A stretch of 64,000 bases of DNA from positions 1 through 64,000 of the forward strand of contig JAJVHX010000007.1 of NCBI GenBank assembly GCA_022072405.1, given 5' to 3'. The stretch is from Phycisphaerae bacterium. GTDB taxonomy: Bacteria > Planctomycetota > Phycisphaerae > UBA1845 > CAIVHJ01. Positions 1 to 64,000 of the stretch are shown here, piece by piece. Numbering within the stretch: position 1 is the first letter of the stretch; each line of letters begins with the position of its first letter. The position numbers and the translations under genes are program-made. The notes below the pieces were generated by a model, which saw only the letters and a program-made list of their open reading frames with translations, was not told where the DNA came from and ran no database searches.

Positions 1-44
1 TGCTTAATCCACTCACCCGATAATTTGGAAACCTTCTTGGTCAT
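1..44 (-). CDS. 5' end of a protein (MTKKVSKLSGEWIK...), truncated by window edge
   Basis: Reverse strand reads GGAGGCAATTCATC-ATG with an open frame to the window edge; plausible RBS spacing. Confidence 0.35.
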   Translation of the reverse strand, partial: MTKKVSKLSGEWIK

Positions 45-124
45 GATGAATTGCCTCCTTGGGCAATCCATCGGCAATTTGAAGCTTTAAACGACGGCGG
101 GGAAGAAAAAAACTCCCCGACCCC

Positions 125-1072
125 TCAGTTATTTATTACACTCAGCACATCCCGTTCAAATAACTGGATGACAAAGAAATAAGTACAGAAAGTCGCTACC
201 AGTGCAAACAATCCTGCCGACAGCAACATTAACCAGCCACGTTTGATTTGCAGGTACAGCCGTGCACCGATGATGAGGGACGCTATCCAACCGATCGTTA
301 TCGTAACGGAGATCCCTTGATTAATAATAGCAGCCTCTGGAAGTGAATTTCCGGAACGGTTAAACAGAGTATAGGTGGAATAGAACGCCCAATAGAGCCA
401 GTACATTAATCCGAGCCAATATGTTCCGCTTGAATAAATGACCAGACGGACCAGATGGCCTGACTTGATGCGAAAACGCAGTAATGAGCGGTGATAGAAT
501 TGACACCCCAGATAATGAAAAACCAAAAATAAACAGAAGGGTGACGTACCCCATAACCATGGTTCAATATAATCCGGCAGGAAATTGATCATCCACGACA
601 ATTCTCGTAACACATCTTTATTAGCCTGGGCAAATGAAATACTAGAACTGGCGATGGGAAGTAGCACGGATAGTTGAAAAAGCCAATAACCGTAGCCGCT
701 GGCCGACCCGATTACGGGTAGTAGCAGCAAGGAGAGAATTCCATAAACCCAGATCATGACCGGGCGGGGTTCCCATTCGAGTTTGACTTCGCGCCACAGG
801 CGCCAAGGTCGCACAGTGAGCCAGGCAGTACGAACGAAAGAGCGAACCGGGCGTCTGCGCCACTGATATTCAAAAAGTGGCTTGGAGCGTAATTCCCGGG
901 CGGCACGCAACTGGTCCAGGTTGGCGAGCAGACCGCATTCCGGGCAGCGTAGTTGAGGCAAGCCGCGCAGACTGTAACCGCAGCGCGGGCAATTGAATTC
1001 CTCATCAGTAATGGATGGGACGGGTACAACTGTCGTGGAGGCGTTGTCGCCATGAGCGGATGAATTATCCAT
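125..1072 (-). CDS. Multi-TM protein with N-terminal zinc ribbon (CPRCGYSLRGL...CPECG)
   Basis: ORF 315 aa; paired CxxC motifs followed by hydrophobic segments. Confidence 0.75.
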   Translation of the reverse strand: MDNSSAHGDNASTTVVPVPSITDEEFNCPRCGYSLRGLPQLRCPECGLLANLDQLRAARELRSKPLFEYQWRRRPVRSFVRTAWLTVRPWRLWREVKLEWEPRPVMIWVYGILSLLLLPVIGSASGYGYWLFQLSVLLPIASSSISFAQANKDVLRELSWMINFLPDYIEPWLWGTSPFCLFLVFHYLGCQFYHRSLLRFRIKSGHLVRLVIYSSGTYWLGLMYWLYWAFYSTYTLFNRSGNSLPEAAIINQGISVTITIGWIASLIIGARLYLQIKRGWLMLLSAGLFALVATFCTYFFVIQLFERDVLSVINN

Positions 1073-1087
1073 ACTATATATTAGGCT

Positions 1088-2113
1088 TCAGATCGGTCTG
1101 GTTTCGCGGCCATCTTTGAGGGCTTGGCGGCGTTCGCGGTCGAGGTCGTGGTCGATCATCATTTTGACGAGCTGGTCGAAGCTGACTTTGGGCTGCCAGC
1201 CGAGTTCCTGGCGGGCTTTGGTCGGGTCGCCCTGGAGGATATCGACTTCGGTGGGGCGGTAGTAGCGCGGGTCGATCTCGACGAAATCACGATAATCGAG
1301 GCCCACCTCGCGGAAGGCTTTTGCAGCAAATTCGCGCACCGTGTGGGTCTGGCCGGTGGCGATGACGTAATCGCGCGGCTGTGTTTGCTGCATCATCAGC
1401 CACATGGCTTCGACGTAATCACCCGCGTAACCCCAGTCGCGTTTGGCTTCCAGATTACCGAGGTAGAGTTTTTTATCCAGCCCCAGCTTGATCCGCGCCG
1501 CACCACGAGTGATTTTTCGACTGACGAAGGTTTCGCCGCGCCGGGGCGATTCGTGGTTGAATAGGATGCCGTTGACGGCGTAGATGTTATAGGCTTCGCG
1601 GTAGTTGACGGTGATCCAGTAGGCGTAAAGTTTGGCGGCGGCGTAGGGGCTGCGGGGGTAAAACGGGGTTTGCTCGTTCTGCGGGGTTTGCTGCATCCCA
1701 CCGAACAGTTCACTGCTGCTGGCCTGGTAGTATCTGCACTCCAGATGTTCATAGCGGATCGCCTCCAGCAGGCGGAGTGAACCCAGCCCGCCAACATTGG
1801 CGGTATATTCGGGGATATCGAAGCTGACGCGGACGTGCGACTGGGCAGCGAGGTTGTATATTTCGTCGGGGCGGATTTCTGCCACCAGCTTGGCGAGATT
1901 GGATGAATCCGTTACGTCGCCGTAGACCAGGCGGAGTTGTGGATCAGGTTCGTGCGGATCGACAAAGAGGTGGGCGATACGCGGGGTGTTGAAGGTGCTG
2001 GCTCGGCGGATGATGCCGTACACCTCGTAACCCTTCTGCAGCAGCAGTTCGGTCAGATAGGAACCATCCTGACCGGTTATACCGGTGATCAATGCCTTTT
2101 TTCGATTGGCCAT
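1088..2113 (-). CDS. gmd: GDP-mannose 4,6-dehydratase
   Basis: SDR start [41 protein letters not shown] and [19 protein letters not shown] are GMD hallmarks. Confidence 0.96.
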
Positions 2114-2266
2114 GTAACCCTCGCTAAATTAACCACGGAGACACAAAAGTACGGAGAATTCATATAATCTCTGATACTGGTATCGTTTGAATCCAATGCA
2201 TTTCCGGGAGGGTGAAGACCGCTCCCTTACGGTCGCGGCTCGGTGAAACAATACCACTATCTAATC

Positions 2267-2298
2267 TTAAAGAGCCGCGGGTTTATAGCGCGCGAAGC
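2267..2298 (-). repeat. REP-like palindrome, minus orientation
   Basis: agagccgcgggtttatagcgcgcgaag is the reverse complement of the dispersed family. Confidence 0.6.
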
Positions 2299-2354
2299 AT
2301 GGACAGCATGTATCAGCAGTGACTGAGTCAGTTATCATTTTTTTGCCATGCTGC

Positions 2355-3353
2355 TTAAACCGGATCGTGTAAATTAATTTCGTCACGATGTTGCAGATAC
2401 CATTTCAACGTTTGCAGAATACCGTCATCTAGTGAAGTCTGTGCCGTAAATCCGAATTGTTCGCGCGCTTGGGTGGTGTCCAGGCCGCGACGGGGTTGGC
2501 CGTTGGGTTTGCTGATATCCCAGATGATTTTACCGGAAAATCCGCAGTGGCGGGCAATTTTCTCCGCCAGTTCACGGATGGAAATTTCCTGCCCGTTGCC
2601 GAGGTTGACCGGTTCGCTGGAGTCGTAATCTTGAGCGGCGCGGACCAGGCCATCGGCGGCGTCATCGACGTAAAGAAACTCGCGAGTGGCGCTGCCGTCG
2701 CCCCAGAGGGTGATCGAGGGCTGGTTGGCGAAGCTGGCTTCGACACATTTGCGGAGGATGGCAGCCTGGGCGTGTGAACTGCTCCGGCGGAAATCGTCGC
2801 CCGGGCCGTAAAGGTTGGCCAGCAGCAACACCACGGCATTGAAGCCGTACTGCTGCCGGTACGCCGCGGATTGCACGATGAGCATCTTCTTGGCCAAGCC
2901 GTAGGGGGCGTTGGTCTCTTCAGGGTAACCATCCCAGAGTTGACTTTCACGGAAGGGGACCGGGGCGAATTTCGGATAGCTGCAGACCGTACCGCTGGCG
3001 ACAAATTTTTTGAGACCGCGCTGCCGGCCATGCTCCATGAGCAATAAACCCATCATGGCGTTGTCGTAGAAGAATTTGCCGGGGTTGGCCTGGTTGGCCC
3101 CGATGCCGCCGCCGCTGGCTGCCAGATGGATCACGAGATGTGGTTGATAAATATCGTAGAAGCGCTGCACGTCGGTATCGTTCCGCAAGTCGAATTCGCG
3201 CGAACGGGGAATATAATAGCAGCCGGATCTTCCGGGGTTATTGGCATTGCCAGGTTGCAGACCATGCGCCTGCAGTTGGCGCGCGACCGCCTGGCCGAGA
3301 AACCCCGCGCCACCGGTGATGGCGACAACCTGTTGAAGAAGATCAAGACCCAT
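2355..3353 (-). CDS. fcl: GDP-L-fucose synthase / NAD-dependent epimerase
   Basis: ITGGAGFLGQAVARQLQ, AASGGGIGANQANPGKFFYDNAMMGLLLMEHG and downstream partner of gmd. Confidence 0.9.
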   Translation of the reverse strand: MGLDLLQQVVAITGGAGFLGQAVARQLQAHGLQPGNANNPGRSGCYYIPRSREFDLRNDTDVQRFYDIYQPHLVIHLAASGGGIGANQANPGKFFYDNAMMGLLLMEHGRQRGLKKFVASGTVCSYPKFAPVPFRESQLWDGYPEETNAPYGLAKKMLIVQSAAYRQQYGFNAVVLLLANLYGPGDDFRRSSSHAQAAILRKCVEASFANQPSITLWGDGSATREFLYVDDAADGLVRAAQDYDSSEPVNLGNGQEISIRELAEKIARHCGFSGKIIWDISKPNGQPRRGLDTTQAREQFGFTAQTSLDDGILQTLKWYLQHRDEINLHDPV

Positions 3354-3395
3354 AAGTAGATTGTATCATGCCGGCGAAGAATGTTCGCGCGGACG

Positions 3396-4811
3396 TTAAT
3401 GCCCGCGCCTCTTTGAAGAATCGACGATTGTACCTACGGTATCAATGACATACTGTACTTGTTCAGCGCTGACGTTGGGGTTGATGCCGATCATCAAGCC
3501 GCGTTCATGGATGCGATCGGCGACGGGCAGCGGCCAATCGATCCGCCAGTTCGCGGTGCGGGCCACCGGTTGGCGGGCGAGATTGCCGCCGACAATCGGA
3601 CGGGTTTCAATGCGGGCTTGTTCGAGATGCCGGCGAAAGGTGGCGCGGTCGAATGGTGCTTGATCCTTCAGGATCATCCCAAAACCGAAGGCGGAGTGCA
3701 GGTGGTTGGCGGATTCCTGCTGAAAATCAAGGATATCTGAAAATCCGGCCAAGCCGTCGCGTAATTGTTGTCGGACCTGGCGACGCTGCTGAATGTAGGT
3801 GTCGAGTTTGGCGAGTTGAACGAGGCCCAGAGCGGCGTTGATTTCGGTCGGGCGGACGTTGTAACCCTCGGTGACGAAGACCCAGCGGTCATCCATCTGG
3901 CCGGCGAGTCGGGCCAGTTCCGCACGGTCGCTGCGCTCCCGAATCCAGCCGTGGGCTCTGAGCGATTTCAACCGATTCATCAAATCCTCATCCGCACCGC
4001 TTGTGCCCGTCAACGGTTGATCAGCAGGGTTCTGTTGATCGCTGCCGGCAGCCGGCTGCCGGCTGTTGACGCTGACCATGCCGCCTTCGATGGTGGTCAT
4101 GTGGTGCGAAAAGAAAAAGCTGAAGCTGCTGAGTAATCCAAAGGTTCCGACCTTTTGGCCGTTCACCCTGGCGCCATGCGCTTCACAACAATCTTCAACC
4201 ACCCACAAGTTGTGCCGATGAGCAATTTCCATCAGTTCGACTATATGAGCTGGATTACCCAGCAGGTGAACGATGACGATGCCGCGTGTGCGAGGGGTGA
4301 GCGCTTGTCGGACGCGTTGCGGATCGAGGTTGAAGGTGTGCGGATCGACATCGACCAGCACCGGCACGCCGCCCGCCTGGCGGATCGGGTGGATCGTCGT
4401 GGACCAGGTGACGGCGGGAACGATCACTTCATCACCGGGGTTGAACTGATATTGATCATTCGCGCGGGCTGAAGCTTGCGGCTCATGGTTGTTATCTACG
4501 GAAACATCCGGTTGGGCGAGTGCGGCGAGGGCCAGCAGGTTGGCGCTGGATCCGGAATTGACCATCACACTACCGGCAGCACCGAGATAGTGACTCCAGG
4601 CCTGTTCGAAGGTGTGGGTACGAACACCCATCGTAAACTTGCCGCTGAGCAGTACTTCAACTGCGGCAGCGAGTTCATCCGCATCAATGGTGTTGGTCGC
4701 CAGAGGCCAGCTGTTGGAGTTGAGCGGTGATGTGGCGGCGGCGGCGTAGACCCGCACCTGCTGGAGGATCTGCTGCTGCCACTGTTGCACATGCTCATTC
4801 ATGCCCGCCAT
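3396..4811 (-). CDS. DegT/DnrJ/EryC1/StrS aminotransferase (sugar aminotransferase)
   Basis: GDEVIVPAVTWSTTIHPIRQAGGVPVLVDVDPHTFNLDP, VVEDCCEAHGA, SFFFSHHMTTIEGGMV. Confidence 0.92.
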   Translation of the reverse strand: MAGMNEHVQQWQQQILQQVRVYAAAATSPLNSNSWPLATNTIDADELAAAVEVLLSGKFTMGVRTHTFEQAWSHYLGAAGSVMVNSGSSANLLALAALAQPDVSVDNNHEPQASARANDQYQFNPGDEVIVPAVTWSTTIHPIRQAGGVPVLVDVDPHTFNLDPQRVRQALTPRTRGIVIVHLLGNPAHIVELMEIAHRHNLWVVEDCCEAHGARVNGQKVGTFGLLSSFSFFFSHHMTTIEGGMVSVNSRQPAAGSDQQNPADQPLTGTSGADEDLMNRLKSLRAHGWIRERSDRAELARLAGQMDDRWVFVTEGYNVRPTEINAALGLVQLAKLDTYIQQRRQVRQQLRDGLAGFSDILDFQQESANHLHSAFGFGMILKDQAPFDRATFRRHLEQARIETRPIVGGNLARQPVARTANWRIDWPLPVADRIHERGLMIGINPNVSAEQVQYVIDTVGTIVDSSKRRGH

Positions 4812-4873
4812 TGAACCACCAAGTCACCCACGCGCCAAGGGAAATAGAAAATGGAAAATTGAAAAACCGGAAA

Positions 4874-5578
4874 TCATTTATTTGCTTTGTTGAAGTGCTG
4901 GCCCAGGAAGAGTTCACGCAGGTAGAGTTTGACAAAGCGCAGCCCGGTGGGGATGGAGTGGGCTTTGCTCTGGCCGCCGATGCGGGCCCCTTCGGTGGTG
5001 GGGAATTCTGCGATGTACAGGCGGCGCTTGAAGGCCCGGATCGAGCTTTGATACTCGATGGTGTAGCCCGGTCCGTCGGGGCGCAGTTGCTCCCAGGCGT
5101 TTCGCGTGATGGCGCGATAGCCGTTGATCGTGTCGGTGATGAACGGGCGGCGATTCCAGGTCAGGTTGGCCATGATGCCGAAGGCCTGGTTGGCCCACTT
5201 GCGCCATTTGAACCGTTGATGATCCTCTTCGTTGCGGGCGCCCTTCATCATCCTTGAGGCGATCACCATGTCATAGCCCTGTTCGAGCAGCGGGCGGAAT
5301 TTGGGTATGTCGGCGGGGTCTTCATTGCCGTCGGGGCTGAAAAAAATCAGAGCGTCGCCGGTGGCGGTGGCGAAGGCGATGCGGAAGGCTTCACCGCGCC
5401 CGCGCGAGGTCTGCTCGACGACCCGGAAATGGTGCCGGGCGTAGAATTCGCGCGTGCCGTCGGTCGATCCGCCATCGACGGCGAAAGCTTCATCGACACT
5501 ATCCAGCGGTACTTTCTCGAGTAGCGCCCGCACGCCGTCGATCTCGTTAAAGGTCAGCAGCACCAGTGATATTTTCAT
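4874..5578 (-). CDS. Family 2 glycosyltransferase (DPM1-like)
   Basis: SLVLLTFNEIDGVRALLEKVP...AVDGGSTDGT...FFSPDGNEDPADIPKF. Confidence 0.88.
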   Translation of the reverse strand: MKISLVLLTFNEIDGVRALLEKVPLDSVDEAFAVDGGSTDGTREFYARHHFRVVEQTSRGRGEAFRIAFATATGDALIFFSPDGNEDPADIPKFRPLLEQGYDMVIASRMMKGARNEEDHQRFKWRKWANQAFGIMANLTWNRRPFITDTINGYRAITRNAWEQLRPDGPGYTIEYQSSIRAFKRRLYIAEFPTTEGARIGGQSKAHSIPTGLRFVKLYLRELFLGQHFNKANK

Positions 5579-5760
5579 GGGACCCTATTCCTCAGTTGCG
5601 ATTTATTATCGACCGGATAGTCAGTGATGATTGACGTAAATTGAGATGAAGGTGTTGCAATCTGCAGACACCCGGCTGAGCCGCTATATCGTCATTACCG
5701 GGACGGGTACAATAGCTGCGAATGAGGATGATGATGTTGTTACTTGCAGGGAGATCGTGA

Positions 5761-6092
5761 TGAAGACGGTGGTGATTATTCGGCAGGCGGGGATGGGGTT
5801 GGGCAGCGACGAACTGGGGCAGAAGATTCTGGCGACATTTCTGGGGAAATGCAGCGCCCTGGCGGGGTTGTGCGCCATATTATTTTATAACGGCGGCGTG
5901 CAGTTGCTGGCGGAGGGTTCGACGCTTTTGCCTGTGCTGTCCGCCTTGCAGGAGCGCGGGATCGATCTATTGGCCTGCGGCAGCTGTGTTGATTACTTCA
6001 ATCTGCGCGACCACCTCCGTGTCGGGCAGGTCAAGGGCATGGATGACCTGCTGGTCGAAATGAATCGGGCCGACAAAGTAATCACGCTGTAG
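5761..6092 (+). CDS. DsrE-family sulfurtransferase-like protein (YedF C-terminal-like)
   Basis: MKTVVIIRQAGMGLGSDELGQKILATFLG...FYNGGVQLLAEGS...GIDLLACGSCVDYF; ATG at 5761 preferred over ORF start. Confidence 0.7.
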
Positions 6093-6137
6093 GTGACGTC
6101 GTTCGTCACTTGTGATTCGCGGCTCGTGGGCCTTATT

Positions 6138-6162
6138 GAGCCGCGAACGCTCGCGGGCGGGT
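6138..6162 (-). repeat. Degenerate REP-like palindrome
   Basis: gagccgcgaacgctcgcggg, related to the family in reverse orientation. Confidence 0.4.
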
Positions 6163-6775
6163 GATACAACAGGTAACGGGGAACAGCAGTAAAGGACTTG
6201 AATCGGTGCTACCGGCTGCTTCCATCCGGGTGATCGATCCACGGAACTACTGGACCTGGTCGGAATTGTTTGGCAGCGGTATAGGTGTTGGGTTGATCAA
6301 CTACCTGCCCAGCCTATTCGGCGGTGTCATTCTGGTTAGCGGAGTGATATTTGGATTGTTGCTTATCGTACTTTTCCCAGTCATTTTCATTGGTTTTGTT
6401 TCCTCTAAAATCCGTGATTGGTGTAGTGCTTATTTACTCGGGATAGGTATTGGTACTGCGTATCTTGTACCCGCGCTACTGTTGTTTCTACTCCAGATTG
6501 TGATTGAAATGAAACTCGCCTGGCTACTGGTTTTGTTAATAGCTATTGCAGTTATTGCCCAGATCCCCGGAGTGATAGCAAGTGGGGTTTGGTATGTTGT
6601 GTATCGTCTGGGACCGCCGCGCATCATTCAGGATGGGACACGGTGTCCGGGGTGTGGCTATTCGCTGGTTGGGAATCAATCAATGGTTTGCCCGGAATGC
6701 GGGCGAGCGTACACTTTTACGGAACTGGGGGTGACCGCCGAGAAATTTATCGAAACTGGTCGATCAACGGTATAG
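6161..6775 (+). CDS. Multi-TM protein with C-terminal zinc ribbon (CPGCGYSLVG...CPECGRAYTFTELGVT)
   Basis: ORF 204 aa; hydrophobic helices plus CxxC pair; tandem paralog downstream. Confidence 0.75.
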   Translation: MIQQVTGNSSKGLESVLPAASIRVIDPRNYWTWSELFGSGIGVGLINYLPSLFGGVILVSGVIFGLLLIVLFPVIFIGFVSSKIRDWCSAYLLGIGIGTAYLVPALLLFLLQIVIEMKLAWLLVLLIAIAVIAQIPGVIASGVWYVVYRLGPPRIIQDGTRCPGCGYSLVGNQSMVCPECGRAYTFTELGVTAEKFIETGRSTV

Positions 6776-6792
6776 CCATACAGGATTGATTC

Positions 6793-7431
6793 ATGTCTCA
6801 TCAATTTCTACAGCCGGAAGAAATCATCTCATTACGCAAACTGATTATCAATTCAGTGCTGGTTGGAATGGCCGCTTCGGTGGCGTTATGGTTATTTCTT
6901 GTACCCTTGATGCTGCTGGTAATGAGTTGGGGGAAGCTGTTTGCCGGCGTAACCTATATGGTTCTGGGGATATTTATTCTCTCCTGGTTGACAGCAATTA
7001 TCATAGCTGACAGACGGTTTCACTTTCAGATCATCACCGGTCCTCGTGCTGCTTGGGTTGGAGCCACAGTGGGTGCAGCGGCCAACCTGTTACCTTTAAT
7101 ACGATTATTATGGGTCAAGGGGCCCACATTATATAAAATGCAATATTTCAGTATCTGGGCGATTAGTATTGCGGTGGCGGCGTATCTGACTTGGCAAATC
7201 TGGGTTATCCGAAATAACCTGGGAGCGCGTACTGTTATAACGACTCAGCCGGAATGCCCATGTTGTGGATATCAGTTGATTGGTAACAGGAGCAAAGTTT
7301 GTCCGGAATGCGGGCGAGCGTACAGTTACTCAGAGCTGGGGGTGACTGCTGAGGAGTTTGAGAAAAGGACGAGAGATCAAGGGGAACAGGCAAGAGGCAA
7401 CCGACCGATGACGATTGAGCAGCAGAAGTAG
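6793..7431 (+). CDS. Multi-TM protein with C-terminal zinc ribbon (CPCCGYQLIG...CPECGRAYSYSELGVTAEEF)
   Basis: ORF 212 aa; near-identical ribbon to preceding ORF. Confidence 0.75.
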   Translation: MSHQFLQPEEIISLRKLIINSVLVGMAASVALWLFLVPLMLLVMSWGKLFAGVTYMVLGIFILSWLTAIIIADRRFHFQIITGPRAAWVGATVGAAANLLPLIRLLWVKGPTLYKMQYFSIWAISIAVAAYLTWQIWVIRNNLGARTVITTQPECPCCGYQLIGNRSKVCPECGRAYSYSELGVTAEEFEKRTRDQGEQARGNRPMTIEQQK

Positions 7432-7460
7432 AGCTGGTTTCAAAATCACCGATTAAGGCT

Positions 7461-7494
7461 TCGCGCGGGCTCAAGCCCGCGGCTCATTGAATTA
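7461..7494 (+). repeat. REP-like palindrome
   Basis: tcgcgcgggctcaagcccgcggctcattgaatta. Confidence 0.8.
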
Positions 7495-7532
7495 TGAAAT
7501 CACTTCCAATGTGTCGTCACCCCAACGGGTGT

Positions 7533-7566
7533 TGCGCGGGCTTAAGCCTGCGGCTCCTTGAATTAT
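7533..7566 (+). repeat. REP-like palindrome
   Basis: tgcgcgggcttaagcctgcggctccttgaattat, second copy in tandem. Confidence 0.8.
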
Positions 7567-7635
7567 GGTACTACCATCAGTCTGAAGTCTGATACATGAA
7601 CTATATTTCGACATGGGTCAATCGCCATTCGACAT

Positions 7636-8961
7636 TTATCTGATTTTTTCGCCGGCGACGTAGAGTTGGTGCAGGCGGCATTGGCCGCTGAGCAGGGCGT
7701 CGGCGGGAGTGTCGAATTCTTCATCATCGGGCAGTTGGAAAATAGCCAGGTCGGCGGTTTTGCCGGGTTCCAGCGAGCCGATCTGTTGAGCGAGTCCAAG
7801 AGCACGGGCGCCGTTAATCGTGCCCAGTTGCAGAATCAGCTCCGGCGGCAATTCCGGATGCTGTTCATGCAGATTGATCATCTCCTCAAGAATGCTGAGG
7901 CTGGGGCTGCTGGCCAGGCTGTCGGTGCCCAGGCAGATATTCACGCCGCCGCCCAGCAGCTCCGCCAGCGGATAGGGTTCATGCTGAAAGTGCTGATGAG
8001 TGCGCGGACAGTAAGCGACGCTAGTTCCCGTGGCACAGAGCAGGTCGATCTCCTCGTGATCCACATAGTTGCCATGGGCCACCAGACAATCCGGCCCCAA
8101 TAATCCCATCTGACACAACCAGCGGATCGGCGTGATACCGGGGATCGGAATCCGCTCGTCCCAGATGCCCAGTGTTTCCAGCATTTCACGAAAGCGCCCC
8201 AGTCCGGTCTGGAGGAACTGGATTTCCTCGATCGTTTCCGCCAGATGAGTACAGACCGGCAGATCATGCTCGCGGGCATGGTAGATCACTTTTTTGAAAC
8301 CGTTTTCCTCGACCGAATAGGGCGCGTGGGGTGACAAGCCGGTGATGAGGTGCGGAGAGTTGTACCGGGTATCGGCGGCGATGCGTAGACGATCGTCGAT
8401 CAGGTGGCGCCGCCGGCCGATGCCGATCACCTCGCCAAAAGAAACGACCCGCAGCGGACCGTTGGTCAGCAGTGGGCGGGTCAGGTGGCAGAGGCGGCTG
8501 ATATCGCCGACCGTCGTGACGCCAGCCTGTAACGATTGTTCAACACCGCGCTGAACCGCTTCCACGGTGAGTTGTTCGAGTTCCGTCTGGCTGAGCTGCT
8601 GCTGCAGGGCGACGACGCGCAGCAGCCATTCCGGCAGATCGCGCGGCTGTTGCCACTCGCCCTGCAGATGCGAGAGTTCGAGATGGGTATGGGCATTAAT
8701 CAACCCAGGCAAAATGATGGCCCGGTCAAGCACTTGCACGGTTTCGACGGTAGCGGGCAGCGGTTGTGGTCCGAGATAGTTTATCCCTGAACCCTTGATC
8801 TGAATAAAGCCATCAGCGATGGCTGGGGTGGTTATGGGTACGATCCAGGGGGCGGATAAAATCATGGCACTATCCGATAAACTCACCGACTTTCGATAAT
8901 ACCCCGACACGGGGAGCCGGTGATGAGGGGGCATGATCGCCGATTCACTCACTTTCGCCAA
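7636..8961 (-). CDS. Amidohydrolase family protein (aminofutalosine/cytosine deaminase-like)
   Basis: ILPGLINAHTHLELSHLQG, HLAET, LVAHGNYVD, LGTDSLASSPSLSILEEM, GTINGARALGL metal-site and fold motifs. Confidence 0.88.
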   Translation of the reverse strand: MAKVSESAIMPPHHRLPVSGYYRKSVSLSDSAMILSAPWIVPITTPAIADGFIQIKGSGINYLGPQPLPATVETVQVLDRAIILPGLINAHTHLELSHLQGEWQQPRDLPEWLLRVVALQQQLSQTELEQLTVEAVQRGVEQSLQAGVTTVGDISRLCHLTRPLLTNGPLRVVSFGEVIGIGRRRHLIDDRLRIAADTRYNSPHLITGLSPHAPYSVEENGFKKVIYHAREHDLPVCTHLAETIEEIQFLQTGLGRFREMLETLGIWDERIPIPGITPIRWLCQMGLLGPDCLVAHGNYVDHEEIDLLCATGTSVAYCPRTHQHFQHEPYPLAELLGGGVNICLGTDSLASSPSLSILEEMINLHEQHPELPPELILQLGTINGARALGLAQQIGSLEPGKTADLAIFQLPDDEEFDTPADALLSGQCRLHQLYVAGEKIR

Positions 8962-9059
8962 GCATCAATATCGGACTTGAAATTGGGTTGAATCGCCGGG
9001 CAGGTATTTTACACTTAATCTCGTGGGGGTATTTGGACAATTGCTAGGGGGGTAAACTC

Positions 9060-9611
9060 ATGTCCAGCATCGGGGCCGGAAGCATAGCGGGCACAAACGC
9101 TGCGCTGACCGCCCACTACCTGCAAGGAACACAACGCGATCTGCAGGCAGCCGGTCAACAGCTCACACGTCAGAGCGCCAAAACACCGCAGAGTTCAACA
9201 GACAGCCGACAACCGATCTATGGCGCCGGGTCGGAATTTGCACTGGTGGTCACCGAGTATGCGGATCAGGCCGACCAGTTGCAGAAGGATTTTGAGAAGC
9301 GTCGCCAGGAACGCCAGGCGGAACTGGAACAGCAGGCTCGCGAACTGGCCAAGGCGGAAGCCGCCAGCAGGTTCAAGCAGCCGGACGCGCCAGACGCTAA
9401 AGAAAGTGACGCTGCTCAGGATGATGAATCTGCCGAACAGTCGATTCTGAAATCGCTTTCCGGGCCGGAAGCTTCCCAAGCGAGCGAGTCGAAATCGGCG
9501 CTGAAGCAGCTCGATCCACAGGCCAAGGCGCCATCGAGTCGGAGCCTATCCGCGCTGGCGGAAGAACCGGAGTCGATGCTGCGGTTCGGTCATCTGGATG
9601 TGGTGGCGTAG
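9060..9611 (+). CDS. Hypothetical A/Q/E-rich protein
   Basis: ORF 183 aa in an intergenic space with no competing frame. Confidence 0.5.
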   Translation: MSSIGAGSIAGTNAALTAHYLQGTQRDLQAAGQQLTRQSAKTPQSSTDSRQPIYGAGSEFALVVTEYADQADQLQKDFEKRRQERQAELEQQARELAKAEAASRFKQPDAPDAKESDAAQDDESAEQSILKSLSGPEASQASESKSALKQLDPQAKAPSSRSLSALAEEPESMLRFGHLDVVA

Positions 9612-9749
9612 TCGCTGACGCCTGATGATTTTACCTGCCGGATCACCCGCACAGATCGGGTCTGTCTCCATTTTTACCCCACAAATTCAGTATACTTTTT
9701 ATGTTAGCGGATTAGGGTGGGCCACTGCCATATCAACAGTGGTCAAAGA

Positions 9750-9780
9750 CCGCACGGCTCACAGAGCCGTGGCACACCCA
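9750..9780 (+). repeat. Hairpin core shared with MITE-like elements at 16.1 and 30.8 kb
   Basis: ccgcacggctcacagagccgtggcacaccc; nearby agcggatta at 9706 resembles the element terminus. Confidence 0.6.
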
Positions 9781-9862
9781 TCCTATCACTCCAGTCGGTT
9801 CGCTATGCCAGTCTGCGAGCATACACCCTCCGGCAGGCGGCTCTTTGATTATGAGAATCCCA

Positions 9863-11410
9863 TCAGGGTTGCAAGGAGAGTTGGCGATCCGGCAGCGGAT
9901 GTAATCCGAGTTTGGCCAGTTCGGCAGGGATGTCGTGCATGCGCATGGCGGGCGGCAGCGGGCCGGCAGTGGTGATGACCATGCCGGTCGAACCCGGGGC
10001 GTTCAGGTTGCCGTGAACCGACTGCATACTGACGAAGAAATTGAAAAAGCGCGTGCCCTGGAAATAGCCATCGGCCAGTGAAACGAGTACCTGAGCGGGA
10101 TACTGCATCAGGCCATGCCACGCCCGCCACAGCCGGTAACAGGGGTCGGGATAGGTGTGGGTGATGGTGGCGGCGAAGAGGTCAGCATCCGCAATGAAGC
10201 CCTCGGCATCCATTTTTCCGGCGGCCTGCAGTTGTTCAATGATGGGCAGGAGCTGCAGCGGATCGCCCGAATCAACCGTGTAACGGAAGCGCAGATTTTG
10301 CGGATGGGCAGCGGTGGTATTGCGTTCATCATCGGCTAGCCAGTCAAGGCGTGCGCGCGCGTTGCGGGAGCAGATGACGATCTGTTCGCCCTCGCAATAG
10401 GCGGTCAATTCCACACCGATAATTCCAACGACATCGGCGGCGACGCGAGCCGGCTGCAGCGTGTAAATGCTGGCGGCGGTGACCGGGCCGAAACGCGGCA
10501 CGATCACGTCATTGGGTTGTTCGAGGTGGTCGACATTGCGGTAGCCCATTTCCTTCAGGGTGTCATACAGCGGCACAAATTGACTGGGCAGCAGGTTATG
10601 GCCATGATCGGAGAAAATGGTGATCTGCACGCGGCCTTTGGTGACACGCATGATCTCCCGGCAGAAGCGATCGACCTCGACCAGAATCCGCTGGTGGCCG
10701 TTGCGACCGTGGATGGAACCCAGAGCACTGGTGGCGATGCTGTATCCGAAAAAGGTCGGCTGGGTGGAGTGGTAGAAACCCTGCTGCATATTGTGCAGTT
10801 CGATGTCGAAATGGGTCTGCGGCCAGAGGTAAACGTAGGCGTGGCGCATGCTGTTCATGGTGTAATCGACCAGTTCCATCCAGCGGGCATTGCCGCGCGT
10901 CAGGTAGACATCCGTGCCGTTGGAGAGCTGTTGGCCGTCGTAATATTTTGATTCCATACCCAGCGTCGTGTGAGCCACGCCGAAATATTCCGGGAACGAG
11001 GTATCGGTCATCGCCGGGAAGGGGGCAATCTGGCGGCTGGGCGGGTAGAAGAAGCGGAAGCGGCCCTGGGCGTAGAGTTCGGCGACCATGTTGTAGGGGA
11101 TGCTGTCGAGCAGGATGTAGAATTCGCGGACCTGGCTGCGATCCAGCTGTTCGAGCAGCACCTCCTCGTCGAACTCGCCATTGAAATCCTGATCGTAACG
11201 GAGCATGGCGACGCGACCGTTGTTGCCCACCACTTCCGCATAGTCCGGCCGGCCGTCGTTGTTCAGATCATATTGACATTCGAGCCGGCCGTCAGGTTGA
11301 TGCAGTTCGGCATATGGCGCGACCGGCATGAGGGTCGGTTTGGCGCACCCCGCCATCCATAACACCATACAACAGCAGCCCCAGCCCCACCCATTACGCG
11401 CTGATTTCAT
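9863..11410 (-). CDS. Secreted lipoprotein with alkaline phosphatase/phosphodiesterase-superfamily-like features and EF-hand-like segments
   Basis: Signal peptide with lipobox (MAGC), DLNNDGRPDYAEV and DQDFNGEFDEE, FSDHGHNLLPSQF. Confidence 0.6.
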   Translation of the reverse strand: MKSARNGWGWGCCCMVLWMAGCAKPTLMPVAPYAELHQPDGRLECQYDLNNDGRPDYAEVVGNNGRVAMLRYDQDFNGEFDEEVLLEQLDRSQVREFYILLDSIPYNMVAELYAQGRFRFFYPPSRQIAPFPAMTDTSFPEYFGVAHTTLGMESKYYDGQQLSNGTDVYLTRGNARWMELVDYTMNSMRHAYVYLWPQTHFDIELHNMQQGFYHSTQPTFFGYSIATSALGSIHGRNGHQRILVEVDRFCREIMRVTKGRVQITIFSDHGHNLLPSQFVPLYDTLKEMGYRNVDHLEQPNDVIVPRFGPVTAASIYTLQPARVAADVVGIIGVELTAYCEGEQIVICSRNARARLDWLADDERNTTAAHPQNLRFRYTVDSGDPLQLLPIIEQLQAAGKMDAEGFIADADLFAATITHTYPDPCYRLWRAWHGLMQYPAQVLVSLADGYFQGTRFFNFFVSMQSVHGNLNAPGSTGMVITTAGPLPPAMRMHDIPAELAKLGLHPLPDRQLSLQP

Positions 11411-11815
11411 GTTCCAACCTGTAATTGTTTATGGTGATCCAACTTTGCTGGCCGACCGGGCAGCAAGTTGAGCGAAGTAGTATACGACAAGCGCACTCGC
11501 CCGATAGTCCACGGCGCATTAATTTTTGAAATTCCACCTACTCAATTAAGATTGTCAGAATCTGATAATATCCGGCAGCTGAAGAGTTTTTTCATCGAAC
11601 GAATAATCTATACACCGGCTGATCATCTACTTAACATGCTTATTTATAAATGGTTAGAGATGAGATGGCTATATTGCGGATTGTAGATGGGTCGGGCAGG
11701 GGCGAAAATAGTTTAGATTGAAAGACGAACTCACTGATGTCACGATGGATTAACTCGCGGGCAGCGAGAGAACAGATCGATTCACAGCCCTGATTTAAGT
11801 GATGGATGGTGTTGG

Positions 11816-13396
11816 ATGTGGGGCGGATTATTCAAAGCACGATTGAATGCAGCACGCAAGGCGCTGAGTGAGGGTCGGCTGGAGGAAGCGTGGCGGATCG
11901 CCGGGGCGGCTGATCTGCAGGCCGACAGTCAGGGGCAGCAACTTCGAACCCAGATCGGACAGCAATTCTTTGTCCGAGCCGAGCAACGCTTTCAGCAGCA
12001 GGATTCAGCCGGCGCCCTGATCGACCTGATATTGGCGGAGCAGGCGGGGGTCGCGGTTCAACGGATTCATGATCTGCGGACTATTATCCAGGGAGCAGCT
12101 GAGCATCTCAAAGCGCAGCGCGCCGATCAGCAGCAGGTGCTGCGAGCAGCCGAAGCACGTCTGGCGAATGGCAGTCTGTATACCGCACGGGAAATTCTGC
12201 ATCAGGTGCCCCAGGCGGATGGAAAAGTGCAGGATTTGCATGCGGAGATGGAACAACGTGAACTGCGGGCCGCAGCCCTATTGAAGGAAGTGGCGGAACA
12301 TGCCGGCGAACAACGTTGGGGACTGGCGATCAATCGACTAGCCGAAGCCCGGCGTTTGCATGCCAAGTCCCCGGCAGTGGTACAGTGGGAGAGCCGTCTA
12401 CAGGAGGTGATCCTGCAGCGCGTGCAGGAAGCGCTGGTTGAAGGGCGTTTGCCGCGGGCCATCGAAGAATTCAACTGGGTAGTAAACTGGGGTGGACACA
12501 GCGGGCAGCGGGAGGTGGCGTTGTGGCTGAGTGCGGTACATGAGGCCGGTGCTGCGGTTCGCAGCCATGATTATGAAAGTGCCCGGCGGAAGTTGCTGGC
12601 GGTGCGTCATGCTCTGCCGCAGGCCAAGTGGCTTGACCCGATCTGCGAGCAGCTCGCCCAGGTGGAGGAATTGATCACCCAGTTGCATGGCGGGCCACTG
12701 GGTATTGCGAATGGCGAATTAAACATCAGGAAGGAAGCAGACCAACAGAATAAGCTGGTCGTCACCGGGCGATCGCTGGATGACACGGTGGCCATGGTGC
12801 AGCGGGGGGGGGAGGCGTTGCCCTCACGGCTGTTGATGATGGTGGATGGAGCGGGCAGTTATCTGCTGGTGCGGGGGTTGCGGGCGACGATCGGCCGGGC
12901 GGCGGGACGGACCGTGGCGGATATTCCGCTGCTGGCGGATCTGGCGGAGGTGGCGGCGGAGATCATCCGGGCCGAGGAGGATTATTTCCTGGTGGCCCGC
13001 GAGCCGGTGAATGTGAGCGGCCAGCCAGTGACCCGCAAGCTGTTACAAAATGGCGACAAGATTATCCTGGGCAAACGGGCCAAATTGACGTTTATTTTGC
13101 CATCGCGGAAGAGTACGACGGCGGTGCTGGAGGCGAGTGAATCGACCCGCCTGCCGCGGGATGTTCGCCGGGTGGTGTTGATGGATCGGCTGGTAACGTT
13201 GGGGCCGACCAGTACCAGCCAGTTGCTGATCCCATCGATGCGCGAGGAAATGGTCTTGATGGAACGTGGCGGTCGGATGTTTTTGCGCTCACCGCGCGTC
13301 ATGAGTGATGGCGGTCAGGAAGTGGTGGTGGGTCGATCCTTGGCGTGTGGTGATGTGAACGTAGTGGTGCAATCCTGGCCGGCGGAGGTTGCGTAA
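11816..13396 (+). CDS. FHA-like domain signalling protein with N-terminal repeat/helical region
   Basis: YLLVRGLRATIGRAAGRTVADIPLLADLAEVAAEIIRAEEDYFLVAREPVNVSGQPVTRKLLQNGDKIILGKRAKLTF; adjacent to kinase. Confidence 0.7.
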   Translation: MWGGLFKARLNAARKALSEGRLEEAWRIAGAADLQADSQGQQLRTQIGQQFFVRAEQRFQQQDSAGALIDLILAEQAGVAVQRIHDLRTIIQGAAEHLKAQRADQQQVLRAAEARLANGSLYTAREILHQVPQADGKVQDLHAEMEQRELRAAALLKEVAEHAGEQRWGLAINRLAEARRLHAKSPAVVQWESRLQEVILQRVQEALVEGRLPRAIEEFNWVVNWGGHSGQREVALWLSAVHEAGAAVRSHDYESARRKLLAVRHALPQAKWLDPICEQLAQVEELITQLHGGPLGIANGELNIRKEADQQNKLVVTGRSLDDTVAMVQRGGEALPSRLLMMVDGAGSYLLVRGLRATIGRAAGRTVADIPLLADLAEVAAEIIRAEEDYFLVAREPVNVSGQPVTRKLLQNGDKIILGKRAKLTFILPSRKSTTAVLEASESTRLPRDVRRVVLMDRLVTLGPTSTSQLLIPSMREEMVLMERGGRMFLRSPRVMSDGGQEVVVGRSLACGDVNVVVQSWPAEVA

Positions 13397-13420
13397 TTAA
13401 TTCACCGGCGGATGAGACTT

Positions 13421-13452
13421 TCGCGCGGACTGAAGTCCACGGCTCTTTGTAG
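13421..13452 (+). repeat. REP-like palindrome
   Basis: tcgcgcggactgaagtccacggctctttgtag. Confidence 0.75.
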
Positions 13453-13495
13453 TCAAGATAAGCAACTTGTGTTGGCAGAATGAGGGACGGAACAG

Positions 13496-16066
13496 GTGGC
13501 ATATACATACAAACATGGTGATCGGCCGCTGGAAGGCTATCAGATTCAGCGGGCGGTGGGTCGCGGTGGATTCGGCGAGGTGTATTATGCCGTCAGCGAC
13601 AGCGGCCGCGAGGTAGCCTTGAAATATCTGCGCGACAACCCGGAAGTGGAGCTGCGGGGCATTACCCAGTGCATGAATCTGAAAAGCCCTTACCTGGTGA
13701 ACATTTTTGACGTGAAGCAGAACGCCCAGGGCGAATATTTCGTCATCATGGAATATGTCAACGGGCCGAGTCTGCGCGACATGCTCATCGCCGAACCGAA
13801 GGGACTGGGGTTGCAGAAGGCCGCGTTTTTTGTGCGCGAACTCGCCAAGGGGTTGAGTTATCTGCATGATCGCGGCATTGTTCATCGTGATCTCAAACCG
13901 GGTAACATTTTTTACGAGGACGGCTACGCCAAGATCGGCGATTACGGACTGAGCAAATTCATCAGCGTGTCGCGCCACAGTGCCCAGACCAGCAGCGTCG
14001 GTACGGTGCATTACATGGCTCCGGAGGTGGGCAGCGGCAATTATTCCAAAACGATCGATATCTACGCCCTCGGTGTGATGCTTTACGAAATGCTGCTGGG
14101 CCGGGTGCCCTACGAAGGGGCGAGCATGGGCGAGGTCCTGATGAAGCATCTGACCCAGCAGCCTGAAGTCGATCAGTTGCCGGCGCCCTTCGCCGACGTG
14201 ATCCGCAAGGCCCTGGCCAAGGATCCCAAGGATCGCTACCAGGATGTCAGCGAGATGGTCGAGTCCATCTTCGGGCAGGAGCAGATTCAGGAGAGCATGC
14301 GCGGGTTTGAACCCGCCAGCCTGACCATATATGCCGCCCGCGCCGCCCAGGATGTGCCGCGCATGCAGCGCTCGCCGGTCGATCTGAATATCGGCGGAAG
14401 AAAAGAAGGGGTCGCAGGTTTTAACCCGCGCGGAGCAGATATCCAGGGGGTTGGTGCGCAGGATTTCAGCAAGCGCTTCGTGGAACGCGCTCTGGGTCAG
14501 GCGCCGGTCGGTAGCGGACTCCCTGCCGGGGTTGCTCGGCCGCAGCGCAGCGGGAAAATGGGAATCGCCTCACTAAAACCGATCGTCGAACAGGGTGATA
14601 CGATCCGTTCATCGGTTCCTATTTCCGGATCGCAGCGCTTGCTGCGCTTATTATCCGCACTGGTTGTAACCGTGCTGGTCTCGGTCGGGGCCGGTCTGAT
14701 TTCCAACGATCGGCAATTTGATGAATTCTGCGCGGGGGCCGTTGGTGTAATTCTGCTCAGTGTGGTCGGCCTGGGGATCGGCAACAGTCTGATCCCGAAG
14801 CTCGGTCCGCAGGCACCCGGTTTGATTCAGCGTTTACTCCTGACGGGCTGTGGGGCGCTGGGATGCATTTTTTTGGGCAGCGGCCCGCACTATGTAACCG
14901 ATATTATTGTTCCCTATCTGATCATGCTCTTTGTTCTGGACTGGCGTCATCGGATACGGATGGGGTTGCGGGGCGAGTTCGGCTGGTGGGAGGCGGTCAC
15001 GGCGTCCATCTGGATGTTCGTCGGATCCGCGATTGCCGATGGGGATCATTTGATCTTCTGGGCGGCGGGTCTGGGGGCGGGGCTGTCGATTTCGCTGCAG
15101 GCGTTTTCGTGGGCCTGCATCCGCAATCCGCTGCCGCCGGACGATGATCCGAACTGGCCGAAGCGAACAACTGAACCTCTCGAGTTAAGGCAAGCATTGG
15201 CCTCGCCGGAAACTGCCGATAACGTTGCCCCGCCACCCGCGCCAATGCCGGAAACGGAAGCGTTCAGTCCGCATAGGGGACTCCTTCATCTGCAGTTGGC
15301 GACGCGGGCGTTCGATCGTCCATCGCCCCGCAACCGGGGTGGTATCATTGCGGCGAGCTTGTTGATCCTGATGTTGAGCAGTGTGATCGCGTTGATCGAA
15401 AATCGACCCCGTGCGCTAGAAGCCCCTGCAACTCCGCAGGCGTTATTTCAGATGCAGACCCCCGAATGGAGTTTGGAGGCCAGTCGGGAGGGCGGACAGG
15501 TGACAGGTCCGGGTCTGGCGATGAAAGCCGATGCTTCCGGTGCGCAAGTCAACACGTCGCAGGCGACGATTCATGTCGGCAGTGAACTGAATCCGCTGGC
15601 GGCTCAGCCAGGAAATGGCTGGTCGGTGGGGCGGGCAGGTCGTATCGTACAGGTATGGGCCTGGGCGGGGATCGTGTTGTGTGGTGGTTATATTCTGTAC
15701 AAGCTGGTCGCTCGACGTCCGGCGATTCCGGTATCAGGAATATTCAATCAGCCGGCGATGCTCAGTGGTGATTGGGCGGCGACGCCGGCCATGGATGTAC
15801 CGGTGACGAATGGTGTGCAACCCGGCTCGGTGAGGTCACACCAGCCCGCGACGAGGGAAAGTCGATCGGTACTGATTGCGTACATTTTGTGGCTCTTTTT
15901 TGGTATCCTGGGGGTTCACCGTATCTATTGCAACCGCATCGGGACGGCGCTGATTTGGTTTCTCACCGGCGGATTGCTGGGGATCGGTTGGCTGGTCGAT
16001 CTCTTCCTGATTCCAAGGCTGGTTCGCGAGGCCGATGATCGCGCCAGCGGGAAATTTCTCGTGTAG
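13496..16066 (+). CDS. Membrane Ser/Thr protein kinase with C-terminal TM2 domain
   Basis: VGRGGFGEVYYA, ALKYL, IVHRDLKPGNIFYEDGYAKIGDYGLSK, GTVHYMAPE; C-term SVLIAYILWLFFGILGVHRIYCNRIGTALIWFLTGGLLGIGWLVDLFLIP. Confidence 0.95.
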   Translation: MAYTYKHGDRPLEGYQIQRAVGRGGFGEVYYAVSDSGREVALKYLRDNPEVELRGITQCMNLKSPYLVNIFDVKQNAQGEYFVIMEYVNGPSLRDMLIAEPKGLGLQKAAFFVRELAKGLSYLHDRGIVHRDLKPGNIFYEDGYAKIGDYGLSKFISVSRHSAQTSSVGTVHYMAPEVGSGNYSKTIDIYALGVMLYEMLLGRVPYEGASMGEVLMKHLTQQPEVDQLPAPFADVIRKALAKDPKDRYQDVSEMVESIFGQEQIQESMRGFEPASLTIYAARAAQDVPRMQRSPVDLNIGGRKEGVAGFNPRGADIQGVGAQDFSKRFVERALGQAPVGSGLPAGVARPQRSGKMGIASLKPIVEQGDTIRSSVPISGSQRLLRLLSALVVTVLVSVGAGLISNDRQFDEFCAGAVGVILLSVVGLGIGNSLIPKLGPQAPGLIQRLLLTGCGALGCIFLGSGPHYVTDIIVPYLIMLFVLDWRHRIRMGLRGEFGWWEAVTASIWMFVGSAIADGDHLIFWAAGLGAGLSISLQAFSWACIRNPLPPDDDPNWPKRTTEPLELRQALASPETADNVAPPPAPMPETEAFSPHRGLLHLQLATRAFDRPSPRNRGGIIAASLLILMLSSVIALIENRPRALEAPATPQALFQMQTPEWSLEASREGGQVTGPGLAMKADASGAQVNTSQATIHVGSELNPLAAQPGNGWSVGRAGRIVQVWAWAGIVLCGGYILYKLVARRPAIPVSGIFNQPAMLSGDWAATPAMDVPVTNGVQPGSVRSHQPATRESRSVLIAYILWLFFGILGVHRIYCNRIGTALIWFLTGGLLGIGWLVDLFLIPRLVREADDRASGKFLV
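14297..14322 (+). repeat. REP-like palindrome inside kinase CDS
   Basis: tgcgcgggtttgaacccgccagcctg. Confidence 0.55.
14410..14440 (-). repeat. REP-like palindrome inside kinase CDS, minus orientation
   Basis: ggtcgcaggttttaacccgcgcggagcagat. Confidence 0.55.
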
Positions 16067-16110
16067 AAGGAGAGGGTAAAGGATTAGAGGATTTAAAGAT
16101 ATTGGAATTG

Positions 16111-16260
16111 GTTTCATTTTTATTGGTCCGCCTGATAGAAACCCCGTGGTGTGCCAAGGCTCTGTGAGCCGTGCGGGATGGCGATCCTCCACCACGGCGG
16201 GTACAGCCGTGGCACACGCAATTCCCACACCACGGAACGATTAACTCGAATCCGCTCTAG
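16111..16260 (-). mobile_element. MITE-like element, copy 1 (150 bp)
   Basis: Reverse complement AGCGGATTCGAGTTAATCGTTCCG...CACGGCTCACAGAGCC...GGCACACCACGGGGTTTCTATCAGGCGGACCAATAAAAATGAAACC matches 30726-30837. Confidence 0.7.
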
Positions 16261-16289
16261 AACCCGTTTCATAATTGAATTAATGAGCA

Positions 16290-16327
16290 TCGCGCAGGCT
16301 AAAGCCTGCGGCTCTTTGATTTTTGAA
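16290..16327 (+). repeat. REP-like palindrome
   Basis: tcgcgcaggctaaagcctgcggctctttgatttttgaa. Confidence 0.85.
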
Positions 16328-16425
16328 ACCACTTCCAGGGAATGACATCCCTCGGATTCTCGATCCTGCAACCTTCTTCTAATCAACTGGACCATAACGG
16401 GTAGGACTCGCTACCATATTCAATT

Positions 16426-17319
16426 ATGGCGGCGGATTCGGCAGAACAATATCTGGTCGAACAGATCCGGGCCGGTCAAGCGGATGGCTGGCAGCGGTTG
16501 ATCGAGCGGTATCATGGCCGGCTGCTGGCGTTTGTACGTGGGAGAATGGCCAGCGTCGCTGACGCCGAGGATCTGGTGCAGGAGACCTTTATCGGTTTTC
16601 TACAGAGCCTGCCGCGCTATGATGAGCGGCGGTCGCTCGAAACTTTTCTGTTCACCATCTTACGCTACAAATTAACGGATTATCTGCGTGCACGCGGGGC
16701 GGGAGTGCGCGGGCTGGTGACGCCGGCGGAGGACTGGTGGGAAGAAGCGACACCCAGCGGCGGTGAATCGCCGAGCCGGGCGGCAGCGCGAATGGAATCG
16801 AATCGTCAACAGTACACGTTGCTGGCGGAGTTGTTACGGCGGCTGATCGGCGAATTGCGCGATCGGCAGGCGTTTGATGATCTGCAGGTGATCGAGCTGC
16901 TGTTTTTCAGCGGGATGCGGAACAACCAGGCGGCGGAACTGCTGGAGCTGGATGAGAAGCAGGTGGCCGGGGTGAAGTTCCGGGCGGTGCAGCGGCTGCA
17001 GAAATACCTGGAGGACATGCTGGCGGCGGGGCAGTCGGGACTGGAGGAAATCGGCGGGGAGAGTACGGTCAGCGCGGTGTGGCGGGCGGAACGAATCACC
17101 TGTCTGAAGCGGTCGACGCTGGGGCAATATCTGCTGCGCGTACTGGAAGAGCCGTGGTGGAGTTATACGCAGTTCCATCTCGATGTGGTGGGGTGTCCGC
17201 TGTGTCTGGCCAATCTGGTTGATCTGCAGGCGGAAGAGAGCGGGGTCGTTCACACTCCGGCCCGGGAGCGGATTTTTGCCAGCAGCGTCGGATTTCTGTC
17301 ACGAGTCGCACCCAGCTGA
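16426..17319 (+). CDS. RNA polymerase sigma-70 family (ECF-type) factor with C-terminal extension
   Basis: LIERYHGRLLAFVRGRMASVADAEDLVQETFIGFLQSLPRYDERRSLETFLFTILRYKLTDYLR = region 2. Confidence 0.88.
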   Translation: MAADSAEQYLVEQIRAGQADGWQRLIERYHGRLLAFVRGRMASVADAEDLVQETFIGFLQSLPRYDERRSLETFLFTILRYKLTDYLRARGAGVRGLVTPAEDWWEEATPSGGESPSRAAARMESNRQQYTLLAELLRRLIGELRDRQAFDDLQVIELLFFSGMRNNQAAELLELDEKQVAGVKFRAVQRLQKYLEDMLAAGQSGLEEIGGESTVSAVWRAERITCLKRSTLGQYLLRVLEEPWWSYTQFHLDVVGCPLCLANLVDLQAEESGVVHTPARERIFASSVGFLSRVAPS

Positions 17320-17373
17320 TCAGGTCGGGGTGCAGATTTATCGAAGAGAGTTCACCAGCAAAGGTAGACGCAT

Positions 17374-17414
17374 CGCGCCGGCTGAAGCCGGCGGCTCTTT
17401 GAATTTTTGAAACC
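17374..17414 (+). repeat. REP-like palindrome
   Basis: cgcgccggctgaagccggcggctctttgaatttttgaaacc. Confidence 0.85.
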
Positions 17415-17456
17415 AGTACTAAGGCGAAATTTGTTTTTTCAGATAAAGAGGTTCTG

Positions 17457-17861
17457 GTGATGGTGCAACGGGATCGACAACCACGGCTGCTGTTTTTCAC
17501 CGTAACGCTGCTGGCGGCGACATTTCTGCTGCTGGTGGTGTGGTCGAAGATGCGCCGGGTTAAGGTGGTGGTCAGTAATCAGAGCACGGAGTTGCTGGAA
17601 GGAGTGGTGCTGGAGTTTGACGGCGGGCCGCTGCAGATAGAGCAGATTGCGGCCGGGCAGGAGGTGCGGTTTGAAATCCGAACCCGTAAAACAGCCGACC
17701 TGATCCTGCACTGCCAGACCGCCGACGGCCAGGAGATCATTCAACAGATTGCCCAGAGCGTCAGGCCGGGTGACGGCGGATCAGTACTGGTGGTATTCAG
17801 TACATCAGCAACGGGCTTTGATATCAAAGTGGAGCAGCGCCTGCAGCGCTATCCCATCTGA
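17457..17861 (+). CDS. Single-TM hypothetical protein
   Basis: ORF 134 aa with N-terminal TM helix, between sigma factor and Cys-rich protein. Confidence 0.6.
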   Translation: MMVQRDRQPRLLFFTVTLLAATFLLLVVWSKMRRVKVVVSNQSTELLEGVVLEFDGGPLQIEQIAAGQEVRFEIRTRKTADLILHCQTADGQEIIQQIAQSVRPGDGGSVLVVFSTSATGFDIKVEQRLQRYPI

Positions 17862-17914
17862 TTATAAAATGGGGGAAGGTCTGATCAAACAAGGATTACA
17901 GAAAGGATCAGGTT

Positions 17915-19048
17915 ATGGAATTACCTGTCGTGGCTTTACCGCGTCCGTCCAGTTCCGTGGGGGTATTGCCGCCGCTGTATGCCCGCTGGATGGATGAGTT
18001 TCTGGGCCAGGGGCTGCCGACCGAAACGAAGGCCACCTGTGCCCAGTGCGCCATGTGTGCCTATCAGGATGGTCAGCCGATCCTGAATGATTATACCTTT
18101 GATCCAGCGATCAAGTGCTGCACGTATATACCCAACCTGCCCAATTATCTGGTCGGTAACATTCTGCGGGATGAGAATCCGGATATGGCCGCGGGGCAGA
18201 GCAGTTTGCGTAGCCGCATGGAGGCGGGTGAAGGAATCACTCCGTTGGGAGTCAGCCTCTCCAGCATGCAACAGGTGGTTTATTCCCACGTGGCGATGAA
18301 TCGGGGATTCGGGCGGAGCAAGGATGTGCGCTGCCCGCATTATGTGGAGGGGCGGTGCGGCATTCATCGGCATCGCAATGCGGTTTGTTCGACCTATTAT
18401 TGCAAGTATGATCGCGGACAGATCGGTCTGGATTTCTGGTCGCGCGTCAATGTGTTGTTGATGCATCTGGAACGGGAGTTGAGTCTGTGGGCGGCCATGC
18501 AGTTACTGGATGATCCGAAGCTGCTGGCGGTGATGGCGCGGCATGATTCGATGCCCATTCTGGGGGGCAAGGCGGAGACACGAGCCCCGGCGGGAAACTG
18601 GGTCAATGTCTGGGGGAAGTGGTGGCATGAGCGCGAAGCCTATTATCAGCAGACGGCTGAGCGGGTGAATGGGTTGAGTTTTGCAGAGGTGCTGACCATC
18701 GGCGGGGCGACGGCACAGTTCCGAGCCCAGTCGATGCGCCGTGGTTATGAGGAACAGATGACCGAACGGCTGCCGGAGCAACTGACGGTGCGCGAGTTGA
18801 AAATCCGCCACTTCGGTCCGGAAGATTGTTTTATCGAGTCTTATTCCCCGACTGACCCGCAGGCCGTACCGCAGCCGCTGCTGGAAGTGCTGCCTTATTT
18901 TGATGGCAAGAGATCGGTTGCCGAAGTGATCGCGGTGGTGGATCAGGAAAAGGATATTGTGCTGGATACGGGCTTGATACAGAAGCTGGTCGATTTTCAG
19001 ATTCTGGTACAACCGGCGCCCGCCGCGGGTAGCGGATCCACGGGTTGA
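17915..19048 (+). CDS. Cysteine-cluster protein with PqqD-like C-terminal segment
   Basis: CAQCAMCAYQ, KCCTYIPNLPNYLVG, CPHYVEGRCGIHRHRNAVCSTYYCK; C-term YFDGKRSVAEVIAVVDQEKDIVLDTGLIQKLVDFQILV. Confidence 0.65.
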   Translation: MELPVVALPRPSSSVGVLPPLYARWMDEFLGQGLPTETKATCAQCAMCAYQDGQPILNDYTFDPAIKCCTYIPNLPNYLVGNILRDENPDMAAGQSSLRSRMEAGEGITPLGVSLSSMQQVVYSHVAMNRGFGRSKDVRCPHYVEGRCGIHRHRNAVCSTYYCKYDRGQIGLDFWSRVNVLLMHLERELSLWAAMQLLDDPKLLAVMARHDSMPILGGKAETRAPAGNWVNVWGKWWHEREAYYQQTAERVNGLSFAEVLTIGGATAQFRAQSMRRGYEEQMTERLPEQLTVRELKIRHFGPEDCFIESYSPTDPQAVPQPLLEVLPYFDGKRSVAEVIAVVDQEKDIVLDTGLIQKLVDFQILVQPAPAAGSGSTG

Positions 19049-19134
19049 TGAGCATCACCGGCCATGAAAAAGGGGTTGGGTTTTCTGGACCCAACCCCGA
19101 TCCGGTGATGTCACTACTAACCGCCAGTGAAATT

Positions 19135-21309
19135 CTATGGCCAGTACGGGACCGGCTTGATGTCGATCGGTGTCAATTTATCAGGGTAAGGCGCCACCGA
19201 AGACCAGATGGCGGGTCGGCGAATCTGCTTTACAGTTACTGACATGTAATCGTGAAAAGTCTTTTTGTTGTAGGGGCGGTCCGCGTAAACCAGGAAGGTC
19301 ATCACGCCATCTTCGTCGATGTAATCGGCGAAATTGGAGCGGATATAACCCACCAGCGTTTCATCACGGTTTCCGGCGTAGGTATCCATGGCGCGATGCT
19401 GGCCTAAGAGTCCCTGGCCGTTGCTCCAGTTCTGATGTGCATAATCCCAGACATAGAGTTCCACATCCATGCAGGTATCAGCGAATCCCTCCCACTTCAC
19501 GGCGATTTCGTTGATCTTGGAAGGCAGTTCGGTGATGGTGAATTCAAAGACATGGGTGGATTCATAACCCGCCGAAACCGTCGGGGAGTTGTAGCGGTTG
19601 GGGTCGGAAGTGGAACCGCCGGTGGCGTCGGAGAGCGACAGGGCGGTGTAACTGGCTGTGGCCAGCGGGGTGGTCACCGGTAAGGGGTTTCCGTCAATCG
19701 CGCTCCAGAGATTGGTCTGGGTGCCGAATGCGAAATGATCCACTTCGGCGCCGGTAGCGAAATCATAGACTTTTTTAATGCCCCACTGGTGTTTGTACTG
19801 ATTGCTGATCGCAGTGGCGGGCGTGCCGTCGGCGGCGTAAGCTGTTACCTTGATACGGGCCAGGTTGGAAGCGCCCTGGGGCAGTGTCCAATCGTAGGAG
19901 CCGGTATTGGGCACTCCGGTAGCGATCGTGGTCCAGCTCTGGCCGTTGTTCAGTGAGTAATAGAGATTAACCGTGGGCAACGGGACGTTGTAATTGTCGG
20001 TGGCATTCCAGCGAATCGTCTCGACCGAACCCTTGAGCCAGACTTCACCGCCGGCGGGGCTGATGATGTGCGCGGCGGGCAGTTCTTCGACATAGCGGGG
20101 AACCTGCATCACGATGCAGTGAATTGCCCCAGCTGCGGGGATGATGCTGTTGCATTGAATCGGCACGATTTCCACACCCGGACCAGCGGCCGCCTGCCAG
20201 ATGGCCAGGGCTTCGGCATCTTCGTCGTTGTAAGCGACATTTCCGCCTGGCAGGATTGCGGTGCCGTAGACCGGTATGAAGATACGGTTGTTAACCCGGA
20301 AGGCGTTGGTATAGGTGTAGTGGGTGCTGCCGACGTTCCAGGCTTTAGGACGGTAGACCTCAAAGCCCAGGGCCTGCATGTAGGATACGGCGTTATCGGT
20401 GATGGAGATCGCTACGGGGTTGGAGCCGGGGATGAACTCGGATAGGATCACGGTGTCTTCATCGACGAGGTACATCCACATATCAATATGGCCCGTGGCA
20501 TCCACAAAGCTGGGCAGCTTGGGCATGATATGCAGGGTATCAATGCCCTGAAAAGTGTCATAGAGTTCACGGATGTAATCCTCGGTAAAACCGAGGGAGG
20601 TCGGATTATCAAGCGTAATCAATGAGGTGACGAAGCCGGAACGACCTGGTCCGGGCTGGAAATTCCCACCGGAATAATAGAGGTCCATATCATAGGTGGG
20701 CATGATGAAATCATCGTCGCCGGTCAGCGTGGGAATAAAATTATCCAGCGGGCGGGTGTTGTAATAATGACTATCCACGATGGCCAGTGTGCCATTTTGC
20801 CAGATGAAGTGGGGGCCGAAATCGCGCAGCCACACCGAGTCAGACGGATGGATCAGGAAAACCACCTTGCTCATGTCCGCACCGGCGGCGATGAAGGCAT
20901 TGGTGGCATGGGTCTGCTGGGCAGCGCTCGAAACCACCACATAGGCAATTTCGTCATGGTTGGGATTTCCGGTCAGCGCCGCCACACAGGCGGTCACTAC
21001 CGACGTATATCCGTTAATGGAATGATAACGGAACATGACGCCATGAGTCGGGCCGTATTCCGGTGGTGATTCGATCAGGCCGGTGGTGGGGACTTTAAGA
21101 GCCTGACGCAGTTGCAGAGCATAGGGAAAGAGCGACTGGTTCGGGTCGTCCGGTGTGCCGCCCTCCCGGTAGCGCGGTAAATTCTTATCCACATTTTCGA
21201 GGTCGTCAGCGACGACCGCAGGCGAATCGGCTTGCTGCTGGGCCCAGAGGGGCATGGCTGACCAACCGCAACAGATGACTCCGACCATCATAAGTAGTTG
21301 TTTTCGCAT
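19135..21309 (-). CDS. Secreted peptidyl-arginine/agmatine deiminase-family protein with C-terminal Ig-like/beta domains
   Basis: WLRDFGPHFI, GHIDMWMYLVDEDTVILSEF, PAAGAIHCIVMQVPR; signal peptide MRKQLLMMVGVICCGWSAMPLWAQQ with RBS caggagg. Confidence 0.85.
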   Translation of the reverse strand: MRKQLLMMVGVICCGWSAMPLWAQQQADSPAVVADDLENVDKNLPRYREGGTPDDPNQSLFPYALQLRQALKVPTTGLIESPPEYGPTHGVMFRYHSINGYTSVVTACVAALTGNPNHDEIAYVVVSSAAQQTHATNAFIAAGADMSKVVFLIHPSDSVWLRDFGPHFIWQNGTLAIVDSHYYNTRPLDNFIPTLTGDDDFIMPTYDMDLYYSGGNFQPGPGRSGFVTSLITLDNPTSLGFTEDYIRELYDTFQGIDTLHIMPKLPSFVDATGHIDMWMYLVDEDTVILSEFIPGSNPVAISITDNAVSYMQALGFEVYRPKAWNVGSTHYTYTNAFRVNNRIFIPVYGTAILPGGNVAYNDEDAEALAIWQAAAGPGVEIVPIQCNSIIPAAGAIHCIVMQVPRYVEELPAAHIISPAGGEVWLKGSVETIRWNATDNYNVPLPTVNLYYSLNNGQSWTTIATGVPNTGSYDWTLPQGASNLARIKVTAYAADGTPATAISNQYKHQWGIKKVYDFATGAEVDHFAFGTQTNLWSAIDGNPLPVTTPLATASYTALSLSDATGGSTSDPNRYNSPTVSAGYESTHVFEFTITELPSKINEIAVKWEGFADTCMDVELYVWDYAHQNWSNGQGLLGQHRAMDTYAGNRDETLVGYIRSNFADYIDEDGVMTFLVYADRPYNKKTFHDYMSVTVKQIRRPAIWSSVAPYPDKLTPIDIKPVPYWP

Positions 21310-21613
21310 AAGACCTCCTGGAGATGGTGAATAGATGGTGAGAAATTCGACTGAAAATATTAGAACGGGACCGGGATGGTGCGTCAATATGGCTTCAAAT
21401 CAGACCTGGTCGATTCTATATCAGGAAATAGCCATTTAGATAGTCTCCAGGGCCGTTAACAGGATATTTGCATAACACATAAATTTATGTTTCAGCAGGG
21501 GTTGAGCGGCGCGCACTCCAGCCGGGAGGACGCAACTTTTTAATGTGGGGTGTTGAAATTAATTTTCACGGGAGAGACAAAGGCAACAGTACGGTTACGG
21601 GTTTTGAGGGAAC

Positions 21614-21686
21614 TGGAGCTAGAGGGACTTGAACCCTCGACCTCTTGCATGCCATGCAAGCGCGCTCCCAACTGCGCCATAGCCCC
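21614..21686 (-). tRNA. tRNA-Ala (anticodon GGC)
   Basis: GGGGCTATGGCGCAGTTGGGAGCGCGCTTGCATGGCATGCAAGAGGTCGAGGGTTCAAGTCCCTCTAGCTCCA; full cloverleaf. Confidence 0.97.
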
Positions 21687-21754
21687 GGGCGACTTCCACG
21701 AGCCGGCGATGGCCTGCGGGAGTCGAAAGAACTATTACACTCACTTGGCAGGGA

Positions 21755-24700
21755 TTAGTCAACTGCGGGGCGGAGCGGGCCGGCCAGAGTGAGCGAATCC
21801 AAGCCGAGCAGCTGTTCAATATCCTGCCGCAGCCGGGGAGAGGGCAGCACCCGTTCGCCCGGACCGCAGCGCACCCAGGCCCATTGCTGATCGCGGGTCA
21901 GAATCTGCAGCAGCACGGGAATTTCACCCGGATGCTGGCGGAGTATTGTCTCCAGTTGGGGGAGAATGTCCGGTGGGTGCTGGTCGCTGGAGAGGCGGAT
22001 GTGTACCTCCTGCGTCAGGCGATGTTCGACTTCTTCCAGGGGGATGATATCGGCGGTGCGGAGGGCGGGAATCTCGCGGCGGCGGTCCACCAGACCTTTG
22101 AAAAAAAGCACACGGTCCAGCAGCAGCAGGGGGCGGAAGCGTTCCAGATCGGCGGGGAAGAGAATGACTTCGACCGATCCTGTGGTGTCTTCGACGGTGG
22201 CGATGCCCATCCGGGCACCGGCGTTCCGGCCGCTCTTGGTAACGACGGTGCGCAGTTTGGTGAGCAATCCGCCGAGCACCACCTCCGTCCCGTCGGTAAA
22301 AGTGGCCAGCCCCCGGGTGGTGGCGGAAGCGTAGCGGCGAATCAGCGCCTCGTGCTGGGCGAGCGGGTGGTTGGTGATGTAAAAGCCCAGCACCTCTTTT
22401 TCGTAAGCGAGCAGTTCCGCTTCGCTCCATTGCTGGTTGGCGGGAATGGCGGGGTAGTGTACCGGTGCGGCGGGGGATTCCGGTCCGGCGAAGAAATCCA
22501 TCAGTGACATCTGGCCGCTGAGGCGGTCGCGCTGGCGATTCTGCCCCGCTTCGTAGGCACTCTCAATCACGGTCATGAGTGCTTTGCGCATCGCCCCGGT
22601 GGAATCGAAGGCACCGGCTTTGATCAGGGCTTCGATGGCTCCGCGATGCACAGCCGACAGATCAACCCGCTCACAGAATTCGTACAGGTTTTTGAACTCC
22701 CCGTCTTCGGTTCGGGCGTGAATGATGGCCTGGACGGCTTTTTCGCCCAGTCCCTTGATGGCGCCCAGGCCGAAGCGCAGATACCCGGACAGGGCATCGA
22801 AGGGGTGCTTATCGGCCGACGGATCGGCATCGCGCTGGCTGAAGCCCGCGGCTCTTGGAGAAGCGATCGGATAGACCGGGGTGAAGTCGTAGCCGGAGGA
22901 GTTGATATCGGGCGGTTTGACGACGATCTGCATGCGGCGGCACTCTTCGATATGTTCGATCACCTTGTCGGTGTTACCCATTTCAAAGGTGAGGACGGCA
23001 GCCATGAACTCCAGCGGGTGGTAACACTTCATGTAGGCGGTCTGGAAGGCGATGAGGGCGTAGCCGGTGGAATGGGCCTTGTTAAAGGCGTAGCCGCCGA
23101 AGCGGAGGATGTTCTCAAATATTTCATTGGTGACGGCGTCGGCGAGGCCGTTGGCCCGGCAACCGGCGAGAAAATCTTCGCGCATGGCGGCGATCATGGC
23201 GGTGTTTTTCTTGCTGATGGCCTTGGCGAGGCGGAAGGCTTTTTTCAGTTCGATATTGCCGAGGCGATTGACCAGCCGCGAAACCTGCTCCTGATAAACC
23301 ATGATGCCGTAGGTTTCCGCGAGTACTTCAGTCATCAGCGGGTGGGGCGTGGTCCAGGCTTCACCATGTTTGCGCGAGACGTAGGCATCGATGTTGACCA
23401 TCGGCCCGGGGCGGTACAGGGCGTTGGCGGCGATCAGATCGTGAATGCGATTGGGTTTCATCTTGCGCAGCACGTCGCGCATGCCGTCTGATTCAAACTG
23501 AAAGATGCCCCGGGTATCCCCCTCGGCGAAGACGCGATAGACGCTCTGATCGTCGAGGTCCAGTTGATCCAGGTTGATGGTCCGGCCGATTTTTTTCTCG
23601 GCGAGTTGGCGGGCCCGTTCCAGCGTGGTGAGGGTGCGCAGGCCGAGAAAATCCATTTTTAACAAGCCGACCTTTTCCACGGTCGGGCCGTCATACTGGG
23701 TAACAATCTGTTCCAGGCCTCCACTCCCGGCGGCGGGTGGTTTGTAGAGCGGCAGGAAATTTTCGAGCGGTTGATCGGCGATGACCACACCGGCCGCGTG
23801 GACTCCGGCGTGGCGGGCCAGCCCTTCGATGCGTTTGCTGATATCGATTACTTTTCTGACCAGCGGGTCGGACTGGTAGAGCTTGGCCAGTTCCGGCTCG
23901 GATTCGAGGGCTTTGTCGATGGTCATGTGCAGTTCGGCGGGGATCAGCTCGGTGAGCTTGGTGGCCCGCTCGAACTCGATGCCCAGCACGCGGGCGACGT
24001 CTTTGACGGCGGCGCGGGCTTTGAGCGTGCCGAAGGTGATGATCTGGGCGACATGGCCATATTTCTGCCGCACGTAATCGAGCACCTGCTGGCGACCTTC
24101 CTGGCAGAGGTCGATGTCGATGTCGGGCATTTCGTCGCGGTCGGGGTCCATGAAGCGTTCGAAGTAGAGTTCATAGCGCAAGGGGTCGGGGGCGGAGAGG
24201 CCAAGGCAGTAGCCGACCACCGAACTGCAGGCCGAACCGCGCGCTCCGCAGGGAATCCCCTGCCGCCGGGCATATTCAACGAAATCCCAGACGATCAGAA
24301 AATAGCTGGAAAAACCCTTGCCGGCGATCACGCTGAGTTCATAGTCGATCCGCTCACGGATGGCGGGGATCCGTTCACCATAGCGCTGGAGCGCCCCGGC
24401 ATAGACCAGCTCGCGCAGGTAATCGTTATCGCTTTTTTTCTGCGGCGGATGATAGACCGGGGCGTAACGTTTGCCGAAGGATAGTTCGAGGTTGCAGAGA
24501 TCGGCGACATGCAGAGTGTTGGAGAGCAGTTCCGGGTGGTCGGGGAACAGCGTCGCCATTTCCGCGCCGGTTTTGAGATAAAATTCCTCGCTGGGAAACT
24601 TGAAGCGGTCGGTTTCGTTGACCAGGCTGCCGGTGGAAATACAGCAGAGCACGTCGTGGGCTTCGGCATCGTCGCGGTGGAGATAATGGACGTCGTTCGT

Positions 24701-25348
24701 GGCGATGGCGGCGACGCCGAGGCGCCGGGCCATATCGAGCAGGGCGGGGTTGAGCTGGCGTTGTTCAGGAATGCCGTGATCCTGCAGCTCGATGAAGAAG
24801 CGATCCGGCCCGAAAATTTCGAGATAACTCCTGGCGACATCTTCCGCCATTTTCTGATCGCGATGCAGGAGCAGTTGCGGCAACTCGGCTCCAAGACAGG
24901 TGGAGGTACAGATCAGCCCCTCACTGAATTCACGCAACGCTTCCTTGTCAATCCGGGGTTTGTAGTAAAAACCTTCGCGATAACCGAGAGTAGCCAGCTT
25001 GAGCAGATTGTGATAGCCGGTAAGGTTCTGAGCCAGCAGCAGCAGGTGGTAACTGGTATCACCGCCGATGCACTTGGCTTCTTTGTCGCTGCGGTGGCGC
25101 GGAGCCAGGTAGGCTTCCATGCCGACCAGCGGTTTGATACCGGCTTTGCGGGCGGCAGTGAAAAACTCTATGGCTCCGAACATGTTGCCATGGTCGCTGA
25201 TGGCTACGGCGGGCATGTGCAGCTCTTGCAGCCGGGCCATGAGGCGGTGAATTTCAGTCGCCCCATCGAGCAGGCTGTAATGGGTGTGCAGATGGAGGTG
25301 AACAAATGGGGGTGCGGCTGCAGAAACTGACGGCGGTGGTATGACCAT
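21755..25348 (-). CDS. dnaE: DNA polymerase III subunit alpha
   Basis: PHP HLHTHYSLLDGA, PDIDIDLCQEGRQQVLDYVRQKYG, GPMVNIDAYVSRKHG, FNKAHSTGYALIAFQTAYMKCYHPLEFMAA. Confidence 0.97.
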   Translation of the reverse strand: MVIPPPSVSAAAPPFVHLHLHTHYSLLDGATEIHRLMARLQELHMPAVAISDHGNMFGAIEFFTAARKAGIKPLVGMEAYLAPRHRSDKEAKCIGGDTSYHLLLLAQNLTGYHNLLKLATLGYREGFYYKPRIDKEALREFSEGLICTSTCLGAELPQLLLHRDQKMAEDVARSYLEIFGPDRFFIELQDHGIPEQRQLNPALLDMARRLGVAAIATNDVHYLHRDDAEAHDVLCCISTGSLVNETDRFKFPSEEFYLKTGAEMATLFPDHPELLSNTLHVADLCNLELSFGKRYAPVYHPPQKKSDNDYLRELVYAGALQRYGERIPAIRERIDYELSVIAGKGFSSYFLIVWDFVEYARRQGIPCGARGSACSSVVGYCLGLSAPDPLRYELYFERFMDPDRDEMPDIDIDLCQEGRQQVLDYVRQKYGHVAQIITFGTLKARAAVKDVARVLGIEFERATKLTELIPAELHMTIDKALESEPELAKLYQSDPLVRKVIDISKRIEGLARHAGVHAAGVVIADQPLENFLPLYKPPAAGSGGLEQIVTQYDGPTVEKVGLLKMDFLGLRTLTTLERARQLAEKKIGRTINLDQLDLDDQSVYRVFAEGDTRGIFQFESDGMRDVLRKMKPNRIHDLIAANALYRPGPMVNIDAYVSRKHGEAWTTPHPLMTEVLAETYGIMVYQEQVSRLVNRLGNIELKKAFRLAKAISKKNTAMIAAMREDFLAGCRANGLADAVTNEIFENILRFGGYAFNKAHSTGYALIAFQTAYMKCYHPLEFMAAVLTFEMGNTDKVIEHIEECRRMQIVVKPPDINSSGYDFTPVYPIASPRAAGFSQRDADPSADKHPFDALSGYLRFGLGAIKGLGEKAVQAIIHARTEDGEFKNLYEFCERVDLSAVHRGAIEALIKAGAFDSTGAMRKALMTVIESAYEAGQNRQRDRLSGQMSLMDFFAGPESPAAPVHYPAIPANQQWSEAELLAYEKEVLGFYITNHPLAQHEALIRRYASATTRGLATFTDGTEVVLGGLLTKLRTVVTKSGRNAGARMGIATVEDTTGSVEVILFPADLERFRPLLLLDRVLFFKGLVDRRREIPALRTADIIPLEEVEHRLTQEVHIRLSSDQHPPDILPQLETILRQHPGEIPVLLQILTRDQQWAWVRCGPGERVLPSPRLRQDIEQLLGLDSLTLAGPLRPAVD
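22828..22860 (+). repeat. REP-like palindrome inside dnaE
   Basis: catcgcgctggctgaagcccgcggctcttggag; read in frame by dnaE as ...SPRAAGFSQRDA... Confidence 0.8.
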
Positions 25349-25592
25349 ATATTCTATTATTGGGGGTGGCGGCAGCGATTGACCGTTAAATAGTGGAATT
25401 TAGGGGTTTTCAGCAACGGATTCAATCAGCAAATCTCTGGTACAGTCGGATATCAGTGTTAAAACGTGGGATGGATTGCGTCAGCGGCTGAATTGTAAAG
25501 GATTTAGATTCGACTCTTACGATAATACACAAGGAAAAGGAAACTTTTGCCAATGGGCAGGTTGGGCTGCTAAAATCTCAGACCTGTAACCA

Positions 25593-27179
25593 TTGGCGTG
25601 GTCAGTCGGGGTTTCATTCGTAAAATCTGGGAACCGGTCGTTATTGGCGACTGTGGCAGGAAAGAAACGAGGCTTCATTTTGCGATATCGCGATACGGTA
25701 TTGATGATGTTATTAGTGGTCGGCCTGGGGGGTTGTGTCGTACCACAACCGAGTGGTAAAGGGGATTGGTTCATCAAGACCGAAGCCCGCCACGGCATGT
25801 CCTATTATCTTTATCTGCCGGAAGACTACGTCAAGCGCGACCAGCAACAGCCGGCGGATAAGAAATGGCCGATCGTCATGACTTTCCACGGCATGCGCCC
25901 CTGGGATAGTGCTGGCGCCCAGATTATGGAGTGGCAACAGGAGGCGGATCGCTATGGGTTTGTCGTGATCGCACCCAGTACACGGATTTCGGATCTGCTG
26001 GGTGAACTGCCACTGCGCCATGTGAACAGCAGTCTGAAGGCTGATGAGCGCGATGTGCTGGCGGTGCTGGATGAGGTCGTCGCCAATTACGATGTAGATC
26101 CACGTTATGTATTGAGCACCAGCTGGTCGATGGGCGGGTATCTGGCCCATTACATGGTCAATCGCCATCCGGACCGGTTCAGCTGTCTGGCGGTGCGGCA
26201 GTCGAATTTTTCGGCGGATATACTGGATCCGGCCCAGGTGCCGAAATATCGCCATCAGCGGATGGCGGTGTTTTACACGAAAAACGATTTCAATATTTGC
26301 CAGCGGGAATCGCAGGAAGCGATTGCCTGGTATCGGCAGTTTGGTTTTGATATCATCGGCGGCATCGTCGATAATCTGGGCCACGAGCGGACTCCGGAGG
26401 TGGCGGCTGCATTTTTTGCTGAGACCTGCGGGGCGGTGGCGAAGACTCCGCCGACGGAATTGGCGACTCGAATCACCATTGAGGCGTCACCGGTAGCCCC
26501 CATCCAAAGTTCACCCAGACCGGGTGTATCAGGTGCGACCCCGCCGCGACCCGCAAATGCAGGGAACGCGGCCGCGCAGCAGACTCCACCACGGCCCAGC
26601 GGGGCCCAACCTATCGCTCAGAAAAGTTCCGTAGCTGCTTCGCCCAATCCGCCGAAAGGCAGTGGTGGAGCCAAGCCTCTATCGCGCACCGGAACGAACG
26701 TCACCAAGCCGCCGGCTGCTCGGGTGGCTTCGGGGCCGGCGGTGACCAACCGTCCTCCGACGCGTTCGGCCCCTACTCCTCCCGCCAAAGTTCAGCAACT
26801 GCCCACGCAGACCATTGATCTGACGCAACGTCCCCAGCCGACCTCCAAACCAGCGACCGGGGAGGCAGCCGCTAAAACGGCGACCCCACGTGAGAACAGT
26901 CCGCTGAATGTCAAACTGAGCGCTTATATCGGGATCAGCCCGATGCTCATCAGTTACACGGTGCAGATGCCGGCGGAGCTGATGAAAGATGCGGATGTGT
27001 TGTGGATGGATAACGGCCAGCCGATATCACGCGGGATCAGCGGTCAGAAGTCGCTGGTGGAACCGGGACAACATCGCCTGGAAGTGCTGGTCGTCGCGTC
27101 GGACAACAAAGAATATCGTGCTTCCAAAACGGTGACGGTACTGGAACGTCTGGCGATCGACGATGAATCCTCCGATTAA
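25593..27179 (+). CDS. Alpha/beta hydrolase (PHB depolymerase/esterase-like) lipoprotein with Pro-rich linker; start uncertain
   Basis: [55 protein letters not shown] lipobox. Confidence 0.8.
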
Positions 27180-27321
27180 AAATTCAACTACTGCAGTCCT
27201 CGACCTGACCGCGCGAACGACATCGCCAACTCCCATAAACCAGGAAATGAGTCCGTCTGCCCATCAAACAGTCGTGGTGTCCAATCGTACCCTATCTCGG
27301 TTATATGGAGTATGGCGGATA

Positions 27322-27555
27322 ATGCACTACCTGCTGGTGGGGATGCTGGTGGTGGTGATCCAAGCCTATCAGTATGGGTTACGGCCGCTGCTGGTCGGGC
27401 AGTGTAAATTTTTCCCCTCCTGCAGTCATTATGCTCAGGAGGCACTCCAGCGGCATGGGATTCGGCGGGGCGGGTGGTTGGCTCTGAAACGACTCGGTCG
27501 ATGTCACCCGTTCAATACGGGCGGCATCGACCTGGTGCCGGATGATTGGGTCTGA
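27322..27555 (+). CDS. yidD: Membrane protein insertion efficiency factor YidD
   Basis: [58 protein letters not shown]; internal ATG preferred. Confidence 0.92.
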
Positions 27556-27580
27556 GTCGGATTAGAACCCGTCCGTCGTC

Positions 27581-28294
27581 TTACATGCTTTGTCGTCTTG
27601 TAGTAGAGGGTGTGGACGGGGACTGTCCCTCTGTACTCTCCTCTGCCTTACTCTTGCTGGCAGAGCCTTTGCGTTCGTAAAGCACGGTAACGAGCGGGGT
27701 AGAGGGTGAATCTTCCTCGCCTGGTTTATTCTCGATGGTGAAGGTGATCTTGTCGGCGCTGTCGAATTTGTATTTGTGTTGAGGCTGACTGGTATCTTCA
27801 TCGCCATCGGCGCCGATGGCGGTAAAGACGAGCGTCTGGGTATTGGCGTCATATTCACCGGAAAATTCCTGGCCGCTGTTGTAGTTGTTGAACCACCAGT
27901 AGCGATATTGGCCCAACTCCTGGTTGTAGGTCATCACCGCGTGGCCTTCGAGGGCCATGTTGCGATCCTTGTTACGGCTGCGATATTCGCCCATCACATA
28001 GAGATCGCCAAGCTCCTTGGTATAGCTGGCGTCCCCTTTACCTTTGCTGGCGGGTTGATCGCCGTCGGCGGGATAATCTTCATCGATTTTCCATTTGCCT
28101 TCAAAGCGATATAACAGTTTGACGCCGCTGTCGGAGGTGGAGACATCGGTGGGGCGTTCATCACGACCGGGCTTGGCAGCGGCGGGGTCTTGCATTCGGT
28201 CATTATCATGTGGATCCTGAGCCTGTAACCGAGGAGAGGCGAAATACAATGCGATAACCAAGCCAGCAGCCAGTGTCAGCATCCGGGCGCACAT
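27581..28294 (-). CDS. Secreted DUF1579-like protein (tentative)
   Basis: Signal peptide; YRFEGKWKIDEDYPADGD...ALEGHAVMTYNQELGQYRYWWFNNYNSGQEFSGEYDANTQTLVF. Confidence 0.6.
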   Translation of the reverse strand: MCARMLTLAAGLVIALYFASPRLQAQDPHDNDRMQDPAAAKPGRDERPTDVSTSDSGVKLLYRFEGKWKIDEDYPADGDQPASKGKGDASYTKELGDLYVMGEYRSRNKDRNMALEGHAVMTYNQELGQYRYWWFNNYNSGQEFSGEYDANTQTLVFTAIGADGDEDTSQPQHKYKFDSADKITFTIENKPGEEDSPSTPLVTVLYERKGSASKSKAEESTEGQSPSTPSTTRRQSM

Positions 28295-28377
28295 GGATCA
28301 TCTCCTAGAAGAAAATAGCAGGAAGAAGTCGATGCTTCTTCCTGCTATTGTACCGAAAAGGCCAGCCTTGAGGGAAG

Positions 28378-28992
28378 TCAGGCTTTCCGGGCGGCATCGT
28401 ACAGTTCGGCGACCTTGTTCCAGTTGATGACATTCCACCAGGCGGTGATATAGTCGGGGCGGCGATTCTGGTATTTCAGGTAATAGGCATGTTCCCAGAC
28501 GTCCAGTCCGAGGATGGGATGGTGGCTTTCCATGATGGGGCTGTCCTGGTTAAGGGTGTTGAAGCAATGCAGTTGGCCGCCCTTGACGGTCAGCCAGGCC
28601 CAGCCGCTGCCGAAACGGGTGGTGGCGGCGGTGGTGAATTTTTCCTTGAAGGAGTCAAAGGTACCGAAGGTGGTGTCGATAGCTTTGGCGAGGTCGCCGC
28701 GCGGGGAGCCGCCGGCGCCGCTGCCCATGATCTGCCAGAAAAGGGTATGATTGGCATGGCCGCCGCCGTGATTTATGATCATCTGGCGGATATTGTCGGG
28801 TGCGGAATTCACTTCACGGAGCAGTTGTTCGAGTGGTTTGTTGGCGAGGGCTGCCTGACCTTCGAGGGCTTTGTTCAAGCTGGTGACATAGGTGCTGTGA
28901 TGTTTGGTATGGTGGATCTCCATGGTGCGGGCATCGATGTGCGGTTCAAGGGCGTCATAGGCGTAGGGTAGCGGGGGTAACGTATGGCTCAT
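28378..28992 (-). CDS. sod: Superoxide dismutase (Fe/Mn)
   Basis: [32 protein letters not shown]...[19 protein letters not shown]. Confidence 0.97.
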
Positions 28993-29100
28993 GATGATTC
29001 TCCTGAGTGTAGATAGTGTGACTCTCTGATGGCTGGGCCGTCAGGCGATAGCCCGATAGCCCGTTCGAAACAGCCCAGAATTATAGGCGGATGGCGGAAC

Positions 29101-30663
29101 ATGAACAGGCGTTATCTGGATAAGATTCTAACTGACGCTCAGCTAACAGCCTGGGTCGAGCGGATCCGGGCCGCGGGGCAGCGGATCGTGTTATGCCATG
29201 GCTGTTTCGACATTGTGCACCCCGGCCATATCCGCCACCTGGAATTTGCCCGGCGGCATGGTGAACAGCTACTGGTATCGATCAGCGGGGATGCGGTGAT
29301 CGACAAGGCGGCGGAGCGTCCTTACATTCCCCAGGAACTGCGAGCCGAAAATCTGGCGGCGCTGGAGATGGTGGATGCGGTGTTTATCGCACCCGGAGCC
29401 ACCGCACTGGAAGTGCTGCAACAGGTGCAACCAGATGTGTATGTCAAAGGGGAGGAGTATCAGGGTTCGGCTGATCCGCGTTTTCTGGCGGAGCAGCAAC
29501 TGGTGGAACACTCGGGCGGGCGGGTGATCTTTTCCAGCGGAGATATTATCTACAGTTCGACGGCGCTGTTGCAGGCGGTAGGGGGTGATCCGGAGCTGGA
29601 TTCGCGACGGCTGGCGTACGTCTGTCAGCGGCACGAGATCAGTCGGCTGCTGCTGGAGACACTGATCAGTCGATTCGCTGCTCAGCGGGTGATCGTGGTG
29701 GGGGATATTATCGTCGATCGCTACATTCATTGTGATGCGCTGGCAGTGGCGGCGGAAGCGCCGGTGATGTCGCTGCGGCAGCTGGATGAGCATGTGTATA
29801 TCGGCGGGGCGGGGGTGGTGGCGAGGCATCTGGCTGCTCTGGGAGCTAACGTGACACTGATGAGCAGTCTGGGCAAGGAAAGTTATTCCGAACGGGCGGC
29901 GACTGAACTTCAGCAGGCCGGTGTGGAACTGCTGGCGATTCATTCACGGCCGGCGTTGCCGGTCAAATCGCGATACCTGGTGGAGACACAGAAAATTTTC
30001 AAAGTGGAACAGACTGAGCAGGTGCCACTGGACAGTGTGGCGTTGCGGCGGCTGGTGGATTTATTGCAGGAACGGGCGGGGGCGGTGTCGGCGGTGATCT
30101 TCTGCGATTTCGGTTATGGGGTGGTGAGCGAAGGATTGCTGCAGCAGGTGTTGCCGGCGTTGCGGCCGCGCGTGCCGGTACTGGCGGCGGATGTCAGCGG
30201 GCCGCGCGGCAGTCTATTGCATTACCGGGAGGTGGACCTGTTCTGCCCGACCGAGCGGGAGGTGCGGGCTACGCTGCATAATTATGAGGATGGTTTGTCG
30301 CAGGTGGCGTGGGAGTTGTTGCGGATCACGCAGGCCCGGCAACTGCTGGCGACGCTGGGCCATCGCGGACTGGTGGCGTTTCAGCGGCCGACGACCGATC
30401 CGCATTCATCGGCGTGGCATGGCCGATTGCGCAGCGATTACCTGCAGGCCCTTGAAGGGCGGGCCATCGATCCGCTGGGCTGTGGCGATGCGCTGCTGGC
30501 AGGGGCCACGCTGGGCTTGTGCGCCGGGGCCAGTCTGCTGCAGGCTGCATACCTGGGCAGTTCCCTGGCCACGCTGGAAGCTGCGGAACTGGGTAACATC
30601 CCGATCGGCGCTGATCGGTTGCGGCGATTCCTGGCCACGCGAACCGAATTGAACCATGAATAA
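29101..30663 (+). CDS. hldE: Bifunctional heptose cytidylyltransferase/kinase with reversed domain order
   Basis: N-term LCHGCFDIVHPGHIRHLEFAR; C-term PfkB kinase VVGDIIVDRYIHCDALAVAAEAPVMSL...DPLGCGDALLAGATLGL. Confidence 0.85.
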   Translation: MNRRYLDKILTDAQLTAWVERIRAAGQRIVLCHGCFDIVHPGHIRHLEFARRHGEQLLVSISGDAVIDKAAERPYIPQELRAENLAALEMVDAVFIAPGATALEVLQQVQPDVYVKGEEYQGSADPRFLAEQQLVEHSGGRVIFSSGDIIYSSTALLQAVGGDPELDSRRLAYVCQRHEISRLLLETLISRFAAQRVIVVGDIIVDRYIHCDALAVAAEAPVMSLRQLDEHVYIGGAGVVARHLAALGANVTLMSSLGKESYSERAATELQQAGVELLAIHSRPALPVKSRYLVETQKIFKVEQTEQVPLDSVALRRLVDLLQERAGAVSAVIFCDFGYGVVSEGLLQQVLPALRPRVPVLAADVSGPRGSLLHYREVDLFCPTEREVRATLHNYEDGLSQVAWELLRITQARQLLATLGHRGLVAFQRPTTDPHSSAWHGRLRSDYLQALEGRAIDPLGCGDALLAGATLGLCAGASLLQAAYLGSSLATLEAAELGNIPIGADRLRRFLATRTELNHE

Positions 30664-30711
30664 TGGAGAAATAATCATTGCAGGTCCGGTCTCGTAATTT
30701 CTGGAATTATT

Positions 30712-30858
30712 CCGCGCGGGCTAAAGCGGATTCGTATTAATCGTTCCGTAGTGCAGGACTGCAATATCACACGGCTCACGGAGCCGTGGCACACCACGGG
30801 GTCTTTATCAGGCGGACCAATAACAATGAAACCGCTCTGAAGCCCGCGGCTTTTTGAA
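30712..30858 (+). repeat. REP-like palindrome interrupted by a MITE-like insertion
   Basis: ccgcgcgggctaaag (30712-30726) resumes at tgaagcccgcggctttttgaa (30838-30858). Confidence 0.7.
30726..30837 (+). mobile_element. MITE-like element, copy 2 (~112 bp)
   Basis: AGCGGATTCGTATTAATCGTTCCG...CACGGCTCACGGAGCCGTGGCACACCACGGGGTCTTTATCAGGCGGACCAATAACAATGAAACCGCT; imperfect terminal inverted repeats. Confidence 0.7.
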
Positions 30859-30904
30859 GATCACTGAAAATACCTGGGGTGGTACACTCAACACTTATGT
30901 TGCG

Positions 30905-31705
30905 CTAGGCTTCGTGAGGCAGAGATTCGGCGGATTCTGTAGTGGTGGTCAGGCCATCAAACAAAGTGGAGCCGACGCGGATGAGAGTGGCACCTTCTTC
31001 GATGGCGACTTCAAAATCGTGGCTCATACCCATGGAGAGTTCGCGGAAGTCGGTGCCGACCAATTCCTGCTCGTGCAGTTCGTCATGCAGTTCGCGCAGC
31101 CGGGCGAATATCGGGCGGGTCTGTTGCGGATCATCGGTGTACGGGGCCATGGTCATCAAACCGACGATGCGCAGCCCGGACAGGGCCTGCATCTGTTCGA
31201 GCAGTATCTGCATTGCTCCGACGGCCATGCCGAACTTGGTCGATTCACTGGAAAGGTTGACCTGCAGGAGAATGTCGACGGTGAGCTGATGACGGCGGGC
31301 TTCGTGGCTGATCTGCTCCGCCAGGCGGAGACTATCCACCGAGTGAATCACGGTGACCCAGGGCAGCAGGGTGCGCACCTTGTTGCGCTGCAGGTGGCCG
31401 ATCATGTGCCAGCGCGGCTGGGATGAAGCGTTCGCCTCCCTACCGAGCAGGCGACGACGTTTGCAGGATTCGTTGATCATGGCGGCGCGGCGGATCAGTT
31501 CCTGAGCGCGACTTTCTCCAAGAGTGCTCAACCCCAGTTCCAGCGCTAAGCGCACGACGTCCAGATCGACATATTTGGTGACGGCGACGAGGCGGATGTC
31601 GGCGGGGTCGCGACGGGCGCGGGCACAGGCAGAAGCGATCCGCCACTGCAAACGTTCATAATTATCGTGCAGGCGTTGGGCGGCAGGTGGGCGGGCGATG
31701 TTCAT
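30905..31705 (-). CDS. yggS: YggS-family pyridoxal phosphate homeostasis protein
   Basis: IRLVAVTKYVDLDVVRLALELGLSTLGESRAQEL, WHMIGHLQRNKVR, LRIVGLMTMAP, LSMGMSHDFEVAIEEGATLIRVGSTLF. Confidence 0.93.
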   Translation of the reverse strand: MNIARPPAAQRLHDNYERLQWRIASACARARRDPADIRLVAVTKYVDLDVVRLALELGLSTLGESRAQELIRRAAMINESCKRRRLLGREANASSQPRWHMIGHLQRNKVRTLLPWVTVIHSVDSLRLAEQISHEARRHQLTVDILLQVNLSSESTKFGMAVGAMQILLEQMQALSGLRIVGLMTMAPYTDDPQQTRPIFARLRELHDELHEQELVGTDFRELSMGMSHDFEVAIEEGATLIRVGSTLFDGLTTTTESAESLPHEA

Positions 31706-31857
31706 GAACGACACCTCAAGCCATTTCCCCACTGTGAAAGATAACAATTTTATAGACAGTGACAATCATTTTCCCGTTCGTTAGGATTAAGTTCACTTAA
31801 CAGGCCGTCGAACGGAGCACTGTAGTCTGGTGGTGCTGGCGATATTAAATTACAGCC

Positions 31858-31892
31858 TCGTGCAGGCTGAAGCCTGCGGCTCTTTGAATTAG
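31858..31892 (+). repeat. REP-like palindrome
   Basis: tcgtgcaggctgaagcctgcggctctttgaattag. Confidence 0.85.
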
Positions 31893-31927
31893 AACTGGGT
31901 ACTGGCGACGAGGAATGAGTAGAGAAA

Positions 31928-32551
31928 ATGGCGCTGGTGTTGGATGACATTATTCACGCATTGCCGATCGAACCGGCGCTGCTCGACCTGGCTGGTTTGT
32001 TTGGCAATGAACATGCAGTGGAGCTGGAAATAGGTACGGGTAAGGGAAATTTTCTGTTGGAACGGGCGCAGCTTCATCGGGAGCGGAATTTCATCGGAGT
32101 GGAATGGGCCAACCAATATTTTCTGCATGTGGCCCAGCGGGCAGCCAAACGGGGTCTTGAGAATGTGCGGATGCTGCGTACCGATGCCAAAGTATTGGTA
32201 ATGTGTTGTTTGCCAGCCGCTGCGCTGGAGGTTGTGCACATTTATCATCCCGATCCCTGGCCGAAGAAGCGACATCACAAACGACGGTTGATCAATGCTG
32301 AATTTGCCGAAGCGCTGGTGCGGGTGGTCACGCCGGGCGGAGCCATCTATCTGCAGACCGATCATGACGAATATCACCAGGTGATGAAAAACGTGCTGGG
32401 CCAGCGAACGGAACTTGAACTGACTCTGGAGCTTACCAATAATCCTACGACCGCCGAATTACTGACGGCGACGAATTACCAGAAAAAATATCAGCAACAG
32501 GGTCGCAACATTAACCGACTCGAATACCGGCGGAAGGAATTGTGTTCATGA
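31928..32551 (+). CDS. trmB: tRNA (guanine-N7-)-methyltransferase
   Basis: LEIGTGKGNFLLERAQLHRERNFIGVEW, HIYHPDPWPKKRHHKRRLINAEF, LQTDHDEY. Confidence 0.94.
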   Translation: MALVLDDIIHALPIEPALLDLAGLFGNEHAVELEIGTGKGNFLLERAQLHRERNFIGVEWANQYFLHVAQRAAKRGLENVRMLRTDAKVLVMCCLPAAALEVVHIYHPDPWPKKRHHKRRLINAEFAEALVRVVTPGGAIYLQTDHDEYHQVMKNVLGQRTELELTLELTNNPTTAELLTATNYQKKYQQQGRNINRLEYRRKELCS

Positions 32552-33843
32552 ATGGCGTTCGCCTCAGTCGAGCAGTTGGGTTCAGGCGAATGTGCTGGAG
32601 TGCGCTATTGTTGGGTGCGCTGTCGGGCTGCAATGATGAAACGTCAATCTGCACCGCGGGTGGGGCGAGTGCGGCGGATTATCAACTGTCGCCATCCGGT
32701 GAGGTGGTGGCGGTGGTTGATCCGGTGCTCTTCGATAAGGTGTTTGATTGGCAGGACAGTGGTACACCGGCGGGCAGTCAGAATTTTGAATGTCTGGTGA
32801 ATTATTTTACGCAGCGTTACAGCAATGATGTGGATATGCTGCTGGTGGTGCTCAATATATCGCGGGCTGATTTTCTGGAGCGCAGTACGAGGCGGGTGGT
32901 ATCCAATTTCACGGTGACGCAGCGGGTGTTTGACAGCGGAATCGGCTTGCAGAGCATTCCCTTGAGCAGCCAGGTGGGCGGAGCGGCGTTGCGGAGTTTC
33001 AGTTTTTTTGGAGTGCGCGAGGGAATCGAGGCGGGTCCGGCGTTGCATGAACTGGCCCATAACTGGGCAGCTTACCTGGATGGTCCGGAGTCGTTGCTGG
33101 CCCAGGTGTCAGCATCGCCGGTGGCGCACTGGGGGTTTACGTCGGTGGGCGGAGCGCTGGGCGGCTGGGATCCCCAGACGCTGGAACCGCTGGCGGTAGA
33201 TCGGTTCCGGGTATGCAGCCCGTCACCGTTTGAGCGATTTTCACCGGCGGGTTACGCCAATGATAATATTCCCTATGCCCCGCTCGAACTCTACCTGATG
33301 GGACTGATTCCCGCTGACGAAGTGCCGCCAATTGAAGTAGCCATCAACCCGGTAGTGTCGAGCAGCGACGGGCAGTGTTCGGAAATTTATGCCGATGGGA
33401 TGGAGACGGTGACCATCGATGAAATCGTAGCGGATAATGGCGCGCGGGTTCCCGCAGCCGAGGAAGCGCCGACGCAGTTCCAGTTGGGGGTCATGCTGAT
33501 CAGCGATCATTATCTTGATGAGCAGGAATGGCAATATTATGAGGAAGCACTGCTCTGCCTGGAGGCGAGCGGTTCCTGCGGACGGCTGGTTGAAGGCGTG
33601 ACCAGCATCGCCGGGCAGCAGCCGATCTTTATCCCGCTCAGTTTTTATGAAGCCACCGGCGGGCGAGCGGAACTGCAGTTCGAGCAACTCGAGGAACTGC
33701 CGTCGAGTGAAAGTACGAATTCGACCGACAGCGGCACGCTGAAGCAGTCGCGCCGTCGCGGATCAGGAGAATGGCAGGTGGTGGAGTGTCCGCTGAATGA
33801 ACAGCCCGCTGATGATGGAGGGGAGTCATGCAGCGCTGGGTAG
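32542..33843 (+). CDS. Lipoprotein with HExxH-type motif (putative metallopeptidase-like)
   Basis: Lipobox LGALSGC; GPALHELAHNWAAYLDGPESLLAQ. Confidence 0.6.
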   Translation: MFMNGVRLSRAVGFRRMCWSALLLGALSGCNDETSICTAGGASAADYQLSPSGEVVAVVDPVLFDKVFDWQDSGTPAGSQNFECLVNYFTQRYSNDVDMLLVVLNISRADFLERSTRRVVSNFTVTQRVFDSGIGLQSIPLSSQVGGAALRSFSFFGVREGIEAGPALHELAHNWAAYLDGPESLLAQVSASPVAHWGFTSVGGALGGWDPQTLEPLAVDRFRVCSPSPFERFSPAGYANDNIPYAPLELYLMGLIPADEVPPIEVAINPVVSSSDGQCSEIYADGMETVTIDEIVADNGARVPAAEEAPTQFQLGVMLISDHYLDEQEWQYYEEALLCLEASGSCGRLVEGVTSIAGQQPIFIPLSFYEATGGRAELQFEQLEELPSSESTNSTDSGTLKQSRRRGSGEWQVVECPLNEQPADDGGESCSAG

Positions 33844-34343
33844 TACCGGTTTATCCGCAGGCGGTGGATCGCGGCTGGTCGCTGCGCCAGGGATTGTCGT
33901 GGGGGTTGGCGGCGACGACGGGGATGGCGTTGCTATTGGCGGTGCTGATGTGCGGACTGGCGCGGTGGGTTCCTTTTCTGCTGATCGACGATTTCATGCT
34001 GGTGGACAGCCAGCCGGAAGCGTGGACACGGGTTTATCCGTGGGGGTTCGGGGTAACCGGGTTGCTGGGGGCGCTGGTCGGGTGGATTCTGCTCGAAACC
34101 ATGCAGCGGTCTTCGGGGATGGCGGGCAGTCTGTGCACGGGCTATGCGCTGCTGATGGCCATCGCAGTGATCGGGGTGAAACATCTCTGGTATGCTCTTT
34201 ATGGTGTGCAGACTTCGGAGGGATTTATCGCCGGCTGGCAGTGGGTCAGCCCGGAGTATCTGCTCTGGTACAGCTATGGTTCCTGGGTCGGGCTGGGGGC
34301 GCTGCTGCTGTGGCGGAGGCTGATGGAACGTGAAGCGGAATGA
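33828..34343 (+). CDS. Small multi-TM hypothetical protein
   Basis: ORF 171 aa with hydrophobic segments; overlaps preceding stop. Confidence 0.6.
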   Translation: MQRWVVPVYPQAVDRGWSLRQGLSWGLAATTGMALLLAVLMCGLARWVPFLLIDDFMLVDSQPEAWTRVYPWGFGVTGLLGALVGWILLETMQRSSGMAGSLCTGYALLMAIAVIGVKHLWYALYGVQTSEGFIAGWQWVSPEYLLWYSYGSWVGLGALLLWRRLMEREAE

Positions 34344-34399
34344 AACTCGCGCTGACCCTCGTCTAGTCCGTTCCAGACCGACTAATTATACTAATCGCC

Positions 34400-34930
34400 A
34401 TGCGAACGCTGAATGACATGCCTGACCAATGGCAGGAACACTCGTCAACAGAGTGGTCGGTGGCGAAGGGGGTGCGGAACGGCCTGATGGCGACGGCGGT
34501 GGCGGCGCTGGCGGCGGCAGGATTACTTCTGCTGGTGACCTGGCAATCGCCGGGGTCGTTCATCATCACCGGTGACGACCTGGAAGGCGGCATCCTGCGA
34601 ATGTTTCTGGGAAAGGTATTGCTGCAGGTGCTGGTGGCTGCGGGGCTGATGCGGCTATTGCTCGGGGTGATGATTCGATTTTCCGGCGGGCTGACCGGCG
34701 GGGGGACCACGATACTGGTGGTACTGCTGGCGGTGGCGATTCTGATTTCGAAACATCCACTGTTGGCGGTGGTGGGGTATGATGGCGGTACGGGTCTGGT
34801 GACAGGGGGTCACTGGCTGAATCCGGGTGTGATCTTGATGAGCAATCTGTGCAACTGGGCTGGGGTGGGGCTGGGAGTGGTGCTGTTCAAGGATGGCAGC
34901 GGGGTGCTGGAGTGGCTGGGGTATGGTTGA
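34400..34930 (+). CDS. Small multi-TM hypothetical protein
   Basis: ORF 176 aa; overlaps start of tdk. Confidence 0.6.
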   Translation: MRTLNDMPDQWQEHSSTEWSVAKGVRNGLMATAVAALAAAGLLLLVTWQSPGSFIITGDDLEGGILRMFLGKVLLQVLVAAGLMRLLLGVMIRFSGGLTGGGTTILVVLLAVAILISKHPLLAVVGYDGGTGLVTGGHWLNPGVILMSNLCNWAGVGLGVVLFKDGSGVLEWLGYG

Positions 34931-35495
34931 AGCGGGGGTGGAGCTGATCTGCGGTTGTATGTTCAGCGGCAAGACGACGCGCCTGTTGCAGCGGGTCGCC
35001 GAGCTGCAGGCGGCTGGTTTGCGGGTGAGCAGTTTCAAACATGCCCTCGATGATCGCTATTCCGCCACCGCTATTGTCAGTCATGCCGGAGCGAGCTTAC
35101 CGGCCATTCCGATCCGCACGCCTGGTGAATTATTTAATTATGTGGAAGCCAGTGATGTGCTGGTCGTCGATGAGATTCATTTTTTCGGAGCCGATTTTTT
35201 AGCGACCTGTCATCGGTTGATCCAGCAGGGGCGTTATGTGATCGCCGCCGGACTGGATCGCGACATGTGGGGAGATGAATTTCCACATGTACGGGCACTG
35301 ATGTCTATGGCGCATACCCTGGTCATGCAGGGGGTGTGCGCGGTATGCGGTTTACCGGCCAATCGCACCCATCGCAAAGTACCGCTGCTCAACAATGACC
35401 TGGTCGGCGGCCCCGATGAATTCGAAGCCCGCTGCGAAGAACATTTTCGACCTCCTACTGCTCCCAAACCCGAACATATCATGGGATTGGCATAA
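34923..35495 (+). CDS. tdk: Thymidine kinase
   Basis: ELICGCMFSGKTTRLLQRV, VLVVDEIHFF, ViaaGLDRDMWGDEF, CAVCGLPANRTHR. Confidence 0.96.
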   Translation: MVEAGVELICGCMFSGKTTRLLQRVAELQAAGLRVSSFKHALDDRYSATAIVSHAGASLPAIPIRTPGELFNYVEASDVLVVDEIHFFGADFLATCHRLIQQGRYVIAAGLDRDMWGDEFPHVRALMSMAHTLVMQGVCAVCGLPANRTHRKVPLLNNDLVGGPDEFEARCEEHFRPPTAPKPEHIMGLA

Positions 35496-35506
35496 AAGCC
35501 GTAGTA

Positions 35507-35608
35507 CTCGGCCTCGGTGCCGACGAGAAGCTACTATGCAACGGTCGACGCGGAGGTCGACCGCTACAAATCAAGACGGCCGGCAGAGACGCCGGCCGCT
35601 ACATTGAT
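35507..35608 (+). repeat. Three tandem ~34 bp hairpin units (second REP-like family)
   Basis: cggtcgacgcggaggtcgaccgctacaaatcaaga / cggccggcagagacgccggccgctacattga plus a diverged first unit. Confidence 0.7.
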
Positions 35609-35714
35609 TTTCCTGGGATTTTAGCCCCACGTTGTTGGGTGATCTGCAGGGCGTGTTCGTAGCCGGCATCGGCGTGGCGGAAGAGGCCCATGGCGGGATC
35701 AGCGGTGAGGATGC
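35604..35714 (-). pseudogene. Detached hutU C-terminal fragment
   Basis: Reverse strand reads [38 protein letters not shown] versus hut[43 protein letters not shown]. Confidence 0.85.
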
Positions 35715-35743
35715 CTAAAATTGGGATGTGGCAGGTTGTTTAA

Positions 35744-36700
35744 TCAATTCACACAGGGAGTGAAGGCTTCTTCGGGTGCATGGCATTGCCGGGTCTCGAT
35801 GGTGACATGGGCCAGTTCCTCATGCTCGCTCAATAACTGCCGGTAATCTTCGGCGGGTTTGGGGTGATGAGCGACGATCGACACGATGGCGGCGTAGCGG
35901 CCGGCGGCCACTTGCCAGATATGCAGATCGGTGACGAGTGAATCGCCATCACTTTCCACCGCGTGTTTAATTTCCTCCGGCAGGTCGGAACGGGTGGGAG
36001 TATGATCCAGCAGGATGCCGCTGGTATCGCGGATCAAAGAGTAAGCCCAGATGGAAACGACCCCGCTGCCGACGATACCCATCAGTGGATCAAGCCAGGT
36101 CCAACCCAGGAATTTGCCGGTGGTCAAGGCGATAATAGCGGTGACCGAAGTGAGCGTATCCGCCAGAACATGGATATAGGCCGCTCGAAGATTCAGATCA
36201 TGGTGGTGATGCGGATCGTGGACATAATCATGTTGGTGCGCGTGGTGATGATCCTGGAGCAGCAGAGCGCAGACCAGATTAACCAACAGACCGATGATCG
36301 CCACCGCGATGGCCTGGTTGAAATGAATCGGAAGAGGGACGAAGCAGCGATGGACCGATTCACCGGCCATGAACAAGGCGATCATGGCCAGCACCACCGC
36401 GCTGGTAAAACCGCCCAGCACGCCCATTTTTCCGGTACCGAAACTGAATTGCGGATCGGCGGCGTGGCGGCGGCTGAAGTAATAAGCCAGTGCGGTGATG
36501 AGAAAGGCGGTCAGATGCGTGCACATGTGCCAGCCGTCGGCCAGCAAAGCCATTGAATTAAAGATCATTCCTGCCGCGATCTCGACCAGCATCATTGTTC
36601 CCGTGATGGCGATGACCAGACGGGTCCGGTGTTCGGCATGGGTGTAGTCCTGCTCGAACCGGTGAGTATGTTTCCAGCGTGCGGGATTGTTGTGGTGCAT
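35744..36700 (-). CDS. Cation diffusion facilitator (CDF/CzcD-like) efflux transporter
   Basis: RLVIAITGTMMLVEIAAGMIFNSMALLADGWHMCTHLTAFLITALAYYFSRR; His-rich HHHAHQHDYVHDPHHHHD; internal ATG chosen because the ORF track runs antisense through hutU. Confidence 0.92.
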   Translation of the reverse strand: MHHNNPARWKHTHRFEQDYTHAEHRTRLVIAITGTMMLVEIAAGMIFNSMALLADGWHMCTHLTAFLITALAYYFSRRHAADPQFSFGTGKMGVLGGFTSAVVLAMIALFMAGESVHRCFVPLPIHFNQAIAVAIIGLLVNLVCALLLQDHHHAHQHDYVHDPHHHHDLNLRAAYIHVLADTLTSVTAIIALTTGKFLGWTWLDPLMGIVGSGVVSIWAYSLIRDTSGILLDHTPTRSDLPEEIKHAVESDGDSLVTDLHIWQVAAGRYAAIVSIVAHHPKPAEDYRQLLSEHEELAHVTIETRQCHAPEEAFTPCVN

Positions 36701-36725
36701 GGATGCTTCCTGGAAGCTGTGAGGA

Positions 36726-38441
36726 TTAGATGGACGAATTATAGTTGGTTTTTCCTGGGATTTTGGCCCCGCGCTGCTGAGCGGTATGGAGGGCGTGGTC
36801 GTATCCGGCGTCGGCGTGGCGGAAAAGGCCCATGGCGGGGTCGGCGGTGAGGACGCGCTGGAGGCGGCGATCGGCGGCGGGCGTGCCGTCGGCAACGATG
36901 ACCTGTCCGGCGTGGAGCGAATAGCCGATGCCCACGCCGCCACCGTGATGGACGCTGACCCAGGTGGCACCGCAGGCGGTGTTAAGCAGCGCATTAAGGA
37001 TCGGCCAGTCGGCGATGGCATCGGAGCCGTCTTTCATGGCTTCGGTTTCGCGGTTGGGGCTGGCGACGCTGCCGCAATCGAGATGGTCACGACCGATGAC
37101 GATCGGGGCGCGCACTTTGCCATCGCGCACCAGCCGATTAAATGCCAGACCCATTTTGGCCCGCTCGCCATAGCCTAACCAGCAGATGCGCGAGGGCAGA
37201 CCCTGAAACGCGACTCGCTCGCCCGCCAGTTTGATCCAGCGCACCAGGTGATGATTTTCCGGGAAGGTGTCGAGCACGGCCTGATCGGTCACGGCTATGT
37301 CGTGCGGATCGCCGGATAGAGCGACCCAGCGGAACGGTCCCTGGCCTTCGCAGAAGAGCGGGCGGATATACTCGGGCACGAACCCTTTGATGTCGAAAGC
37401 GTTGTTCACGCCGACCTGGACCGCCTGGCCTCGGATGTTGTTGCCGTAGTCAAAGGCGATGGCGCCGCGTTTCTGCAACTCCAGTATGGCCTGCACGTGC
37501 TCGCCCATCGCCCGCATTGATTCCCGGATATAACGCTGCGGATCGCTGTTGCGCAGCTTAAGCGCCTCCTGATAACTGAATCCATTGGGGACATAGCCCT
37601 GCAGGGCGTCGTGAGCACTGGTCTGGTCGGTGACGATATCGGGGGTGATGTTGCGGCGGACCAGTTCGGGCAGCACATCGGCAGCGTTGGCCACCAGAGC
37701 TATGGAGAGGGCTTTTTTTTCCCGCACCGCCTGGTGCAGCAGTTGGAGCGCCTCATCTAGAATATGCGTGACCCTGTCGCAGTAGCGCGTTTCGAGGCGG
37801 CGTTGAGCCCGTGCGGGATCCACTTCCACACACAGAGCTACACCATTATTCATGGTGACGGCGAGAGGTTGAGCACCCCCCATGCCGCCGAGTCCGGCGG
37901 TGAGCACCCATCGGCCGGTCAGGTCGCCTCCGAAGTGGGTTCGAGCGCAGGCGCCGAAAGTTTCATACGTGCCCTGCAGAATGCCCTGGGTGCCGATATA
38001 GATCCAACTGCCGGCGGTCATCTGGCCATACATGGTGAGACCGAGTGCTTCGAGGCGGCGGAATTCATCCCAGTTAGCCCAGTGAGGAACCAAGAGCGAA
38101 TTGGCGATCAGGACGCGCGGGGCGTCTTCGTGGGTCTGAACCACTCCGACCGGCCGGCCGGACTGCACCAGCAGGGTTTCGTCGAGTTGCAGTTTTTTCA
38201 GGGTGTCACAGATCAGGTCGAAATCTCGCCAGGTACGGGCAGCTTTACCGGTACCGCCGTAGACGATCAGTTCGTCGGGTTTCTCCGCCACGCCGGGACT
38301 GACGTTGTGCATTAGCATGCGCAGGGCGGCTTCGGTCAACCAGCCGCGGCAACTGAGGGTGGTACCGGTGGGCGGATAAACGGTTCGTGGAGTGGACATA
38401 GGCGGTTCCTGATGCTGGAGTAGCGGATGATCGATCAGCAT
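36726..38441 (-). CDS. hutU: Urocanate hydratase
   Basis: [81 protein letters not shown]. Confidence 0.97.
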
Positions 38442-38457
38442 ATAGGATAATGCAGAG

Positions 38458-38475
38458 TTCGCACGGGCTAAAGAG
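38458..38475 (+). repeat. Truncated REP-like unit
   Basis: ttcgcacgggctaaagag. Confidence 0.45.
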
Positions 38476-38550
38476 CAGTGTTCCAGGTTGTCAGGCGGTT
38501 GCAGGAATTAAGATTAAACGGATTTCAGCGCGTCGTCACATCTACAAGGT

Positions 38551-38582
38551 TCGCGCAGGCTCAAGCCTGCGGCTCGTTGAGA
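38551..38582 (+). repeat. REP-like palindrome
   Basis: tcgcgcaggctcaagcctgcggctcgttgaga. Confidence 0.85.
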
Positions 38583-38746
38583 AAGAAATCCGCTTGTAGA
38601 CGTTCAGCACGCCTGGTAAACCTGCCCGCCTGCTGGCGCTGAAAGAAGATATAGCGTTCGGCTCTTTAATACTTTATTGGTGGGGGTGGGGGGCGTATGA
38701 TGTTGGCGAGGTGACGGGAGCGGAGTGACCGCAGCATGGGACAGGG

Positions 38747-38776
38747 TTCGCGCGGGCAGAAGCCAGTGGCTCTTTA
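38747..38776 (+). repeat. REP-like palindrome (diverged)
   Basis: ttcgcgcgggcagaagccagtggctcttta. Confidence 0.65.
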
Positions 38777-38792
38777 GAGGTTGATCATCGTC

Positions 38793-41700
38793 ATGGGAGA
38801 TTGGTGGAATCAATATCGGCGATTGCCGCTGGAGTTGCGGCTGATCACCCAGCTGGTGTGGTGGGGCGGGCTGGCGTATGGGGCGCGAATGGCATTACCC
38901 AGCCAGATCGGGAATTATCTGCTGGTCGGGGTAGTGATGGTGGTGGTGGTGCGCTATGCGGTGCTCAAGGCGCTGCAGTGGCGAGAGGCGGGGCAGGGCC
39001 GAAAACTGGATCGGGAGATCAGCGGGCAGGCGAGCGGTCCATCGCGTCGGGAAGTGGCGGAGAAGGAAAAAGAGCTGCGCACCAAGTGGAGCGAGGGGAT
39101 CGAAAAGCTGCAGCGGTCGAAGGTGTCGCTCTATCAGTTGCCCTGGTACATGATTCTGGGTGAGCCGGGGGGCGGCAAGACCATGACGCTGCTCAACAGC
39201 GGGATGGATTTTCCACTGGGCAAGGATGAGTTGCCGGGTTTCGGCGGGACGCGCAATTATAACTGGTGGTTCACCAACACCGCGGTGATTATGGATCTGG
39301 CGGGGCGACTGGTCTTTGAGCAGGAGGGGACCAGCGACCGGCAGGAGTGGGATGCGTTTCTGAAGCTGCTGAAGCGGCGGCGGAGCTGTCCGATCAACGG
39401 AGTGATCGTGGCCTTGCCGGCGGACAAGTTGATGGGCGACTCGGCGGAGCAGCGCTATGAAAGCGCGGCGATACTGCGCGATCGGCTGCGGCAGATACAG
39501 AACACGCTGGGAGTGCGGTTCCCGATCTTCTTCCTGATTACCAAGGCGGACCTCATTGCCGGTTTTACGGAGTTTTATAACGAACTGGATTCGGTGCAGC
39601 GCAATCAGATTTTCGGCTGGTCGCGGCCGGGCGACTTTGACGCTCCCTACGATACCAAGCAGTTTGGCGAAGAATTTGAGCAACTGGCCCGGCGGCTGGA
39701 TGAGCTGCGGCTGAAGTTTCTGGCTCGCAAAAGCGGAGCGGGTGAGATGGGCTGGATCTTCACCTATCCGGAAGCGTTTCGCAGCCTGCAGCAGCGGATC
39801 AACGACTACCTGGAAGTGATCCTGAGCAAGAGCATCTTTGCCGAGCCGCTCTTTTTCCGCGGGTTCTATTTCACCAGTGCGCTGCAGGAAGGCCGGCCGG
39901 TGCTGGAGGTGCTGGGCAAACATTTTTCCGAGGAGGAATTGGAAAATCTGGAGGGAGTCTTCCCGCAATCGCGGGCTTTTTTCATACACGATTTTTATAC
40001 CGAGAAGGTGGCGCGGGAGCAGGGGATGATCTTCCGATCGGCGCGGCATATTCGACAGACGCGAGTGTTGCGTCATTCGACGCTGCTGATCGGTGTGCCG
40101 GTGGTGGTGGCGATGGCGGTGCTGACCTGGCTGGGCTATGGAGCCTATCGGGAGACGGTAGCCGGTCCGCGTACCACGGTGCAAAAAGCGATAGTGATGG
40201 TGCAAAACGGCTCCACAACCGGTGCAACTGACGATCTGGCTGCGGTGGTGAAGCTCGCCCAGGAGCTGGACGCCGCAGCGGAGCAATTGCGCGAGCCACC
40301 GGCGCTGGCCCGGATCATGTTTTCCAGCGTGGGGCAGGAAGCGACTCGACGGATTCGGCAGGTACAACGGGAATTGATCGGGCAGCGGCTGATCGTTCCG
40401 ACGGTACGTTCAGTGGAGAGTGTCCTGTCGGATAGCACACACGTGCTGGCATCGGAGGAAATTCAGCCTTTTGGTCACAGTATGACCGCGTATCTGCAGG
40501 CCTTCTTTGGCAGCAGCAGCGGAGCGTGGGGGGATCTGCAAGCGGTTGAGCCTGCTGCAGGATCGACGGATGCGGCTGAGTGGATCAAGCGTTTTGGTGA
40601 CAGCGAACTGGGTGGTGATTGGCGACGGGCCATTGCGACGGATGCAGCGCGCGGTCGGAAAACGATTCTGGCGGCGGTGGGCCGGGCGGAGCAGTATTGG
40701 CAGAGTGTCGCCAATATCGAGCAGCACCCGGACTATCAATGGTGGGTGCAGGTGTGTGCGCGCACGGAAGAAGTGCGAACGAGCTATGGGCAATTATTGG
40801 ATATGGAGCGGGAATTTCAGCGGGTGGGCAGCCGGCAGCGATACGAGGAGCTCAGCCAGGAATTACTGAAGACTTTTCCACAGGTTGACGGCCATTCAAC
40901 GAATACCAGGTTGCTGGAGCGGGTACGCGAGTTGCTGTCCAAGGCCCCGCGCGACAGTCAGAGCGGTTTGATCCTGTCGCTCGATGTGCTGGTGGAAAAT
41001 AATCTCAAGTTGCTGGATGAATTCTGCGAACAGCTACTAAAGGCGGTACCAGGCAATCCATCCGGTGAGGGGCAGGTGGAATTAGCCAATGAACTGCGCA
41101 GTCGGTTGACGCAATTGAAGCAACAGGTGCGCGAGCAACTGGTCAGTACGCGCGGGGCGTTCAAGGCCCGGCTGGCAGAGACCCGTTTTCTACTGGAGCC
41201 GATGCCGGCCCAGGCACCACAACGCTATGAACTGGTGGCGGCGACGGAAGAAGTCGAACGGGTATTGCAGCAGGAGGTGGCGGCGGGGCTGTTGCCGCAG
41301 GATGAGCAGGAGGTGGAAGCCCTGTTGAGCGCCTGGGAGACCGAGGTTCGCGGGCTGATGGAGCGTACGGCACCGACGATCGACTTGCGGGTGGAAGCGA
41401 GCTGGGAGCCGGAGCGGCTCAAGAAGCTGGTCAGCACGGTTTACCAGACGCGGCGGCGGTATGAAGGACAGGCGCTGGTGGATCGTTTGGCCCAGCGATT
41501 GGAGGAGCTGCCCGAGCAGGGTTTAGCCAAATTCATGGAGAATGAGGAGGATGAGAGCCGGACCCGCACGCTGCGTTTTGGCGGATTGAAGAATCGCCAT
41601 GCCGGCTCGTTTCTGATCAGCACGGTGCGGGCCAAACAGAGTTTGCAGCAGCGGCTGGCGGAAGCGGAGCAGCAGGGATTGATCAGCGACGCCGGTTATC

Positions 41701-43064
41701 TGAACGAGCAGCTTAACGCCGGGGTGCGTAAGTATGTGGAGCATTATCTGCGGAGCTGGTCGGCGGCTTATGGCCAACAGCGTTTCGAAGTGGTGGCGGC
41801 GATGGTGCTCGATCCGCCGAAGAACTGGAGCGAATATCGGCAGTGGCTGGGTGAGCAGGGCGAGGCGTTGGGGCGTGAGCATGAGGAGTATCAGGAAGCA
41901 CTGCTCAAACACGCGCTGGAGCCGTTTCGACGTGCGGATAATACGGGTGAAGGGGAAGTGACCGCGCGTGCGGAAATTCGTCGTGAGGCAGAGCGGATCA
42001 GTTGGGCGGGGGCGGAGGCGCTGGAGCCGTTATTCCGTCGCTATATGGAAGGCGGTGAGTTGAAGAGTTCTGCTGAATTTATAAAGCAATGGTCAGTGTG
42101 GGTGCGGCAGGGACGGGAATTTCGGGTAGAGCGGCTGGAGGATCTGGAGCAGGCGTTCGATTGGCCGGTGACCCCAGCAGCAGATGAAAAGGATGATCGG
42201 CTGCTTGTGCAGTTGCAATATGTGCTGAAGATGGGACGGACTCTATTGGCCAGGGAGATTGATGAAAAAGTTCTACCGCAACTGACCCTGGTGATCGCAG
42301 CGGAGAGTAGGCCATTTGTTATTTCCGGGGGCAACTACGAAGGCGTCGATGATCAGCAGCTGCTTGGCTTGTTGCAAGAGTTGAAGAGCTGGGGCGCGTT
42401 TGCCGAACACAGCAGATTGTATGGTGACGATACTCAACGGTTTGCTGAAGTAGGGGCGCTGGCCAGCCAGTGGCTGATGCTGCTGGAACCCGATGCGCTC
42501 AAGATCAGTGTCCGAATAGCGGAAGGTAATGGGGAGATTAACGATACGGCTGGATTTGGGGATTATTACCAGGAAGTGGCACTGCGTTTGCCAGGTATGC
42601 TGAGTGAGGGAGGGGAAACCATACGGGAAATTCGTCTGTCGCTGGTTAGCGGCAGTGCAGCACCGGTTCGCGCCTGGAGTTGGCGGCAGGCTAAGCAACA
42701 GCAGAAAGCCGGCCAGATTGTTCTCGCCAATCCAACGGCTAAGGTGCAGATGTTGCCCAACGCTGTACCCGAGCCGCGTCTCTTGGCGCTGGATCATGAC
42801 CAGGCTGAGGACTATACCTTTGCACTGTTCGAATTGCTGGAGCGGCATGGCCAACCGGTGGATCCGGAGCGCCGAAAATGGCACTTGAATATCGGAGTGG
42901 AAGTCAAAGAGCTTCCGGGACTGGAAAATGAAACGGCTGATCCTGCTTTTCGAGCGGTGCAACTGGTGGTGGAGCTGGCCACTCCGGGAGTGGCTTTGCC
43001 GTTGCCGCTTGATCCTGCCCAATGGATTGACCGTGTTCCTGCAATGCCCGCCGCGCCGTGGTGA
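38793..43064 (+). CDS. tssM: Type VI secretion TssM/IcmF-like membrane protein
   Basis: YQLPWYMILGEPGGGKTMTLLNSGMDFPL, GTRNYNWWFTNTAVIMDLAGRLVFEQ, NGVIVALPADKLMGDS, PIFFLITKADLIAGFTEFY, FRGFYFTSALQEG. Confidence 0.93.
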   Translation: MGDWWNQYRRLPLELRLITQLVWWGGLAYGARMALPSQIGNYLLVGVVMVVVVRYAVLKALQWREAGQGRKLDREISGQASGPSRREVAEKEKELRTKWSEGIEKLQRSKVSLYQLPWYMILGEPGGGKTMTLLNSGMDFPLGKDELPGFGGTRNYNWWFTNTAVIMDLAGRLVFEQEGTSDRQEWDAFLKLLKRRRSCPINGVIVALPADKLMGDSAEQRYESAAILRDRLRQIQNTLGVRFPIFFLITKADLIAGFTEFYNELDSVQRNQIFGWSRPGDFDAPYDTKQFGEEFEQLARRLDELRLKFLARKSGAGEMGWIFTYPEAFRSLQQRINDYLEVILSKSIFAEPLFFRGFYFTSALQEGRPVLEVLGKHFSEEELENLEGVFPQSRAFFIHDFYTEKVAREQGMIFRSARHIRQTRVLRHSTLLIGVPVVVAMAVLTWLGYGAYRETVAGPRTTVQKAIVMVQNGSTTGATDDLAAVVKLAQELDAAAEQLREPPALARIMFSSVGQEATRRIRQVQRELIGQRLIVPTVRSVESVLSDSTHVLASEEIQPFGHSMTAYLQAFFGSSSGAWGDLQAVEPAAGSTDAAEWIKRFGDSELGGDWRRAIATDAARGRKTILAAVGRAEQYWQSVANIEQHPDYQWWVQVCARTEEVRTSYGQLLDMEREFQRVGSRQRYEELSQELLKTFPQVDGHSTNTRLLERVRELLSKAPRDSQSGLILSLDVLVENNLKLLDEFCEQLLKAVPGNPSGEGQVELANELRSRLTQLKQQVREQLVSTRGAFKARLAETRFLLEPMPAQAPQRYELVAATEEVERVLQQEVAAGLLPQDEQEVEALLSAWETEVRGLMERTAPTIDLRVEASWEPERLKKLVSTVYQTRRRYEGQALVDRLAQRLEELPEQGLAKFMENEEDESRTRTLRFGGLKNRHAGSFLISTVRAKQSLQQRLAEAEQQGLISDAGYLNEQLNAGVRKYVEHYLRSWSAAYGQQRFEVVAAMVLDPPKNWSEYRQWLGEQGEALGREHEEYQEALLKHALEPFRRADNTGEGEVTARAEIRREAERISWAGAEALEPLFRRYMEGGELKSSAEFIKQWSVWVRQGREFRVERLEDLEQAFDWPVTPAADEKDDRLLVQLQYVLKMGRTLLAREIDEKVLPQLTLVIAAESRPFVISGGNYEGVDDQQLLGLLQELKSWGAFAEHSRLYGDDTQRFAEVGALASQWLMLLEPDALKISVRIAEGNGEINDTAGFGDYYQEVALRLPGMLSEGGETIREIRLSLVSGSAAPVRAWSWRQAKQQQKAGQIVLANPTAKVQMLPNAVPEPRLLALDHDQAEDYTFALFELLERHGQPVDPERRKWHLNIGVEVKELPGLENETADPAFRAVQLVVELATPGVALPLPLDPAQWIDRVPAMPAAPW

Positions 43065-43105
43065 ACAGCATTTTATTAATCGACATCACTACTGCCGACT
43101 CGAAC

Positions 43106-43140
43106 CCGCGCGGGCTGAAGCCTGCGACTCGTTATTGAAT
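43106..43140 (+). repeat. REP-like palindrome
   Basis: cccgcgcgggctgaagcctgcgactcgttattgaa. Confidence 0.75.
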
Positions 43141-43166
43141 GGGTTAAAGAAACAGCCATCATCGCA

Positions 43167-44174
43167 GTGGAGGGCAGCGTTATGAGTCCGCTGCGCAAGC
43201 TGCTGGATCGCTGGGTGGGCGGGCCGGATGAGGGTTCGGCAGTGGGATTACTGCGGGCCTTCGGCAAGCTGCCCAGCAGCAGTGAGTTTGTGCAGGTGGA
43301 ATGCGGATCGGGTGCGGCCAAGGTTTTTGCCGAATGGATACGGGTGGGGTATGAGGGATGGGTTCGGCTGCGGGGTAGTGATAAAAGCGGAGAAATCAGG
43401 GTTTCGCGGCTGTTTATGCGTCTGTCCGGTTTTCGCGATCGCGCGGTACTGGCCGTGGTGTCACCGAGTCGTGACAGTGCTTCGCCGCCGCGGTTTTTTC
43501 CCTTCGCGCTGTATGTGCTGGTGCCCTGGGGTGAGGAGCGTAACTGGATTGAAGCGCTGGTGAAATGGAACCGGGTCTGGGAAGAGCTTGAGAAACTGCT
43601 GGCGGCGCTGGTCGGCGGATCGATGAAGGTGGGCGAGTTGCGCGGCATGGAATTGGCCATGCAGGAGCCGGCGGAACTGGAACCGGCGGACGAACTGGAA
43701 AAAATATTGCGTGGTGAGGCTTTTGGGGAATGGTGGTCGGCGCTGGCCCGCAGCCATGGCGGAGTTGATGAGCAGGCGGGTGCAGCGCTGTTGCTGGGAC
43801 TCGAGTCGGCTGGGCGGCAGGATCAAGGGCTGACGGTGCGTCTGCCGCTGGCGCGGCAGCGAGCGATCTGGCCTCAGGCGCTGGCGTGGCTGAGCTGGAT
43901 CGGGCAACAGAGCTTTTCGACGCAACCCCCGACGCTGATACGCCTGCCGGTTAATGGTGGAACGATTGATCCGACGCTGACGCTCAGCCTGCGACCGGTG
44001 GTGAGTGATGATTTTCTGATCGTGACCAGCGGTGTGGATGATTATTCCCGGGTGGAAGATTGGCAGACGCTGGTGCGGCAGGGAGGCGATACGATCGGAG
44101 TCCGCTGGCAGGCTTTTTGCCGCGCAGCGCACAGCAGTTTATGGGATTTCGTACACTTCACATCCGAAAAATAG
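43167..44174 (+). CDS. tagF: Type VI secretion-associated TagF-like protein
   Basis: AFGKLPSSSEFVQVECGSGAAKVFAEWIRVGYEGW, FRDRAVLAVVSPSRDSASPPRFFPFALYVLVPW; follows tssM. Confidence 0.75.
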   Translation: MEGSVMSPLRKLLDRWVGGPDEGSAVGLLRAFGKLPSSSEFVQVECGSGAAKVFAEWIRVGYEGWVRLRGSDKSGEIRVSRLFMRLSGFRDRAVLAVVSPSRDSASPPRFFPFALYVLVPWGEERNWIEALVKWNRVWEELEKLLAALVGGSMKVGELRGMELAMQEPAELEPADELEKILRGEAFGEWWSALARSHGGVDEQAGAALLLGLESAGRQDQGLTVRLPLARQRAIWPQALAWLSWIGQQSFSTQPPTLIRLPVNGGTIDPTLTLSLRPVVSDDFLIVTSGVDDYSRVEDWQTLVRQGGDTIGVRWQAFCRAAHSSLWDFVHFTSEK

Positions 44175-44525
44175 AAATCAATTCTGGGTGTTATTACCCA
44201 GTTGGCAATTCCCCAGGTGGGCAATTTCACTCGCCGATTATTTGCACCAAATGGCATAAACTGCTTCATTTAAATGCGTTATAAGCTCACAGAATTCTGC
44301 TGAGTATCATCGCGCTACTGATTTCACTATCGCGCATATTCTATTTCCATGCGTCTCACCCACTCCCCTCCATCCTTGCTTCTACTTCCCCAACCCGGCC
44401 TATTAACTTCACAGCTGGGTACACCACAGGGTGCGCAGCCTGAGTAGGGATAATGGCCCGCTTAAAGATCAGTTTCAATGGGGGGCGGGTTGAGAACCAA
44501 CATACCTTTCACAGGGGGATAAGTC

Positions 44526-45224
44526 ATGTCTATCCGTTACGCTGTTTTTCAGAATTCTTTGCAGGCCGGGCAGTTTTATCCGCGTCCGATCAGCGAAAAC
44601 ACGCGCACGCTGGAGACGCTGATCCGCAACATCAGCCAGAAGACCACCCTCTCTGCCGCTGATATTCAGGCGGTTATCCTGGCTTTTATCCAGGAGATCA
44701 TCGACGGTCTGCTGGATGGAGATCGCCTCAATATCGACGGGCTGGCCACTTTCAGCGTGCGGCTGTCGCAGGTGATGACGGCGATCACCGACCGCTTCGA
44801 TTTCGGGCAGGGCGGCCAGTTACTGGTCTCCACGACGGTTCATCCGGCGGTGACTTCTGCTGTTCGCTCACAAGCCACTTTCGAAAAACTGAACCTGCCG
44901 GCCAAGCAGCCGCTGCTGGTGAATTTTTTCGACGCGGCCTCCAAGCAGAGCGGTGTCTATACTGCTGGTTCCATCGGGCAGATCGCGGGTGAGAATCTGA
45001 AAATCGGCGACCTGTCTGTCGCGGACCAGGGCCTGTTCTTTATCAGCAACTCGGGCGGGACGGAAACGGCGGTGCAGGTGATTCAGAATAACGGCGATCG
45101 TAAGCTGGTCTTTGAGATTCCCAGCGGTCTCACGGGGAATCAGCGGCTGGTGGTGCGGACCCGCTATACGCCGACCGGTGCCCTGCGCAGCGGCGAACTT
45201 TCGGAGCCACTGCTGCCGGCCTGA
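44526..45224 (+). CDS. HU/IHF-like DNA-binding domain protein with C-terminal DUF4469-like Ig-type domain
   Basis: TLETLIRNISQKTTLSAADIQAVILAFIQEIIDGLLDGDRLNIDGLATFSVRLS; VYTAGSIGQIAGENLKIG. Confidence 0.75.
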   Translation: MSIRYAVFQNSLQAGQFYPRPISENTRTLETLIRNISQKTTLSAADIQAVILAFIQEIIDGLLDGDRLNIDGLATFSVRLSQVMTAITDRFDFGQGGQLLVSTTVHPAVTSAVRSQATFEKLNLPAKQPLLVNFFDAASKQSGVYTAGSIGQIAGENLKIGDLSVADQGLFFISNSGGTETAVQVIQNNGDRKLVFEIPSGLTGNQRLVVRTRYTPTGALRSGELSEPLLPA

Positions 45225-45752
45225 TACCGTTTCTGAAACCACCAAGACTCGAAGGCACCAAGTCATATCAAGTTATCAGTAAAACCAGAGGAGGCGGAAG
45301 GAATTTCCTTCCGGCCTCCTCACCTGCTATCTACGATCCACCATCCACGACTTACGATTCACTATCCCGTGTCCAGACGCTGGACAACGCCTGCGCAGCT
45401 GCTGGTGAACGACAGACGGGCAACTGGTGAACGGCTGACCAAAGCTTGATGAAGGGTTGACCAGCTGCTCGTGAAGCTTTCGCCTCATGCTAATTGATTA
45501 AGACGGTACCATTCACCTATCTTAGATTCTCTGTTGCCTGCGCTCATGTTGCTAATTTCTTGTTCTTGGTCTCTCTCAATTTCTATCCCATTCTGTGGTT
45601 TAAGAGCGTGTGTGAAAAGCGTTCCTGGGTCCAGTTATCGTCGAGGAATCATGAAGTGGATCATAACGCAACGGAGTAGGGTGGCGCGTTGTGGGAATAG
45701 GGATGGTCGTCCCGGCGCCGCTGTTGACGAAGTCCGCAAGCGGTGGTTCGCC

Positions 45753-45814
45753 GACCAGCGGCTGGTCAACCCTACGCCAGCCTTTGGTCAGTCGTTGACC
45801 AGCCGCTGGTCAAC
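45753..45814. repeat. Inverted repeats gaccagcggctggtcaac and GTTGACCAGCCGCTGGTCAAC
   Basis: Perfect 21-bp palindrome at 45794-45814 and near-copy at 45753-45770; half-sites also at 45380-45465. Confidence 0.7.
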
Positions 45815-46282
45815 CGTTCAGCAGCCCCTGCTCCGGTTCTGCTCTGCGTCGGGTCGCTGTCGCCATGATGATTATATATACTCGTCCACCGATCGCTGAA
45901 CCTTAGCTGAGTAGCAGGCGCGAGGAAATTGGCCGATACAGGCTCATTCCCTTCCCAGGCCTCAACGAAAACCGACTCACCCACTTTTTAATAAAACTAT
46001 CCGACAACGAACAATACATTACATTGTTTCCTGGAATTCAATTAACGTAAATTAAGCCCGGTATGTACCTACAAAGCATAGATTATTATGATTATTTTGT
46101 GATTATTTCTGTGTACGTTAAACTCATTTTACTTTAGTCTGCATTTGGCAAAAATATCTAATGATACTTCTACCGAGGAGTTTTTAGGTCTATATTCTTC
46201 AACCACTTGATAGCTCTTATCTACAGTTATGAATGTTAGATAAGGGATAAGAAACTATATTGCTTTTATATAGGAATAATTC

Positions 46283-47839
46283 GTGTCAGGTGTTGCGATA
46301 AATAGCCAGGTTGCCGCTGTTGGGGAACAGTACCAGGCATTGCTCGCTGTATCGACTGCGATCACCACACAGCGGGACTTGCCGGCATTGTTTCATGAGT
46401 TGGGTACGCAACTTGTCCAGGTAGTGCATTTCGATGCCCTCTCTCTCGTGCTGCACGAGGAGGACACTGACCTGATGCGGTTGCATGTCTTGAAATCGCG
46501 AGAACAGCTTTCCCCGCCGCCCGTGATCGACCTGCGTCCGGAACACGACCCCGCAGGCGAAGTCTGGCGAACTCAGCAGCCGCTTATAACCTCGAACATG
46601 GACGAGCTGCAGCGTTGGCCAAAGTTTCTAGAATGGGTAAGGCCGTACGAAGCGCAAAGCCATTGCTGGCTGCCTCTGACCACAGCGCGACAGCGGCTGG
46701 GCGCTCTGGTTTTCACGTCCAAGCAGCCCGCGACCTATGACGGATCGGACGTGCACTTCCTGCAGCTAGTCGCTAACCAAGTGGCTGTGGCCGTCGAGAA
46801 TGCTCTGGCGTTCCAGGAGATCGAGGCGCTGAAGGACAAGCTCGCCAAGGAAAAGGCTTATCTGGAGGAAGAGGTTCGAACCGAGCACCATTTCGGTGAT
46901 ATTGTCGGCGAGAATGCGGCGCTGCGCGCTATTCTCCGGCAAATCGAAACGGTTGCTCCCACGGATTCCACAGTACTGATCCTCGGCGAAACCGGTACCG
47001 GCAAGGAACTGATCGCTCGATCCGTGCACGATTTGAGCCCGCGCCAAGGCCGTACGTTCGTCAAGCTGAATTGTGCGGCGATTCCTACAGGTTTGCTCGA
47101 AAGCGAATTGTTCGGTCATGAGAAAGGCGCCTTCACCGGTGCGATCAGCCAAAAACTGGGACGCTTTGAGTTGGCCCATCAGGGGACGTTGTTCCTTGAT
47201 GAAGTGGGCGATATTCCGCTTGAGCTTCAGCCCAAGCTGCTACGCGTGTTGCAGGAGCAGGAATTCGAGCGGCTCGGCGGCACGAAGACTATTCGCGTGA
47301 ACGTGCGTGTGGTGGCCGCCACCCACCGCAACCTCATGGAGATGATTGCGGAAAATCGCTTCCGGAGCGATTTGTATTATCGGCTATATGTCTTTCCGAT
47401 CACACTGCCATCGTTGCGCGAGCGCCCGGATGACATCCCGCGTCTGGTGCGTCACTTCACCCAGAGTTTCGCGCGTCGCATGGGTCGGCGGATTGAATCC
47501 ATCCCGTCATCGGTAATGGATGCCCTGGCTCGCTACTCCTGGCCGGGCAACGTGCGCGAGCTGCAAAACGTGATCGAGCGGGCGGTGATTCTCTCTCCTG
47601 GTCCGACACTGCAGGTCGCGTTGACCGATTTGCAGCCTGTACCGATACAGCCCGCGACCCCAACTACTGCAGCGGAAGCGATTACTCTTACCGATGCCGA
47701 ACGAGAGCATATCCTGCGGGCATTGCGCGAAACCAATTGGGTTCTCGGCGGCCTCGATGGCGCTGCCGCCCGCCTGGGCATGAAGCGCTCCACGCTACAC
47801 TGGAAGATGAAGAAGCTCGGCATCACCCGCCCCGATTAG
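46283..47839 (+). CDS. Sigma-54-dependent transcriptional activator (GAF-AAA+-Fis HTH, FhlA-like)
   Basis: GETGTGKELIARSVHDLSPR, GAFTGAISQKLGRFELAHQGTLFLDEVGDI, NVRELQNVIERAVI, C-term HTH AAARLGMKRSTLHWKMKKLGI. Confidence 0.96.
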   Translation: MSGVAINSQVAAVGEQYQALLAVSTAITTQRDLPALFHELGTQLVQVVHFDALSLVLHEEDTDLMRLHVLKSREQLSPPPVIDLRPEHDPAGEVWRTQQPLITSNMDELQRWPKFLEWVRPYEAQSHCWLPLTTARQRLGALVFTSKQPATYDGSDVHFLQLVANQVAVAVENALAFQEIEALKDKLAKEKAYLEEEVRTEHHFGDIVGENAALRAILRQIETVAPTDSTVLILGETGTGKELIARSVHDLSPRQGRTFVKLNCAAIPTGLLESELFGHEKGAFTGAISQKLGRFELAHQGTLFLDEVGDIPLELQPKLLRVLQEQEFERLGGTKTIRVNVRVVAATHRNLMEMIAENRFRSDLYYRLYVFPITLPSLRERPDDIPRLVRHFTQSFARRMGRRIESIPSSVMDALARYSWPGNVRELQNVIERAVILSPGPTLQVALTDLQPVPIQPATPTTAAEAITLTDAEREHILRALRETNWVLGGLDGAAARLGMKRSTLHWKMKKLGITRPD

Positions 47840-48066
47840 CGCGCTAATCTGCTGGCGCAGGTGCCAAGTGATTGGCGCTGCTTAGCTGGCGCGCCCCGCA
47901 AGCCTCCTACAACATTGCTATCAATAACTCCTTTCTTGGGCTTCTCTTAGAAAACAAGTGGCCAGAGATTACCCTTTTGGAATATCCAATGCTCATATAG
48001 GGCGTAGAGGAGGAAACAGACGGCCACAAGATCGCCGGCGAATGAAATAAGACGAGTCGGCGATCG

Positions 48067-48372
48067 GTGGCCCCAGACTCCTTAACCGAGGTGTTTTCGA
48101 TGTTAAGAATCACGACGCAAGACCATCCGCGAGTCATCACCATCCTGCTCGAAGGCCGACTGGAAGGGCCCTGGGTGCGTGAGCTGGAACTGTGCTGGCG
48201 CAGCATGCTGGACGGCGAGAGCAGGCCAACCATTTGCGTGGATCTGACGGGTGTGACCTACATCGACGCGGCGGGCAAGGCTCGGCTGGCCCAACTGCAC
48301 GAGCAAGGAGCACGGTTCGTTGCCAGTGGCTGCGCGACGAAAGCCGTGGTGGCCGAGATAGTCGATCCCTGA
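48067..48372 (+). CDS. STAS-domain protein (anti-sigma-factor-antagonist-like)
   Basis: VITILLEGRLEGPWVRELELCWRSMLDGESRPTICVDLTGVTYIDAAGKARLAQLHEQGARFVASG. Confidence 0.85.
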   Translation: MAPDSLTEVFSMLRITTQDHPRVITILLEGRLEGPWVRELELCWRSMLDGESRPTICVDLTGVTYIDAAGKARLAQLHEQGARFVASGCATKAVVAEIVDP

Positions 48373-48390
48373 ACAACAAATATCACCAAC

Positions 48391-49290
48391 ATGCCTGTAA
48401 ATGCGCGGGCAGTCAGGAGAATTTTCATGTCAGCAAAGGATGACCCATCAACCCCGGGAAGCACCACAACAACTGCACACGCACAACTGGCCGACCATGT
48501 CCTCCGACTGAACCGCGAGTTACGCAAAGCACGAAGCCAGCTGGCCAGCTACAGTGATACACTCGTCGCGATCCAACGCTCGATTCTGCCGCAACAACTG
48601 CCCGGCGTTCCGGGCCTTGATCTGGCGGTTCGATTCGCCGATGTCGATGGCGTCGGTGGCGACTTCTATGACGTACGGCCGATCGGACCCGGTTGCTGGG
48701 CGATTATCATCGGTGACGTGAGCGGCCACGGTCCTGCCGCCGCGGCGATCCTCGCTTTGGTTCACGCCTTGGGCAACACCTTCCCCAACCAGGATGCAGC
48801 CCTTTCACCGGGTGAAGCTTTGACATTGATCAACCAGCCCTTGGCAACTCGTTATCTGGCTGATACAGGCAAATTCATGACCGCTTTCGTGGGTTCCTAT
48901 CACGTAGAAACCCAGATACTCACTTATTCCGCGGCGGGCCACCCTCCGCCGCGACTGGTGCGCGGTAACGCGATTCACCGGCTCGATGCGGTCTCCGGAA
49001 TGCCGCTGGGCATCGACAGCAACTGCACATATCGGAACGAGTGCTTGCAACTCCAGTCGGGCGACCGCCTGGTTTTGTTCACCGACGGCATCACGGAAAG
49101 CACCAATGCATTATGCGAACTCTACGGTGACGAGCGTCTGGATAGCGTCCTGCGTGATCCGGCGAGTAGCGCTGCAGAACTGCTGGGCCGCGTGGTCGAA
49201 TCTGCACGGACATTCCGGGCGGAACGACCGGCGGATGATGATGAAACGTGCCTCGTTGCGATGGTCAAAACTCTTCAACAGAACGCTTGA
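48391..49290 (+). CDS. SpoIIE/RsbU-type PP2C phosphatase
   Basis: SILPQQLPGVPGLDLAVRFADVDGVGGDFYDVRPIGPGCWAIIIGDVSGHGPAAA, LVLFTDGITESTNA. Confidence 0.94.
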   Translation: MPVNARAVRRIFMSAKDDPSTPGSTTTTAHAQLADHVLRLNRELRKARSQLASYSDTLVAIQRSILPQQLPGVPGLDLAVRFADVDGVGGDFYDVRPIGPGCWAIIIGDVSGHGPAAAAILALVHALGNTFPNQDAALSPGEALTLINQPLATRYLADTGKFMTAFVGSYHVETQILTYSAAGHPPPRLVRGNAIHRLDAVSGMPLGIDSNCTYRNECLQLQSGDRLVLFTDGITESTNALCELYGDERLDSVLRDPASSAAELLGRVVESARTFRAERPADDDETCLVAMVKTLQQNA

Positions 49291-49314
49291 GTTTGATGAA
49301 AGTGAGGTTGTGCG

Positions 49315-50919
49315 ATGGCGATCACAAATGATGAACGCGCTCGAACTTCGAGCGAAACCGATCAATATTTTTCTGAAGCGTTGCTGCCTGCAGCGGAGGA
49401 CAGTTCTCCTGCTGAATTAGCCGATCAGCCGGCAGAACTCCCTCCTGCTCACCGCACGTCTTCTTCAGCAACCGTAGCCAGTCCGCGACGACACCGCCTG
49501 AAAAAGTGGGCAATCGCAGCGGTGGTCGTGGCTGGCTTGGCGGTTGCCGGATATTACTACCTGCTCCCCATCGTGGATACCGCACTGAACGCCGTGAGTA
49601 CCGATGACGCTTACGTCAATGGCCACGCAACCTTCGTGGCTTCACGGGTGTCAGGTCAAGTGACCAAAGTGCTGGTGGACGACAATCAGCGGGTGAAGAA
49701 GGGTGATGTTCTCGTACAGCTCGATCCCGAGCCTTACGACGTACAAGTCAACATCGCCAAGGCCGCCGTTGATGCCGCGCGGGCTGATCTCGAAGTTGTA
49801 CGGGCGCAAACGCGCGGCTTACAGGCGCAAATCAGCAGTCAGCATTTTGCACTGTTGCACGCGATCGAGGAAGTGGACAATCAGATTGCGCTGCTTCATG
49901 CCCGCGTCGCCACGCTTAACGCCCGGCAGGCGACATTCGACAATGCCGAATATGAGTATCACCGCATCGAGCGGTTGTTCAAAACGAGTGTTGCGAATGA
50001 GAAAGAGATGGAAGACGCCACGGCCGCTCTGAAGGTGGCCCAAGCCCAGGTGGATGAAGCCCGGGAAGCAATCTACCAGGTGCGTGTTGCCCTGGGTCTG
50101 CCGCGCAGCCCCGAATCGGGCGATCTCACGGAAGTGCCTCCTAATCTGGATCAGACTTTTTCTGTGGTGCGGCAGACGCAGGCCAGCCTCATCCAGGCGG
50201 CGGCCCAACTGGGGGTGAATCAACCGCTTGATGATTCTCCCCGAGATATGGTCGCGAAATTCCAACAGCGCGATCCGGAGGGCAATATTGACCGGATCTT
50301 TGCGATGTTGCTGGAGGATGCTCCTGCGGTCAGGCAGGCGCAAGCCAGGCTGGCTTCGGCCCAGCGCCGTCTTAATGAGGCTGAATTGAACCGCCGTTAC
50401 TGTGACATTGTCAGCGAGATCGACGGTGTGGTGACCCGCCGCAACGTCAATCCCGGTAACACCGTTCAAGCGGGACAAGCACTCATGGCCGTCCGCTCGC
50501 TGACTGAAATCTGGATTGATGCCAATTTTAAGGAGACGCAGCTCGCTGATCTGCGCATTGGTCAGCGCGTTAGCTGCAAAGTGGATATGTACGGCCACCA
50601 TCGTGAGTTCGAAGGGCGCATCACCGGATTTACCATGGGAACGGGCCAGACACTCGCACTTCTGCCACCGCAGAACGCGACGGGTAACTTCGTCAAAATC
50701 ATCCAGCGCCTGCCGGTTCGCATCGAGCTGCTCGATTATAACCCCGACGAGGCGCCGCTGTTCGTCGGTCTCTCGGTCGAACCGTTCGTCTACTTCAAGG
50801 AACCGCCCACCGGTCCGCACGCCGGAGAAATCCTGCAACCACTGGCCGATCTTCCGTCCGCCGAATCGGGCACTACCACCGGTATTGCAACTTCATCCGC
50901 AAAGGTGAACGAATCATGA
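49315..50919 (+). CDS. HlyD/EmrA-family membrane fusion protein
   Basis: STDDAYVNGHATFVASRVSGQVTKVLVDDNQRVKKGDVLVQLDPEPYDV. Confidence 0.95.
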   Translation: MAITNDERARTSSETDQYFSEALLPAAEDSSPAELADQPAELPPAHRTSSSATVASPRRHRLKKWAIAAVVVAGLAVAGYYYLLPIVDTALNAVSTDDAYVNGHATFVASRVSGQVTKVLVDDNQRVKKGDVLVQLDPEPYDVQVNIAKAAVDAARADLEVVRAQTRGLQAQISSQHFALLHAIEEVDNQIALLHARVATLNARQATFDNAEYEYHRIERLFKTSVANEKEMEDATAALKVAQAQVDEAREAIYQVRVALGLPRSPESGDLTEVPPNLDQTFSVVRQTQASLIQAAAQLGVNQPLDDSPRDMVAKFQQRDPEGNIDRIFAMLLEDAPAVRQAQARLASAQRRLNEAELNRRYCDIVSEIDGVVTRRNVNPGNTVQAGQALMAVRSLTEIWIDANFKETQLADLRIGQRVSCKVDMYGHHREFEGRITGFTMGTGQTLALLPPQNATGNFVKIIQRLPVRIELLDYNPDEAPLFVGLSVEPFVYFKEPPTGPHAGEILQPLADLPSAESGTTTGIATSSAKVNES

Positions 50920-52523
50920 CTACCATAGCCGTCAATCCGGCATTGAATCGTTCGACGGTGAATCCCTGGCTTGTGGCTATCGCCGTGGTCGTACCCACCT
51001 TCATGGAAATTCTGGACACGACCGTCGCCAATGTCGCATTACGTTACATGGCCGGCGGCCTGGCGGCGCCAGTATCCGACAGCGAGTGGGTCATCACCAG
51101 CTACCTGGCTGCGAATGCCATCGTCCTGCCGATCACCGGCTGGTTGTCATCACGCCTTGGCCGACGTAACTACTTCCTGCTCTCCATCGCCGTCTTCACC
51201 ATTTCCTCTGCTCTATGCGGTCTGGCTACCAGCCTTGAGCAGATGATCCTGTTCCGGGTGATCCAGGGATTATCGGGTGGCGGACTTCAGCCATGCAGCC
51301 AGGGAGTTTTGCTGGACAATTTCCCACCCGAGAAGCAAGGTACGGCTATGACGCTGTTCGGGCTGGCTGCCATCATCGCACCGATCGTGGGACCCACGCT
51401 GGGAGGCTGGCTATGCGTGAACTACAACTGGCGGTGGATTTTTCTCATCAACGTTCCGATCGGCCTCTTCGCGCTGGCCGCCTCATACCTGTTGATTGAA
51501 GACCCAGATTACCTCAAACGCGAGCGTGCAGAGTTGCGTCACCAGCCGCTGAATTTCGATTACATCGGACTGGGTGTTTTGGCGCTAGTGATGTCCTGTT
51601 GGGAGATTATCCTGAGCAAGGGTCAGGAGTGGGATTGGCTGGGTGATCCGTTTGGGCGCATGCCGTTTCTGGTGATGCTGTTCGTCGTGGGGCTTGTCTT
51701 TTTAATTGTCTGGGAGATGCGGATCGCCAATCCAATCATCAACTTCCGAGTTTTGGGAGATCGCAATCTGGCCATGTCTTGCGTGATCCTGTTCTGTTCA
51801 TTCGCCGTGGTATATGGAGCGAGCATCGCCTTGCCGGGTATGTTGCAGACGCTTTTCGGTTATGACGCCCTCCGCGCCGGTCTGGTGATGTCACCGTCGG
51901 GGGTGTCTTCGATGGCCGCAATGGTGCTCGTCGGTGTATTGCTGGGCCGGCAATTCGATGCCCGCTGGATGATCGCCGCGGGATTGGTGGCGATGGCTGC
52001 CGGAAGCTACTGGATGGCACGGATGAATCTTCTGATCGGCCCGTGGCAGGTGGTCGGCCCGCGGATGTTGCTGACGCTCGGCCTGGGACTGATTTTCGCC
52101 CCGGCGAATGTGGCGGCATTCAAATACATTCCATTACATCTACGCGGGGCGGCGGTCGGGCTGCTCGCCCTACTGCGTACTGAGGGCGGTAGCGTTGGCA
52201 CATCGATGACCAAGACGGTCGTAGATCGACAACTGCAGTTTCATACTGAGCGGGTGGGCGAATTCCTCGACCCGCTGAATCCGCACGTGAATACGTTTCT
52301 GGATCAGTCCAGGGCGTTCTTTTTACAGCATACCGGTGATCCATCCGGCGCTCAGCTGGGAGCCCTGCAAGCACTGGCCGAATTGCGCCTGCAGCAAGCT
52401 GCTTCGATGGCCTACTTCGATGTCTTCTGGTTGTGTGGTGTTCTATCTCTGGTTCTGGTCATTCTAATTTTTCTGATGAAGCGTTCTGTGGCCGAAAAGG
52501 GTGAAATCATCGGGGCAGAGTAG
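50916..52523 (+). CDS. DHA2/EmrB-family MFS efflux transporter
   Basis: PTFMEILDTTVANVALRYMAGGLAAPVSDSEWVITSYLAANAIVLPITGWLSSRLGRR; 4-bp overlap with EmrA-like gene. Confidence 0.95.
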   Translation: MTTIAVNPALNRSTVNPWLVAIAVVVPTFMEILDTTVANVALRYMAGGLAAPVSDSEWVITSYLAANAIVLPITGWLSSRLGRRNYFLLSIAVFTISSALCGLATSLEQMILFRVIQGLSGGGLQPCSQGVLLDNFPPEKQGTAMTLFGLAAIIAPIVGPTLGGWLCVNYNWRWIFLINVPIGLFALAASYLLIEDPDYLKRERAELRHQPLNFDYIGLGVLALVMSCWEIILSKGQEWDWLGDPFGRMPFLVMLFVVGLVFLIVWEMRIANPIINFRVLGDRNLAMSCVILFCSFAVVYGASIALPGMLQTLFGYDALRAGLVMSPSGVSSMAAMVLVGVLLGRQFDARWMIAAGLVAMAAGSYWMARMNLLIGPWQVVGPRMLLTLGLGLIFAPANVAAFKYIPLHLRGAAVGLLALLRTEGGSVGTSMTKTVVDRQLQFHTERVGEFLDPLNPHVNTFLDQSRAFFLQHTGDPSGAQLGALQALAELRLQQAASMAYFDVFWLCGVLSLVLVILIFLMKRSVAEKGEIIGAE

Positions 52524-52543
52524 GCCGTATAGACGAATTGGCC

Positions 52544-52661
52544 TGCCCCCCTAGAACTGGACCAGGTGGAGAGGGATACGAAGTATTACTCTACACTAGA
52601 GAGGAAGGAGGCAGCAAATGAAAGGCAAGCGTTATTCCCCGGAACAGATCATCCACAAGCT
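52544..52661 (+). mobile_element. IS3-family remnant (left end plus first ~14 codons of orfA)
   Basis: tgcccccctagaactggaccaggtgg...; ATG at 52618 encodes MKGKRYSPEQIIHKL, then abruptly joins a REP-like unit. Confidence 0.75.
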
Positions 52662-52696
52662 TCGCGCGGGCTAACGCGAGTGGCTGTTTGAATAAT
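52661..52696 (+). repeat. REP-like palindrome (diverged) fused to IS3 remnant
   Basis: ttcgcgcgggctaacgcgagtggctgtttgaataat. Confidence 0.6.
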
Positions 52697-53094
52697 CAAT
52701 CCAAGCCTGGTGCATTTTCAAATTTGCGATATCGGCCGGCGGTTCTTGGATGCGGTCCAAAACGTCCGACACTGAGGCTGGATGCAGCCGATTCATTTAT
52801 TGAACACAGATACGGGGGTCGGTTGTTATGAGAAAATTAAATCCGCTCTAGTCTCCGGTTGGTGAAGTAGTGGGACAGAGCCGAGCCAGGTGATCATCCA
52901 GCGCTGCGATCATAATCAGTATCAAATCAGTCGGTAATCTACTGGCTGGTTGAAAGGAGATCGGGTCAAGGCACTTGGGGTCAGTGGGGTGAAAGGTTAT
53001 AATGCATATTGCATATCAATATGCAGTTGAGCCGTTGATTGGAATTAACGGTTGAAGCTGCACCACTCCCCCTCGACCAGGGAGCGATACCGAG

Positions 53095-55080
53095 ATGTGG
53101 CCAATGTTGGTAATGGGGCTTTGTGTACTGGGCAATTTCAGTAGTGTGTTGTGGGGGGTAACGGATCCGCCGGTGAAGCTGGTGCATACGGGGCGATATA
53201 ACCATCAGAATATCGGGCGCGATCATCTGGTGGGGTGCATTGCGTTTGACGGGCATTATGGTTTGACTTGTTCGTATGACGCGTTACGGGTGATTGATCT
53301 GGCGATGCTACCGTCGGGTAGCGGGAGCGGGGCGTTTGTCAGTGAATTGCGCGGACACGATGTATATTCATTAGTGAAATATAATGATGAATATTTTTTT
53401 GCGAATATCCGCCTGGGCGGATTGGGTGTAGTGCGGGTGGACCCGGAGAGCAAGACGATCACCTGGCTGGTCACGGTGGAGGAGCCGGGCGTATTTTATG
53501 AAGGGATGAAGCTGGTGGATGATCGGTTGTATGTGGCGGCTCATCGGTATGGATTGCGAGTGTATGATGTGAGTACGCCAAGTATGCCGGAGCTGATCGG
53601 ATCGCTGACCGAGGGTTTTACGGATGCCTTTGCAGTGGAGGTGGTGGGGCGGGTGGCCTATGTGGCCGATGGAGCTGGGGGGATGAAGCTGGTTAAGGTG
53701 GAGAATCCGGCGGCGATGGAGATCGTAGCGGGGGAAGGTCCGGGATCAGGAGCGTCGGGTACGAGTGAGGATGTGCTGGCGATTGGTGCCGATATTTATG
53801 TTGCGGCCGGGAGTGCCGGCGTGGTGCGCTATATCAACGGGCAGTTGGAGCAGAAAGTGTATTATGAGACACCGACGCTGGCGAAAGCGTTGTCGCAGGT
53901 AGGTGACAATTTTCTGGCGGTGGCGGATATCAGCGGAGTGGTGCTTTATCGTGTGGAAGCGGACGGGCAACTGACCTGGCAGACGCGGGAGGCGGGTTTG
54001 CATCGAATGCTGGGTACGAACGGAGTGACGTTGCGGTTGTGGCATGGGGTAGCGGATTGGCAGGGAACTCATCTGATTGCGGCGAACTGGGATGCGGTTG
54101 ATGTCTATCAGTTGGTGGCGGCGGACGAAGTGGTTCAGGCAGATATTACGGCGAGTGTTCAGCGACTTCGATTCAACATTTCCGGCGGCGATAAGACGGT
54201 AAAGCTGGTTAATGAAGGAACGGCTCCGTTATTGATCAGCGACATCACCGGTAATGGAGTGAGTTTCAGTGTGCAACCGACGAGCGGCACGATTGAGCCG
54301 GGGGGCTTGCTGGAGTTGCAGATTCATTACACGGGAGGCGCACCCGGTGAAGGGTTGTTCAAGATATACAGTAATGATGCAGACGAAGCCATCCTGCCGG
54401 TGAAAGTATTCGGGCAGACCAGTTACCTGGATCCGGGCGAGTCGGCGGCGGACTTTACGCTGCCCCGGTGGATTTATAATCATACGACACAGAGCTGGAG
54501 CTATGATACGTTTCAACTGTCTGAGCAGGCGGGCAAGGTCGTTTATTTTCAGGTTTACGGCACCTGGTGTCCGGCGTGTCTGCCGGTGATCGCGGATCTG
54601 CAGAATTCAGTGGTGGCGGAGTTTGAAGGACATCCGCAGGTGGTGACTTTGATCATGAGCCAGAAAGAATCGGCGGCGGTGCTGGAGGAGTATTGGGACA
54701 ATCTGTATTTACGGGCACCGATGCTTTTTGATCTAGCGGGCAATGTTGCTCAATTTCAATATGCTCAGCCGCCGACCGGGTTGCCGTTTTCGCGTGGCTT
54801 TATCATTGGTCCGGAGCAGGTGGTGGTGGATACCCTATTCGGAGCGGACAGTGCCGGGGTGATCAAGACCCTGAAGAAGGAGTTGCTGAAAATAGCTATC
54901 GCGGGAGATGCCAATCTGGATGGGCAGGTGAATGGAGAGGATTACCGGGCGTTGCGTCTGGCGTGGGGAGCTTGTGAGGATGTGGAATTCTGCCCGGCTG
55001 ATTTTAATGATGATGGGGTGGTGGACAAGGCTGATCTGGTGATAATGCGTGAGCATTATGGTGAGCAGGCAGAACCGTAA
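53095..55080 (+). CDS. Secreted LVIVD-repeat / thioredoxin-like / dockerin fusion protein
   Basis: LVIVD-like segments; FQVYGTWCPACLPVIADLQ; AGDANLDGQVNGEDYRALRLAWG...ADFNDDGVVDKADLVIMREHYG dockerin. Confidence 0.85.
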   Translation: MWPMLVMGLCVLGNFSSVLWGVTDPPVKLVHTGRYNHQNIGRDHLVGCIAFDGHYGLTCSYDALRVIDLAMLPSGSGSGAFVSELRGHDVYSLVKYNDEYFFANIRLGGLGVVRVDPESKTITWLVTVEEPGVFYEGMKLVDDRLYVAAHRYGLRVYDVSTPSMPELIGSLTEGFTDAFAVEVVGRVAYVADGAGGMKLVKVENPAAMEIVAGEGPGSGASGTSEDVLAIGADIYVAAGSAGVVRYINGQLEQKVYYETPTLAKALSQVGDNFLAVADISGVVLYRVEADGQLTWQTREAGLHRMLGTNGVTLRLWHGVADWQGTHLIAANWDAVDVYQLVAADEVVQADITASVQRLRFNISGGDKTVKLVNEGTAPLLISDITGNGVSFSVQPTSGTIEPGGLLELQIHYTGGAPGEGLFKIYSNDADEAILPVKVFGQTSYLDPGESAADFTLPRWIYNHTTQSWSYDTFQLSEQAGKVVYFQVYGTWCPACLPVIADLQNSVVAEFEGHPQVVTLIMSQKESAAVLEEYWDNLYLRAPMLFDLAGNVAQFQYAQPPTGLPFSRGFIIGPEQVVVDTLFGADSAGVIKTLKKELLKIAIAGDANLDGQVNGEDYRALRLAWGACEDVEFCPADFNDDGVVDKADLVIMREHYGEQAEP

Positions 55081-55401
55081 GCCGTGATGTATGACGAGTG
55101 CCTAAGAACCCACGGAGTCCATCTGTGGGTTTTTACATGCGCGTCGTGGACTGATCGGTCATCAATGATCGGAGGCAGGGCGCGCGGGGATCCGTTTTGA
55201 ACCATTGGGGAATTCCTGCCAAGTTCTGGTTTCGACGTCAGCTGTTAGCTGGGAGAGAAAATGGTCAGAAAGAACGGCCCCATAGATGGCTTTTGCCTGC
55301 TGGTCAGCGGTGTATCAAAATATCGCTCGCACGTTAATCCTTGTTTCCAGGTTCCTATCGAGGATTCTTCATCATGCCCCGCCGCGTCCTGTGAACAAAA
55401 T

Positions 55402-55691
55402 TTCTGATGCTCGCACCACCGCGGCTGCTGATCAGCCGATTCGCTGCCAGCGATTCCTCGGCGGACTGCTCAAACATTACTACCAGCCCGCCGCCTGACC
55501 AGACTCATCTGCCGAAATACTCTTGACTCGACATCGGAACTGTATTATTTATCGGCAGTGACTTCCTGGATGGCTCAGCATCCAGCTTGAGTTGTACGCC
55601 TCCTTCAAACCCCCATTCCATCGTTACACGCTACTCGAAAAACAAAAGGGACGAGCAGCAACATTTTCATACACCGCTGATACGGCGCGGG
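55402..55691 (+). mobile_element. 3'-end remnant of an integrase-type IS, copy A
   Basis: ~290 bp nearly identical to 58477-58765; encodes SDARTTAAADQPIRCQRFLGGLLKHYYQPAA*. Confidence 0.8.
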
Positions 55692-55733
55692 CGCGGTCAA
55701 TATCATCTCGTTGGAACTCATAAGCAATTAATC

Positions 55734-56291
55734 TTATTCCAAGCCTCTGAATTCAAAACCACGTAGTCGTATAGCTCCCTTATACAAACAATTCGTAAGG
55801 GCAGTAGAAAAGAGTTCTTTGTCAGCCAAGCACAAATAAAATAATCGACATCTATCTTGGGTCATAGTTCGTATTACAACCGTTCGATATCCGCCATTAT
55901 CCAGTTGTTGATAGAAGACGTCGTCGCTATCACGAATAATGTCGATCCAATCCTGCATTCGTCCTTCCAACGGGCCGACTATGCGAGTATCTTGCCCAAT
56001 GGACTCATTCCACGCTAGACTTGCTTTCAGTTCTGCCAAATCCTTAATACTGAAATCGCAAATAATGTGAAGGGATGCCTCATGTGTATATGGCTGATAA
56101 CGCAATTGAAAGTCAGATACTGTGTTCGGCAATCGGAGTTCCATGAAGTTTTCAATTGTAGTCAGTTCACCACGAGGAAACTTAGGTATTTGCATAGTAT
56201 CCGAAAAATGAATGACCACAAATATCGATGGTACAAGTACCGCAATTATTAACAACACAATTAAATTTCGTTTTCGCTGTGTCATTGTCAT
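55734..56291 (-). CDS. Candidate membrane-anchored immunity protein for Rhs tip 1
   Basis: N-terminal TM helix (NLIVLLIIAVLVPSIFVVIHFS) plus soluble domain; starts 14 bp after Rhs stop, same strand. Confidence 0.6.
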   Translation of the reverse strand: MTMTQRKRNLIVLLIIAVLVPSIFVVIHFSDTMQIPKFPRGELTTIENFMELRLPNTVSDFQLRYQPYTHEASLHIICDFSIKDLAELKASLAWNESIGQDTRIVGPLEGRMQDWIDIIRDSDDVFYQQLDNGGYRTVVIRTMTQDRCRLFYLCLADKELFSTALTNCLYKGAIRLRGFEFRGLE

Positions 56292-56305
56292 TGAAGTCCA
56301 CTAAA

Positions 56306-57466
56306 TTATGGACCAAAGTCCGTCTTTTGTATTACTTTCGAGTAAACATGCATTCCATAAAACCAATATTCAGATCCCAATTTCCATTTTATTCTGTATT
56401 TTAATAAACCATCAATTCGATAATCTCTCATAACACCGTATCTATGCATTTCAGCCATTTCATAATCATCAACAAAACCAGCTCCTACCCCTGGTGGTTG
56501 ATTGATATCCCAATCATAAAAATCTCTGAAGAATATAGTCCATACCATTTCATATATACTATTCTTGCATTTAATGTCAGTTGCCTTAGCATTAAAATAA
56601 AAGGCACCAACAGCAGTATTCCACGTGTCGGATGTCGCAACAACTCTATAGTCGTCATAGCTGACTATCTGCTTACCAAATGGCTTTTCGGACTCAACAT
56701 ATCTCATCGCACTTTCAACATAATCCGTAAATGCTTTACGTCCACCAACGTCTGATGATATTAACTTTTGTATGTCAATGGTTCTTGGAGTACCAGTGTT
56801 GTTGTAGAAGTGCCTTAGATGGTCAGCAGCAAGTTTATATAGGAACTGCCCACCCGTAAATGTCCGCCAAGTACGATCACGAACATCATCAATGTATGCC
56901 TTCTTGCCTACAGTGGACCATGATCCGTATAATTTTTTACTTTCTTCCATATCATGTGCATAGGGATGAGGTGGTGTCTCTGTACCTATCTTGTACGTAG
57001 CAAATCCAGAGTAATCAACATACTCTAACGGATTACTGCGTGCATACTCATAAAGGTTCATGCCATCGACATAAACATCCCCACGACTCCCACCTGTAAT
57101 CATTTGTAGGCCACGTTTGCCCCATCTAATCCTATCTCCCGCTACAGCAGGGTCTCTTTGCAACCATCTTCCATGTACTGGGTCATATTCTCTGCCTCTG
57201 CCGTAATACAACAGCAAATTCCCGCTATCGATCACGTCGAGGGGTTGTCCGGTGAAGAGGTAGGGGATGTTGTAGGCGGTGGCGGAGATCGGCGTGCCGG
57301 AGCCATTAAACAGCGACGGATCGCCGTAGGTGTCGTAGTCGTACTGTTCGACGAGCGTGGCGCTGGCGCTCGTCAGGCCAGCGACGCTGAAGAGTTCACG
57401 GTGAATATAATAATAGTCGCGCCCGCGGACCACGATGATCGGGTCGTATTCCACTTCCCACAGCAT
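56306..57466 (-). CDS. Orphan Rhs C-terminal tip 1: Rhs core end plus unknown toxin domain
   Basis: YTGQPLD-like YLFTGQPLDVIDSGNLLLYYGRGREYDPVHGRWLQRDP...DGMNLYEYARSNPLEYVDYSG then unrelated ~230 aa tail; frame opens upstream to about 57575. Confidence 0.85.
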   Translation of the reverse strand: MLWEVEYDPIIVVRGRDYYYIHRELFSVAGLTSASATLVEQYDYDTYGDPSLFNGSGTPISATAYNIPYLFTGQPLDVIDSGNLLLYYGRGREYDPVHGRWLQRDPAVAGDRIRWGKRGLQMITGGSRGDVYVDGMNLYEYARSNPLEYVDYSGFATYKIGTETPPHPYAHDMEESKKLYGSWSTVGKKAYIDDVRDRTWRTFTGGQFLYKLAADHLRHFYNNTGTPRTIDIQKLISSDVGGRKAFTDYVESAMRYVESEKPFGKQIVSYDDYRVVATSDTWNTAVGAFYFNAKATDIKCKNSIYEMVWTIFFRDFYDWDINQPPGVGAGFVDDYEMAEMHRYGVMRDYRIDGLLKYRIKWKLGSEYWFYGMHVYSKVIQKTDFGP

Positions 57467-57540
57467 CGTCGGGATACTGATGATCTCCGGAGCGGGGAGG
57501 AACTCCCACGAATAACTCTCCGCCGTGTCGCTGAATTTTT

Positions 57541-58152
57541 TCAGGTTGGCTTTTTTTCGGACGGCTCCTCAATATGTAGGTTTTTCAACAACTCCGGGTC
57601 GAATTCCGTACCGCATTCGGGACAAATAGCTTTTATTAGGTTAAATAAATCATAGCCACACAATAAGCATTGATATCGTCTAGATCGCTTTCTCTTCAAG
57701 AACCACAGATATACTCGATAAGCTGGAATTATACTGAAGATAACAGAAGGGATCCATAATGGTATCATCACTTCCCATACTAGCCCGGTAACAGCAGATG
57801 AGGTTACAATTGGCATCCATATTGTAAAAGTATTAAATTTATTTCCAATATGGAATCCAGTTACTTCAAGGTAGTCACCATTTATCTCAAATCCAGCTTT
57901 TTCCGTATCTTCCCAAATAAGGCATCCAGCACGCAACTTAAAAATAATATAATGATTTTCTCTTGATCTATCATTGCCTTTAAAAATTGTCCAATTAATT
58001 GTTCGATAACTAATTACCCATAATATTAAGCAGCATATAAACAAAATAGCAGATAATATTATGGCTTTCCCCGCTATTCTAGATTTCTTATCCTTAATCA
58101 CGGAAGTACCGGCCATTCTATTGAAGTAGTTTTCTCGCGTAATTTGCAGCAT
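57541..58152 (-). CDS. Multi-TM protein with C-terminal zinc ribbon (CLLCGYDLFNLIKAICPECGTEF)
   Basis: ORF 203 aa; 3' end overlaps Rhs fragment. Confidence 0.7.
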   Translation of the reverse strand: MLQITRENYFNRMAGTSVIKDKKSRIAGKAIILSAILFICCLILWVISYRTINWTIFKGNDRSRENHYIIFKLRAGCLIWEDTEKAGFEINGDYLEVTGFHIGNKFNTFTIWMPIVTSSAVTGLVWEVMIPLWIPSVIFSIIPAYRVYLWFLKRKRSRRYQCLLCGYDLFNLIKAICPECGTEFDPELLKNLHIEEPSEKKPT

Positions 58153-58319
58153 GCTTTATTGTTGCCCAGAAGATATTTATCCTCTATATCATTCCACTCA
58201 ACATCACTTACTTTTACTAATCTAGCAGCAGCTTGACAGTCCAACTCATGTCCATCAGAAATTCCATCTCGGTCAAAATCGTTCGCAACCAATGCTGCAT
58301 TAACAGCTGGCCTCATATT

Positions 58320-58765
58320 TCCTCGCGTCGCATGGCCTCCGCCATCTGCAACACATCGCCCGCGAATATGTCACTTTCTACAATCGCTATCGCCCCCATC
58401 AGGGTATCGGCAATCAACCACTGCCAACCGGTCCACCCCCGACTCGACCTCGCCGCCGAAGTTCGGCGAGCAGAACTTCTGATGCTCGCACCACCGCGGC
58501 TGCTGATCAGCCGATTCGCTGCCAACGATTCCTCGGCGGACTGCTCAAACATTACTACCACCCCGCCGCCTGATCAGACTCACCTCGCCTTGATGCTTGA
58601 CTCGAAACCCAATCCATATTATTTATCGGCAGTAACTTCCTGGATGGCTCAGCATCCAGCTTGAGTTGTACGCCTCCTTCAAACCCCCATTCCATCGTTA
58701 CACGCTACTCGAAAAACAAAAGGGACGAGCAGCAACATTTTCATACACCGCTGATACGGCGCGGG
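58320..58765 (+). mobile_element. 3'-end remnant of an integrase-type IS, copy B (longer)
   Basis: Frame reads HGLRHLQHIAREYVTFYNRYRPHQGIGNQPL...RCQRFLGGLLKHYYHPAA*, typical rve-transposase C-terminus; 58477-58765 matches copy A. Confidence 0.85.
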
Positions 58766-59060
58766 CTGATTCACTCCCGTCCGGCGAATAATCGTTAATA
58801 CCCTGTTTTCAGATACTTGCATCGTTTTCAGCCGCAGCGGACCGGTCCCGACCCTGTGATGAACCAGTTATCATATCCACACGGCTTCCATTTCCAATGA
58901 TCACCGCACTCATATTTGTTCATCCGATCCAGCGATTCCACGAACACCGCTTACACCGCTGCACAAAGTTGATCCAGCCCACTCGAAACATACCGATACC
59001 CTACCTACCCAAGCTCGCTTTCCGGTTCGTTTCTATTTTTGTACATTACGCTCACACCGC

Positions 59061-59450
59061 CTAAGATAAATTTCCTTGTTGTCTTCTAAAATTGCGCGGG
59101 ATCCAGCGATCTTTTCGCCCTTCTTCCAACTCCAGATATTTAACGACTGATCGAACAATTACGTCACCAGAAATCTCACGGACCACGATAAATGGTCCCC
59201 CTCTTGTATAAATATCTGTCGTCTCTTGCTCAAGAAGCACATCATTAATGAATTTCACAGAGCAGACACTGAATAAACGCCAGTTGATATCCGTATCATA
59301 ATATACTCGAATATCGGCGCATCTGGTCAGATCAGTAACATCACTACCTCTATCTAACTCAATGCGACTTATTCCTTCACAACTATGTTCCCTAATGCAG
59401 GACTCAATTTGACGTTGTAATTTTTCTTCTGCTTCAATACTCATACGCAA
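59061..59450 (-). CDS. Candidate soluble immunity protein for Rhs tip 2
   Basis: ORF 129 aa, no TM, starts 6 bp after Rhs stop on same strand. Confidence 0.6.
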   Translation of the reverse strand: MRMSIEAEEKLQRQIESCIREHSCEGISRIELDRGSDVTDLTRCADIRVYYDTDINWRLFSVCSVKFINDVLLEQETTDIYTRGGPFIVVREISGDVIVRSVVKYLELEEGRKDRWIPRNFRRQQGNLS

Positions 59451-59456
59451 ACTCCA

Positions 59457-60947
59457 TCAGTCGTACCAAAAAGTTACGATTTTGCCATCAGCAGTATAAA
59501 TCCCACCAGGAATACCATCGATTTTGTAGCCTACGCCCCCGTCGATAGGAAACTCGAATTTTTCATGTTTGTGTATATGCCAGAACGCTATCGCATCATC
59601 AGTATATTCTTCCAGCGTTAAGCCAAATTTCTTGGCGTGTTTTTCCCAATGGTATATGGTTTGTGCTTTATTACCCTTCCAATTATTCTGCACTTTATAC
59701 CATTCATTTGAAGACATATAGCTCTTAAAATAATCATCATAGGTTATTTTAGAGCGTCGTTGGAGCTTACCTGCTATTGGCTTAAGTAGTCCCCATGACT
59801 CCGGTACGCCGACATTGGCGCTGAGCCAGTTAAATGAATTCTTAAAACCAATCCAACCACCTACCAACTTCAAAGTACCGCTGAAGGTGATATTTTTAGC
59901 CTCCCACATGTCGCGCAGGCCGTCAACGATTCCAGCAGCGCTCAGCGCCAATCCGCCCGCCACCGCGGCCACCGGACAGAGTGCGCCAGCTACGCCAAAC
60001 GCAGCCGTAGTGAGCGCGGCATTAAAGACGCCCTGTGCAATCTGGTGCATCTTTTCCAACGCCCATTGACCAAAGGCCACGTTATCCGCATAAAGAGAGT
60101 AGATCGCGTCATCGACCGCAATAAACGGATCAAATAGCCCCAGTGGGTCGTTGCCGCGCAGCGGATTGCCGCGGAGATACTGATACAGATTCATCCCGTC
60201 GCCATATAACCCGCCGGCACTAAAGAGCAAACTGGCAACGGCATTCTCCGCATTCATTCGCATCGCCGTATAAAGAATCAGCGCCGTGTCATTGGGATCT
60301 CTTTGTAAGAATCGGCCCAGCGTGGGGGAATAGATGCGGGCGCGGTTGTGGTAGCATTTGATCTCCGGCAGATAGAGCAGCCCCTGGTGGCCGAAGGGAG
60401 ATTTGAGAATCGTCGTTTCCCAGTTGATCGCCTGGCCGGCGGCAGTTTCGGCAGCGAGGTAATTGCCATAGGGATCGAAGCTGTACTGATCCACCAGATT
60501 GCCGTTCACGTCGACCAGGCCGGTGACGTTGTAGTTGCCGTCACGCATCACGAAGTAGAGCACCGCCGACGTCGGCGAACTGTAGCGCCAGATCGCCACC
60601 GGCTCATCGACGTAATCAAACCCGTAGACGATGACGGTTTCGATCGTCCAGGGCGCCACCGGCGTGATGCCCGTCCCGCCCGACCACGACTCCAGCAGCC
60701 CCGGCAGCGATTCTCCGCCCGTTGCGCTCGTCCCCGTCCCGCCGCCGATTTCCAGACCCGCCTCCACCCCCGACGCATGCTGCAGCGTCCGCCGCTGTAT
60801 CTCAATGATCCGGCTGCCGTCGTAACGATAGCGCCACGCCCCTTCCAGCGACCCGCCCAGTGCCGTCACCTCCCGGACCATCAGCCGGCTCAACCCGTCA
60901 TACCGATAGCTCGACACCAGCCCGTCCGACTGATTCCGAACCTGCAC
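59457..60947 (-). CDS. Orphan Rhs C-terminal tip 2 with nuclease-like C-terminus
   Basis: Rhs repeats and GLLYLPEIKCYHNRARIYSPTLGRFLQRDPN...DGMNLYQYLRGNPLRGNDPLGLFD; C-term HWEKHAKKFGLTLEEYTDDAIAFWHIHKHEKFEF...GIPGGIYTADGKIVTFWYD. Confidence 0.87.
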   Translation of the reverse strand: MQVRNQSDGLVSSYRYDGLSRLMVREVTALGGSLEGAWRYRYDGSRIIEIQRRTLQHASGVEAGLEIGGGTGTSATGGESLPGLLESWSGGTGITPVAPWTIETVIVYGFDYVDEPVAIWRYSSPTSAVLYFVMRDGNYNVTGLVDVNGNLVDQYSFDPYGNYLAAETAAGQAINWETTILKSPFGHQGLLYLPEIKCYHNRARIYSPTLGRFLQRDPNDTALILYTAMRMNAENAVASLLFSAGGLYGDGMNLYQYLRGNPLRGNDPLGLFDPFIAVDDAIYSLYADNVAFGQWALEKMHQIAQGVFNAALTTAAFGVAGALCPVAAVAGGLALSAAGIVDGLRDMWEAKNITFSGTLKLVGGWIGFKNSFNWLSANVGVPESWGLLKPIAGKLQRRSKITYDDYFKSYMSSNEWYKVQNNWKGNKAQTIYHWEKHAKKFGLTLEEYTDDAIAFWHIHKHEKFEFPIDGGVGYKIDGIPGGIYTADGKIVTFWYD

Positions 60948-61161
60948 CAGCCGATTCCACGCATCGTTATTCGGTTGTCAAAGAGCAGCCGATCTACTCG
61001 AAATATATCCATGCCTTACCTCGCGTCGTATCTGGTCGGTACGGGCGATCAGCAGCCTGGGGGTGACCGATGGCAATGTCGTCACGATTAGTGCCCGGGC
61101 GGATGCCCTGGGGCCGCCGAATCACCCCAGTTCGATTATCGAGTGTCTGGATGAAAGCTGA

Positions 61162-61767
61162 TCAATGCTGCAACAGCTTCTGGTTGTCAATCCGCCGGCC
61201 ACATTCCGGACAGACACCACTGAGGTTACCCGTCAGGTCATAATCACATTGCCAGCAAAACCGATCCTGTGCTTTTTGCGCTTGCTGAACGAGATAATTC
61301 CGCCAGCGAAATCCGCACCAGATCATCCATGATACAAATGCCAGAATAGTGATAAATAATGGACACCAATCGGACCAGTTCAACTGAGCGTTCAGTGCCG
61401 AGATGAATATGGCATATAAGAATGATCCCCAGATCAATGTGGCGACGGTGCCGGCCACACAGCATGGAGTGGTTTCCAGTCGAAAGCACCAGATACCATA
61501 GCCGAATCCGAAGCCTGCCAGAATAATGATGGCAACGACGTGACTGAATGATTCAACTCGCGAGGCGGTTTCCAGGAGAAACAGTACGGGGACGATAAAT
61601 ACGATGGGCGTTGAAGCGACAACGGTACGTTGCATTTCGGAATCGACAAGGTGGCGACTGGTAAATAGTGTAAAAGCGGCGACAATCAGGCAGGCCAGCA
61701 ACGATTGCGGGCCAACAGGATTTAGATCATAAAAATAGAATCCACCACAGGCCAGCATGGATAGCAC
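61162..61767 (-). CDS. Multi-TM protein with C-terminal zinc ribbon (CWQCDYDLTGNLSGVCPECGRR)
   Basis: ORF 201 aa; paralog of 57541-58152 and 6.1-7.4 kb proteins. Confidence 0.7.
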   Translation of the reverse strand: MLSMLACGGFYFYDLNPVGPQSLLACLIVAAFTLFTSRHLVDSEMQRTVVASTPIVFIVPVLFLLETASRVESFSHVVAIIILAGFGFGYGIWCFRLETTPCCVAGTVATLIWGSFLYAIFISALNAQLNWSDWCPLFITILAFVSWMIWCGFRWRNYLVQQAQKAQDRFCWQCDYDLTGNLSGVCPECGRRIDNQKLLQH

Positions 61768-61957
61768 CTCGAAGGAAGGTCCGGGCGCTGCTTCCAGACA
61801 ATGCTAGGCTCTAGTAATCAAACGAATCAAGGGATTATGAAAATTATTATTGCATTTCGTCAAGCTCATCTCGTTTTTGAAATTTCAAATTTGAAGACTT
61901 GCTCATGAAGCAGCAGATACGAAATATCGAGCGGCTGGGGATGGCGAGGTGTGGAGT

Positions 61958-62725
61958 TCAGAAGCCGGAGACCTCGGGCCAGGACCAGGCGGCGAGTTCG
62001 CCGATGCGCTGGTAATGAGTCATGTTGAAGTGCAGCGGCGTGACGACGACGTAGCCTTCGTTGAGCAGGTGGAGGTCGCTGTCGGGATCGTCGATCTGGC
62101 CGAAGTCGCCATCAAGCCAATAGTACATGCGCCCGTCGGGCCCCTGAAATTTGACATACTTGTCTTCCATGGTCTGGAGCGCCTGGGGAGCGACGCGGAC
62201 ATCTTTGGGCGGGCCTTTGGCGAGATTGGGAATGTTGATGTTGATGAGTTGGCCACCGCTCAGCCCGCGCTGCAGAAACTCGCTGATCAGGCGGAGCGCG
62301 ATGCGGGCAGCCCGCGAGAAGTCGAGTTCCTCGCCGTGTTCCAGGGAGACGGCGAAGCTGGGCACTCCGAAGAAAGCTCCGTCGGCGGCGGCGGCGACGG
62401 TACCGGAGTAGAGGACGTTAATGCTGAGGTTGGAGCCGTCGTTGATACCGGAGACGATCAGGTCCGGCCGGCCGCCGATCAGTTCGGTCAGGGCGAGTTT
62501 GACGCAGTCGGCGGGTCGGCCTTCGACAGCGAAGCCATGAAATTCACCATGGACATGAATTTTACGGACCGGAATCGGTCGCAGCACGGTGATGGCATGA
62601 GCGACGGCGCTCTGGCCGGTCTCCGGTGCAGCCACATGCACTTCGCCCAGAGTCGTCAGTTCGCGATACATGGCGGCGATGCCCGGCGCAAGAATACCAT
62701 CGTCATTGGTCAGCAGAATCTTCAT
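61958..62725 (-). CDS. surE: 5'-nucleotidase SurE
   Basis: MKILLTNDDGILAPGIAAMYREL, APETGQSAVAHAIT, PDLIVSGINDGSNLSINVLYSGTVAAA. Confidence 0.96.
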   Translation of the reverse strand: MKILLTNDDGILAPGIAAMYRELTTLGEVHVAAPETGQSAVAHAITVLRPIPVRKIHVHGEFHGFAVEGRPADCVKLALTELIGGRPDLIVSGINDGSNLSINVLYSGTVAAAADGAFFGVPSFAVSLEHGEELDFSRAARIALRLISEFLQRGLSGGQLININIPNLAKGPPKDVRVAPQALQTMEDKYVKFQGPDGRMYYWLDGDFGQIDDPDSDLHLLNEGYVVVTPLHFNMTHYQRIGELAAWSWPEVSGF

Positions 62726-62900
62726 GATCGCGATTGTAGAGGAAAAGAAAGGGAGAGGGTAGAGGGGGCAGCGAACAGTCCACGGAGAACAGGCAGAGTT
62801 AAATGCGGCGGAAATATAGACAATCGATCTGTAAGAAATTGAAAATGGAAAATGGAACGGGGAGAATAGGACAATTGAGGTTCGTCCAGGTGGATTCGAG

Positions 62901-62930
62901 TCCGCGCGAGCTGAAGCTCGCGGCTCGGAG
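62901..62930 (+). repeat. REP-like palindrome
   Basis: tccgcgcgagctgaagctcgcggctcggag; compensatory changes keep the stem. Confidence 0.8.
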
Positions 62931-62980
62931 TTTATCGGTCACCGGCAGACGGCGGATGAGATTGAGCATAACGGGTGAAT

Positions 62981-63652
62981 ATGATGAGAGCATTAACGCG
63001 GCAGGAAATTCGGGAGCTTGATCGTCGGGCGATTGCCGAGTACGGAATACCCGGCGCAGTTCTGATGGAAAATGCGGGACGGAACACAGCGCAACTTATT
63101 CTGCAGCAGATCGAACCGGAAGCGCCGCCGGCAGTGGGTATTTTCTGCGGCAGCGGCAACAATGCCGGAGATGGTTTCGTGATCGCCCGTCACCTGCACA
63201 ACGCCGGCCTGCCCGTGCAGCTTATTCTGGTGGGTGATGTGGAACGACTGCCCGACGAAGCACGAATCAATATTGAGATTGTCCGCCGGATGGAATTGCC
63301 GATGCTTCGCTTTGACGAGCCGACGATCGGTCCGTTGATTGAGCAGTGTGAAATAATCATCGATGCATTACTGGGTACAGGTTTCAGCGGTTCGCCGCGC
63401 CCGCCCTATGATGCCGCCATCCGGGTGATCAACGCCGCTGATCACGCCTGGCGGGTGGCGGTGGATTTACCCTCGGGGCTGGACTGCGACAGTGGCCAAC
63501 CGGCGGATTCCACCGTGCGCGCCGACTGCACCATTACTTTCGTCGCCCGCAAGATTGGTTTTGATGCACCCGCCGCCGAACCCTATCTGGGTCAGGTTTA
63601 TGTCGTCGATATCGGCGCTCCCCGCGAATTATTGGACGCCCACAGATCCTGA
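62981..63652 (+). CDS. nnrE: NAD(P)H-hydrate epimerase
   Basis: REIRELDRRAIAEYGIPGAVLMENAGRNTAQLI, FCGSGNNAGDGFVIARHLHNAG, DALLGTGFSGSPRPPY. Confidence 0.93.
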   Translation: MMRALTRQEIRELDRRAIAEYGIPGAVLMENAGRNTAQLILQQIEPEAPPAVGIFCGSGNNAGDGFVIARHLHNAGLPVQLILVGDVERLPDEARINIEIVRRMELPMLRFDEPTIGPLIEQCEIIIDALLGTGFSGSPRPPYDAAIRVINAADHAWRVAVDLPSGLDCDSGQPADSTVRADCTITFVARKIGFDAPAAEPYLGQVYVVDIGAPRELLDAHRS

Positions 63653-63763
63653 ATTAATAACACTTTGTCGAACAACGCGCTGCGGTCCTTCATTTTTCAG
63701 CTCCAGTATCGTATTTTTCAGATAGAGGAGTACGAGAAATCCGCGCCGCATGATGAGACCAGA

Positions 63764-64000
63764 ATGATATCACCACGAAGAAAATCTGCGCTGGGCTGGC
63801 GGCTGGGGATCGTGCTGTCGGTCGGGTTGGTGGGCACGCTGCTGGGCGCGGTCTGCTATGGGCAGATATTTCGCGCGGCGCGGAGCTGGCCGGCGTGGCA
63901 TGATCAACAGGTGTACTGGAACCTGACGGAACCGCTCCGCCGCATGATGGCCGGCGAGTCGTCACAGACGCCGGTGCAATTTGAACAGTGGTCGGCGGTG
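63764..64000 (+). CDS. N-terminal part of a membrane protein, truncated by window edge
   Basis: MISPRRKSALGWRLGIVLSVGLVGTLLGAVCYGQIF... open to the end. Confidence 0.6.
   Translation, partial: MISPRRKSALGWRLGIVLSVGLVGTLLGAVCYGQIFRAARSWPAWHDQQVYWNLTEPLRRMMAGESSQTPVQFEQWSAV

Follow-up and report, generated by a model that had tools for sequence, protein, structure and literature searches.

The window, i.e., the whole stretch of 64,000 nucleotides analysed here, carries on its minus strand a reading frame (56309-57568) that is open over 420 codons and encodes the end of an Rhs core followed by a tail of 233 residues. The core is recognised by the Rhs-associated core model TIGR03696 (score 42.5 bits, cut-off 32.5) and directly precedes a variable C-terminal domain, the arrangement of Rhs polymorphic toxins; the GC content, 54% for the core fragment, falls to 38.5% in the tail and 40.5% in the partner gene that follows. 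The partner gene, for a protein of 185 aa (coding 55737-56291, stop codon 55734-55736), starts 14 bases past the stop of the 56309-57568 frame. The ATG at 57466 is merely the first start codon of this frame, and Rhs core homology reaches approximately 57532. An Rhs core followed by a tail of about 230 residues is what the original prediction had described, and this part is borne out by the 420-codon frame, the TIGR03696 match and the 233-residue tail. The range that it had given, 55734-57575, does contain both features, but its upper end runs into the 3′ end of the gene before it (57541-58152); it had also called the locus an Rhs tip, of which core and tail are real, but only as a core fragment and a tail and not as a whole Rhs protein. 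The features are listed below, L107 being the locus, on contig C19 of the same genome, of the closest full-length Rhs gene.

55192-55692, plus strand: remnant (3′ end) of an rve_3 integrase-type transposase, found also behind another cassette; matches L107:11388-11692, L107:12690-12882 and window 58453-58766
55734-56291, minus strand: candidate immunity protein of 185 aa, one N-terminal TM helix and a predicted extracytoplasmic alpha/beta domain (TM segment; AlphaFold2 model, pLDDT 73; exported proteins at the equivalent position in relatives)
56309-57007, minus strand: putative C-terminal toxin domain with a predicted colicin-M-like fold (AlphaFold2 model, Foldseek, family alignment A3, GC 38.5%)
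57008-57532, minus strand: 3′ end of an Rhs core carrying the Rhs_assc_core signature, a fragment displaced from a full-length Rhs gene (TIGR03696, 42.5 bits; 66.7% identity to the C19 Rhs; GC 54%)
57541-58152, minus strand: membrane protein with a zinc-ribbon end, partner gene of a neighbouring metallopeptidase-type cassette, its 3′ end abutting the orphan cassette; 42% identical to the gene after the C19 Rhs (L107:10675-11286)
58098-58340, minus strand: what remains of the C-terminal part of a second tip; the C19 Rhs has a homologous tip of the HExxH metallopeptidase type (L107:10408-10611, 59% identical across 69 residues)
58453-58766, plus strand: second copy of the transposase remnant, 91.5% identical to 55379-55692

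The genome (3.57 Mb in 28 contigs) carries full-length Rhs genes, the closest of which (L107:2125-10647) encodes a protein of 2840 aa with a hydrophobic, signal-like N-terminus and FG-GAP-like and YD repeats. Over residues 12-188 the window frame shares 66.7% identity with the end of the C19 Rhs core, and the homology ends at the start of the tail: the C19 Rhs has the same core and a different tip. The window frame, which opens at approximately 57568 and holds about 175 residues of core, has neither a complete YD-repeat shell nor an N-terminal delivery part, and the DNA upstream of its core fragment belongs to another cassette. The locus, with a core fragment homologous to a full-length Rhs of the genome and a foreign tip and candidate immunity gene behind it, is a displaced orphan Rhs cassette and not a complete Rhs protein. 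Since the N-terminal part is missing, the tip is probably silent at its present site until recombined. The cassette would comprise about 175 residues of Rhs core, toxin, immunity gene and transposase remnant, and we infer that recombination via the shared core could put the tip on a full-length, exported Rhs protein. Orphan Rhs cassettes of the kind described for Salmonella (PMC3967940) likewise consist of a 3′ fragment of the core, a tip and an immunity gene displaced from a full-length Rhs; the window differs in that the full-length homologue is on a separate contig and the cassettes have transposase remnants between them. The window thus offers a concrete case of Rhs tip displacement beyond the well-studied enterobacteria. 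Note also that an intact rve_3-type transposase (L107:11579-12736, minus strand, matching PF13683) lies behind the C19 Rhs, and that two of the window's cassettes have transposase remnants behind them. The direct repeats 55379-55692 and 58453-58766 were considered as recombination arms of the cassettes and rejected, as they are remnants of rve_3-type transposases.

It is possible, though doubtful, that the window copy is a relic, having the fold described below and decaying without an expressed toxin, with only the immunity gene (or nothing) in use, which would be compatible with the function proposed for the domain. The absence of an N-terminal export part, the truncated core and the transposase and tip remnants at the flanks would agree with decay, whereas both frames are fully open, the conserved positions are intact and orphan Rhs toxin expression is reported to be under selection in Salmonella (PMC3967940).

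Searching with the tail as a single sequence retrieved one plasmid relative, from Polymorphobacter (25% identity, E 7e-7), and the Polymorphobacter protein used as query led to relatives on Streptomyces and Mycobacteroides plasmids. An alignment of the plasmid relatives, searched in GTDB species genomes, gave 150 confirmed places, 80 of which were kept; the tail is no chance frame, because its relatives occur in 80 genome loci and on plasmids. Family members are found in Sphingomonas, other Alphaproteobacteria, Pelomonas and Undibacterium (Burkholderiales), Moraxella, Verrucomicrobia, Planctomycetota, a Chthonomonadales bin and many Actinomycetota, i.e., in about five phyla. Among 393 genomes of the window's phylum, a profile search detected the family in six, namely the window genome and five more; of the latter, three match at E < 1e-14, each at the end of an Rhs-type protein, and in two the match is limited to the N-terminal half of the domain. 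In the same phylum, the L105 and L106 proteins are TM-anchored, match only the N-terminal helical half and have no D-x-Y-D; they are possibly non-toxin relatives. The viral contigs and phage records searched contained no relatives of the tail, scans of tail and neighbour against Pfam, NCBIfam, PHROGs and PADLOC gave no usable match and leave the domain without a model in these collections, and the motif string DRYNWD did not occur in the literature searched. The tail family is an unnamed family.

As annotated with NCBIfam, the domain terminates Rhs proteins in L022, L029 and L102. In Undibacterium (L027) it adjoins a VgrG gene, and in L021 it forms a fusion with a peptidoglycan-binding domain (PF01471, E 9e-11). 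In Actinomycetota it ends long proteins whose N-termini match WXG100- and PPE-type models below threshold only (E about 0.04), and type VII delivery in this phylum is a lead and not a result. These varied contexts show a mobile toxin module.

An AlphaFold2 model of the tail, built with 51 sequences, has a mean pLDDT of 83.3 and a pTM of 0.78. Its best PDB match in Foldseek is syringacin M (4fzl, E 6.8e-4, probability 1.00), and PaeM (4g76 and 4g75, probability 1.00), further syringacin M entries (0.98 and 0.89) and colicin M (2xtr, 0.66; 2xtq, 0.63) are also matched. ColM-family chains hold seven of ranks 1-8, the sole other chain in the top eight being a Bacteroides fragilis T6SS effector (9jdi, probability 0.99 over 76 columns), and from rank 9 onward the probability is at most 0.18 among the matches listed. 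The Foldseek TM-scores are low (0.38), and just one match has E < 1e-3. At E up to 10, Pfam PF14859 (Colicin_M) matched neither the window tail nor any of the 51 members, and the DUF3289 profile matched none of the 51; a PDB sequence search with a single sequence and two profiles returned chance matches only and no ColM chain, and predicted viral structures gave nothing significant against the tail model. The model thus predicts a ColM catalytic-domain fold for the tail. The original prediction had drawn its parallel with colicin M from the topology of the neighbour alone, leaving the tail to HMM and structure searches; the four profile collections came back empty, but the structure search leads to colicin M family chains.

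The window tail carries the motif D162-F-Y164-D165-W-D167 (DFYDWD; numbering in P0001). In alignment A3 the family motif D-x-Y-[ND]-W-D is invariant, a conservation that stems partly from the selection of hits, because the search pattern included part of this motif; divergent relatives have DWYNFN and DGFNFD. Other positions, none of them demanded by the search pattern, are conserved as well: D181 in 100% and H66, G72, W129, G134, H188, G191 and G200 in 94-98%. The motif resembles the catalytic D-K-Y-D-F-N of colicin M, where alanine mutation within the stretch D226-KYDFNASTH-R236 has shown that D226, Y228, D229, H235 and R236 are each needed (PMC8469651). The position of colicin M D229 is mostly N in family members. 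Between D162 and H188 the spacing is 26 residues, against 9 in the DxYDx5HR of colicin M, and H188 is followed by Arg in the window (HR), an Arg that is not kept family-wide; because of this longer spacing and variable Arg, the equivalence of H188 with H235-R236 is not proven. PF14859 was also used to search 4, 147 and 369 genomes for genuine ColM sequences and found none, the controls likewise being without a match; as no ColM sequences were thereby collected for a profile-profile comparison, the case for a residue-by-residue equivalence with colicin M is built on the published motif and Foldseek.

The departure of motif spacing and composition from DxYDx5HR would also fit a ColM fold with another extracytoplasmic action, directed at a different undecaprenyl-(pyro)phosphate-linked intermediate or consisting of non-catalytic lipid II binding that damages the membrane; in keeping with the latter type of action, pectocin M1 lyses cells from the periplasm even when catalytically dead (PMC5821083). 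We regard such an action as unlikely, given that the whole family retains the invariant D181 and, within the catalytic stretch, the D, Y and D/N, and that ColM enzymes accept lipid II of several chemotypes, Gram-positive ones included (PMC8469651; PMC5821083).

The partner gene bears on where the tail would act. A single TM-like segment is present in the 185-aa protein, at residues 10-28 (Kyte-Doolittle mean 3.04; later maximum 0.81); because RKR precedes this segment, the protein is assigned an N-in/C-out topology, in agreement with the single N-terminal TM helix and likely outside C-terminal domain originally described. In 80 relatives, the gene directly downstream of the domain encodes mostly a lipoprotein or a protein with a single N-terminal TM segment, often with an ATGA overlap. 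When genes were chosen by a rule that takes no account of hydrophobicity, a lipobox or an N-terminal hydrophobic segment was present at 67 of 79 loci, compared with 5 of 28 control gene pairs drawn from these loci. The window tail, with its TM-anchored neighbour, and most of its relatives, with their exported partners, are hence each adjoined by a membrane-associated or extracytoplasmic protein. A profile of the actinobacterial partners from which signal regions had been removed finds the Sphingomonas partners (E 2e-8 and 4e-7), with weaker matches in other Alphaproteobacteria, and one partner family is common to Streptomyces and Sphingomonas. Since this family is detectable between actinobacteria and Sphingomonas, toxin and partner seem to have moved between phyla as a pair. 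For the Polymorphobacter partner (L012:4768-5145, plasmid NZ_CP080242.1), the annotated start is internal, and an upstream in-frame start yields a lipoprotein signal (MTYRLGRFVVASALLLQLAGCG). Some members have unrelated partners, such as the TM-anchored leucine-rich-repeat protein located 3′ of the Rhs tip in L103, which recalls the description of ColM immunity as an ‘amalgam of immunity partners’ (PMC5821083).

The 185-aa protein of the window shows no significant relation to the partner family (E 0.09; 2.9 bits), and reaches 5.9 bits against the L022, L023 and L029 partners, a score attained by 0 of 300 shuffles. Plasmids contained no homologues of it, and 393 genomes of the phylum nothing better than a marginal E of 0.008. 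A fold search with its AlphaFold2 model (pLDDT 73) gave a list that includes secreted alpha/beta proteins, MTC28, LpqN, SciW and Tsi3; because every match has E >= 0.058, no fold is claimed. It is probably the immunity protein of the cassette, a candidate by position and topology and not by homology. A periplasmic or membrane target, as originally proposed, finds good support in the predicted ColM fold, the D-x-Y-D motif and the exported partners of relatives. That the tail is instead a cytoplasmic toxin (a nuclease or similar) beside a TM protein unrelated to immunity, which the neighbour's want of a significant homologue would allow, is most improbable in view of the ColM fold match of the tail model, the exported partners in 67/79 relatives and the fusion of L021 to a peptidoglycan-binding domain.

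We consider it likely that the tail is a toxin of the ColM superfamily, that it hydrolyses lipid II outside the cytoplasm and that a membrane-anchored protein confers immunity. Lipid II cleavage by colicin M takes place on the periplasmic side (PMC5821083), and the same reaction is the best reading for the tail because of its fold, the kept motif and the extracytoplasmic partners in both diderms and monoderms. The toxin would be delivered to the outer face of the cytoplasmic membrane of a competitor, where it would hydrolyse lipid II (the undecaprenyl-PP-linked peptidoglycan precursor), the substrate that we infer, and thereby stop wall synthesis. D162, Y164, D165/D167 and probably H188 would form the putative active site, and the 185-aa protein, N-in/C-out, would block the toxin outside the cytoplasm. 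For the family as a whole, we lean towards a cross-phylum ColM branch whose predicted lipid II-degrading domains serve as tips or as cargo, carried by Rhs proteins, VgrG-linked proteins and (probably) type VII proteins of the WXG/PPE-like kind, in Gram-negative and Gram-positive bacteria alike. The branch would have travelled together with a single dedicated family of immunity proteins, lipoproteins or TM-anchored ones, and would be the first of the colicin M type in monoderms.

Few proteins destroy lipid II; the colicin M-type enzymes, which do, have been reviewed as Gram-negative bacteriocins. The reviews cover ColM-type toxins of Enterobacteriaceae, Pectobacterium, Pseudomonas and Burkholderia (PMC5821083, PMC8469651), and colicin M goes unmentioned in the accessible part of the 2012 survey of polymorphic toxins. 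With the PF14859 bacteriocins (colicin M, syringacin M/PsyM, PaeM, pectocins M and burkhocins) the tail shares the predicted catalytic fold, D-x-Y-D and, in its candidate partner, an extracytoplasmic, membrane-associated immunity protein, but it has no PF14859 sequence match and a longer loop before the conserved His; moreover, the tail family forms the tips of Rhs and other large proteins instead of receptor-binding bacteriocins and, unlike the latter, occurs in Actinomycetota, Planctomycetota and Verrucomicrobia. The DUF3289/DUF943 effector-immunity pair, which extends ColM-type toxins to T6SS (PMC11148199), also has a ColM-type domain, which is toxic in the periplasm and serves a contact-dependent system, whereas the tail and its relatives have no match to the DUF3289 Pfam profile and a different partner. 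A novel, unnamed ColM-fold toxin domain in the 2025 lipocone paper (PMC12419801) likewise belongs to a polymorphic toxin with membrane-anchored, BamE-like immunity; it is reported to sit behind a cystatin-like domain and, compared by description only, may or may not be the tail family. TelC, a T7SS lipid II phosphatase of Streptococcus, shares extracytoplasmic action and the lipid II target predicted for the tail, but its fold is reported to differ from ColM (PMC5821083) and it is absent among the structural matches listed for the tail. If the function is confirmed, many ‘hypothetical proteins’ of Streptomyces and relatives would gain a testable function, and the family would supply new candidate lipid II hydrolases and inhibitors.

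We also would like to point out the other cassettes around the colicin-M-like one. The tip of the C19 Rhs is of the HExxH metallopeptidase type (HHIVHEILHRKQ), with a zinc-ribbon membrane protein, likely its immunity protein, encoded next to it. In the window, the metallopeptidase-type tip remnant and its zinc-ribbon partner (57541-58340) are joined end to end with the colicin-M-like cassette. Further upstream, a third cassette within 59061-60947 (its tip cassette being given also as 59457-60947) consists of an Rhs core fragment and a different C-terminal domain; this tip (HWEKHAKKF...YTADGKIVTFWYD) has a nuclease-like look, and its partner is 129 aa long. Finally, a TM/zinc-ribbon protein at 61162-61767 (CWQCDYDLTGNLSGVCPECG) resembles the partner at 57541-58152 and possibly adds another gene of the immunity type to the array.
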